From a virus, in IMG/VR virus record IMGVR_UViG_3300032287_003051, positions 1 to 37,071 of that record: DNA of 37,071 nucleotides. The stretch is one strand, 5' to 3'. A model generated the notes under the pieces. The model was not told where the DNA came from, did no database searches, and was given only the letters and a program-made list of their open reading frames with translations. Position 1 is the stretch's first letter. The number at the start of each line of letters is the position of its first letter. Shown here in pieces: positions 1 to 37,071 of this stretch. A program made the position numbers and the translations under genes.

Positions 1-11
1 AGTCCATGACG
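1..11. repeat. Terminal direct repeat, copy 1
   Basis: The 11 bases AGTCCATGACG at the left end are repeated exactly at the right end (37061-37071). This is what a circular molecule with a short assembly overlap, a filled-in cohesive end, or an att-type duplication would give. The integrase gene lies mid-window rather than near an end, which argues against the att reading. Confidence 0.8.
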
Positions 12-126
12 CCCAAAAAAACGATAGTGCCAGGCACTTTGGCAACTTGCGCAGCCTAGTGTTTGCAAGGGTTTTGCACATTCAGCTCCCCTCCCACGCC
101 AGGTGGGATGAGGGTTCCAGCGTGTT
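12..126. promoter_or_regulatory. Non-coding region upstream of terminase; possible cos/packaging site
   Basis: No convincing gene fits here. The stretch holds two perfect inverted repeats: AGTGCC-A-GGCACT at 26-38 and TCCCAC-N5-GTGGGA at 92-108. Between them is a loose direct repeat of TTTGCA at 62-67 and 73-77. Lambda-like phages with GpA-type large terminases keep cos and the terminase binding sites directly upstream of the small terminase gene, so the position is right. The cos role is inferred, and the cut site cannot be seen from sequence alone. If the ends are joined, a 53-codon open frame crosses this region (see findings). Confidence 0.4.
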
Positions 127-141
127 TTGCTCGCTTCAATC

Positions 142-714
142 ATGACGTGGGGAACACGCGCTGACGCTGCGGCGCTGCTTGGCAAAAGCCCACAGGCGGT
201 ATCGAACCAGCTGGAGGCGATGGCAGCTGACGGCCTGGCGGAGAAGCGCGGCCGCCAGTGGCGCGTGCGGCTGGATGGCCTGCGCGAGTGGTGGATGGCC
301 CACGTCGACGGGCGATCCCACAGCCCGGTGGGCGGGCCGGCGGTGGCCAGGGCTCACCGGCGCGAGGTGCAGTGTCTGGTGGCTGAGCCGCTGCCCGGTG
401 CAGTGCGGCCGGTGGAGGAAAGCCGCGAACTGCGCGAGCACTACGAGGCGGAGCTGGCGCGACTGAAGGCGGAGCAACTGGCCGGGGCCCTGGTGCCGAT
501 CGCCGACATCGAGGCCCAGCTGTTCGGCCACATCAGGCAGGCGCGCGACGCGCTGCTGGGTGTGCCGGCGAAGGTGGTCGATCAGCTCTGTGCGGTGATG
601 GGGAACCTGACGGCCGAACAGCGCCATGAGGTGGTGCGACTGCTGGAGCGCGAGATGGTGAAAGTGACCGAGGACCTGGCACGCGCGCCGGTGGGAGGTG
701 CGGATGCACGCTGA
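142..714 (+). CDS. Terminase small subunit (Nu1-like), putative
   Basis: Probable small terminase that binds the packaging site and brings in the large subunit. The N-terminal 50 residues form a winged-helix-like DNA-binding region (AALLGKSPQAVSNQLEAM, then LAEKRGRQWRV). This is followed by a linker and a charged helical C-terminus with coiled-coil character (EELREHYEAELARLKAEQL-type helix, residues about 95-120), suited to oligomer formation and contact with the large subunit. I chose ATG 142 over an in-frame TTG at 127 because ATG is the stronger start. The stop overlaps the start of the large terminase gene. Identification rests on position, size (190 residues) and the HTH-plus-helix plan; sequence similarity to lambda Nu1 itself is weak. 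Confidence 0.65.
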   Translation: MTWGTRADAAALLGKSPQAVSNQLEAMAADGLAEKRGRQWRVRLDGLREWWMAHVDGRSHSPVGGPAVARAHRREVQCLVAEPLPGAVRPVEESRELREHYEAELARLKAEQLAGALVPIADIEAQLFGHIRQARDALLGVPAKVVDQLCAVMGNLTAEQRHEVVRLLEREMVKVTEDLARAPVGGADAR

Positions 715-2701
715 CGCGGCGGCGCTGCTGGCGCGGGTGGTGGCGGAAGCGTGGGCGCCGGATCCGGCGATGACGCCCAGCCAGTGGTCAGACGCGCGGC
801 GGATGCTGAGCCCGAAGGCGAGCGCCGAGCATGGCCCCTGGCGCACCAGCAGGACCCCGTACCTGCGCGAGCCGATGGATGCGGCGGGGCCGGATTCGGG
901 GATTCAGGACCACGTGTGGGTGTTCGCCAGCCAGACCGGAAAGAGCGAGGGCCTGAACAACCTGTTCGGGCATCGCATGGATGTGGCGCCGTGCCCGGCG
1001 CTGCTGATCCAGCCGACGCTCGATCTGGCGAAGCGTTACTCGAAGATGCGCGTGGCGCCAATGATCGAGAGCACGCCCACGCTGGCGGCGAAGGTGAAGC
1101 CTTCGCGATCGCGCGACAGCGGCAACACGCTGCTGATGAAGGAGTTCCTGAACCAGGCGCTGCTGATCATGGGCGGCGCCAACGCCGCCAGCGGATTGGC
1201 CTCGATGCCGATCCTGCTGGTGGGGCAGGACGAGGTGGATCGGTTTCCTCTCGACGTAGACGGGGAGGGATCTCCGGGCGATCTGGCGGACGTGCGGACC
1301 CGGACCTTCGGCAAGCGTGCCCGGCGGATCAAGACCAGCACCCCGACGCTGGCGGATCGGTCGGTGATCTGGTCGAAGTTCGAGGAGAGCGATCAGCGCC
1401 AATACCACCTGCCGTGCCCGCACTGCCAGCACATGCAGGTGCTGGCGTGGGACAAGCTGCGATGGGATCCGGCAGATCCGCTGCTGTCGAAGGGCCGGCT
1501 GAGCCAGCCGCCGGTGATGATCTGCGATGCCTGCGGCGAGGGCATCGAGGAGCGTTACAAAAGCTGGTGGTATGGCGAGGACCTGGGCCGCTGGATCCCT
1601 CAGCAACCCGACAGCCCAATCCGTGGGTACCACCTGCCGGGGTTCTACTCGCCGCTGGGCTGGCTGAGCTGGGAGGAGATCGTTGTCGCCTACGAGCGCG
1701 CGAAGGACGCGCCGGAGCGGCTGAAGGTCTGGACCAATACGGTGCTTGCGCTCCCCTGGGCGGAGCAGGGCGAGGTGCCCGAGTGGGAAGCTCTCTACCG
1801 GCGGCGGGAGGACTACCCCTCCGGCACGGTGCCGCCTGGCGGGCTAGTGCTCACCGCCGGCGTGGACGTGCAGCGCGATCGCCTGGAGCTGGAGGTGGTG
1901 GCGTGGGGCCCACGGATGGAAAGCTGGAGCGTCGACTACGTGGTGATCCACGGCGACACCAGCACGATTCAGGAGGACCCGGCGAAGCCATGCCCGTGGC
2001 GCGTGCTGGGCGAGCAGCTGGCGCGCGTGTTCCCCACGGCCTGGGGCGGCGAGATGCGGCTGAGCCGAATGGCGGTCGACAGCGGCGACCAAACCCAGAC
2101 GGTGTACGCCTGGATCCGGTCGCAGCGTGATCACCGGCTGATGGCAACGAAGGGCCGCGACCAGCTGCAGACGATCATCGGGATGCCGACGATGCAGGAG
2201 GTGACGGCCCGGGGCCGGAAGCTGAAGCGCGGCATCCAGCTCTGGCCGCTGGGGGTGAGCGTGGCCAAGCATGAGCTCTACGGGTGGCTGCGGGCGCAGC
2301 CGCCGCTCAACCCAGGCGATGCGGTGGCTCGTGGGTTCTGCCACTTCCCGATGCACGGCGAGGGGTGGTTTCAGGGGCTGACGGCCGAGGAGCTGAAGCG
2401 CAAGGTGGTTCGCGGGTTCCCCCGGTACTACTGGGAGAAGGTGCGGGCGCGGAATGAACCGCTCGACTGCCGGGTGATGGCGCGCGGCGCGCTGGCGGCC
2501 CTGGGGGCCGACCGCTGGACGGAGGCGAAATGGGAGAAGCTGCGGGCAAGCGTGGCGCCGGAGCAGCCGCAGGCCGCGTTGGGGGGGCTGAAGGCCGAGC
2601 AGCAACAGCCCCAGGCTCAGCAGCTGGTGGCGGGGCAACGGCAACCGCGACGACGGCAGCGGCCGGTGGCGTCGGGCCCGTCGTTTGTGAGCGGCTGGTA
2701 A
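704..2701 (+). CDS. Terminase large subunit (GpA family)
   Basis: ATPase-nuclease motor that cuts concatemeric DNA and pumps it into the prohead. An adapted Walker A (SQTGKSEG) lies at about residues 76-83 and Walker B (LLVGQDEVD) at about 171-179. Two CxxC pairs near residues 238-241 and 274-277 make the zinc-binding insert typical of the GpA family. The C-terminal nuclease part begins near GVDVQRDRLELE and continues through AVDSGD. The length (665 residues) is close to lambda gpA. ATG 704 is preferred over GTG 698 because GGGAGG (693-698) lies five bases upstream. It overlaps the small terminase gene by 11 bases, implying translational coupling. Confidence 0.95.
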   Translation: MHADAAALLARVVAEAWAPDPAMTPSQWSDARRMLSPKASAEHGPWRTSRTPYLREPMDAAGPDSGIQDHVWVFASQTGKSEGLNNLFGHRMDVAPCPALLIQPTLDLAKRYSKMRVAPMIESTPTLAAKVKPSRSRDSGNTLLMKEFLNQALLIMGGANAASGLASMPILLVGQDEVDRFPLDVDGEGSPGDLADVRTRTFGKRARRIKTSTPTLADRSVIWSKFEESDQRQYHLPCPHCQHMQVLAWDKLRWDPADPLLSKGRLSQPPVMICDACGEGIEERYKSWWYGEDLGRWIPQQPDSPIRGYHLPGFYSPLGWLSWEEIVVAYERAKDAPERLKVWTNTVLALPWAEQGEVPEWEALYRRREDYPSGTVPPGGLVLTAGVDVQRDRLELEVVAWGPRMESWSVDYVVIHGDTSTIQEDPAKPCPWRVLGEQLARVFPTAWGGEMRLSRMAVDSGDQTQTVYAWIRSQRDHRLMATKGRDQLQTIIGMPTMQEVTARGRKLKRGIQLWPLGVSVAKHELYGWLRAQPPLNPGDAVARGFCHFPMHGEGWFQGLTAEELKRKVVRGFPRYYWEKVRARNEPLDCRVMARGALAALGADRWTEAKWEKLRASVAPEQPQAALGGLKAEQQQPQAQQLVAGQRQPRRRQRPVASGPSFVSGW

Positions 2702-2717
2702 GCCTCCGTAGACTGAG
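2702..2717 (+). promoter_or_regulatory. Putative late promoter, 16-bp repeated element (copy A)
   Basis: GCCTCCGTAGACTGAG lies between the large terminase stop and the next gene. It is identical to 19745-19760. TAGACT (2709-2714) fits a TANNNT -10 box; TTGTGA 18 bases upstream could serve as -35. The next start codon is 26 bases after the -10 box, the same spacing as at the other copies. Confidence 0.5.
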
Positions 2718-2740
2718 AACAGCGCGGGATAAGAGCAGCC

Positions 2741-3310
2741 ATGGGGGTGCCTAGCAGGATTAGGGCAGGCGATACGGTGCGGTTCGAGATTTCGTCGGGC
2801 GTCGACGGCCTGGGCGCGGCGATCGAATCCACGACCTGGGCGGCGGTGGCGTTCTTCCGGTTCAACAAGGCGGCCGAGGGCGTCACCGTGAACGGCACGG
2901 CGCAGGACGGCGGCGGCTGGCTGTTCGAGATCAGCGCCACCACCAGCGCGACGATGGACGCCGGGGAGTGGTCTTGCCAGGTGCGGGCCACACTGGGCGC
3001 TACAGCGGCGACGCTGGCGGCCCAGCGGGTGGAGGTGCTGCCGAGCCTGAGCTACACCGGCACCCCGGCCGCGTTCGACGGTCGATCAGCGGCAGCGGTG
3101 GAGCTGGCCGAGGTGCAGGCCGCCATCCGCGCGCTGATCAGCCGCGGGGCACAGGCCTACACGATCGGCAGCCGCAGCTACACGGCCCTCGACCTGGGAC
3201 GCCTGACTGCGCGAGAAAGCCAGCTGAAGGCGATCGTCGCCAGGGAGAAGGCGGCCGAGCGTGTGGCCGCCGGCCTGGGCGATTCCCGTGATCTGTTCGT
3301 GAGGTTCTGA
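2741..3310 (+). CDS. Head protein with gpW-like C-terminus
   Basis: A 189-residue protein in two parts. Residues 1 to about 105 are beta-rich and look like a small immunoglobulin-type or BppU-like domain. Residues about 120-189 (AEVQAAIRALISRGAQ, YTIGSRSYT, then a long charged helix) resemble the gpW/DUF6148 head-completion family: a helix, a beta hairpin and a second helix. In lambda, gene W sits between terminase A and portal B, exactly as here. The likely role is to close the head around the portal for tail attachment. The extra N-terminal domain is unusual for gpW, which is normally about 70 residues. ATG 2741 follows the promoter element; the gpW call is by pattern only. Confidence 0.6.
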   Translation: MGVPSRIRAGDTVRFEISSGVDGLGAAIESTTWAAVAFFRFNKAAEGVTVNGTAQDGGGWLFEISATTSATMDAGEWSCQVRATLGATAATLAAQRVEVLPSLSYTGTPAAFDGRSAAAVELAEVQAAIRALISRGAQAYTIGSRSYTALDLGRLTARESQLKAIVAREKAAERVAAGLGDSRDLFVRF

Positions 3311-3312
3311 GC

Positions 3313-4944
3313 ATGGCCAGCAGGAAGAAGCCCCAGGGCCAGCCCGTCGAGGCGGTTCCAACCACGCGCCGGCCGCGGCGCGGAAGCCGGCTTTATGCCG
3401 GCGCGAAGGCGACGCGGCTCGAGGCCGACTGGGTGACGAGCTCCACCAGCGCGGACGCCGAGATCAGCAGCAGCCTGGTGCGCCTGCGCGACAGGGCCCG
3501 TCAGCTGGTGCGGGATAACGACTACGCCAGGGCCGCCCTGCGGGCGATCGTGTCCAACGTGGTGGGAACCGGCATCAAGCTGCAGGCCCAGGTCCCCATG
3601 CAGCGGGGGAAGGGCCGCCTGGATCAGGCAACGAACGACAGGATCGAGGCAGCCTGGGCCCGCTGGGGCCGGGCGACCACCTGCCACGTGGCCGGTCAGC
3701 TGGCCTGGCAGGACGTCGAGCGGCTGGTGATGCGGGCCACCGCCGAGGCCGGCGAGGTGTTCGTGCGGCTGGTGCCTGAGGCGTTTGGCGGTGGGCGGAC
3801 GTCCCTGGGCCTGGAGATCATCGAGGCCGACCTGCTCGACGAGAAGGTCGACGGATCAGGCGCTGGCGTGCAGGGCCAGCTGGCCGGGGGCGAGTGGCGC
3901 CTGGGCGTCCACGTCAACAACTGGGGCCGCCCGCTCGAATATGCGTTCCTGAAAAGCCACCCCGGCGACAGCCAGGGGCGATCGGTCGCCGCCCGGCGCG
4001 TGCTGGTGCCGGCTGATCAGGTGCTCCACATCAAGCTGACCGAGCGGCCCGGCCAGACTCGTGGGGTGACGTGGTTTGCCTCAGCGATTCGTCAGCTCCA
4101 CCAGCTGGCCGGCTTCATCGAGGCCGAGGTGGTGCGGGCCCGCGCAAACAGCAGCCTGATGGGTTTCGTGCTGACGGACGGCGACGCTGCAGGCGAGGCC
4201 CTGGGCGAGGAAGTGGAAGGCGAGTACGTGACCCAGTTCGAGCCGGGCGTGTGGAAAACGTTGTTCCCTGGCCAGCGGGTGGAAGTGCCGCAGCTCGACG
4301 CGCCGGACGGCCAGCTGGAGCCGTTCGGGCGGTTCATGCTGCGCAGCATGGCTGCAGGTGTGGGCGTCAGCTATGAGGCGATCAGCTCCGATTTCAGCCA
4401 GGCCAACTACAGCAGCAGCCGCCTGAGTCTGTTGGCCGAGCGCGAGCAGTGGAAGGCCCTCCAGAAGCAGCTGATCCGCGACCTCCACCGGCCGGTGTTC
4501 GCCGCCTGGATGCGGGCGGCGGTGCAGGCCGGCGAGCTCAGCCTGCCCGGCTACGACCTGGCGCCGGAGCGGTTTGAGGACGCCATGCGCTGGGTGCCGC
4601 GCGGGTGGGAATGGGTCGATCCGGAGAAGGAAGGGAAGGCCTACCGCGACGCCGTGCGGAATGGCTTCATCACCCGGGCAGAGGTGGTGATGAGCCGCGG
4701 CGGCGACTGGAACGAAACAATCGAGACGCTGGCGAACGAGAAAGAGGAGCTCGACGCACTGGGCCTGGTGTTCGACACCGACCCAAGCCAGGTGAGCGCG
4801 GCCGGCATCACGCAGGCCCGCCCAGCTGGATCGGTGGTGCCGGCGGAGGCGTCGGCGTCCGAGAGCGATCTGACGCCCGATCCCTCTACGCCTGCGCAGC
4901 CTGACAACGCCGGTAGCATGGGCGCAGATCCCGCCACAGGTTGA
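3313..4944 (+). CDS. Portal protein (lambda gpB family)
   Basis: Dodecameric ring at the head vertex through which DNA enters and the tail attaches. Family features are clear: an N-terminal RLYAGAKATRLEADW segment, the RDRARQLVRDNDYARAALRAI block with IVSNVVGTGIKLQAQ, the GEVFVRLV strand, EIIEADLLD, and VLHIKLTERPGQTRGVTWFA. Near residue 350 comes the SYEAISSDFSQANYSSSRLSLLAE-type conserved stretch. Length is 543 residues, normal for the family. The C-terminal 50 residues are Pro/Ser/Asp-rich and probably disordered. The start follows the previous stop by two bases, and the stop overlaps the next ATG (TGATG). Confidence 0.95.
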   Translation: MASRKKPQGQPVEAVPTTRRPRRGSRLYAGAKATRLEADWVTSSTSADAEISSSLVRLRDRARQLVRDNDYARAALRAIVSNVVGTGIKLQAQVPMQRGKGRLDQATNDRIEAAWARWGRATTCHVAGQLAWQDVERLVMRATAEAGEVFVRLVPEAFGGGRTSLGLEIIEADLLDEKVDGSGAGVQGQLAGGEWRLGVHVNNWGRPLEYAFLKSHPGDSQGRSVAARRVLVPADQVLHIKLTERPGQTRGVTWFASAIRQLHQLAGFIEAEVVRARANSSLMGFVLTDGDAAGEALGEEVEGEYVTQFEPGVWKTLFPGQRVEVPQLDAPDGQLEPFGRFMLRSMAAGVGVSYEAISSDFSQANYSSSRLSLLAEREQWKALQKQLIRDLHRPVFAAWMRAAVQAGELSLPGYDLAPERFEDAMRWVPRGWEWVDPEKEGKAYRDAVRNGFITRAEVVMSRGGDWNETIETLANEKEELDALGLVFDTDPSQVSAAGITQARPAGSVVPAEASASESDLTPDPSTPAQPDNAGSMGADPATG

Positions 4945-6758
4945 TGGATTCGCGCGACTTCACCGGGCAGCAGCTACACCGCTTCACGGCGGTGGATGCT
5001 CGCGCGCTGGGTGAGGATCGTTCGCTGGAGTTTCCGTTTAGCTCCGAGCTGCCCGTCGAGCGGTGGTTCGGTTCGGAAGTGCTCAGCCATCAGCCTGATG
5101 CTGTGAACCTGGCCCGCCTCAACGACGGCGCCCCGGTTCTGTGGAACCACGATCCCGGCGCCGTTATCGGTGTTGTGGAGCGTGCCTGGCTCGACGGCGA
5201 GAAGGCCCGCGGCTATGCCCGGGTCCGGTTCAGCCGCAACGACCTGGCGCAGCAGATCGTGTCGGACATTGCCGACGGGATCCTGCGCAACGTCAGCGTG
5301 GGCTACACCATCGCCGACGCAAAGCCAGGCGCAGACGGCCAGGTGATCGCCACGCAATGGGAACCGATGGAGGTGAGCATCGTCTCAATTCCAGCGGACC
5401 CCAGCGTGGGCATCGGGCGCAGCATGGCGCCCACGGCTACGGCCACCCCAACCCCCACCCCTTCCCTGCCCCCAATGGAAGACAACACCCCCAACCTCGA
5501 GGAGGTGCGGGCCGCGGCCGCAGCCGAGGAACGCGCCCGCGTGGCGACCATCCACAACCTGACCCGCGAGCACGGCGTCGAGCCGCTGGCGCAGGAGCTG
5601 ATCGAGCGCGGCACCAGCGTGAGCGATGCCCAGACCCTGGTGCTGGGCGAGCTGGCGAAGCGTGCCAAGCAGCCTGCGACGGCCAAGGCCCCTGTTACTG
5701 CGCAGGCGCAGCCGATCGCATCCGGCCCCGTCGATCTGGGACTCTCCGACAAGGAGGTGCGCGAGTTCAGCTTCATTCGGGCGATCCGCGCCCAGGCCTT
5801 CCCCAACGACCGCAAGGCCTGGGAGGACGCCAGCTTCGAGCGCGAGGTGAGCGAGGCCCTGCAGGCCCGCACCGGCCGCAGCGCCCAGGGCTATCTGGTC
5901 CCCGATCAGGTGCTCCAGCGCGACCTGACCATCGGCACCGCTTCGGCTGCTGGTGATCTGGTGGCGACCGACTACCGCGCCGGTTCGTTCATCGAGCTGC
6001 TGCGCAACCGGATGGCCCTGGATTCTCTGGGCGTGACGATGCTCACCGGGCTGAATGGCCCCGTGGCGATCCCCCGTCAGACCGGCGCGGCCACCGCCTA
6101 CTGGGTGGCTGAGAAAGGCGATCTCACCGAATCCAACCCCACGGTTGATCAGGTGAACATGACCGCCAAGACCCTGGGCGCCTATACCGAGTTCAGCCGC
6201 CGGCTGCTGCTCCAGAGCTCCCTCGACGTGGAGCAGATGGTCCGCGCTGAGCTGGCGACCGTGATCGCCCTGGAGCTCGACCGCGCCGCCCTCTACGGCC
6301 TAGGCACCACCAACCAACCCCAGGGCCTGAAGAACGTCACCGGGATCAATGTCGAAGATTTCGGCGCCGCGGCTCCCACCTACGCCGAAGTGGTGTCCAT
6401 GGAAACGAAGGTGAACGCCGACAACGCCGACATCGGCAGCATGGCCTATCTCACCAACTCGACCATCTTCGGCGGGTTCAAGACCACCGAGAAGGCGGCC
6501 ACCACAGCCCAGTTCATCCTCGAGCCGGGCGGCACCGTCAACGGCTACCCCGTGCGCCGGTCGAATCAGGTCGCCACTGGCGACGTGTTCTTCGGAGTGT
6601 GGAATCAGTTGATCATCGGCATGTGGTCTGGCGTCGATCTGCAGGTGAACCCCTACGCCCTCGACAAGTCGGGCGGCATCAGGGTGACGGCCTTCCAAGA
6701 CGTCGACATCGCCGTGCGTCACCCCGAGGCGTTCACCCGCGGGAACAACACCCTCTGA
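4944..6758 (+). CDS. Prohead protease-major capsid fusion (HK97 type)
   Basis: One reading frame encodes the maturation protease, a scaffold-like region and the capsid protein. Residues 1-160 form an S78-type prohead protease with candidate catalytic His69 (LWNHD), Ser118 (RNVSVGYTI) and Glu143 (PMEVSIVSIPAD). Residues about 175-300 are charged and helical, like the HK97 delta (scaffold) domain. Residues about 315-604 are the HK97-fold capsid protein, with the typical GYLVPDQVLQRDL entry, PRQTGAATAYWVAEKGD, and a FQDVDIAVRHPEAF end. The protein presumably cleaves itself in the prohead. ATG 4944 is translationally coupled to the portal stop. Confidence 0.93.
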   Translation: MDSRDFTGQQLHRFTAVDARALGEDRSLEFPFSSELPVERWFGSEVLSHQPDAVNLARLNDGAPVLWNHDPGAVIGVVERAWLDGEKARGYARVRFSRNDLAQQIVSDIADGILRNVSVGYTIADAKPGADGQVIATQWEPMEVSIVSIPADPSVGIGRSMAPTATATPTPTPSLPPMEDNTPNLEEVRAAAAAEERARVATIHNLTREHGVEPLAQELIERGTSVSDAQTLVLGELAKRAKQPATAKAPVTAQAQPIASGPVDLGLSDKEVREFSFIRAIRAQAFPNDRKAWEDASFEREVSEALQARTGRSAQGYLVPDQVLQRDLTIGTASAAGDLVATDYRAGSFIELLRNRMALDSLGVTMLTGLNGPVAIPRQTGAATAYWVAEKGDLTESNPTVDQVNMTAKTLGAYTEFSRRLLLQSSLDVEQMVRAELATVIALELDRAALYGLGTTNQPQGLKNVTGINVEDFGAAAPTYAEVVSMETKVNADNADIGSMAYLTNSTIFGGFKTTEKAATTAQFILEPGGTVNGYPVRRSNQVATGDVFFGVWNQLIIGMWSGVDLQVNPYALDKSGGIRVTAFQDVDIAVRHPEAFTRGNNTL

Positions 6759-6772
6759 CCTGAGCTGATCTG

Positions 6773-6985
6773 ATGCTGCTCGAGATTCTCCGCGACACGT
6801 CGATTCAGGGCCGCCCCGCGAAAGCTGGGGCGGTGCTGGATGTAGCCGATCGGGACGCGCGCTTTCTGATTGCGATCAGAAAAGCGCGGCCGGCCCAAGA
6901 GCCGCCCATGGCCGTGGAGATCCTCGAGCAGCCAGTCAGCCCCGGGCCGAAGGCGCCCCGCACCCGCAAACCCCGCACCCCCTGA
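6773..6985 (+). CDS. Small head-region protein
   Basis: A 70-residue protein directly after the capsid gene. It begins with a short beta-rich stretch (LLEILRDTSIQGRPAKAGAVLDVADRD) followed by an ARFLIAIRKAR helix and a Pro/Lys-rich tail. Short proteins of this plan, often with a DARFLI-like helix, are common between capsid and head-tail joining genes of siphophages. I do not recognise a defined function. Start ATG 6773 lies 14 bases after the capsid stop. Confidence 0.6.
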   Translation: MLLEILRDTSIQGRPAKAGAVLDVADRDARFLIAIRKARPAQEPPMAVEILEQPVSPGPKAPRTRKPRTP

Positions 6986-6989
6986 GGCC

Positions 6990-7379
6990 ATGGCCCTGAC
7001 TCAATTCGCGCTGGAGAAGCTCCAGCACTTCCCCCTCCACCCCGTCGCAGCGGAGACTGGCACCTTCACCGGCGCCACGACCAACATCGCCGACCTGGGC
7101 GACTTCGACGGCGACATTCAAGTAATCCTTGACGCTGGCGCTGCTGCCGCTTCCGGCACCATGACCGGCAAAATCCAGCACAGCGACACCACCACAAGCG
7201 GCGACTTCTCCGACGTGACCGGCGGCGGCTTTACTGCCGTGGCTCAGGCGGTGTCGAAACAGGTCCTCACACTGAACCGTGACGGCCTGAAGCGGTACAT
7301 CCGTTTTATCGGCACCATCGCCGCCAGCGGTACGACTACCTACAGCGTCAACGGCTACGGCTTGAAAAAGTACGGCTGA
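6990..7379 (+). CDS. Virion structural protein, possible head decoration
   Basis: A 129-residue, beta-rich, Gly/Thr/Ser-rich protein. A predicted strand pattern (TTNIADLGDFDGDIQVILDAG, GTMTGKIQHSD, TLNRDGLKRYIRFIGTIA) matches a widespread phage structural family that reads as a small jelly-roll-like domain and follows the capsid gene in many genomes. A decoration or head-surface role is inferred from position. ATG 6990 is chosen because the reading frame upstream of it overlaps the previous gene and is Arg/Pro-rich, atypical of a protein start. A GAGG lies three bases upstream. The stop overlaps the next ATG (TGATG at 7377). Confidence 0.7.
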   Translation: MALTQFALEKLQHFPLHPVAAETGTFTGATTNIADLGDFDGDIQVILDAGAAAASGTMTGKIQHSDTTTSGDFSDVTGGGFTAVAQAVSKQVLTLNRDGLKRYIRFIGTIAASGTTTYSVNGYGLKKYG

Positions 7380-7723
7380 TGACGTTCACCGAGGATCCCG
7401 CTTTCTTCCTCGCCGATTTCGGCGTCAGCGTCACAGCTGGCGCCGTTTCTGGTGTGGGGATTCTCGACATGCCGGGCGAGGTGATCATGGACAACATGGT
7501 GATCTCGACCGACTACACCCTGCGGGTGCTGGCTTCGGAGTTCGGGAACATGGGCTACGGGGCCAGCATCACCGTGGGCGGCACGGCCTACGTGGTGCGC
7601 GAGAGCCGACTGCTCGAGGATGGCGTGTTCGCGGTGCTGAGCCTGCAGCGGATCACGGCAGAGGAGGTGATCCAGCCTGCCGCCTCCGATGTGGTCTACG
7701 TGATGGACGGGGACTTCCTGTGA
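7379..7723 (+). CDS. Head-tail joining protein (gpFII-like)
   Basis: A 114-residue protein in the position of lambda FII. The core runs AFFLADFGVSVTAGAVSGVGILDMPGEV through TYVVRE-like strands (TAYVVRESRLLEDGVFAVLSLQ), the pattern of the FII/head-tail attachment family, in which a small beta-barrel bridges the head completion ring and the tail. It is coupled at both ends: ATG overlaps the previous stop, and its own stop overlaps the next GTG. Confidence 0.65.
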   Translation: MTFTEDPAFFLADFGVSVTAGAVSGVGILDMPGEVIMDNMVISTDYTLRVLASEFGNMGYGASITVGGTAYVVRESRLLEDGVFAVLSLQRITAEEVIQPAASDVVYVMDGDFL

Positions 7724-8205
7724 CTGACGTCAACGTTCCGGCCAGGATTCAGACCCTCTACGCCCTGGCGGCGACGCTGGAGGCGGCCAATCCGATTCTC
7801 AAGGCCGGCGAGCTGGGGACCGAATCCGACACCTACCGGCAGAAGATCGGCGACGGCTCGACCGCCTGGCTCGATCTGCCCTACCTGGCGCAGCCCAAGG
7901 GGGCGACGCTGCTGTTCCCCCAGGCCGGCGATCAGCTGACCCTGTTCCGCGCTGAGCACGACGCCACGCTGGGCGGGGTGCGGGCGGTGATCCGCGGCAC
8001 TGGGGCGGTGGTGCTGGAGCTGCGCTATGGGGCGGACCGCAGCGGGGCTGGCACCCTGGCGGCATCTGCGACCGTGGCGAACGCCTCGACCGGGCAGGAG
8101 CTGACACCCCAGAACCAACCGATCCCCGCCGGGTCCTACGTGTGGATGGTGCTGGGCACCGTCACCGGCGAGGTGGCCGAGCTGGGGCTGAGCTTCTCCG
8201 CCTGA
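7720..8205 (+). CDS. Virion protein with Mtd-N-like domain
   Basis: A 161-residue protein. Residues 7-52 (RIQTLYALAATLEAANPILKAGELG, then DTYRQKIGDGSTAWLDLPYLA) match the short repeat-like module at the N-terminus of phage tropism-determinant and tail-fibre proteins, normally a virion attachment point. Residues about 60-160 form a beta-sandwich-like part (VRAVIRGTGAVVLELRYGAD, SYVWMVLGTVTGEVAELGLSFSA). It may be a small surface fibre or a head fibre. GTG 7720 overlaps the previous stop. No reverse transcriptase or template repeat accompanies it, so a diversity-generating element is not supported. Confidence 0.6.
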   Translation: MTDVNVPARIQTLYALAATLEAANPILKAGELGTESDTYRQKIGDGSTAWLDLPYLAQPKGATLLFPQAGDQLTLFRAEHDATLGGVRAVIRGTGAVVLELRYGADRSGAGTLAASATVANASTGQELTPQNQPIPAGSYVWMVLGTVTGEVAELGLSFSA

Positions 8206-8238
8206 CGCGTGCGGCTGGAGCCTGCAGTAGGGCGCCGC

Positions 8239-8264
8239 TAGTCTGTGCCTACGCAGTAGCACAG
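8239..8264 (+). promoter_or_regulatory. Putative promoter -10 box and leader hairpin
   Basis: TAGTCT (8239-8244) fits a TANNNT -10 box, 28 bases before the next start. Overlapping its end is a strong hairpin: CTGTGC (8243-8248) pairs with GCACAG (8259-8264), extended by TAC/GTA around a GCA loop with one bulged C. It would lie at the very 5' end of the transcript or act as an operator. Confidence 0.4.
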
Positions 8265-8272
8265 AGAGCCCC

Positions 8273-8662
8273 GTGGCGATCCAACATTCGACAACCACGC
8301 GCAACCGGCTGCGCGATGGCTATGTGGCAGCGTTCCCATCGGGCTCATCGCTGGTGATCCGCACAAGCACCCCGGCTGGTGTGGGTGGGGCTGCGGGGGG
8401 AAGCGCCCTGGCCACGATCACACTGCCGGTCACACCCCTGACCAGTGGGACTGGTGCTGTCACGCTCAGCGGCAGCTGGACGGCTACGGCATCCGGCACG
8501 GGCACGGCCGGCCACTACCGGCTGACCAATGGCAGCGACATCGAGGAGGGCACGGTGACGGCCACCGGCGGCGGCGGCGACCTGACCCTCGACAACACCA
8601 GCATCGCGTCGGGTCAGACCGTGACCGTGACCAGCTGGACCCGCACCATGCCGGCGGCCTGA
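8273..8662 (+). CDS. Small virion structural protein
   Basis: A 129-residue protein starting with GTG 8273. An N-terminal stretch (TTTRNRLRDGYVAAFPSGSSLVIRTSTPAGVGG) is followed by Thr/Gly-rich beta strands (GTGAVTLSGSWTATASGTGTAG, then YRLTNGSD). This plan is common to phage head or tail accessory proteins encoded next to fibre genes, but no specific function is assigned. It starts its own transcription unit after the 67-base gap with a promoter-like box and hairpin. Confidence 0.65.
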   Translation: MAIQHSTTTRNRLRDGYVAAFPSGSSLVIRTSTPAGVGGAAGGSALATITLPVTPLTSGTGAVTLSGSWTATASGTGTAGHYRLTNGSDIEEGTVTATGGGGDLTLDNTSIASGQTVTVTSWTRTMPAA

Positions 8663-8665
8663 CGC

Positions 8666-9487
8666 ATGGCAATTACATCATTCGATCAGCTAATTGGGGC
8701 GAATAAGCAGCATCTACAGTGGTCCAAAGCAGCTGTGACCACGACTGCTGGCAACTGGGCTACAACGTTCATAGCTACCGGGTTTCCCGCCACTGGGAAC
8801 ACGCCTGGCAACACCACCACCGGCGCGGTGCCGACTGATGCCGTGACAGGATTCCCCGTGATCCAAAACTTCCAGGGGGGGAACATCGGCTACCTCTCAA
8901 GGGTGGAAGCATCCTCTCCGGTCAATCAGACTCTGGGGCTGTTCGATGTTCTGTTCTGGGCCGGCCCCACGACGATCCCCACCAGCGGAACCACGACGGT
9001 GACCCTGGGCAGTCAGCCCAGCTTCTCCGGTCGGCTGCCGTTCCGCTCAGATGGCACCACGCCGGCATGGGAGGAAGTCGAGATGTGGGTGTGGCTGAGC
9101 ACGGCCGGCTCGGCTCACGCTCATACCTTCCAGATGAGCTATAGGGACCAGGATAATAATGTGGCCGCTTCTTCGGCAACAGTCAGCACCAACGGCGTGG
9201 CGGTGAATCGCGTCCTTCGCGTGCCATGGCTCACCGACGATTACGGGGCGCAGCTGATGAACGGGTATCTGGTCAACGGCGCAACAAGCGCCACCGGCGC
9301 CGTCGTGGCCATGTTCCTGCGGCGCCTGTGGGTTGGTCGGGTGGAGGCGAACACCATGAAAGTGTTCGGCCCAGACCTGACCGGGATGCCGAGGGTGTTC
9401 GACAACTCGGCGCTGATGCTGATGGGACTCCCTGAATCCACATCCACCAGCACGCCGAACGTACTGATCGAGATCGCAGAGGGCTAA
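8666..9487 (+). CDS. Virion structural protein, unknown role
   Basis: A 273-residue, beta-rich, Trp/Thr-rich protein (for example LFDVLFWAGPTTIPTSGTT, EEVEMWVWLST, RVLRVPWLTDDYG). There is no signal peptide or membrane segment. Its position inside the morphogenesis cluster, starting four bases after the previous gene, indicates a virion component. The 5' third has lower GC and freer codon use than the flanking head genes (for example ATTACATCATTCGATCAG), suggesting exchange between phages. Confidence 0.6.
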   Translation: MAITSFDQLIGANKQHLQWSKAAVTTTAGNWATTFIATGFPATGNTPGNTTTGAVPTDAVTGFPVIQNFQGGNIGYLSRVEASSPVNQTLGLFDVLFWAGPTTIPTSGTTTVTLGSQPSFSGRLPFRSDGTTPAWEEVEMWVWLSTAGSAHAHTFQMSYRDQDNNVAASSATVSTNGVAVNRVLRVPWLTDDYGAQLMNGYLVNGATSATGAVVAMFLRRLWVGRVEANTMKVFGPDLTGMPRVFDNSALMLMGLPESTSTSTPNVLIEIAEG

Positions 9488-9493
9488 GCCAGC

Positions 9494-10510
9494 ATGGCCC
9501 GCCGGGTATTCCGAACAGGGCTCCCAGGGGCCTGGAACCAGTGGGCTGCGGCCCGCAAGACCGGAGCCTGGCAGACCATCGTCGTTGCCGAGCTGATCGG
9601 CTATCCCACGGCAGTGGGGGCCAGCTCGGCCACGTTCGGGATCACCGGCAGCGCAGCGGGGACCGTCAGCGGTGGCGGCGGCGGCACGGTCACTGGTGAC
9701 AGCTCGGCGACGTTCGACCTGGCGGGGTCCGCCGCCGGCAGCGTCAGCATTGCGGGCGCCAGCAGTCAGACGCTGGGCCTGACTGGATCTGCTGCGGGTG
9801 GCGTTGCTGTCGCAGGCGCCAGCAGCCAGGCCCTGAGCCTGAGCGGATCAGCTGCCGGCACGGTGCGGGTTGCCGGCGCGAGCAGCCAGACCCTGAGCCT
9901 GACCGGATCTGCCGCGGGTGGCGTTGCCGTCACAGGCGCGAGCAGCCAGGCCCTGGCGCTGAGCGGATCTGCCGCGGGTGGCGTTGCCGTCGCCGGTGCC
10001 AGCAGTCAGACGCTGGCCCTGGAGGGTTCGGCTGCTGGCACTGTCGGCGGCATCATCACCGGCGAAAGCAGCCAGCCCCTGGCGCTGGGCGGCACGGCCG
10101 CGGGCACCGTCAGCATCACCGGCGCCAGCAGCCAGGGCCTGGCCCTGAGCGGTGCAGCGGCTGGCACGGTCCGGGTTGCGGGCGCCAGCAGCCAGACGCT
10201 GGCCCTGGGCGGCATCGCCGCCGGTGGCGTCAGCATCACCGGCGCCAGCGCGGCCAGCCTCGCCCTGAGCGGCACAGCCGCCGGCGCGGTCCCTGTCACC
10301 GGCGGCAGCAGCCAGGCCCTGGTCCTCGATGGTTCGGCCGAAGGTACGGTCGTCGGCACCATCAGCGGCGAAAGCGAGGGCACACTGCAGCTGCTCGGTT
10401 CGGCCGCGGGCGTCGTTGGCATTGCGGGCAATTCGATCGCCGTGTTCTCCATCAGCGGGACCGCTGCGGGAGGCGTCAGCCGGCGGCGGGTGGCGCTGCT
10501 GTTCGGATGA
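9494..10510 (+). CDS. Repeat protein with 20-residue tandem repeats
   Basis: A 338-residue protein. Residues 1-40 form a unique head (LPGAWNQWAAARKTGAWQT). Residues about 43-330 are tandem 20-residue units of the type GASSQTLALSGSAAGTVSI, encoded by 60-base DNA repeats; some units carry short extra Gly-rich inserts (GGGGG or GGIITGES). About fourteen units can be read. The alternation of small and beta-forming residues suggests a stacked beta structure, perhaps a virion surface fibre or adhesin. No catalytic motif is seen. The last residues (RRRVALLFG) are basic and hydrophobic. The repeats should be prone to unit gain and loss. Confidence 0.7.
   Translation: MARRVFRTGLPGAWNQWAAARKTGAWQTIVVAELIGYPTAVGASSATFGITGSAAGTVSGGGGGTVTGDSSATFDLAGSAAGSVSIAGASSQTLGLTGSAAGGVAVAGASSQALSLSGSAAGTVRVAGASSQTLSLTGSAAGGVAVTGASSQALALSGSAAGGVAVAGASSQTLALEGSAAGTVGGIITGESSQPLALGGTAAGTVSITGASSQGLALSGAAAGTVRVAGASSQTLALGGIAAGGVSITGASAASLALSGTAAGAVPVTGGSSQALVLDGSAEGTVVGTISGESEGTLQLLGSAAGVVGIAGNSIAVFSISGTAAGGVSRRRVALLFG
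9620..10480 (+). repeat. 60-bp tandem repeats within a virion gene
   Basis: Successive 60-base units, each coding for GASSQ-x-L-x-L-x-G-x-AAG-x-V-x-V/I, run through this stretch. Units differ mostly at synonymous and conservative positions, and two longer units interrupt the register near 9680 and 10050. Boundaries are approximate. Confidence 0.75.
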
Positions 10511-10535
10511 TGCCGGCCCCGCTGGCTGGCGCCGA

Positions 10536-10541
10536 TAGACT
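10536..10541 (+). promoter_or_regulatory. Putative promoter -10 box (TAGACT)
   Basis: TAGACT in a 64-base intergenic gap, 33 bases before the tail terminator start. It shares the TAGACT core with the elements at 2709 and 19752 and is followed by GCCTGCGCAG (10550-10559), a motif that recurs in other gaps. Confidence 0.35.
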
Positions 10542-10574
10542 GCCATCAGCCTGCGCAGACGGATCCCCGCGCCC

Positions 10575-11006
10575 ATGACCGCGATCAAGCGCGAGCGCAT
10601 CCTGGCGGCGGTGGCCTCAGCCCTGGCGACGACGACAGGCGTCAGCGGCCGGGTCTACCGCTCGCGGGTGGAGGCGTTCGCCCGCAATGAGGCGCCGGCG
10701 ATCGTGATCGAACCCGGCGACGACGTGCCGGCAGATCCGCCGGTGAGCGGTTGCAGGATCGACTGGCGTCTCGACGTGATGGTGCACGTGCACACCCGGG
10801 GCCCGATCCCCGAGCAACTGGCGGCCCCGATCGTCGCCAGCCTCCATGGCCTGCTGATGGCCGACCGCACCCTGGGCGGCCTGGCGATGGAGACATGGCC
10901 GGCAACGGTGCAGCACCAGCGCGAGCAGGGCGACGCCACCGCCGGCTGGACCTCCTGCCGGTACGTGGTGCGCTACCGGACCACGGTCAACGATCTAACG
11001 AGCTGA
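10575..11006 (+). CDS. Tail terminator protein (gpU-like)
   Basis: A 143-residue protein in the lambda U position, before the tail tube gene. The N-terminus (IKRERILAAVASALATTTGVSGRVYRSRVEAF) and a central LDVMVHVHTRG strand with PEQLAAPIVASLHGLL helix are typical of tail terminators, which cap the tail tube and join it to the head. The C-terminal CRYVVRYRTTVNDL is the expected final strand. Starts at ATG 10575. Confidence 0.75.
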   Translation: MTAIKRERILAAVASALATTTGVSGRVYRSRVEAFARNEAPAIVIEPGDDVPADPPVSGCRIDWRLDVMVHVHTRGPIPEQLAAPIVASLHGLLMADRTLGGLAMETWPATVQHQREQGDATAGWTSCRYVVRYRTTVNDLTS

Positions 11007-11010
11007 CGCC

Positions 11011-11364
11011 ATGGCAATCACACGCGGCCGGCTGGCCGAGATTCAGACGATCCCCAGCACGGTGGGATCGCTCTACGCGAATCCGAGCGCGACCAAAAGC
11101 TTTATTAAGGGGCTCACCCTGTTCAATTCCAACACCACAGCCGAAACAGTGAAGCTGTACCGAGTGCCGGACTCCACCGGCAGTCTGGGGACGGCCGCTG
11201 TAACCAATCAGTTTTTGGAGATTAGCATCGCGCCCCTGGAAACGTTTGTGCTTGAGTTCCCTGGAGACGGGACCGTGTTGGAGGACACAAACGACAGCAT
11301 CCAAGGCGTGACCACCACGGCCTCGAAAGTCACAGTGCAGATACACGGCGTGAAGGACGTTTGA
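11011..11364 (+). CDS. Small virion protein, unknown
   Basis: A 117-residue beta-rich protein (FIKGLTLFNSNTTAETVKLYRVPDS, QFLEISIAPLETFVLEFPGD). Proteins of this plan, with a NTTAETVKLYRV-like core, are found among phage structural accessory genes; the function is not known. Codon use is less GC-biased (TTTATTAAG, AATTCCAACACC) than in the flanking tail genes, so it looks like a later addition. Confidence 0.6.
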   Translation: MAITRGRLAEIQTIPSTVGSLYANPSATKSFIKGLTLFNSNTTAETVKLYRVPDSTGSLGTAAVTNQFLEISIAPLETFVLEFPGDGTVLEDTNDSIQGVTTTASKVTVQIHGVKDV

Positions 11365-11367
11365 GCC

Positions 11368-11862
11368 ATGCCTGCAGGAGTACGCCGCAGCGGCCGCCGG
11401 GAGGTGACCTATGGAGAGCAGGGGCTGAGACTGCTGCCACTGACGCGATTCGGCAATAGCGCCCGCTACTGGCGCATTAAGTCCATCAGTGTCGCCGGGA
11501 CGTTCCTGGAGATTTCAGAAGTTCAGTTCTGCGCTGGCGGCACAAGGCAAACGGGAACCCTGGCATCTTCTGACGTTCCGGGGCTTGGGGCCATTACAGA
11601 CCTCAACGACAACGTGCTTACAACCCGTTGCTATTGGAATAACGCAGTAGCAGTGGCGGCCGGATTCTGGATCCGAATGGATCTTGGATCTGCAAAGGTG
11701 ATCGACGGAATCAAGCTGGGCGGATTCGACACTACAAACCGTTACCCCACGGCCTTCACGCTGGAGAAGTCCACGGACAACAGCATATGGACGGCGGTTG
11801 GGAGCGTGTCGGGATTGAGCTACCCAGGCAATAACACGCTGTCGAGCACGATCTCCTTCTGA
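11368..11862 (+). CDS. Discoidin (F5/8 type C)-like virion protein
   Basis: A 164-residue protein. The core ARYWRIKSIS, ISEVQF, WIRMDLGSAKVIDGIKLGGFD, YPTAFTLEKSTDNSIW and the final strands follow the galactose-binding-like discoidin fold: an N-terminal RYWRI strand, a DLG-x-x-x-x-IDGIKLGG turn and a paired W near the end. Such domains bind cell-surface sugars and are used by phages on fibres and tail tips. No signal peptide. Like its upstream neighbour it has lower GC. Binding target unknown. Confidence 0.7.
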   Translation: MPAGVRRSGRREVTYGEQGLRLLPLTRFGNSARYWRIKSISVAGTFLEISEVQFCAGGTRQTGTLASSDVPGLGAITDLNDNVLTTRCYWNNAVAVAAGFWIRMDLGSAKVIDGIKLGGFDTTNRYPTAFTLEKSTDNSIWTAVGSVSGLSYPGNNTLSSTISF

Positions 11863-11889
11863 TCTCCGAGCCCCGCTAGGCGGTCTCGC

Positions 11890-11895
11890 TACGAT
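11890..11895 (+). promoter_or_regulatory. Putative promoter -10 box (TACGAT)
   Basis: TACGAT fits TANNNT and lies 29 bases before the next start, followed by GCCTGCGCAG (11911-11920) as after the box at 10536. Weak evidence alone; the spacing agrees with the other gaps. Confidence 0.3.
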
Positions 11896-11924
11896 GGGGC
11901 CATCCTCTGCGCCTGCGCAGTCGC

Positions 11925-12092
11925 ATGAGCAAGGCTCGCCCCACGATCCCGCCCCTGCCCCGTGAGGGCGGGTCCTACGTGCTGAACGCGAAGGCGGGCC
12001 GGTGGGAGCCGGATCCGGCTGCTGCTGACGCCCCGACCGATCAACCCGCACCCCTAGCCGACGAGGCCCAGGACAATGCCGCTGACCTATAA
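11925..12092 (+). CDS. Small protein upstream of tail tube
   Basis: A 55-residue gene. The product begins SKARPTIPPLPREGGSYVL, then NAKAGRWEPDP, and ends with an acidic Ala/Asp-rich tail. Small proteins with a PRGGSYxL-like motif are often encoded beside phage tail tube genes. The gene overlaps the start of the tail tube gene by 17 bases in another frame. Codons have the GC-rich third positions of the flanking genes and a -10-like box lies upstream, which supports a real gene. Function unknown. Confidence 0.6.
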   Translation: MSKARPTIPPLPREGGSYVLNAKAGRWEPDPAAADAPTDQPAPLADEAQDNAADL

Positions 12093-13020
12093 CCGCCTGA
12101 TCCTGGCGAAGGCTGAATCCTCCTACGGGGCGGTGCCGAGCCCGGCGCCTGCCGGGACGGACGCCATCCGGGTGATGAATGATCTGAAGCTCTCGCCGCT
12201 CCAGATGGAACTGGCGGAGCGCGACATCCTGGGTCCCTACGTGGGCAGCCGGCCGCGGTACGCGACCCAGAAGCTGGCTCAGGTCGAGTTCTCTTTCGAG
12301 CTGGTGGGCAGCGGCACCGCAGGGGTGGCCCCGAAGTGCGGCCTGTTCTTTCGCGCCGCGGGTTATAGCCAGACGATTGTGACGGATACGAGCGTTACCT
12401 ACGCCCCGATCGGCAGCGGCTACGAGTCTCTGTCGCTCGACGTGCGGCACGGCGGGAAAAAGCACGTCCTCTCCGGCGTGCGCGGCGAGCTGTCGTTTGA
12501 GCTGAAGGTGGGCGCCCTGCCCATGGGCAAGTTCACCGGCATGGGGTTCTACGCCGTCCCCACCGACGCCTCCAACCCCTCGCTGACCTACAGCAGCCAG
12601 GCCGAGCCGCTGTTCGTGGGCAGCGACAACACCACCCCGGTGGAGGCGTTCAGCTACGGGGTCTGCCTGGAGTCGTTCAGCTTCAACAGCGGCCGGTCGC
12701 CGAAGCTCCACCAGCGGGCCGGCTGCTCGAAGCAGATCAGGATCGACACGGAGCGCAAGCCCGAAGGGGAGATCATGATCGAATCCCCGACCATGGCCCA
12801 GAAGGATTTCTTCACCGCCGCGGCCGGCCAGACCCTGGGCAACATCGAATGGACCCACGGCACCACCGCCGGAAACATCGTCACTTTTGAGGCCCCGACC
12901 AACAGCCTGGGCGATCCTGAGTACGACGACGGCGACGGCGTGGAGCTGCTCAAGCTGCCGTTCCTGCCGATCCCCACTGCCGGTAACGGCTACGACGACC
13001 ACACGTTCGTGTTCACCTGA
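12076..13020 (+). CDS. Major tail tube protein
   Basis: A 314-residue protein in the lambda V position, before the G/GT genes. The N-terminus (RLILAKAESSYGAVPSPAPAGTDAIRV) is characteristic of long tail tube proteins of siphophages. It continues with a beta-sandwich tube domain (YVGSRPRYATQKLAQVEFSFELVGSG) and ends with a second beta-rich part rich in aromatic residues. The protein forms stacked hexamer rings making the tail tube. ATG 12076 overlaps the preceding small gene. Confidence 0.88.
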   Translation: MPLTYNRLILAKAESSYGAVPSPAPAGTDAIRVMNDLKLSPLQMELAERDILGPYVGSRPRYATQKLAQVEFSFELVGSGTAGVAPKCGLFFRAAGYSQTIVTDTSVTYAPIGSGYESLSLDVRHGGKKHVLSGVRGELSFELKVGALPMGKFTGMGFYAVPTDASNPSLTYSSQAEPLFVGSDNTTPVEAFSYGVCLESFSFNSGRSPKLHQRAGCSKQIRIDTERKPEGEIMIESPTMAQKDFFTAAAGQTLGNIEWTHGTTAGNIVTFEAPTNSLGDPEYDDGDGVELLKLPFLPIPTAGNGYDDHTFVFT

Positions 13021-13041
13021 TCCCTACGCCTACGCAACCCT

Positions 13042-13431
13042 ATGGCCTTCATCCTCGATCAGTCCCCGTCCTACTCCTGGCCCGTCAAGGTGCAGGTCCC
13101 CCAGGACGGGGGCCGCTTCCGGTCCTACACCTTCGAGGTGGAGTTCGCCCGGGTGAGCCAGGAGCGCCGCGAGGAACTGGGCCGCCAGCTGCTGGTGCAG
13201 AAGGGCCGGATCGAGGCCGGACTGCTGGAGGGCGAGCTCCTGACCCCGCGCCAGATCGCCGCCGAGCTGGTGGTGGGCTGGAGCGGGATCCTCGACAGCG
13301 AGGACAAGGACGCCAAGCCGGTGCCGTTCAGCACCACCACCCTGGCCCAGCTACTGAACGTGGGTGACGTGGCCGACGCCATCCTGGCGGCCTGGAACGA
13401 GAGCATCCCCGGGGCCAAGGCAAAAAACTAA
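13042..13431 (+). CDS. Tail assembly chaperone (gpG-like)
   Basis: A 129-residue protein that, by analogy with lambda G, binds the tape measure protein during tail assembly. It has the usual N-terminal beta stretch (WPVKVQVPQDGGRFRSYTFEVEFARVSQ) and helical remainder. The final codons GCA AAA AAC TAA contain the slippery heptamer A AAA AAC (13422-13428). A 7-bp GC stem (13434-13440 with 13454-13460) starts five bases later. Some ribosomes should slip -1 here to make the longer G-T fusion. Confidence 0.88.
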   Translation: MAFILDQSPSYSWPVKVQVPQDGGRFRSYTFEVEFARVSQERREELGRQLLVQKGRIEAGLLEGELLTPRQIAAELVVGWSGILDSEDKDAKPVPFSTTTLAQLLNVGDVADAILAAWNESIPGAKAKN

Positions 13432-13460
13432 CGGCCGCCGTCGAGCACTGGTTCGGCGGC
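13422..13460 (+). promoter_or_regulatory. Programmed -1 frameshift signal
   Basis: Slippery heptamer A AAA AAC at 13422-13428 in the gpG frame, five-base spacer, then GCCGCCG (13434-13440) pairing perfectly with CGGCGGC (13454-13460) across a 13-base loop. The zero-frame stop TAA (13429-13431) directly follows the slippery site. This is a complete -1 frameshift cassette of the type known for bacterial and phage genes. Confidence 0.88.
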
Positions 13461-13805
13461 GGGGGGCAACCAAACCCAGACCTGCTGGCGGACGCTGAGG
13501 CCTACGGCCTGGAGCTCCCGCCCGAGACCCTGGCGCCCGTGGACTTCCCCGTGTGGCGGGAGAACTGGCCGGCGGTTGAGCTGTTCCTGCGCTGCTCGAC
13601 CCAGTGGCGCACCGGCGAACCCAGCGCCCTGGGGCCGTGCGGGGTCTACGGCCTGGACTATCAAGCGGTTCTCAGCCTAGGTAGCCTGTATCTGTCTCCT
13701 GAGGCGAAGATGCGCGACGTGCTCGAGGACCTGCAGGTGATGGAACGCCGGGCCCTCGAGCTGGCCTATGAAGCTGCGCAGCGGCAGCAGGAGCGGAGCC
13801 GCTGA
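13428..13805 (+). CDS. GT extension by -1 frameshift (DUF1799-like)
   Basis: The T part of a G-T fusion. After a -1 slip at A AAA AAC, reading resumes at 13428 and stays open to 13805, giving LTAAVEHWFGGGGQPNPD and then the DUF1799-like part (PVWRENWPAVELFLRCSTQW, GLDYQAVLSLGSLYL). The fusion spans 13042-13428 joined to 13428-13805, 254 residues. The T frame lacks a good start of its own before GTG 13539, which supports frameshift expression. In lambda the T part recruits the tail tube protein to the chaperone-tape measure complex. The stop overlaps the tape measure start. Confidence 0.85.
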   Translation, partial: LTAAVEHWFGGGGQPNPDLLADAEAYGLELPPETLAPVDFPVWRENWPAVELFLRCSTQWRTGEPSALGPCGVYGLDYQAVLSLGSLYLSPEAKMRDVLEDLQVMERRALELAYEAAQRQQERSR

Positions 13806-16306
13806 TGGCAACGACGCTCAGCGCGCTGCTGGACATCAAGGCGAACGTTACCGGCGAGGGCGCGGTGGCGGGCCTGGGGAACGCGATCGGCGGAATCCAG
13901 GCGAAGGCCGCTGCCGCCACCGGCGGGCTCAAGGCCCTGACCGGCGCGGCCGGGATGGGCGGCCTGGCGGGCGCCATGGGCGCACTGACGCCGCTGCTCA
14001 GCGTGGCCGGCCTGGTGGGCATGGCAAAGGCGGCGATCAGCGCGGGGGATGCGTTCTACGACATGAGCCAGCGGACCGGCGTCAGCGTCGAGATGCTGGC
14101 CAAGTTCAAGAAAGCGGCCGGGCAAAGCGGTACCACGCTCCAGGCCGTGGAGGGGGGATTGCTGCGCCTCAGTAAAGCCATGGCTGCGGCGGGATCCATA
14201 GACCTAGGAGGCAGAACCAAAAAGGAGATCGACGAGCTGGTGAAGGCCGTCGAGGATGGAGAAAGGAGACAGACACAGGCCATCGAACGCGAGGCGGATC
14301 GCCGACTGGCTGCGGTTGATCGCGAGACAGACGGCCGCCTCCGCGCAATTAACAAGCGATACAGACAAGAGGAGCAAAAACTTCGTGATTCACTAGAGGA
14401 CCAGGCGGCCATAGGGGAAAGCCAGGCGGCAAAGGACGAAAGGATGCGCCAGAGGCAACAACGCGACGCGCTAAACAGCCAACTCGATGCGCTAGATGAG
14501 CGCAAGCAAGCTGAGATTGATGCCGTTCGATCCTCGGCAGACGAGCAAAAAACCATTATCAAGGACGGGGCAAAGTTCCAAGTCGACACGATCAAGGCAG
14601 CCAGTGCCGAGTCCGTCAAGGCTCTGAAGGTCGACCCAGGGGAGACAGCCATCGGCCAGGAGCTTGAGGACCTAGGGCTGAGCGGCAAGGGGGCGTCTGA
14701 GGCCTTCCGGCAGCTGGGCGTCGCCGTGCGGAATCAGGACGGCACCCTGCGCAGCTCCAGCGACGTGATGCTTGAGATCGCCGATAGGTTCAAGGCCATG
14801 CCAGACGGGGCCGGGAAATCGGCCCTTGCCATGAAGCTGTTCGGCAAGGCCGGAGCCGAGCTCATCCCCATGCTGAACATGGGCGGTGGCGCTATCGACC
14901 GGCTGACCGTCAAGATGACGAAGGAGTTCGCCGCCAAGGCCGACGAATACAGCGACAAGATGGTGGCACTGGGCGGAAAGATCGGCGCGGTGGGGGCTGA
15001 CATTGCCATCGCCCTGCTGCCGGCGATCACCGCCATCACCGAGGCCCTAGTGGGGTTCTTTGACTGGCTGAACAAGCAAGATCCGATCATCAAAAACCTG
15101 ATCGGCACATTGGGCCTGGTGGCGATTGCCTTCACCGCCCTGGCGCCAGCCATCACCGCGCTGGTGGCGATCGGTGGGCCGTTGATCGGATTCCTGGCTG
15201 GAGGTGCTGGCATCGCTGGCGCGCTGGCCACGGTCGCCGGGTGGTTGGGCGCAACCAGCACAGCACTGGCGACCCTGGCTGGCTGGCTTGGCGCCGTGGT
15301 GCCATTCTTCACCGGCCTGGCCACCGCCGTGGCCGCGTTCATCACCTGGCCGGTGGTGCTGGTGGCCGCCCTGGTGGCGGCTGGCGTCGCGATCTTCGTG
15401 TTCCGCGATCAGATCGGCGCGTTCTTCAACAGCCTCGGCGAGCTGGTGCAGACCCTGCTCCAGACGATCTGGGATCTGGGCGAGCCCATCCGAGCGTTCT
15501 GGGTTGACCTGTGGAACGGCGTCATGGATGCGACCGCTCCCTTCTTCGAGTGGCTGATGGAAACAGCGGGCGCGGCCTTCGAGTGGCTGCTCGACACCTT
15601 CTACAAGGTGTTCGTCGAGCCCTATGTCAAGGCGTGGGAGGGCCTGGAGGCTGTCGGCGGGGTTTTGATCCAGGGCCTGCAGAAGGGCTGGGCATCGTTC
15701 AGCGATTGGATCGGCGGGATCTTCCGCGCCATCGGCGACACGTTCAGGCGGTTTGTGGTCGACCCGCTCACCAAGGCCTGGGTGTTCATCGTCGACACCG
15801 GCAAGGCCGCCCTGCGGGGCCTGCTGGGCTTTGCGGTGGACATCGTGAACGGCGTGATCAAGGTGATCAACGGCCTGATTGACGCGCTGAACCGGGTCCG
15901 GTCCGCCGTGGGGCTCAGCACCCTGAACAAGCTCGGCCTGCTGAGCGTGCCGAAGTTCGCAGAAGGCGGATTCGTGACCGGCCCCACCCTGGCGATGGTG
16001 GGAGACAACCCCGGCGGGCGGGAGTACGTGATCCCCGAGGGGAAGGCTGCAGGGTTCGCCGCCAACTACCTGGCCGGTGCCCGGGGGGCGGCCGCCATCC
16101 CTCCCACCAGCGGCGGGGCTTCTGCCGCCGGCGGCCCTGGCGGCCCTGTGACTGTGAACCTCAGCACCGGGCCGATCATGCAGACGGCCGACGGCCAGCG
16201 CAGCGTGAGCCTCGAGGAGGTGGAGCGCCTGGTGCGCGACGGCGTGGGCCAGACGATCCGTCAGCTGCGCACCCCCGCCGGCCGCTACGCCATGGGGGTG
16301 CGTTGA
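13805..16306 (+). CDS. Tail tape measure protein
   Basis: An 833-residue protein that sets tail length and helps DNA ejection. Residues 1-110 are Gly/Ala-rich (GEGAVAGLGNAIGGIQAKA). About 130-275 is a highly charged coiled coil (VEDGERRQTQAIEREADRR, then RQEEQKLRDSLED). Next come a conserved VMLEIADRFKAMPDGAGKSALAMKLFG block, several hydrophobic segments at about 395-545 (IAIALLPAITAITEAL, GLVAIAFTALAPAITALVAI, VVLVAALVAAGVAIFVF), and amphipathic Trp-rich repeats to about 680. The C-terminus (FAEGGFVTGPTLAMVGDNPGGREYVIPEGKA) is a common tape measure tail. Start coupled to the previous stop (TGATG). Confidence 0.93.
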   Translation: MATTLSALLDIKANVTGEGAVAGLGNAIGGIQAKAAAATGGLKALTGAAGMGGLAGAMGALTPLLSVAGLVGMAKAAISAGDAFYDMSQRTGVSVEMLAKFKKAAGQSGTTLQAVEGGLLRLSKAMAAAGSIDLGGRTKKEIDELVKAVEDGERRQTQAIEREADRRLAAVDRETDGRLRAINKRYRQEEQKLRDSLEDQAAIGESQAAKDERMRQRQQRDALNSQLDALDERKQAEIDAVRSSADEQKTIIKDGAKFQVDTIKAASAESVKALKVDPGETAIGQELEDLGLSGKGASEAFRQLGVAVRNQDGTLRSSSDVMLEIADRFKAMPDGAGKSALAMKLFGKAGAELIPMLNMGGGAIDRLTVKMTKEFAAKADEYSDKMVALGGKIGAVGADIAIALLPAITAITEALVGFFDWLNKQDPIIKNLIGTLGLVAIAFTALAPAITALVAIGGPLIGFLAGGAGIAGALATVAGWLGATSTALATLAGWLGAVVPFFTGLATAVAAFITWPVVLVAALVAAGVAIFVFRDQIGAFFNSLGELVQTLLQTIWDLGEPIRAFWVDLWNGVMDATAPFFEWLMETAGAAFEWLLDTFYKVFVEPYVKAWEGLEAVGGVLIQGLQKGWASFSDWIGGIFRAIGDTFRRFVVDPLTKAWVFIVDTGKAALRGLLGFAVDIVNGVIKVINGLIDALNRVRSAVGLSTLNKLGLLSVPKFAEGGFVTGPTLAMVGDNPGGREYVIPEGKAAGFAANYLAGARGAAAIPPTSGGASAAGGPGGPVTVNLSTGPIMQTADGQRSVSLEEVERLVRDGVGQTIRQLRTPAGRYAMGVR

Positions 16307-16307
16307 G

Positions 16308-16775
16308 ATGGCACGCGGCCAGAGCCAGTTCCTGCGGATCTTTGACGGAGCCACCACCTACCAGCGGTGGCAGAACCACTACATCCAGCAGAGCGTGGCC
16401 TGGGATGGGGCGACATGGAACTGGCTGCCGTTCGACGTGGAGGGGTTCAGCGAGGGCCAGACCGGCGACGAGGGCGGAATGACCGTGACCCTGCCAGGGA
16501 CGGCCCTCGTGATCGGTCAGGTCGAGGCGGCCCTGCGCGATGCGCGGCTGGTTGAGCTGACGATGTACGAGTTCGACGTGCTCGACGACGGCGCGACCGC
16601 TGCCCCGCTGAACGGCCAGGACTTGATCGCCAGCTATGTGGGCGAGGTGGTGGGCGCCGGCGGTGCGTTTGAGTCGCTCCGCCTGGAGCTGGGCAGCAGC
16701 CTGGCACCGGTGGGCGCCCAGGTGCCGCCGCGCACGTTCACCACCCGCCTGATCGGCGCACCCTGCAAACTCTGA
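16308..16775 (+). CDS. Minor tail protein (gpL/DUF1833-like)
   Basis: A 155-residue protein after the tape measure gene, in the place of the distal-tail/tip genes M-L of lambda. Beta-rich throughout (FLRIFDGATTYQRWQNHYIQQSV, NWLPFDVEGFSEGQTGDEGGMTVTLPGT, LVELTMYEFDV), ending TRLIGAPCKL. A tail tip role follows from position; the exact family is a guess. The stop overlaps the start of the next gene (TGATG). Confidence 0.65.
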   Translation: MARGQSQFLRIFDGATTYQRWQNHYIQQSVAWDGATWNWLPFDVEGFSEGQTGDEGGMTVTLPGTALVIGQVEAALRDARLVELTMYEFDVLDDGATAAPLNGQDLIASYVGEVVGAGGAFESLRLELGSSLAPVGAQVPPRTFTTRLIGAPCKL

Positions 16776-18961
16776 TGACAGGCATCATCGGATCGGATCC
16801 GTTCGAGCTGCTGGCCTACCAGCAGGGGCAGATCGGCACGCCCCTGGAGGCTGGCGCAGCCGACGGTGCCGACAACCTCGACACGGCGCAGCGGGGGCTC
16901 ACCATCGGCGAGCCGATCCCGGTCGTGTTCTGCCGGCGGGAAGGACTGATCGGGGGGGTGCTCATCAGCCCCGGCGCCAGTGAGGCCCGATTCACGAACA
17001 GCAGCATTAACGCCGTCACGGCGTCCTACCGGCTGGTGCTGAGCGAAGGCGAGCTCGACGGGATCGAGGTTCGCGACGTCTTCCAGCGCAGCTGCCGTGT
17101 GGGCAGCCACAGCCAGGCCTACGACCGCGCCGCCGGCGACTGGCTGCCGGGTAACTACATCGTGACGCGAGCGGGTTACGAAAAGCCGGAGTGCCCTTAC
17201 TACTGCGGCACGAGCGGCAGCTACAAAGGCCTGACGACGGCATCGTTCCAGGTGACGGTGCCGGATGGATTCGACTACTGGAACCGCCAGGTGCACTTCT
17301 TCATCCGCGGCGGAATGCACGTGACCCGCCTGGTGGATAACGTCGAGGGGCCCAGCAGCAACGTGGTGGACCTGATCCGCTGGTTGATCCTGAACACCAG
17401 CAGGGTGCCTGCCGCGCTGCTCGACACACCGGCCCTGGTGGCGGCGGCGCAATTCACCGACGCGATGGGATTCAGGTTCGACGGGGTGCTGCAGGAGTCG
17501 AGCAACCTCGAGGACTTCATCGCCAACAGCGCGCGCTATTTCCTGCTGGCCAAGAGCAAGCGCGGCGGCAAGCTGGGCCTTCGCCCATTGCTGCCGGTGG
17601 ATGATGACGATCTGGTGAGCACCGACCCGGTGACGCCCGCGTGGGTGTTCGACGAAAGCCGCATCATCCCCAGCAGCTTCGAGATCACTTATGTGCCGCT
17701 GGCGGATCGGAAACCGTTCTGCGCCCTGATGCTCTGGCGGCAGCAACCCGAGGACGACATCGGCCTGGTGCGCGCCACGGAGGTGCGCTACACCGGCACC
17801 GTACCGGACGGCCCATTTGAGCAGCACGATCTATCAGCGTTCTGCACAGCAGAGCAGCACGCGGTAAGGGTTGGGGCCTACATCCTGGCGCGCCGGCGCT
17901 ACGTGACTCACACGCTGCGGGTGAGGCTGCGGCCGGCTGAGTTCAACCAGGCCATCGCGAAGGGCGACATCGTGCAGGTGCAGATGACGCGGGCGGCTTC
18001 TTCATCTGTCTTTGGGACCCATTCGCACTACTACGAAGTCGACCGGATCGGCAAGGCGCGTAACGGCGAGGTGTCGCTCGACCTGACCCACTTTCCGGTG
18101 GATGCTGACGGCCGCAGCCTGGTGGCCCAGGACGTGATGAGCGCCGTTGCGGGGGGCGTGCTGCTGCCCACCGGCAGGGCACCCGAGACCATTACTTGTG
18201 ACGTGAACGACCCGGAAGACCCCGAGGTGCCGCCTGACCCCGGGCCGCCTGAATTCCCCGATCCCGAGTTTCCCGGCCCCGGCGAGCCTGGCGGGCCGTC
18301 GGATCCTGGCGGCCCTGATGGCCCTGGCGCGCCTGGCGTGCCGCCCCTTCCGGGAACGCCGCCCTACCTGCCCAAGCCGCCCGAGACGTTTGAGCCGCCA
18401 GGCGGTGGGATCGGCGGCGGCGGTGGGATCGGCGGTGGTGGTGAAGAACCGCCAGGCCCAGGCGAGGAACCTCCCGAAGATCCGCTCGACCCACAGGAGC
18501 CATACGATCCAACAGTCCCGCCGCCAGGGATCCCGCCCGGCGGCAGCGTTCCCCCGGGGTGGCTGGACAAGCTCAACGACAAGATCGCGAACGCGCCACC
18601 GGGCGAGTTGGTCACTGTCGATTGGAGCGGGTGGGAACCGTCGAGCACCTGGGGGGTCAGCTTTAAGCTCTTGGGGCCGAGTTTCACAATCACCAGCCCT
18701 TCGACTGGCGGCGGCGGCGGCCCCACTGGTGGCACCACGACCTATTCAGTGTCGAATGTAAAGACCACAACCATGATGAGAGGCTATCTGTCGGGCAAGG
18801 AGATCTTCCTTGTTTACGCAGCAGTCACCAAGGGGGACGGATCGACAGAGGTGATCTACGGCAACCCGGAGGCCGACACCACGCTGGTGGGAGATGCCCA
18901 GTTAGTTGGTGCTTCTTTCTTCGGTACCGGAGTTTTTTCTATCGGCACCAGGCAGACATAG
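16775..18961 (+). CDS. Tail tip/host-specificity protein (gpJ-like)
   Basis: A 728-residue protein. Residues 1 to about 470 look like the hub part of a tail tip protein: LTIGEPIPVVFCRREGLIGGVLISP, a cysteine cluster around CPYYCGTSG (near 148), DLIRWLILNTSRVP, and SSFEITYVPLADRKPF, as in J-type proteins that close the tail and contact the receptor. Residues about 475-605 are Pro/Gly/Glu-rich (PPDPGPPEFPDPEFPGPGEPGG), a flexible collagen-like linker. Residues about 605-728 form a separate beta-rich end (NVKTTTMMRGYLSGKEIFLVYAAVTKGDG), likely a receptor-facing domain. Confidence 0.8.
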   Translation: MTGIIGSDPFELLAYQQGQIGTPLEAGAADGADNLDTAQRGLTIGEPIPVVFCRREGLIGGVLISPGASEARFTNSSINAVTASYRLVLSEGELDGIEVRDVFQRSCRVGSHSQAYDRAAGDWLPGNYIVTRAGYEKPECPYYCGTSGSYKGLTTASFQVTVPDGFDYWNRQVHFFIRGGMHVTRLVDNVEGPSSNVVDLIRWLILNTSRVPAALLDTPALVAAAQFTDAMGFRFDGVLQESSNLEDFIANSARYFLLAKSKRGGKLGLRPLLPVDDDDLVSTDPVTPAWVFDESRIIPSSFEITYVPLADRKPFCALMLWRQQPEDDIGLVRATEVRYTGTVPDGPFEQHDLSAFCTAEQHAVRVGAYILARRRYVTHTLRVRLRPAEFNQAIAKGDIVQVQMTRAASSSVFGTHSHYYEVDRIGKARNGEVSLDLTHFPVDADGRSLVAQDVMSAVAGGVLLPTGRAPETITCDVNDPEDPEVPPDPGPPEFPDPEFPGPGEPGGPSDPGGPDGPGAPGVPPLPGTPPYLPKPPETFEPPGGGIGGGGGIGGGGEEPPGPGEEPPEDPLDPQEPYDPTVPPPGIPPGGSVPPGWLDKLNDKIANAPPGELVTVDWSGWEPSSTWGVSFKLLGPSFTITSPSTGGGGGPTGGTTTYSVSNVKTTTMMRGYLSGKEIFLVYAAVTKGDGSTEVIYGNPEADTTLVGDAQLVGASFFGTGVFSIGTRQT

Positions 18962-18964
18962 CCC

Positions 18965-19729
18965 ATGGCCACCTTCCCCGACCTTCCGCCCACCGGCCGC
19001 ACCTTCACGCAAGGGATCTACCCCCACACGCGCCATGGGGTCTACAGCGGCCGCGAGGTGCGGGTGCGGCACAGCAACACCAGCGTGGGGAACCGCCTCC
19101 GGCTGGCGTTCGGGATGGTCTCGACCGCCGAGATGCTCAGCGTTCGGGACCACTACGCCGGGCAGCTGGGAGGCGTGCTGGCGTTCGAGATCCCCGACGA
19201 CCTGCTGGCGGGGGTAAACACCCCGGCCGACTTCACGCCTGCCGGCCACCGCTGGCTGTACGTGGGGTCACCGCGCGTGACAGACGTCCCCCTGGACGAA
19301 AGCACGCCCACCCTGCGGCACATGCTCGAGGTGGAGCTCCAGTCGCTGCCGGCGGAAGGGACCATCGTCTCTGGCGGCCGGCTGCAGGTGGCGATCAGCT
19401 GGAGGCCGGGCTACGCACCAAGGCCGCTGGCTCTTGGCGTCGCCATCAGCTGGGCTCCTGGAGCTGCCTACGCCCTGGTGCCTGGGGTGTCCGAGACGGT
19501 CACCAGCAGCTGGGCAGCAGGCTTTGCACCACGGCCCGTGGCGCTCAATGTCACAGCCACCTGGGCGCCAGGGGGTGTGGGTGCCCCGGGCTTCGCGCTC
19601 ACGGCGGCGGCCAGCTTCACAGGTGGGGCGGGCTCCGACGGTGGCGCCGCGCCAGCCTTCGAGGCGACATTCATCCGGCCGGTCTACGCCTTCGATCTGC
19701 TCTACCTGTGGGATGGCGAGGACTGGTGA
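18965..19729 (+). CDS. Minor tail protein, gpM-like, with C-terminal repeats
   Basis: A 254-residue protein. Residues 1-130 are homologous to the protein at 20207-20605 (shared FPxLxPTGR start, SNTSVG, the RDHYAGQLGGVLAFEIP segment, and HRWLYV). The RDHY..GG..F.P pattern recalls gpM/DUF2460-type tail proteins. Residues about 140-215 carry short repeats of the type SWxPGxAPRPLAL (ISWRPGYAPRPLAL, ISWAPGAAYALVP, SSWAAGFAPRPVAL, ATWAPGG). The end is Trp/Asp-rich. Four bases separate it from the tail tip gene. The repeat half may be a surface-exposed arm. Confidence 0.65.
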   Translation: MATFPDLPPTGRTFTQGIYPHTRHGVYSGREVRVRHSNTSVGNRLRLAFGMVSTAEMLSVRDHYAGQLGGVLAFEIPDDLLAGVNTPADFTPAGHRWLYVGSPRVTDVPLDESTPTLRHMLEVELQSLPAEGTIVSGGRLQVAISWRPGYAPRPLALGVAISWAPGAAYALVPGVSETVTSSWAAGFAPRPVALNVTATWAPGGVGAPGFALTAAASFTGGAGSDGGAAPAFEATFIRPVYAFDLLYLWDGEDW

Positions 19730-19744
19730 CGACTGGCCTTCTCA

Positions 19745-19760
19745 GCCTCCGTAGACTGAG
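19745..19760 (+). promoter_or_regulatory. Putative late promoter, 16-bp repeated element (copy B)
   Basis: GCCTCCGTAGACTGAG, identical to 2702-2717. TAGACT (19752-19757) lies 28 bases before the GTG of the next gene. The element is also an imperfect hairpin here, with CTCAG (19741-19745) pairing with CTGAG (19756-19760). Confidence 0.5.
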
Positions 19761-19785
19761 GGTCTAGCAGTGCGCGCCGGGGCCT

Positions 19786-20202
19786 GTGGCCAGCCTGATC
19801 TACAACTCATTTTGGAACGATCTTGGGAAGGGGAACATCAACCCCGACACGGATACGATCAAGGTGATGCTCGTTACGAGCGCATACACCGAGAACAAGG
19901 ACAGCCACGCGAAGCGCAGCGACATCACGAACGAAATCACCGCGACGGGCTACACAGCCGGCGGCGCCACATGTTCGGTGGTGGTGGCGACTGACAACGC
20001 GACAGACCGCACGACCTACACCTTCCAGAGCGTCAACTGGACAGGCTTCACCGGCACCAGCCGCAAGGCCGTCTACTACAAGGCGCGCGGCGGTGCCTCA
20101 AGCGCTGACGAGATCATCGCGATCAGCGACTTTGGAGCGGACGTCACCATCTCCGGGGCGACCATGGTCGTGGCTGATTCCGTGATCCAGGTTCAGAACT
20201 GA
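19786..20202 (+). CDS. Virion structural protein, unknown
   Basis: A 138-residue protein starting with GTG 19786. The N-terminus (LIYNSFWNDLGKGNINPDTDTIKVMLVTSAYTENKDSH) and the NEITATGYTAGG segment belong to a family of small phage structural proteins often encoded next to tail tip genes. No function is assigned. It sits between the two paralogous minor tail genes, in its own transcription unit behind copy B of the late element. Confidence 0.7.
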   Translation: MASLIYNSFWNDLGKGNINPDTDTIKVMLVTSAYTENKDSHAKRSDITNEITATGYTAGGATCSVVVATDNATDRTTYTFQSVNWTGFTGTSRKAVYYKARGGASSADEIIAISDFGADVTISGATMVVADSVIQVQN

Positions 20203-20206
20203 GCCG

Positions 20207-20605
20207 GTGGCGGACTTCCCCGAGCTGGAACCCACCGGGCGCTCCTATGACTTTGGCGCCTATGCCATGTCGGAAACCAGCGCCTATGGGGGCGGCGCGA
20301 TGCGGTTCAGCCACAGCAGCACCGCCGTAGGTTTCAACCTGGCCTTGATCTATGTCGACCTGGGCGAGGACGATCTCGACCTGATCCGCGACCACTACCG
20401 CGACCGCCAGGGCGGCTACCTGTCGTTCCTGCTGCCGGCGATCATCTGGCTGGGCCACTCCGATGATGAGTTCCTGGCGCCGGCCACAGATCGGTGGATC
20501 TATGCCGCGCCGCCGGAGGAAGGCAAAGCCAGGCCCGGCGGCTTTCAGGACGTGACCGTGGCCCTGCGTCACGTGGGGCCTGAGGTGGGCGCCCTCTATG
20601 GCTGA
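20207..20605 (+). CDS. Minor tail protein, paralogue of 18965-19729
   Basis: A 132-residue protein starting with GTG 20207. It aligns along its length with the N-terminal half of the protein at 18965: FPELEPTGRSY against FPDLPPTGRTF, HSSTAVGFNLAL against HSNTSVGNRLRL, IRDHYRDRQGGYLSFLLP against VRDHYAGQLGGVLAFEIP, and DRWIYAAPP against HRWLYVGSP. It therefore probably takes the same gpM-like tail position or replaces it. The repeat-bearing C-terminal half of the longer paralogue is absent. Confidence 0.65.
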   Translation: MADFPELEPTGRSYDFGAYAMSETSAYGGGAMRFSHSSTAVGFNLALIYVDLGEDDLDLIRDHYRDRQGGYLSFLLPAIIWLGHSDDEFLAPATDRWIYAAPPEEGKARPGGFQDVTVALRHVGPEVGALYG

Positions 20606-20611
20606 GGCTTC

Positions 20612-20630
20612 TGCCTCTCCGTAGACTCAG
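20612..20630 (+). promoter_or_regulatory. Putative late promoter, variant element (copy C)
   Basis: CTCCGTAGACTCAG (20617-20630) is a variant of the 16-bp element at 2702 and 19745. TAGACT (20622-20627) lies 29 bases before the lysis-region start at 20657. Confidence 0.45.
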
Positions 20631-20656
20631 GAGCAACAGGGCCGCCACGCTGCAGG

Positions 20657-20968
20657 ATGCCGGAGCCAAGCCACGCCGACATCCTGGTGCAGATCGGCGA
20701 ACTGAAAGGACAGGTCCAGACGCTGATCACGCTTGTGGGCCAGAAACGCGAGGATCTGAATCAGGCGTTCTCGCGGATCGGCGAGCTCGAGCAGCACAGC
20801 GCGCCCCGCGCTGACCTGCAGGCCGTCGAGGGCCGGATCCGGATCCTCGAGTCAAGAGTGGCGCAGGGCGTCGCGTTGTGCCTGGTGGTGTCGTTCGCCA
20901 TGCCCATGGCGCTGCCGTACCTGAAGCATGAAATCCGCGACGGCCGTGCCGTGGCGCTGACCAGATGA
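20657..20968 (+). CDS. Coiled-coil membrane protein, lysis region
   Basis: A 103-residue protein. Residues about 8-70 are helical with heptad character (ILVQIGELKGQVQTLITLVGQKREDLNQAF, RIRILESRV), followed by one membrane segment (GVALCLVVSFAMPMALPYL) near residues 75-92 and a short polar end. This shape, and the place just before a second small membrane protein and the endolysin, suggest a holin partner or spanin-like accessory. The proof for lysis is positional only. The stop overlaps the next ATG (ATGA). Confidence 0.6.
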   Translation: MPEPSHADILVQIGELKGQVQTLITLVGQKREDLNQAFSRIGELEQHSAPRADLQAVEGRIRILESRVAQGVALCLVVSFAMPMALPYLKHEIRDGRAVALTR

Positions 20969-21174
20969 CCGGCGCGCGGCTGCTGGGAGGGGTGCTGGTG
21001 TTCGCAGGCCTGGCCCTGCTGGGGTCCGCCGCCGTCGCCACCTTCGACTGGGGCCTGTGCGTGGCCGGTGGTGGCGGCCAGGGCTGCCGGCAGTCGAAAT
21101 CAGACGCCCTGCAGGCCTGGAGCGGTGCCGCCACCACCGCGCTGGGCATCGCCATCCAACAACGGAACCCATGA
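20965..21174 (+). CDS. Small membrane protein, holin candidate
   Basis: A 69-residue protein with a strong N-terminal membrane segment (LLGGVLVFAGLALLGSAAVATF) and a second, weaker hydrophobic stretch (WSGAATTALGIAIQ) near the end. Two cysteines (WGLCVAGGGGQGC) lie between them. With ATGA overlaps on both sides it is part of the tightly coupled set 20657-22606 ending in the endolysin, so a holin role is the best guess. Confidence 0.55.
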   Translation: MTGARLLGGVLVFAGLALLGSAAVATFDWGLCVAGGGGQGCRQSKSDALQAWSGAATTALGIAIQQRNP

Positions 21175-21455
21175 AGCTCTCCAACCTCCAACCGCTGGTG
21201 CTGCGCCTGGCGCGTGCCCTGCTGGTGCGCAGCCTGAGGCCCGCCATTCGCCGCCAGCTGGCGGCGGTGTTCGCTGAGGCCGATGCCACGGTGCCCCAGG
21301 CCCTGGCGGCCAGCGCGGCGCCGATCGTGATCGAGGGCCTGCTGGTGGGCGCCATCCGCAAGGCCACCGGCGTGCAGCCGACCCTGGCCGAGGCCGAGGT
21401 GATCGGCGCGCTGTTCGACGTGATGGCGGCTGCTGTGCCGCTCAACCGCCGATGA
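21171..21455 (+). CDS. Small helical protein, lysis region
   Basis: A 94-residue protein, almost wholly helical and Ala/Leu/Arg-rich (VLRLARALLVRSLRPAIRRQLAAVFAEADATVPQAL, then PIVIEGLLVGAIRKATG). There is no clear membrane segment longer than about 15 residues. ATG 21171 overlaps the stop of the holin candidate, and its own stop overlaps the endolysin start. Phage endolysin operons often carry such small genes; function not recognised. Confidence 0.6.
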   Translation: MKLSNLQPLVLRLARALLVRSLRPAIRRQLAAVFAEADATVPQALAASAAPIVIEGLLVGAIRKATGVQPTLAEAEVIGALFDVMAAAVPLNRR

Positions 21456-22606
21456 CCTTCGCCAGCGTGCGCGCCGCAGCGCAAGAGGCCGCGAAGCGGG
21501 GCGGCCTGACACCCCACCAGCTGGCGGCCCTGCAGGCCCTCGACGAGGCCCTGACCGATCAGCAGCGCCAGCAGTTCACCGACGCCTGGCGCGCGCAGGG
21601 GAGCCCGGCTGCAGCGCCGAACCCCTTCGCTGCAGTGCGGCCGCTGCTCGACCTGATCGCCGAGGGCGAAGGGAACTACAGCAGCGTCAACCGCGGCCGG
21701 GCTGGTGACACGCCCGCCGGCTGGCCCGGCCTCGAGCAGCTCACCATCGGCCAGGTGCAGCAGCTCCAGCGCGACGGCACCCTGTTCGCCGTGGGCCGGT
21801 ATCAGTTCATCCCCGAAACGCTGCGGCTGGCGGTGGCCGCGGCCGGCTTCACGTCGGCGGATCTGTTCAACGCCGCGGCCCAGGACTGGCTGGCGGTGGC
21901 CCTGCTGCTGGGCGGCAAGCGCCCAACCCTGCGCGACTACCTGCAGGGGCGTGACGTGAGCCTCGAGGCCGCGCAGCTCGACCTGGCGAAGGAGTGGGCG
22001 TCAATCCCCCAGGCGAACGGCCGCGGGGTCTACGACGGCGACGCTGCAGGGAACCGCGCCACCGCGAAGGTGGGCCGCGTTCAGTCCGCCCTGAAGGCCG
22101 CCCGCGCCGGACTGGCCGGCCAGGCCCTGCCCCAGCTGCGGCTGCCGGCCCAGCAGGATCTACCGGCCCAGCCGGTAGCGGTGGCGAAGTTCACCCCGGC
22201 CGCGCCGTTCAGTTTCAAGGTCACGCCGCACATCACCTACGGGGAGCTGGCCCTGGGTGAGGACGCGCGGCGGGTCCAGCACCAGCACCAGTGCGACACG
22301 GCCCTGGAGCTCTGCCAGTTCGCAGAGAAAGCCCGCGCTGCGTTCGGCGGAAAGCCGGTGATCATCACCAGTGCCTACCGGCCGCCGGCCGTGAACAAGG
22401 CCGTGGGCGGCTTCAGCAAGTCAGAGCACCTGTACGACGCGCCCGGGGTCGGGGCGATCGACTTCTACCTCGAGGGCGTGCCGGTGCTGGAGCTGCAGCA
22501 GTGGGCGGACCGGGCCTGGTCCTACTCCCTGGGCTATGGCGCCCCGAAGGGATTCATCCACGTGGGCAAGCGCCGGGGTGCACCGCGTGTGCGGTGGGAT
22601 TACTGA
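21452..22606 (+). CDS. Two-domain endolysin (lysozyme-like plus M15 peptidase)
   Basis: Peptidoglycan hydrolase for host lysis, 384 residues. Residues about 57-215 read as a lysozyme-superfamily domain (LLDLIAEGEGNYSSVNRG with candidate catalytic Glu71 or Glu73, and GRYQFIPETLRLA). Residues about 260-384 are an M15-type D-Ala-D-Ala peptidase: IITSAYRPPAVNKAVGG, then zinc-ligand candidates His326 (SEH), Asp337 (AIDF) and His370 (FIHV). It would cut both glycan and peptide parts of the wall. No signal peptide is seen, so export would need the holin. The linker (LPAQQDLPAQPV) is Pro/Gln-rich. Start overlaps the previous stop. Confidence 0.9.
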   Translation: MTFASVRAAAQEAAKRGGLTPHQLAALQALDEALTDQQRQQFTDAWRAQGSPAAAPNPFAAVRPLLDLIAEGEGNYSSVNRGRAGDTPAGWPGLEQLTIGQVQQLQRDGTLFAVGRYQFIPETLRLAVAAAGFTSADLFNAAAQDWLAVALLLGGKRPTLRDYLQGRDVSLEAAQLDLAKEWASIPQANGRGVYDGDAAGNRATAKVGRVQSALKAARAGLAGQALPQLRLPAQQDLPAQPVAVAKFTPAAPFSFKVTPHITYGELALGEDARRVQHQHQCDTALELCQFAEKARAAFGGKPVIITSAYRPPAVNKAVGGFSKSEHLYDAPGVGAIDFYLEGVPVLELQQWADRAWSYSLGYGAPKGFIHVGKRRGAPRVRWDY

Positions 22607-22776
22607 GCCCCCAGCACCGGCGCCGGCCCGTCGTACCCCGCCGCGGTGGCGAGGCAGTGCCAGCGCAGCTGGGCCTGGTGAAGCTGCTGGTGCCGGCTGG
22701 TGATCCCCTGGCCTGAAACCTCGAACAGGGGCCGCCCGTCGACGATGACGACCTGAATCGTGGGAGCGTCCACCAT
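22600..22776 (-). CDS. Small hypothetical protein
   Basis: A 58-residue gene on the - strand, convergent with the endolysin and overlapping its end by seven bases. The product (APTIQVVIVDGRPLFEVSGQG, then HQAQLRWHCLATAAGYDGPA) has a beta hairpin followed by a helix. Third codon positions are GC-rich as in the main genes. No function recognised. Confidence 0.5.
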   Translation of the reverse strand: MVDAPTIQVVIVDGRPLFEVSGQGITSRHQQLHQAQLRWHCLATAAGYDGPAPVLGAQ

Positions 22777-22832
22777 GAACTGGCGCCTCAGTCTCAGCAG
22801 ACCCAGACTGGCCGGATCATCGCCGGGTTGCC

Positions 22833-23111
22833 ATGGGCTGGGGTCAGTGGATGGTGCCGCAGCTCTCGGACGCTGAGGATCTGGAGCTGCGCCGCGCAGA
22901 ACTCAGCCTGGAGGATGCCGCCACCAGCGAACCGCACGCCCTGGCGGCCCTGGCGGCCAGCCTGCTGCGGCAGAACTCGATGCAGCGGCTGATCATCGAG
23001 CAGGCCGCGGCGCGGATCATGGCGCTGGAGCTGGAGCAGGAGCTGGCCCAGCGGCCGAAGCGCAGGCCGGCGCGGCCGTGGTGGGCGATCAGCTGGCCTC
23101 GGCTGTGGTGA
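22833..23111 (+). CDS. Small helical hypothetical protein
   Basis: A 92-residue protein: a short N-terminal stretch (GWGQWMVPQLSDAEDLELRRAEL), a long Ala/Leu/Gln-rich helix with coiled-coil character (LRQNSMQRLIIEQAAARIMALELEQELAQ), and a basic, Trp-rich end (PARPWWAISWPRLW). No function recognised. It is divergent from the small gene at 22776, which shares the gap, and lies before the late terminator. Confidence 0.5.
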   Translation: MGWGQWMVPQLSDAEDLELRRAELSLEDAATSEPHALAALAASLLRQNSMQRLIIEQAAARIMALELEQELAQRPKRRPARPWWAISWPRLW

Positions 23112-23121
23112 TTCCCTCTCG

Positions 23122-23138
23122 GCCTGCGTAGGCTGAAG
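23122..23138 (+). promoter_or_regulatory. Putative promoter, variant element (copy D)
   Basis: GCCTGCGTAGGCTGAAG resembles the late element GCCTCCGTAGACTGAG. TAGGCT (23129-23134) fits TANNNT. Only about 40 bases separate it from a strong terminator, so any transcript would be very short. Confidence 0.35.
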
Positions 23139-23172
23139 GCGCTTCACCATGGAGCGAACGAGGGAACCCATG

Positions 23173-23203
23173 GCCCCCGGAGTAGAACCCGGGGGCTTTC
23201 TCT
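23173..23203 (+). terminator. Rho-independent terminator at end of late genes
   Basis: GCCCCCGG (23173-23180) pairs with CCGGGGGC (23189-23196) over an eight-base loop, followed by TTTCTCTT. The strong GC stem and T-rich tail make an intrinsic terminator for + strand transcripts from the structural and lysis genes, isolating the integrase region. Confidence 0.85.
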
Positions 23204-23213
23204 TGGCCAGCCG

Positions 23214-23402
23214 TCACGCCACCAGCAACCGGCGCACGGTGGAGCGGCTGCAGCCGAGCCGATCGGCGATGGCCTGCTGGGTGAGGCCGTCACGGCGCCA
23301 GCGGCGCGCCCGCTGCTGGCGGTTCTCCATGGCCCAGGCCAGGACGATCAGCGGGAGCAGCAGCAGGGCAACGGCCCAGGCGGCAATGCAGGTGATGGAC
23401 AT
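23214..23402 (-). CDS. Membrane-anchored helix-turn-helix protein
   Basis: A 62-residue protein on the - strand. Residues 2-23 are a single membrane segment (ITCIAAWAVALLLLPLIVLAW). After a basic stretch (ENRQQRARRWRR), residues 38-61 form a helix-turn-helix (LTQQAIADRLGCSRSTVRRLL) like the C-terminal DNA-binding part of resolvase-type recombinases. GGAGGG (23407-23412) sits five bases before ATG, a strong ribosome binding site. It is transcribed away from the integrase gene. It may be a membrane-tied regulator; no such function is proven. Confidence 0.7.
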   Translation of the reverse strand: MSITCIAAWAVALLLLPLIVLAWAMENRQQRARRWRRDGLTQQAIADRLGCSRSTVRRLLVA

Positions 23403-23556
23403 GATTCCCTCCGGCCAGTGCCGGGCGATGGTGGGGCGGTGTTTCGGGGGCGGCTGCGCCTGGCTCCCCTCGACCCCACCACCATAGGTCAGTCCTGCTG
23501 CTTTGCAAACAGTCCGTTCAGGAACGGCCTAACCTCAATCCAGCAGATCAGACCCA
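23403..23556. promoter_or_regulatory. Divergent control region of HTH protein and integrase; attP candidate
   Basis: No gene fits these 154 bases. They separate the - strand HTH protein from the integrase. A perfect inverted repeat CCGTTC-AG-GAACGG lies at 23514-23527. Serine integrases act on imperfect inverted repeats centred on two bases, usually beside their own gene, so this is an attP or operator candidate. TAACCT (23530-23535) could be the integrase -10 box. Confidence 0.35.
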
Positions 23557-25326
23557 GTGCTGGCCGTTCCCTACTCCCGCATCAGCTCCACCGCCCAGGT
23601 GGCCGGCCTCGGCCTCGACCGCCAGGCGGCCGCCCCCCAGTCCTACTGCGCTGCCCGGGGCTGGGAGTTGTGGGATGGGCCCGGCTACAGCGACGCGGGG
23701 CGTTCGGCGTTCGACGGCAGCAACCTCGAGGCGGCCCTCGGCCGATTCCTCGCCGACCTCAGATCCGGCCGCTTCGGGCCCGGGCCCATCGCCCTGCTGG
23801 TGGAGGACCTCGACCGGTTCTCCCGGTCGTTCCCCCTGGCGGTGCTGCCGGTGCTGGTCGACGACATCTTGAACGCGGGCGTCACGATCAGCGTGATGGC
23901 CAAGGGCCGCGACATCAGCAGGGCGAGCATCCGCGAGAACGCGATGGAGCTCCACGAGCTGCTGTTCTGGCTCGGCTCCGCCCACGAGTTCAGCGCCCGG
24001 CTCTCCCGCCGTCTTTCGCACGTCCACAGCGTGAAGCGCGAACGGATCCGCGCCGGCACGGCCACCGCCCCGGGCAGCGCACCCTGCTGGATCAGCCTGG
24101 TCGGCGGAGCCTGGCAGCTGAACGACTATGCCCCGACCGTGCGCCGGGTGCTGGAGCTACTGCGCGAGCACGGGGCGAACACCGTCGCCAAGATCCTCAA
24201 CGGCGAGGGCGTGCCACCTCCCAGCGCCATCCGCCAGCAGCGGGCCGGTTCCACCGCCACCCCCAAGCGGTGGACGGGATCGAGCGTGCTCAATCTGATC
24301 AACCAGCCCGCCATCCACGGCGCGCGCCAGATCCTGGCGCCCGGCTACCGCGACGAGGTGCGCAGCTGGAAGGAGGCCCGGGCCCTTGCACGCCGCCAGG
24401 GCCTGCCCGCCGCCGACATGCCGCCCCACCCCCGCCGGCAGTACGAGCCGCCCCAGCTCGGCTACTACCCCGCCCTGCTCAGCCAGGCCGAGCATGAGGC
24501 CCTGCTGCTGGCCCTGCAGGGGCGCCGGCAGCAGCACCTGGGCCGCGGCGACCTGGTGCGCTGGATCGGCGCCAGCCTCACCCACTGCACCTGCGGCGCA
24601 CCGATCGGCGCCACCGGCGGGCCCCGGGCCAACGGCCAGCAGGCCCGCTACCTGCGCTGCCACTCGCGCTACCGGGGCGGCGGGTGCCTGCAGCCGTTCG
24701 TGCCGCTGCCCCTCGCCCAGGCCGCCCTGCTGACGCGCCTGAGCGCCGCCGACTATCTGGCGCTGCTCCAGGCCCAGGGCGGTGCCAGCCGCGCCGCTGC
24801 GCACCAGCAGGCCCTCGCCGATCGTGACGCCGCCCGCCAGCAGGTGGAGCAGGCCCTGGCCGTGATCGCCGCCGGCGAGGCCGCCATGGCCGAGACCACT
24901 GAGGCCGCGGTGCTGGTGGTGCTGGCACGCCGCCAGGCCGCGGCGGCTGAGCAGCTGGAGCAGGCGCAGCAGCAGCTGGCCCAGGCCACCGCCACGCTGC
25001 AGCGGGAGCAGGGCGATCAGTCGCTGGCGGAGCTGGGCGCTGCGGCTCAGCAGACGATCCGCCAGCTGCTCGCCAGCTTCGCCGCCGGTACCGACACGGT
25101 GGAGGATCGCCGGCTGGTGGCGGCCCACCTGCGCCGGCTGGGCCTGCGCATCACGATCGACGGCAGCGGCCGGCAGATGGGGCTGGCCCTGGGCGATGGC
25201 CCCGCCGACTGGCAGCCGCTCGACACTGAGCTGGCCACTGCTGCACTGAGGGCAGGAGCAACCGGCGCCACGTTCTACGCAGGCGACGAGCAGGGCCTGG
25301 GGGCCGGGGCGGAGTGGCCGGCGTGA
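23557..25326 (+). CDS. Large serine recombinase (integrase)
   Basis: Integrates and excises the phage genome. The N-terminal catalytic domain (about 1-150) has the serine recombinase motif YSRIS with candidate nucleophile Ser10 and Arg8, then ALLVEDLDRFSRS. The middle recombinase domain (about 165-300) includes VRRVLELLREHGANTVAKILNGEGVPPP. A zinc ribbon follows near residues 347-375 (CTCGAPIGATGG, then YLRCHSRYRGGGC). Residues about 405-500 form the long coiled coil (ADRDAARQQVEQALAVIAAGE). The 589-residue length is normal for the class. GTG 23557 is the first start, with no clear ribosome binding site. Confidence 0.92.
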   Translation: MLAVPYSRISSTAQVAGLGLDRQAAAPQSYCAARGWELWDGPGYSDAGRSAFDGSNLEAALGRFLADLRSGRFGPGPIALLVEDLDRFSRSFPLAVLPVLVDDILNAGVTISVMAKGRDISRASIRENAMELHELLFWLGSAHEFSARLSRRLSHVHSVKRERIRAGTATAPGSAPCWISLVGGAWQLNDYAPTVRRVLELLREHGANTVAKILNGEGVPPPSAIRQQRAGSTATPKRWTGSSVLNLINQPAIHGARQILAPGYRDEVRSWKEARALARRQGLPAADMPPHPRRQYEPPQLGYYPALLSQAEHEALLLALQGRRQQHLGRGDLVRWIGASLTHCTCGAPIGATGGPRANGQQARYLRCHSRYRGGGCLQPFVPLPLAQAALLTRLSAADYLALLQAQGGASRAAAHQQALADRDAARQQVEQALAVIAAGEAAMAETTEAAVLVVLARRQAAAAEQLEQAQQQLAQATATLQREQGDQSLAELGAAAQQTIRQLLASFAAGTDTVEDRRLVAAHLRRLGLRITIDGSGRQMGLALGDGPADWQPLDTELATAALRAGATGATFYAGDEQGLGAGAEWPA

Positions 25327-25377
25327 CCGTATGCGCAATCTGCAAAAAATACGGGAAACACCCCGCACAGGTCTTGT

Positions 25378-25390
25378 CCTAAGTCTTAGG
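25378..25390. promoter_or_regulatory. Putative repressor operator (CCTAAG palindrome)
   Basis: CCTAAGTCTTAGG is a perfect 13-bp palindrome 40 bases before the putative repressor gene. TAGGTT (25387-25392) overlaps its right arm and could be a -10 box. The half-site CCTAAG recurs in the gap after the same gene (26184, 26201), suggesting autoregulation. Confidence 0.6.
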
Positions 25391-25430
25391 TTGGGGCTCA
25401 GGCGGTCCCGCAAGACCCCTAACTCTCCCC

Positions 25431-26141
25431 ATGGCTCCGTTCGACCGCTACCGACCCGAAAGCGTCACCCAGCAACTGGCGGCCGCAGCCGCGGCCTTCG
25501 GGTCCGGCCTGCGCCGCTGGCGCATCAGCAACGGATGGAGCCAGAACACGCCCCAGGACTGGGGCCGCGCGATCAACGTCGCGCACGTGTTCAACAGCCA
25601 GTGGAGCCAGCTTGAAAACGCTCGATTGCGAGGCCCCGAGCCGAAGCTGTTTGTTGCGCTGGGGATCATGAACGAGCTCCTGGCGGCCGAGAACTACGGG
25701 CCGATTCAGGACCGCAAGCTGCGGGAGGTGGTGAGCCGTGGGCGCCCCGTTCTCCACGATGACGGCCACCCCTGGGATGCCGGCGATTTCTCCGCCGCCT
25801 TCTACGGCCTGCAGGCCTGGCCCCAGTTCGCCCAGCCGCGCCCGGCGATCAGCGACAGCGAGGCGGCCACGATCAGCGGCCAGGTCCGGGACCGTTTCCG
25901 CAGCGCCTGCGAAGACGCCAAGCGGCGCCCGGGCCCCGCGATCCGTGAGCTGCTCGAGGTGGTGCCAGCCGAGGACCAGGGCCGCATGGAGGATGTCCTC
26001 CTGGGCGACAACTACAGCGGCACCGAGCTGAGCGACCTGCGCGACGACGACGGCCAGGCGCTGCCCCTGGAGTGGCTTGAGGAGTGGCAGAAGCGGGCCC
26101 AGCCGAAGACCCGCCCCGCTGGGGGGGGGGGGGGGGGGTGA
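25431..26141 (+). CDS. Putative phage repressor (HTH protein) ending in poly-Gly
   Basis: A 236-residue protein. Residues about 20-85 (AFGSGLRRWRISNGWSQNTPQDWGRAIN, then WSQLENARLRGPEPKLFVALGIMNELL) read as a Cro/CI-type helix-turn-helix of a form I associate with picocyanobacterial phages and plasmids. Residues 86-225 are acidic and helical, without the Ser/Lys pair of a LexA-type self-cleaving domain. The gene is flanked by CCTAAG-type operators and follows the integrase, the usual place of a lysogeny regulator. The reading frame ends in 18 G (six Gly codons) and then TGA. Function by context and HTH only. Confidence 0.65.
   Translation: MAPFDRYRPESVTQQLAAAAAAFGSGLRRWRISNGWSQNTPQDWGRAINVAHVFNSQWSQLENARLRGPEPKLFVALGIMNELLAAENYGPIQDRKLREVVSRGRPVLHDDGHPWDAGDFSAAFYGLQAWPQFAQPRPAISDSEAATISGQVRDRFRSACEDAKRRPGPAIRELLEVVPAEDQGRMEDVLLGDNYSGTELSDLRDDDGQALPLEWLEEWQKRAQPKTRPAGGGGGG
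26121..26138 (+). repeat. Homopolymer run of 18 G
   Basis: Eighteen consecutive G end the putative repressor gene just before its TGA. Such runs slip in replication: 19 G would add about ten residues (VTATLSTVTV) ending at 26170, and 17 G would add about eleven ending at 26175. Length may also be misjudged by sequencing. Confidence 0.85.
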
Positions 26142-26170
26142 CGGCCACACTCTCAACTGTCACAGTCTGA

Positions 26171-26209
26171 CCTAGGTTCTTTGCCTAAGGATTCGCAGAG
26201 CCTTAGGAT
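26171..26209 (+). promoter_or_regulatory. Early promoter with embedded operator
   Basis: TTGCCT (26181-26186) and TAGGAT (26204-26209) are spaced 17 bases apart as -35 and -10 boxes. An inverted repeat CCTAAGG (26184-26190) / CCTTAGG (26201-26207) overlaps both boxes, and CCTAGG lies at 26171-26176. A repressor binding here would block RNA polymerase and silence the early operon beginning at 26245. Confidence 0.65.
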
Positions 26210-26244
26210 TCCAGAGCGGGCCGCAGGTGCCCGCCTGAATCCCG

Positions 26245-26904
26245 ATGACAGACGAGCAAGCGAACTGGTCACTCGCCGCCCTGGATCAACGCCAGGCGGC
26301 CCTCTACTCAGCCCTTGCCCAGTACCAGCACGCTGCAGCCGGCGAGGCCCTGGTGCACCCGGGCTCCTTTGGCCTGGCGATCTACCACCAGCTGGAGCAG
26401 CACGGCGGCGCCACGTACCTGCGGGCCGTGCTGGCCCACAGCGAAGGCGGCAGCGTCGACAGCGGCCCGGCCCGCATTGACGGCGGCGACCTGGCTCTTT
26501 TCCCCGAGGCGCTGACCTCCTTCGTGCTGGGCGTTCGCGCGCCCGTTCTCTCTGCGCCTCAGCAGTCGCAGCAGGATCCCGAGCCGGCCTGCCCCATGCC
26601 CGCGCCGGTGGAAATCACCGATGCCCCGGCGCCTGAGCCGGCCTGCCCCATGCCCGCGCCAGCGGTGCCGGCTGAGCCCCCCGCCCCGGCGGTGGAGCCA
26701 GAGCAGCAGCCCGAACCCGAGGAGGTGGAGGAGGTGCTCAGCGACCTCGACGAGATCAACGCCCGCACGCCCGACGCGCTCAAAGCGATCCTCACGGCCT
26801 ACAAGGCCGCCCACCCCCTGGGCCGGACCCCGTTCGTGAAGTCCCTGACGACCCGCGCACGCCTGGCCACCATCCGCCAGCTGATTGCGGAGAACCAGCC
26901 ATGA
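26245..26904 (+). CDS. Early operon hypothetical protein, Pro-rich linker
   Basis: A 219-residue protein, first gene after the putative early promoter. Residues 1-105 are a helical/beta part (WSLAALDQRQAALYSALAQYQHAAAGEALVHPG). Residues about 108-160 are a Pro/Ala/Glu linker with a twice-repeated PEPACPMPAP motif. Residues about 165-219 are a helical end (DLDEINARTPDALKAILTAYKAAHPLGRTPFV). No function recognised. The stop overlaps the next start (ATGA). Confidence 0.65.
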   Translation: MTDEQANWSLAALDQRQAALYSALAQYQHAAAGEALVHPGSFGLAIYHQLEQHGGATYLRAVLAHSEGGSVDSGPARIDGGDLALFPEALTSFVLGVRAPVLSAPQQSQQDPEPACPMPAPVEITDAPAPEPACPMPAPAVPAEPPAPAVEPEQQPEPEEVEEVLSDLDEINARTPDALKAILTAYKAAHPLGRTPFVKSLTTRARLATIRQLIAENQP

Positions 26905-27104
26905 GCACCACGACCTGGGCCCTGCGCCACGATTGCGGCTGGTGGCTGGCCCTCGACCCCGAGGAGCCCGGCGGTATCGGCTGGCGGGCCAGCGCGACCG
27001 AGGCGATCCTGGCTCGCGATCCGCTGCTGTTCGCCGCCCGCTGCCGCCAGGCCCTCGACACGGCCATCCGCGGCCGCTGCCAGCTGGTGGAGGTGCAGGC
27101 GTGA
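26901..27104 (+). CDS. Small hypothetical protein
   Basis: A 67-residue protein (TWALRHDCGWWLALDPEEPGGIGWRA, then a helical half with RDPLLFAARCRQALDTAI). Coupled to both neighbours (ATGA at the start, GTGA at the end). No function recognised; it belongs to the early operon. Confidence 0.6.
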   Translation: MSTTTWALRHDCGWWLALDPEEPGGIGWRASATEAILARDPLLFAARCRQALDTAIRGRCQLVEVQA

Positions 27105-27298
27105 GCCGTCGGGGTCCCAGGCGCATCACAAGCCCCGGCAACGGCCACACCACTGTCGGGGTTCATGTCTGGGCCGATACCGCCCAGGCCCTCGCGGCCT
27201 TCGCTGCTGAACGCGGCCTCTACCTCTCAGGAGCCGCACACATCCTCCTGCGGCAGGCGCTGGGCCTGCCTCCCATTTCCAACGACACCGAGAACTGA
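27101..27298 (+). CDS. Ribbon-helix-helix-like small protein
   Basis: A 65-residue protein starting with GTG 27101, which overlaps the preceding stop. The sequence HTTVGVHVWADTAQALAAFAAERG, then LYLSGAAHILLRQALGLPP has the strand-helix-helix plan of CopG/Arc-type DNA-binding proteins. A start inside the previous gene would add an unlikely His/Arg-rich leader, so GTG 27101 is preferred. It could be a regulator of the early operon. No toxin gene is seen next to it. Confidence 0.55.
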   Translation: MSRRGPRRITSPGNGHTTVGVHVWADTAQALAAFAAERGLYLSGAAHILLRQALGLPPISNDTEN

Positions 27299-27301
27299 CC
27301 C

Positions 27302-27949
27302 ATGGCAATCGAACTGCAGGACAACGCACGCCCCAGCGCCCCGGTGCTGCGCAACCAACGGATCGGCGAGCTGGCACAGCTGGCGATCGTGCGCACGGAA
27401 CAGCGCGACCGGCTGATGAAGAACAGCGCCAGCGGCCTGCTGGAGAAGATGCCGTCCGGCACCCGCGCCGATGGCAGCATCAAGTACAAGCAGGAGCTGG
27501 TGGTGCATTGCATCGCCCTGCCTGGCACCACGATGCAGACCAAGCAGGGCGAGGAGTTCGTCACTCCAGCCCCCGGTGATCGGGTTCGCCTGATCTTGAA
27601 AGGCCTGGCCTTCGGCCGGTGGATCGACGCCCGCAAGACCCACCGCGGCGGCAAGCTCAACGTCGGCGACTTGATCGTCACCGGCACCGATCAGGCGCAA
27701 TGCTACGACCAGAACGGCAAGCCGAAGGGCGAAGCCATCCGAACCCAGGCCGAGGTGGACAAGGTTTCCCGCAATGTGACGGTCGGCTTCTATGGCCCCA
27801 TCGAGCTGGCAGAGGCGACGGACCCGGCCTGGGTCGACGCAGCCGAGCAGGCCTTCCTGGCTGATCAGCGCGCCGAGCAGGCCGCCAAGGCCATCCCCGC
27901 CGACAGTGGCGCCGGCCGCAGCTGGATGGACGAGGAGGTGGCGTTCTGA
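27302..27949 (+). CDS. Putative ssDNA-binding protein (SSB-like acidic tail)
   Basis: A 215-residue protein. The middle (about 55-165) is beta-rich and could be an OB-like fold (ELVVHCIALPGTTMQTKQGEEF, DRVRLILKGLAFGRW). The C-terminus, after an Ala/Gln-rich linker, ends SWMDEEVAF: acidic residues followed by a terminal hydrophobic Phe, as in SSB tips that recruit replication proteins. It lies in the early operon near other replication genes. The SSB idea is inferred from the tail and context; the OB fold cannot be confirmed by eye. Confidence 0.6.
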   Translation: MAIELQDNARPSAPVLRNQRIGELAQLAIVRTEQRDRLMKNSASGLLEKMPSGTRADGSIKYKQELVVHCIALPGTTMQTKQGEEFVTPAPGDRVRLILKGLAFGRWIDARKTHRGGKLNVGDLIVTGTDQAQCYDQNGKPKGEAIRTQAEVDKVSRNVTVGFYGPIELAEATDPAWVDAAEQAFLADQRAEQAAKAIPADSGAGRSWMDEEVAF

Positions 27950-28257
27950 TGAGCAACCACAAGGCAGACCCCCGCGACTGGGAGGAGATTCAACTGGCGG
28001 CCGGCCACAATGGCACGATTGCCAACTGCCTGCTGGAGCTCCGCCACCGGGTCGAAGCCCTCGAGGCCCAGTCCCAGCCCTCGGCCCCGCAACCCACCAC
28101 CCCACCCAAGGGCCTGGTGGATCAGGTGCGCCTGGCGATCGAAACCAGCAGCATCGAGCAGGAACCCCGGGCCGCCATCCTTGCCGTGGCCAAATGGCTG
28201 GGCGACCGCGGCCGCGGTGGATCAGCGTTCGAGCTGGAGCAGGAGGCCGGCCAATGA
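27949..28257 (+). CDS. Early operon hypothetical protein
   Basis: A 102-residue protein: an N-terminal helix (DWEEIQLAAGHNGTIANCLLELRHRVEALEAQ) with coiled-coil character, a Pro-rich linker (PSAPQPTTPPKG), and a helical C-terminus (DQVRLAIETSSIEQEPRAAILAVAKWLG). ATG overlaps the previous stop and the stop overlaps the next start. Function not recognised. Confidence 0.6.
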   Translation: MSNHKADPRDWEEIQLAAGHNGTIANCLLELRHRVEALEAQSQPSAPQPTTPPKGLVDQVRLAIETSSIEQEPRAAILAVAKWLGDRGRGGSAFELEQEAGQ

Positions 28258-28409
28258 CCAGCCTCCCCCCGCTGCCCCGCGTGGTGGCCATCAACCGCCG
28301 CCGCGCCATCCCCGTCGACCCCGCAGACCTCCGCAAGCTCCACAGGATGCTGCTGGCCAACATCGGACTGGGAGTGGTGAACTTGGCGATCAGCCTCTGG
28401 TGGCGCTGA
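28254..28409 (+). CDS. Small membrane protein
   Basis: A 51-residue gene. The basic N-terminal half (PPLPRVVAINRRRAIPVDPADLRKLHRM) is followed by a C-terminal membrane segment (LLANIGLGVVNLAISLWW). ATG overlaps the preceding stop (ATGA). It ends the early + strand run, meeting the - strand island tail to tail at 28409/28410. Role unknown. Confidence 0.55.
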   Translation: MTSLPPLPRVVAINRRRAIPVDPADLRKLHRMLLANIGLGVVNLAISLWWR

Positions 28410-28799
28410 TCACCCCACCACCGGCCCAGGGATAACGACCCCCGAATCCTCCACATCAGCCGCGGCCAGCGCCTCAAACAGCTGGTCGCGGCTTCTCTCT
28501 GTCAGCAGACGCAGAGGGCACACCAACACGGAATCAGGGCCGGCGGTCCAGTCGTCACGCTCACACCCCCGCTCCCACAACTCCACGCCCTGGGCCCCGG
28601 GCAGCGCCGCCCACAACACCACCAGCTCAACGCCCAGTCGGTGGAGCAGCAGCCGCGAACGGCGCCACCGCACCGGCACGGTCGACGCGCCCCACCGCTG
28701 GCCCAGGACGATCCGGTGCGGGCTGGCCGCCATCGCCTCCAACACCCTGGCCACGGCCGCTGCGGTGCAGCGCCGCAGCTCAGCGTCTGAGGAGCTCAC
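28410..28799 (-). CDS. Hypothetical protein of the - strand island
   Basis: A 129-residue product, last of the - strand genes. A basic helical half (AELRRCTAAAVARVLEAMAASPHRIVLGQRWG, then WRRSRLLLHRLGVELVVLWAALPG) is followed by an acidic end (SRDQLFEALAAADVEDSGVVIPG). The alternation of VELVVLWAALPG and DSVLVCPLRLL suggests an alpha/beta fold. The start is uncertain: the frame is open from 28823, GTG 28799 overlaps the upstream gene, and ATG 28733 is also possible. No function recognised. Confidence 0.5.
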   Translation of the reverse strand: MSSSDAELRRCTAAAVARVLEAMAASPHRIVLGQRWGASTVPVRWRRSRLLLHRLGVELVVLWAALPGAQGVELWERGCERDDWTAGPDSVLVCPLRLLTERSRDQLFEALAAADVEDSGVVIPGPVVG

Positions 28800-28920
28800 G
28801 CACCCTCGCACCGGTGGTCTCAACCCCGAACTGCGCCATCAGCAGACACGCCAGGGTGTGGGGGTGCGCGCCCGGGTGTTCCCAGCGAAGCTCCATCAGC
28901 AGGGCCTGGATGTGGGTCAT
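28780..28920 (-). CDS. Small HTH-like protein of the - strand island
   Basis: A 46-residue gene. ATG 28920 overlaps the lipoprotein stop (ATGA), which decides the start. The product (HIQALLMELRWEHPGAHPHTLACLLMAQFG, then VETTGARVRELLRR) has a helix-turn-helix-like rhythm: a helix, then LLMAQFGVETTGARVRELL. It may be a small regulator. Its 3' end overlaps the next gene. Confidence 0.45.
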   Translation of the reverse strand: MTHIQALLMELRWEHPGAHPHTLACLLMAQFGVETTGARVRELLRR

Positions 28921-29282
28921 CTCACCCCGCACCGGGCCCCATGGAGCTGCAGCACCTCCTCGCCCCACTTGTTTGCCAACGCTGCTGATTCATCCGCCGG
29001 CGCCTGGCCCACGGCACGCATCCGGGCGGCCTGGCGGATCAGTTCACAGCCCTTATCGGGGCGCTCGTTGAGCATCGATCCACCGGCAACCGCATAGGTG
29101 CCCCAGGACATCGGAGCTCCACTGGCCGCGGCGGGCGCAGGGGCTGGTGCTGCTGGCGCTGCAGCAGGCGGGGCCGTCGCCGTGGGGCTGGCCGGCACAG
29201 CCGGGGCCGTCGGCGCCGTTGCCTGCGGCCCTCCACCGCAACCAGTGAGCAGCAGGGCCAGGGCGATCACAGTCGTTCTCAT
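28917..29282 (-). CDS. Lipoprotein, Ala/Pro-rich
   Basis: A 121-residue protein with a clear lipoprotein signal: MRTTVIALALLLTGC, where LLTGC is the lipobox and Cys15 the lipid anchor. Residues about 18-55 are an Ala/Pro linker (APTAPAVPASPTATAPPAAA) reaching out from the membrane. Residues about 60-121 form a small helical domain (SWGTYAVAGGSMLNERPDKGCELIRQAARMR, then LANKWGEEVLQLHGARCG) with two cysteines. ATG 29282 is chosen over an upstream GTG because it gives a proper signal peptide. Phage lipoproteins often block superinfection; that role is only a guess here. Confidence 0.7.
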   Translation of the reverse strand: MRTTVIALALLLTGCGGGPQATAPTAPAVPASPTATAPPAAAPAAPAPAPAAASGAPMSWGTYAVAGGSMLNERPDKGCELIRQAARMRAVGQAPADESAALANKWGEEVLQLHGARCGVR

Positions 29283-29340
29283 GGGGGGCACAGCAAAGGG
29301 ATGGGATCCCCTGGTGGTAGCGAGGGTGGGGGGTAGTTGG

Positions 29341-30033
29341 TCAGGCGGCTGCAGATCCCAGGCCTGAGCCCCGCTTGCTTCGCCTCATGCCCGATCCGGT
29401 GACTTGGCCATCGTGAATCAGAACGTCAGCAGTGAGGATCATCGTTGCCTGAATCGTGGCCGGATTGATGAACAGCTCGCCCAGGCCCAGGCTGCCGAGC
29501 ACCCTGATGGTTTTGTAGTACTCACGGTCGATCGCCTCTCCATTGCCATCCCAGCCCGCGCCGTGTTGAAAGCCAGGGCACAGGAAGACCGGCAGCCGCC
29601 CATAGCCATCCCAGACCGTCTGGCGGTAGTCGATCGCTTGCTTGATGTGGTCTCCAAGATCCCGCGTGCAACCCCGGCATGGATGCTTGAATTCGACTGC
29701 TACCGGGCCAAGCGCAAAGCGGCTTGTGAATTTTGGCTCGAGCACCATGTCAACCCGAAGCCTCTTGGTCTGTCCGGTAGCGATGTCGTGCAGCGTGCCC
29801 CAGCACTCCTGGCGCGGGATGAAAAGCCGGCCCAAAGCCTGCAGCGCGCAATCCTTCAACTCCTGTTCGCCGCCTCCCTGTTTCTTCCAAAGGTGGACAG
29901 AATCGCGCCAATGCCCCCAGTCCCCGTAATGGTGAGACGCTGAGGCTGTCACGTCATAACGGCGGGATGTTCCGTCGCGAAGCAGCTCAATCGGCATGGG
30001 TTCAACGCGAATGGCAACCCCCACGCCCGGCAT
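29341..30033 (-). CDS. PD-(D/E)XK nuclease-like protein
   Basis: A 230-residue protein. The core RLRVDMVLEPKF, then ALGPVAVEFKHPCRGC carries an acidic residue on one strand and VEFK on the next, the Asp...Glu-x-Lys pattern of PD-(D/E)XK nucleases; DLGDHIKQAIDYRQTVWDG follows as the supporting helix. Two cysteines (CRGC) near the motif may bind metal. Base composition is less GC-rich than in the flanking genes, pointing to recent acquisition. Start ATG 30033; the frame is open further upstream but has no start codon. It may act in DNA defence, exclusion or recombination; no substrate can be named. Confidence 0.6.
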   Translation of the reverse strand: MPGVGVAIRVEPMPIELLRDGTSRRYDVTASASHHYGDWGHWRDSVHLWKKQGGGEQELKDCALQALGRLFIPRQECWGTLHDIATGQTKRLRVDMVLEPKFTSRFALGPVAVEFKHPCRGCTRDLGDHIKQAIDYRQTVWDGYGRLPVFLCPGFQHGAGWDGNGEAIDREYYKTIRVLGSLGLGELFINPATIQATMILTADVLIHDGQVTGSGMRRSKRGSGLGSAAA

Positions 30034-30196
30034 GGGCCCGGCGATGATGTGACCGTCAGCAGTGGAGGCGTTCTCTGCTGGCGGGGGATCCGTTGGCGGC
30101 CTGCGCTCCCACGCGGGCCGGATCCCTGCGCATCATCCTAGCCCTACTAACCCGTAGACAACCGACCTACCATGCGTGGGCTCTCTACGGTTCCGC
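30034..30196. promoter_or_regulatory. Divergent control region, nuclease island / replication operon
   Basis: No gene is seen. TACCAT (30168-30173) fits a TANNNT -10 box 23 bases before the next + strand start. Just upstream, GTAGACAACCGACCTAC (30154-30170) matches GTAGACAATCCGCCTAC at 33789-33805 at 14 of 17 positions, so the two regions may share a regulator. Confidence 0.4.
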
Positions 30197-30385
30197 ATGG
30201 AACTCAGCGACCCCTTCCGCATCCGCCTGGCCGTCGAGCACATCGAGTACCTCGACAGCCGCAGAGGCGGCCACATCACCACCAGGGCACAGGCCCTCCG
30301 CGACGTTCTCAGCGAGGCCATGCGTCGTGATCGCCGTCGCCAACAGGCCGCACAACGCCGCAACCGGGCCCATGAAGCGGCCTGA
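30197..30385 (+). CDS. Ribbon-helix-helix-like regulator
   Basis: A 62-residue protein. FRIRLAVEHIEYLDSRRGGHITTRAQALRDVLSEAM follows the RHH pattern: a short strand (FRIRLAV), helix (EHIEYLDSRRGG) and helix (TTRAQALRDVLSEAM). The C-terminus is very basic (RRDRRRQQAAQRRNRA). ATG 30197 is chosen because an upstream in-frame start would lie in the -10/leader region. It could control its own operon. The stop overlaps the next ATG. Confidence 0.6.
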   Translation: MELSDPFRIRLAVEHIEYLDSRRGGHITTRAQALRDVLSEAMRRDRRRQQAAQRRNRAHEAA

Positions 30386-30533
30386 TCCCCTCGCCGCCCA
30401 GCGCCAGCGGCTCTACGACCAGATCATCCGCGAGGAGGACGTGCCCGCACTGCTCGGTGGCCTCTCCGTCGACGACTACATCGCCCAGCGCGACGCCCTC
30501 AACCGCTCCGCCACAGAGGCCGACGCCGCATGA
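30372..30533 (+). CDS. Small hypothetical protein before primase-helicase
   Basis: A 53-residue gene (RPDPLAAQRQRLYDQIIREEDV, then ALLGGLSVDDYIAQRDALN). It overlaps the upstream gene by 14 bases and its stop overlaps the primase-helicase start (ATGA). Mostly helical; function not recognised. Confidence 0.55.
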   Translation: MKRPDPLAAQRQRLYDQIIREEDVPALLGGLSVDDYIAQRDALNRSATEADAA

Positions 30534-32800
30534 CACCAGCCCCCGCCCCAGGGGTGCTGCTGGACGCCTCCGCCATCGCAGAACACCTGCGCCTGCTCGG
30601 CAAGGATCCCGCCGCAACCCGTTTCCGCGCCTTCGCCCACAAGGACAACCCCCACAAGGTCGACATCGGCGCCCGCAAGCGCCAAGGCCTCGACATCGCC
30701 ATCCTCACGCGCTGGCAGCGCGAGGGCCGCGGCATCTACATCGTCATCAACGACGGTGGCGACTCGAAAGGATCCATCACCGCCTGCCGCGCGTTCTGGG
30801 TCGAGTGGGACGACCGGCCCACCGCCTGGCAGCTCAACGCATGGAAGGAGCTTGGCCTGCCTGAGCCCACCTTCATCGTCGCCACCGGCGGCCGCTCCCT
30901 CCACCTGTACTGGGTGCTCGCCGAACCGATCGCCCCAGACATCTGGGCGCCGGTGCAGGCCGCCCTGCTGGCCCACGCTGGTGCTGATCAGTCCGTGAAG
31001 GATCCCAGCAGGGTGCTGCGCCTGGCCGGATCCGCCTACATCGGCCCCGACAGCCTCCCGCAGGAGCGCGTCGCCATCGTTCGCTCCGCTGGTGCCACCT
31101 ACACCGTCGACACCATCGCCGCGGCCCTCGCTGCTGCGACTGCGGAGCCTGAGCTCCCACCGGCACCATCACCACGCCAGGGCATCCCCCTCGACGACGG
31201 GCCCACCGCCGGCTTCACGCCCCACGACCTCGCCGAGATCCGCCAGGCCCTGGGCCACATCCCACCACGCACCCCCGGCTCCTACGAGTTCCACCGCAAC
31301 GTGCTCTGGGGCCTGGTCGCTGCCGTGCAGGAGGTGGGCGGCACCATCGAGCAGGCCATCAACCTGATGGAGGCCCACAGCCCGTCTGCCTCCAACGGCT
31401 GGGACGTGGAGCAGGTGGCCCGATCAGGTAACGGCAGCGTCACCGCCGGCACGTTCTGGCACCATGCCCGGGCCCACGGTTTCAAGGGCACGCGCGCCAG
31501 CACCACACCCCCCAGCAGCAGCTCCGCCGGCGACGACGACGCTCAACCCGAGGCCGACCCCGAACGACCCAGCCGGCCACCGTCCGAGATCATCGCCGAG
31601 CTGTTCGAGACCCTCCTCGACCTCCAGACAGCCACCGGCGACACCTGGGCCAAGGAGCACGCCATCCGCGCCGAGCTCTGGCGCCTCGGCGTGCCCGCCT
31701 CTGCCATCGATGAGCGCCTGTACTACGCCCTCGCCAAACGCTGGGACCTGCCCCTTCAGGCCTCTCACGACGGTGGCCGCCGCGGCCGATCCATCGCCGA
31801 TCCCCTCGACTCCCAAGCCGTCGACCTGATCCCCGGCTTCCTGCTCTGGCAGCGCGATCACGTGCTGTTTGGAGCCGGTGGATCGGGAAAGACCATGGCC
31901 GCGGCATCCCTTGCCGTCTGCTGTATCAAGGGGCTCCCATTCCTCGACCAGGAAATCCCGCCATCCACCACCGGCAAGGTCCTATGGATCGGCACCGACG
32001 GCGGCGAGGGCGCCCGCGCCATGGTCCGCGAATACCTCGAGGATCTCGGCGTCGCCGATGACCCCGAGGTGGTCGCTGGCCTCAACATCTGGACCGCTGA
32101 GGCGTCCCAGGGAATCTCCTCCTGGGCCGCCACGCCCTCAGGACTGCAGGAGCTGAAGGACGAGCTGGAAACCGGCGGCTACGCCTTGGTGGTGATCGAC
32201 AGCCTCAAGGCCGTGCTGGAGCTCGCCGGCATCAACTTCTCCATCGGCCCCGTCGGCACGCTCATGCGCCTGCTGCAGGCCCTGGTGGGGCGCCACTGCT
32301 CACTGCTCTGGCTGCACCACCCAGCCGGGGGCAAGTCCGCCGGCAAGGGCCTCGCCGCCGCCGCCGGCAGCCAGAACATCAACCAGATCCCCTCAGCCGT
32401 CCACCAGATCACCCGGCAGACGACGGACCGCGGGCCGCTCAACACCTGGGACGTGCACAAGCTCCGCGGCGCCCCGTCGCGGGAGTTCACCTACCGCCTC
32501 GCCGAAGACGGCTTCCAGGTGGTCGACGGGCAGGTGACGAAGAACGTCCGCGCCGCGCTGCTCGACTCCATCGCCCTGCGCGAGGAGCAGGGCATCACCA
32601 CCGCCACGTCCTACATCCACCAGGAGATGCCCCAGCAGAACGAGAGCACGGTGCGCAACAACCTGACCTGGCTGCGCAAGCGCGGGTTTATTCGGAAGAA
32701 CGGCCGCCAGTGGCTGCTGACCCATCAGGGCCGCAAGCTGCTGGGCTTCATGCACCAGGGCGTCGACCTCAACCACTGGCTCAAAGGCAACGACGCATGA
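30530..32800 (+). CDS. Primase-helicase (AEP primase plus RepA-like ATPase)
   Basis: Main replication protein, 756 residues. The N-terminal part (about 15-230) resembles archaeo-eukaryotic primases: FWVEWDDRPTAWQ with paired Asp residues, GRSLHLYWVL as the SxH motif, and DPSRVLRLAGSAY. A Pro/Asp-rich linker follows near 320-350. Residues about 430-680 form a RecA-fold ATPase with Walker A (GAGGSGKT, about 446-453), Walker B (LVVIDS, about 552) and a sensor-like LLWLHHPAGG. The C-terminal 70 residues look like a winged helix (QNESTVRNNLTWLRKRGFIRKNGRQW). An iteron-rich stretch follows directly. Confidence 0.85.
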   Translation: MTPAPAPGVLLDASAIAEHLRLLGKDPAATRFRAFAHKDNPHKVDIGARKRQGLDIAILTRWQREGRGIYIVINDGGDSKGSITACRAFWVEWDDRPTAWQLNAWKELGLPEPTFIVATGGRSLHLYWVLAEPIAPDIWAPVQAALLAHAGADQSVKDPSRVLRLAGSAYIGPDSLPQERVAIVRSAGATYTVDTIAAALAAATAEPELPPAPSPRQGIPLDDGPTAGFTPHDLAEIRQALGHIPPRTPGSYEFHRNVLWGLVAAVQEVGGTIEQAINLMEAHSPSASNGWDVEQVARSGNGSVTAGTFWHHARAHGFKGTRASTTPPSSSSAGDDDAQPEADPERPSRPPSEIIAELFETLLDLQTATGDTWAKEHAIRAELWRLGVPASAIDERLYYALAKRWDLPLQASHDGGRRGRSIADPLDSQAVDLIPGFLLWQRDHVLFGAGGSGKTMAAASLAVCCIKGLPFLDQEIPPSTTGKVLWIGTDGGEGARAMVREYLEDLGVADDPEVVAGLNIWTAEASQGISSWAATPSGLQELKDELETGGYALVVIDSLKAVLELAGINFSIGPVGTLMRLLQALVGRHCSLLWLHHPAGGKSAGKGLAAAAGSQNINQIPSAVHQITRQTTDRGPLNTWDVHKLRGAPSREFTYRLAEDGFQVVDGQVTKNVRAALLDSIALREEQGITTATSYIHQEMPQQNESTVRNNLTWLRKRGFIRKNGRQWLLTHQGRKLLGFMHQGVDLNHWLKGNDA

Positions 32801-33048
32801 CCGTCCCCCCGTACCTCTCTACCAAAAAAAGAAAGCGGGAATTTTTTCTTGTAAAGGCTTGCGCTGGAATGGATCTGCCGATTCTGAGAGCGGGAATTTC
32901 GCGGGAATTTCGCGGGAATCGGGAAACGGCAGGAATTCCCGCCCATGCCCAGATTCCTCACCAGCACCTGAAATCCCGCTGTTTTTCCCGCTGATTTCAG
33001 GGCTGTTTTCGTTGCGCTGGAACGGATCTCAGAGATTTTTTCCCGCGT
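32801..33048. other. Iteron-like non-coding region; replication origin candidate
   Basis: About 250 bases without a gene and AT-richer than the rest. Three tandem 11-base units GCGGGAATTTC, GCGGGAATTTC and GCGGGAATCGG fill 32890-32922. A fourth copy (GCGGGAATT) is at 32835-32843. Inverted copies lie at 32934-32942 (AATTCCCGC), 32970-32979 (GAAATCCCGC), 32982-32991 and 33035-33046. A second direct repeat, TTGCGCTGGAAyGGATCT, lies at 32859-32876 and 33012-33029. Position after the primase-helicase and the repeat plan match plasmid and phage origins. Confidence 0.6.
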
Positions 33049-33069
33049 TTGGCCAAATACACAGAGATA

Positions 33070-33079
33070 CCCCCCCCCC
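33070..33079 (+). repeat. Homopolymer run of 10 C
   Basis: Ten C lie five bases before ATG 33085. If TTG 33049 is the true start they are inside the coding region, and a slip would shift frame; if ATG is the start they lie in the leader. Confidence 0.8.
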
Positions 33080-33084
33080 GCCGG

Positions 33085-33792
33085 ATGCTCCGCTCCGCCC
33101 CCCACCGCTGGCTGGAACCCCTCGACGGCCTGACCCGCGACCCGTCCCACCGCTACCGGCTAGGCGCCCACGTGTTCCCTGCTTCCGTGACCGGGGTGCT
33201 CAGCATCCAGAAAGCCCCGATCGCCATGCAGCGGATCGAGGCAACCCGCGCCGACTGGGAACCGCGAGGCGTCAGCGTCCACCGGGCCCTGGAGCTCGCC
33301 GCCACGGTGCCCGGCTGGTGCCCTGATCACTGGCCCGCCTGCTGGCGCTGGAGCGAGTGGATCGAGCCCCTGCTGGCCCACCCCCTCTGGCGGGAGGTGT
33401 GGATCTGCGCCAGCGAGATGGGGCTCTACTCCCTCGACCTGAACCTGGCCGGCACCTTCGACGGCGCCTTCCTGGCGCCGGGCCCTGGCGGGCGGTGGCG
33501 CCGGATCCTGTTCGACCTCAAGACCCAGGGCCGCGCGGACAACAGCGCCTACGACACGCGCCCCCAGCTGGGCGGCTACCTGACCCTCGCCGCAGAGCAC
33601 GGCATCACCTTTGACGGTGCGGCCACCATCTGGAGCCGCCCAGGACGCACCCAGGTGGCCTCCCATGGCGTCGACGAGTGCCTGACGGCATGGAACGACG
33701 CTCTGGCCGCCTACAGGGCCGTGGAGCGCCGCCAGGAGCGTGCGCGTGCTGCTGGGTTCTGCGACTTCGCAGGGGATCCGTTCGCGTTGTAG
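33085..33792 (+). CDS. PD-(D/E)XK exonuclease (RecB/Cas4-like)
   Basis: A 235-residue nuclease. AGTFDGAFLAPG followed by RRILFDLKTQGR gives the Asp and Asp-x-Lys of the RecB-family active site (about residues 126 and 147); the following QLGGYLTLAAEHG helix is the usual partner. Such enzymes degrade dsDNA ends in phage recombination; no annealing protein is seen beside it unless the SSB-like gene plays that part. TTG 33049 would add 12 residues and span the C10 run. ATG 33085 is taken as the start although neither has a ribosome binding site. Confidence 0.75.
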   Translation: MLRSAPHRWLEPLDGLTRDPSHRYRLGAHVFPASVTGVLSIQKAPIAMQRIEATRADWEPRGVSVHRALELAATVPGWCPDHWPACWRWSEWIEPLLAHPLWREVWICASEMGLYSLDLNLAGTFDGAFLAPGPGGRWRRILFDLKTQGRADNSAYDTRPQLGGYLTLAAEHGITFDGAATIWSRPGRTQVASHGVDECLTAWNDALAAYRAVERRQERARAAGFCDFAGDPFAL

Positions 33793-33820
33793 ACAATCCG
33801 CCTACGCAGCCGTATTGTCT
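33790..33820 (+). promoter_or_regulatory. Promoter with overlapping inverted-repeat operator
   Basis: TAGACA (33790-33795) and TATTGT (33813-33818), 17 bases apart, make a good sigma70-type promoter. AGACAAT (33791-33797) and ATTGTCT (33814-33820) are a perfect inverted repeat covering both boxes, a likely operator. Transcription would start the operon 33842-37018. Confidence 0.6.
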
Positions 33821-33841
33821 GCCCGTTGCCACTTCCCTCTG

Positions 33842-33931
33842 ATGCGCCGCCTTCTCACCCACCCGGACGCCCCGGCCTGTTGGTTCTTCTTCGCCATCAC
33901 CGCCGCCATCGTTTCCCACGCCGGCCGCTGA
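33842..33931 (+). CDS. Very small membrane peptide
   Basis: A 29-residue frame with a basic start (RRLLTHPDAPA) and one membrane segment (CWFFFAITAAIVSHA). It lies between a good promoter and the next gene, four bases before it. Its size makes it uncertain; it could be a leader peptide or a membrane microprotein. Confidence 0.4.
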   Translation: MRRLLTHPDAPACWFFFAITAAIVSHAGR

Positions 33932-33935
33932 ACCC

Positions 33936-34298
33936 ATGACCGCAACCCCTACGACTCCGCAGACCGACAAGGCTCTGGATCTGCTGCTCGCTGAAATCGT
34001 CGCCGCATCCAACGCCCTGGAGCTGGCCGAAGCAAACAAGCGCCGCCTGCTTGATCAGCTCTCCACCTGGCGCGACATGGGCCGCGTCGACGACAAGTTG
34101 ACCACCGCCAGCGGCTACGCCCTCCAATGGAGCGCCGGCCGCCAGTCCTACGACTACCCCGCCGACGTGGTGGAGCTCGAGGCCCAGCTGCAGGCTGCCC
34201 GCGAAGCCGCCGTTGCCACGCGCCGCGCGACACCCAAGCCGGCCAAGCCGTTCTGGATCGTGCGCAAGCCCCGCAAGGCCCAGGAGGCGGAGGCATGA
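33936..34298 (+). CDS. Hypothetical protein
   Basis: A 120-residue helical protein (DKALDLLLAEIVAASNALELAEANKRRLLDQL) with a central beta hairpin (LTTASGYALQWSAGRQSYDYP), a second helix (DVVELEAQLQAAREAAVATRR) and a basic end (PFWIVRKPRKAQ). The helix-strand-helix plan resembles small phage recombination or DNA-binding accessory proteins, but no family is recognised. The stop overlaps the next ATG. Confidence 0.6.
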   Translation: MTATPTTPQTDKALDLLLAEIVAASNALELAEANKRRLLDQLSTWRDMGRVDDKLTTASGYALQWSAGRQSYDYPADVVELEAQLQAAREAAVATRRATPKPAKPFWIVRKPRKAQEAEA

Positions 34299-34951
34299 CC
34301 GCATCCACCGGCCAGCGCCACCGCTGGAGCGCCCCAGAGATTGAGCAGGCCCTCACCCTTGCCGGTGACGTGCCCTGGCCTCTCCTGCCCCTGCTCTACA
34401 ACCGCTGGGCCAATGCCCACGGCCACCCCCGCCGCACTGAGCCCGCCCTACGCCAGCGGGTCGAGGCCAACGGCGGCGGCCTCACCCCGACAGGAACCTG
34501 GCTCACCGCTGGCAGTGTCTCCACGATCCTGGGCCTGCACCCCAATACGGCCCGGGACTGGGCCTGCCGCTGGCCCGACATCCTGCAGCCCTACCAACCC
34601 CCGGGCCGGCCGGGATCAGGCCGCCGCGGGTTCGTCTACCTCAAGCGCGATCGAATCCGCGCGTTCGCACGGCAGCACCCCGAGCAGTTCGGCGGCATCG
34701 CCGCTGATCGCCTGATGCTGCTGCTGGAGCAGGAGCGCCTAGTGGCCGCGATCCTCGACCGCTACCCCCGCCGCCCCCTCCGGCCGGCCGAACAGACCAA
34801 ACCCGTTCGCTGCGTCGAAACCGGCGAGGTGTTCCCCTCCCGCATGGCCGCGGCCCGCGCCTGCCACATCACCAGCAGCAGCATCGGCGCCGTCGCCAAA
34901 GGCCGCGGCCACACAGCCGCTGGCTACCGCTGGGAGGAGGTGGCGGCATGA
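34295..34951 (+). CDS. DNA-binding protein with NUMOD1-like C-terminus
   Basis: A 218-residue protein. Residues about 70-125 contain a helix-turn-helix (WLTAGSVSTILGLHPNTARDWACRW) and FVYLKRDRIRAFARQHP. Residues about 168-218 (KPVRCVETGEVFPSRMAAARACHITSSSIGAVAKGRGHTAAGYRWEEV) resemble the NUMOD1/IENR repeat, a DNA-binding module of homing endonucleases, with its VxCxETGEVFxS start and GxGHTAAGYRW end. No nuclease domain is attached. ATG 34295 overlaps the preceding stop and is preferred over upstream starts inside the other gene. It may be a sequence-specific regulator. Confidence 0.65.
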   Translation: MTASTGQRHRWSAPEIEQALTLAGDVPWPLLPLLYNRWANAHGHPRRTEPALRQRVEANGGGLTPTGTWLTAGSVSTILGLHPNTARDWACRWPDILQPYQPPGRPGSGRRGFVYLKRDRIRAFARQHPEQFGGIAADRLMLLLEQERLVAAILDRYPRRPLRPAEQTKPVRCVETGEVFPSRMAAARACHITSSSIGAVAKGRGHTAAGYRWEEVAA

Positions 34952-35190
34952 CGCGTCTCCACGTCCAAGGCGTCTACATCGACCTGCGCTTGGCGTTCCA
35001 GCTGCCGGCCCACGTCTCGACCGCCAGCCTCATGGATCGCTGGGCCTGCTCGCAGCCCACCGTCTCCCGCCGCCTCCAGTCCTTGCAGCGCGCAGGCCTC
35101 GCCACCGTGAGGCGCAGCGGCCCTCGCGGCCACTACTGGATCGAGCCGGTGCGCTTCCCACAGCTGCGTGCGCTGGAGGCCGTGGCATGA
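34948..35190 (+). CDS. Winged-helix DNA-binding protein
   Basis: An 80-residue protein: LRLAFQLPAHVSTASLMDRWACSQPTVSRRLQSLQRAGLATVRRSG, then HYWIEPV. The helix-turn-helix (SLMDRWACSQPTVSRRLQSL) and following beta wing (GLATVRRSGPRGHYWI) are typical of MarR/DeoR-like domains. Coupled at both ends by ATGA overlaps. Probably regulates phage genes. Confidence 0.65.
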   Translation: MTRLHVQGVYIDLRLAFQLPAHVSTASLMDRWACSQPTVSRRLQSLQRAGLATVRRSGPRGHYWIEPVRFPQLRALEAVA

Positions 35191-35456
35191 CCCCTCTCGA
35201 CCTGTTCGACTACCTCCTGGAGCGCCGCTACGACGTCCCGGATGGTGTGCTCGTCGACTGCCTGGCCATCGCTCAGCTCAAGCCCCAGCCGAACCGGATT
35301 TACAGCTGGCAAACGCTGCTGAACCAGCTGCAGTGCTGCAACCAATCGCACCTGTCTAAGAAGCTCGGCAAACTTCGCAAAGCTGGCCTCGTCGACATCG
35401 AAGCCGGCGGTCCCGGCTGCCCGGGTTACGTGATCCGCCGAGTGGGGCCCGAGTGA
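35187..35456 (+). CDS. Winged-helix DNA-binding protein
   Basis: An 89-residue protein. After an N-terminal helix (PLDLFDYLLERRYDVPDGVLVDCLAIAQL) comes WQTLLNQLQCCNQSHLSKKLGKLRKAGLVDIEAGG, a winged-helix plan with the recognition helix NQSHLSKKLGKLRKAG. Similar in shape to its upstream neighbour but with little sequence identity. The stop overlaps the next GTG. Confidence 0.6.
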   Translation: MTPLDLFDYLLERRYDVPDGVLVDCLAIAQLKPQPNRIYSWQTLLNQLQCCNQSHLSKKLGKLRKAGLVDIEAGGPGCPGYVIRRVGPE

Positions 35457-35644
35457 CCGACCCCAACGACCTCGACTCCATGGCCTTCTACCTGCCCCCT
35501 CCTGACGTGCTCAAGGCCTCTGCGCCTCAGGAGCGCAAGACCACCGCCCAGCAGCTGATCGAGGCCTCCGAACGGTTCGTGAAGCCGAATGGCGACTTCG
35601 ACGCTCGCGCCTACCTCGACAGCCTCAACAACCCCCAGCCATGA
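35453..35644 (+). CDS. Small hypothetical protein
   Basis: A 63-residue protein starting with GTG 35453, overlapping the previous stop. Mostly polar, with LPPPDVLKASAPQERKTTAQQLIEASERFV and FDARAYLDSLN. No function recognised. Coupled to the next gene (ATGA). Confidence 0.55.
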   Translation: MTDPNDLDSMAFYLPPPDVLKASAPQERKTTAQQLIEASERFVKPNGDFDARAYLDSLNNPQP

Positions 35645-35931
35645 CCACTGCCACCCTCAACCCCGACAGCTGGGAGCGCCACGGCAAGCAGGCCTCCTAC
35701 ACCCTGCCATGGCTCGACACCACCGAGCCCCAGGCGACCGGCGAAGGTCTCACGCGCACAGCAGCACCCGCTGCGCGGCTGTTCCACATGCTGCTCCGCT
35801 TCGAGAACGCCAGGCCCATGCGCTGCACCATCCGCGCCCTCAACTGGAAACAGGCCGAGGCATTCGCCCGCAACCGCCACCCCGGCCTCGCCGGCCTCGA
35901 GCGGCTGCAGCAGACTGCCATCAAGCCCTAA
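35641..35931 (+). CDS. Small hypothetical protein
   Basis: A 96-residue protein with an N-terminal polar half (DSWERHGKQASYTLPWLDTTEPQ) and a mixed half (RLFHMLLRFENARPMRCTIRALNWKQAEAFARNRHPGLAGLERL). The pattern recalls small phage accessory proteins of early operons. No function recognised. Confidence 0.55.
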   Translation: MTTATLNPDSWERHGKQASYTLPWLDTTEPQATGEGLTRTAAPAARLFHMLLRFENARPMRCTIRALNWKQAEAFARNRHPGLAGLERLQQTAIKP

Positions 35932-35945
35932 GACTGCGGAGACCT

Positions 35946-36281
35946 ATGGCCAACCCGCAGAAGCGCAAGGGTGACAGTGCCGAGCGGGAGGTGGCCCAGC
36001 TGATCCATGACCTGCTGGGATTCCCCGCACGCCGGGCCCTGGGCGCCGGCCGCGCCGATGACGTCGGCGACATTCACGGCATCCCCGACACCGTGGTGCA
36101 GGTGGCCGCATGGGATGACGTGGCACGCGCCGCACGGGAAAAACCCCTGGGTGCTGAGGCCCAGCGCCTCAACGCCCTGGCCACCCATGCCGCCACCTTC
36201 GTGCGCTTCCGTGGTGGCGCCTACCGCGTCGTGCTCACCCCCGAGCAGTGGGCCACCTTGCTGCGCGAGGCCCTGCCATGA
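35946..36281 (+). CDS. Resolvase-like PD-(D/E)XK protein lacking ExK
   Basis: A 111-residue protein. KRKGDSAEREVAQLIHDLLGFPARRALGAGRADDVGDIHGIPDTVVQVAAW follows the small Holliday-junction resolvase/VRR-like nucleases of phages: the Glu in the first helix, the ADDVGDI acid motif, and then the strand that normally ends ExK or QxK. Here that strand reads VVQVAAW, with no Lys. The enzyme may be inactive or use another residue. Candidate later basic residues are in RAAREKPLG. ATG 35946 has GGAG five bases upstream. Confidence 0.6.
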   Translation: MANPQKRKGDSAEREVAQLIHDLLGFPARRALGAGRADDVGDIHGIPDTVVQVAAWDDVARAAREKPLGAEAQRLNALATHAATFVRFRGGAYRVVLTPEQWATLLREALP

Positions 36282-36436
36282 ATCAGCCCCTCTCCCGCTG
36301 GCTGGTAACGATTCGCCTCGACGAGTCCCGCACCATGGACGTGGGTCACCAAGCCCGCAGCGCCTGGGCCGCTGGCTGGCTTCATCGCCAGCTACACCCA
36401 CAGGACCGCATCATCGCTATTCGCAGAGGACGCTGA
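36278..36436 (+). CDS. Small hypothetical protein
   Basis: A 52-residue gene; ATG overlaps the preceding stop (ATGA). Product NQPLSRWLVTIRLDESRTMDVGHQARSAWAAG, then RQLHPQDRIIAIRRGR. No function recognised. Three bases separate it from the gpZ-like gene. Confidence 0.5.
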   Translation: MNQPLSRWLVTIRLDESRTMDVGHQARSAWAAGWLHRQLHPQDRIIAIRRGR

Positions 36437-36439
36437 GGC

Positions 36440-37018
36440 ATGGCAGGAACCGCAGTCAGCTTCGAGCTCACAGGCCTTGACGGCCTGCGCAGGATGCAGA
36501 CGTTTCTCGCACCTGATCTGCTGGAGAAGGCCAGCAGAGGTGGTATGGCCTACGCAGGGAAGGCAGCTGTCACCGCCGCAGCGAAGGAAATCCGCGCCCG
36601 CTACAACATCCCCAGCGCCCGGGTGAAGCAAGACATCGCCGGCCCGCGGATCAGCAACAACGGCCAGACCGCCACCCTGGTGTTCTCCCGCAAGCCGCCC
36701 TCTGCCCTCAGCTATGGCGGCAAGGACACCGGCAAGGGGCTGCGCATGAAGATCTCTCGCGGCGGTTCGTTGCAGCCTGTGACGCGCGGCTTCATCGCCA
36801 AGACCGGCAAGCTCGCTGGCCTCCCCTTCCGCCGCGTCAGCAGCCAGCCAGGATCGCGCCTTGCGTTCGTGTCAGGCCCCTCGATCGGCTCGCTGTTCCT
36901 TCGCCAAGGTGATCAAGCTCCCGCAATGCAAATGGCGGTGCAGGCACGCATCAACGAACAGTTTTTGAAAGGCTTCGACCGTGTGCTGGGCGCCGCCGCG
37001 CGTGGCTATGGCAAGTGA
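36440..37018 (+). CDS. Minor tail protein Z-like (gpZ family)
   Basis: A 192-residue protein. The segment KAAVTAAAKEIRARYNIPSARVKQDIAG matches the conserved REIRxxYNI motif of prophage minor tail protein Z, and the length equals lambda gpZ (192). LVFSRKPPSALSYGG and the C-terminal ARINEQFLKGFDRVLGAA are consistent. GpZ helps to finish the tail before head joining. In lambda Z lies between FII and U; here that place holds other genes and the Z-like gene is at the other side of the genome, just before the terminase in a closed circle. Confidence 0.75.
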   Translation: MAGTAVSFELTGLDGLRRMQTFLAPDLLEKASRGGMAYAGKAAVTAAAKEIRARYNIPSARVKQDIAGPRISNNGQTATLVFSRKPPSALSYGGKDTGKGLRMKISRGGSLQPVTRGFIAKTGKLAGLPFRRVSSQPGSRLAFVSGPSIGSLFLRQGDQAPAMQMAVQARINEQFLKGFDRVLGAAARGYGK

Positions 37019-37060
37019 TCGGCTCACAATTTGGGTCCTTCCCGTTATGTTGATGGTGCG

Positions 37061-37071
37061 AGTCCATGACG
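37061..37071. repeat. Terminal direct repeat, copy 2
   Basis: AGTCCATGACG, exact repeat of 1-11. Preceded by 42 bases without a convincing gene after the gpZ-like stop. Confidence 0.8.

Follow-up and report, generated by a model that had tools for sequence, protein, structure and literature searches.

The closest described precedent for the locus reported here is the SaPI/PICI origin. PICI origins carry two iteron sets directly 3' of the primase-helicase gene (PMC6092414), and the C-terminal domains of SaPI Rep and Cch2 recognise sites that immediately follow the respective genes (PMC7581432). Initiators in which primase, helicase and winged helix are fused are known from P4 and pRN1 (PMC4234260). 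At RSF1010 oriV, a RepA-type hexameric helicase, a primase and iteron binding are provided by three separate proteins, RepA, RepB' and RepC, together with the ssiA/ssiB priming hairpins. The P4 origin is split into two parts, ori and crr. A search of open-access papers for iteron origins of cyanophages found nothing relevant.

The sequence analysed here, hereafter called the window, is the complete stretch of 37,071 nucleotides of the IMG/VR virus record IMGVR_UViG_3300032287_003051. Besides tail genes and an integrase, it encodes its own large terminase, portal, major head protein, tape measure and endolysin, virion functions for which a satellite would depend on a helper, and the contig is probably a temperate siphophage rather than a satellite. 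Replication modules related to its own are found in Synechococcus and Cyanobium assemblies, which points to a picocyanobacterium as the probable host. Two peculiarities of the window were recorded in passing. An 18-base G run (26121-26138) stands at the very end of the ORF 25431-26141, before the TGA, and may be a variable tract or an assembly artefact, and ARAGORN places a tRNA-Ser(CGA) at 15542-15622, inside the tape-measure gene (13805-16306) and on the same strand, which is probably a false positive.

The intergenic gap behind the replication gene is very probably the site where DNA replication of this temperate cyanophage starts, and with high confidence it is taken to serve both as the replication origin and as the cognate site of the product of the gene directly upstream. 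The features involved are the following.

30530-32800, plus strand: replication protein, 756 aa, with an S-2L-type PrimPol (AEP) N-terminal half, an AAA_25 RecA/RepA-like helicase and a C-terminal winged helix
32540-32755, plus strand: region coding for the predicted winged helix (residues ~671-742), the proposed iteron reader; helix-helix-helix-strand-strand-helix order, pLDDT mostly 74-92
32801-33084, plus strand: proposed origin, the whole intergenic gap of 284 bp from the replication gene stop codon to the exonuclease gene
32812-32861: AT-richest 50 bp of the window (64% AT, rank 1 in 37 kb), proposed unwinding element
32835-32842, plus strand: iteron F1, GCGGGAAT
32842-32857, plus strand: T box, TTTTTTCTTGTAAAGG, between F1 and B1; aligns in relatives of both iteron classes
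32859-32876, plus strand: B box 1 (B1), TTGCGCTGGAATGGATCT; conserved in relatives
32890-32897, plus strand: iteron F2, GCGGGAAT
32901-32908, plus strand: iteron F3, GCGGGAAT
32912-32919, plus strand: iteron F4, GCGGGAAT; a partial extra CGGGAA at 32920
32935-32942, minus strand: iteron R1, ATTCCCGC
32972-32979, minus strand: iteron R2, AATCCCGC, one mismatch
32985-32991, minus strand: iteron R3, TTCCCGC
33012-33029, plus strand: B box 2 (B2), TTGCGCTGGAACGGATCT, in the same orientation as B1
33040-33046, minus strand: iteron R4, TTCCCGC, 55 bp from R3
33070-33079: C10 tract at the right border of the gap
33085-33792, plus strand: downstream exonuclease gene, putatively of PD-(D/E)XK type (phrog_298, E=3e-10)

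Four forward GCGGGAA sites are followed in the gap by four reverse ones, one of them imperfect. An earlier note on this DNA had described iteron-like repeats in both orientations behind the primase-helicase, and these are indeed present and non-random, with seven exact GCGGGAA in the gap, whereas none of 20,000 first-order Markov sequences with that composition had more than three. Apart from homopolymer runs and a GC-rich stretch at 18.2 kb, this density is unmatched by other 283-bp stretches of the window. The three tandem 11-mers of that description are F2, F3 and F4, which stand head-to-tail in 11-bp steps, but only two are identical over their length (GCGGGAATTTC) and the third has just its first 8 bases in common with them; the further direct copy is F1, and the several inverted copies are R1 to R4. 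Steps of 55 bp separate F1 from F2 and R3 from R4. The 18-base repeat reported near both edges exists as two direct copies, B1 and B2, identical at 17 of 18 positions, which lie ~55 bp inside the gap ends and not at the very edge. Likewise, the region had been delimited as 32801-33048, of which the start holds while the end of the gap is 33084. The gap is AT-richer than its surroundings, as had been noted (54% GC against 68% for the window), and the AT-richest stretches of 30, 50, 100 and 280 bp in the 37-kb window all start at 32790-32826. Multiple short repeats of one sequence, helically spaced and above chance, and an adjoining AT-rich region are what is expected of an iteron origin. The GC skew, put forward earlier as a check, counts against an origin at this place, with no inflection at 32.9 kb and a sign change near 23 kb.

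An origin of the pRN1/BIP-1 type, in which the repeats would be incidental, deserves consideration since in pRN1 and phage BIP-1 the gene for an AEP-helicase-winged-helix protein is directly followed by a stem-loop on its 3' side (PMC4234260). However, shuffled sequences fold as well as the gap (z=-0.61), so that no large stable stem-loop is seen 3' of the replication gene, and the conserved features are the sequence and the spacing of the iterons. A stem-loop origin is consequently considered very unlikely.

Scans of viral and genome collections provided 28 relatives of the helicase-winged-helix half (C-half) for which downstream DNA is available, some with identical gaps; they are referred to by L numbers. 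According to the earlier note, an absence of the repeats in relatives with the same primase-helicase would speak against an origin. This was looked for, and in all 28 relatives with the same helicase module an array lies immediately 3' of the stop codon, of CGGGAA type in 23 and of RTGAA type in five, a sequence comparison which favours the iteron-origin reading. The 23 CGGGAA loci have 2-5 forward and 1-6 reverse copies over a background of 0-0.8 per kb, and in every one of them orientation is fully segregated, with all forward copies on the left and all reverse copies on the right. The five RTGAA loci (L019, L036-L039) have no CGGGAA array and carry GTGAAA or GATGAA at 8-11 sites, which none of 2000 shuffles reached. 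The forward spacing is 55-11-11 in the window, L020-L027, L030, L031, L033 and L034, a pattern thus common to the window and a group only ~65% identical in protein; it is 55-11-10-11 in L051, 63-11-10-11 in the RTGAA loci L036, L038 and L039, and 64-11-10-11 in L019. The 55-bp step on the reverse side recurs in L020 and L027. Searching viral contigs with the pattern GCGGGAATTTCGCGGGAA returned one real relative (L011, the same as L020), and the hits L010 and L012 were discarded as chance matches.

The remaining elements of the gap are conserved as well. The earlier note had singled out the edge repeats, and rightly so: a right-hand B box occurs in L008, L009, L020, L027, L036, L038, L039 and L051, and B-like boxes lie on both sides in the RTGAA class too, so that the conservation of the B boxes appears not to depend on the sequence of the iterons. 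A C/G homopolymer of 9-17 bp marks the right end of the proposed origin in L008, L009, L015-L018, L020-L034 and L047. In CGGGAA relatives this right-hand run (at least 9 bp) is located at +254 to +345 from the stop codon, L020-L034 have an additional C9-C10 tract on the left, and such runs hardly occur in other parts of these loci. Some relatives have repeats of their own. L051 carries several copies of a second family, TGCTACC, between the stop codon and the CGGGAA array (4565-4760), which may belong to another replicon or regulator; in L038 (5249-5490) and L039 (5240-5480), the main array is preceded upstream by two additional tandem copies of a block similar to B box 2 plus TTCAC, which gives the impression of a duplicated right edge of the origin.

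As the array and the C-half are adjacent, their co-inheritance is expected, and a functionless gap might travel neutrally with the end of the helicase gene. Nevertheless, among six divergent gaps at 65-72% protein identity, agreement with the window is 67% for the iterons, 58% for the B boxes and 55% for the T box, while the rest of the gap DNA is down to 35%, and at the same protein identity the spacing is often exact. Neutral hitch-hiking is therefore regarded as extremely improbable, even though the co-segregation of motif and C-half could partly reflect physical linkage, because gene end and array adjoin.

Natural domain swaps separate the components of the locus. Throughout the CGGGAA and RTGAA loci the C-half belongs to a single group (65-96% alike), and at 65-72% likeness to the window it is joined to three unrelated types of N-half and to differing downstream genes, with the motif unchanged or in its RTGAA variant. 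The first N-half type is the S-2L-like AEP of the window, L051 and L016; the second is Prim-Pol PF09250, with PriCT_2 in those scanned (L008, L019 and L036, with which L047 groups); the third, read from the sequence of L020 and L027, appears to be a DnaG-like domain of zinc/TOPRIM look without a Pfam match. Conversely, L002 combines an S-2L-like N-half (41-46%) and a 42%-alike nuclease with a DUF3987 C-half, and its gap contains GCCAACA (= TGTTGGC) sites. The downstream exonuclease is 72-84% alike in L004-L007, of which L004-L006 have a different helicase and different iterons; in L004 and L005 (nuclease 84% and 72% alike, helicase only ~25%) these are TGGATCC-type sites in 9-bp steps. In the gaps of L002 (7587-7891), L004 (2479-2721) and L005 (5753-6000), the commonest 7-mer is arranged in two opposed arms, and its copy number was reached in none of 1000 shuffles. 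In the swapped loci, the repeat sequence tracks the C-half and not the primase, the nuclease or the downstream gene.

These swaps bear on two further explanations. Operators can take the form of short opposed repeats at the border of a gene, and the repeats might bind a phage transcription factor controlling the downstream nuclease operon. A small protein with a weak MarR-type winged helix (34948-35190, E=1e-4) is encoded downstream and is a possible regulator, as is the small adjoining protein at 35187-35456, which has no Pfam match. However, the array is unchanged when the downstream gene differs (L020-L034), it is different when the nuclease is kept and the helicase changed (L004-L006), and no sigma-70-like promoter was found in the gap, where a scan for promoters and terminators gave nothing above chance; an operator function in place of an origin is hence judged improbable. 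The R1 parC site consists of 11-bp-spaced repeats in two clusters, and the spacing and clustering seen here resemble it, as might be expected of a partition site maintaining a plasmid-like prophage. Against this, the genes scanned, which cover part of the genome, include no recognisable partition gene, the phage carries an integrase, and the motif tracks the helicase module, all of which leaves a partition site hardly credible.

The origin reading assigns the recognition of the iterons to the upstream protein. Its N-half matches the solved AEP domain of S-2L PrimPol (6zp9, E=1.6e-34) and is 40% identical to S-2L, and its middle part is AAA_25 (E=3.7e-16). The C-module is predicted to comprise a RecA-like core and a C-terminal winged helix, and fold matches of the model include Rad51/Dmc1, KaiC and RSF1010 RepA (1olo, TM 0.52 by target length). 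As the mean pLDDT of the model is only 69, the assignment of the core rests mainly on Pfam and that of the winged helix on its higher local values. A PDB profile search with the C-module returned weak matches, RepA (E=0.083) being one among unrelated ones, and the likeness to the RepA-type hexameric helicase is one of fold. Residues 704, 706 and 707, in or next to the proposed recognition helix, alone separate the iteron classes, a separation that represents one clade split. The class I/II motif difference is thereby confounded by clade, which counts against the winged-helix reading. Winged-helix substitutions had also been tried as a marker of iteron class and were dropped, as a clade retaining CGGGAA has a similar excess of changes.

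In the mechanism proposed, the C-terminal winged helix of the primase-helicase would bind the GCGGGAA iterons, and spacings of 11 bp (one turn) and 55 bp (five turns) would place several protomers on one face of the DNA. The opposite polarity of the left and right arrays suggests that two helicase hexamers are loaded head-to-head, pointing in opposite directions. Melting would occur at the AT-rich T box, which lies between F1 and the F2-F4 triplet, after which the RepA-like rings would move outward and the fused PrimPol would prime both strands, giving two forks. The direct B boxes may be a second, auxiliary site, perhaps, at a guess, for a host architectural protein or as a priming signal.

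When set beside the described systems, the proposed origin shares with SaPI/PICI (pri-rep-ori) its place directly 3' of the initiator-helicase gene, two sets of short iterons and a primase that is fused or adjacent (PMC6092414, PMC7581432). The reading of the iterons by the C-terminal domain, as in Rep, is proposed here by analogy. The suggestion in the earlier note of a new arrangement is thus tempered, two iteron sets directly 3' of a rep gene being the known SaPI/PICI layout (PMC6092414; PMC7581432), while what is new in detail is the presence of direct B boxes, the placing of the AT-rich tract outside the inner arrays and a helicase of RepA type. In SaPI/PICI the iterons flank the AT-rich region, whereas in the present locus the inner arrays are almost contiguous and the AT-rich tract is found between F1 and F2 rather than between the opposed sets, so that the comparison is limited to a works-like claim. 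Moreover, Rep is there DUF927-related or of D5/Primase_Cterm type and here RecA/RepA-like, the direct B boxes and C/G tract are features of the present locus, and it is carried not by a satellite but probably by a temperate phage that encodes virion proteins itself.

The P4 alpha protein is likewise a single polypeptide of primase, helicase and winged helix, which binds origin repeats (PMC4234260) as is proposed here, but it is described as having a TOPRIM primase and a different helicase. With RSF1010 the locus would have in common a RepA-type hexameric helicase, which the modelled C-module core resembles, a primase and iteron binding; it differs in having one fused protein in place of three and no significant stem-loop in place of the hairpins. 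Cyanophage S-2L, despite its related PrimPol domain, has a VapE-type helicase half and no significant iteron array behind the gene. Its gap, repeat-rich by eye, was dropped as an iteron example on a shuffle test in which the best 6-mer was not above chance (607 of 1000 shuffles), and this counts against the proposal insofar as the primase type is the same.

Compared with known origins, the proposed one has a different class of helicase, another position of the AT-rich tract, direct B boxes that are conserved and a C/G tract at its border, and primase types are swapped over a reader-origin cassette that stays fixed. A broader proposal, for and against which we find the case evenly balanced, is that of a cyanophage replicon family whose RecA/RepA-type helicase, joined to a primase and a winged helix in one protein, self-loads on double-stranded iterons, the polarity of the arrays setting the facing of the two hexamers. 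The primase half (PrimPol of two types or DnaG-like) would be freely exchanged, the helicase-reader half and the origin would move as one cassette, and in related phages two or more other helicase types would be followed by arrays of the same opposed plan.

A similar opposed-array plan is thus encountered in cyanophages with helicases of three or more sequence types. The primase, the helicase-reader and the origin are uncoupled by natural swaps, which makes both the iteron-reading domain and the relation of array polarity to fork direction directly testable. Furthermore, related loci are present in cyanobacterial assemblies, and a portable, self-contained initiator and origin could be useful for Synechococcus and Cyanobium.
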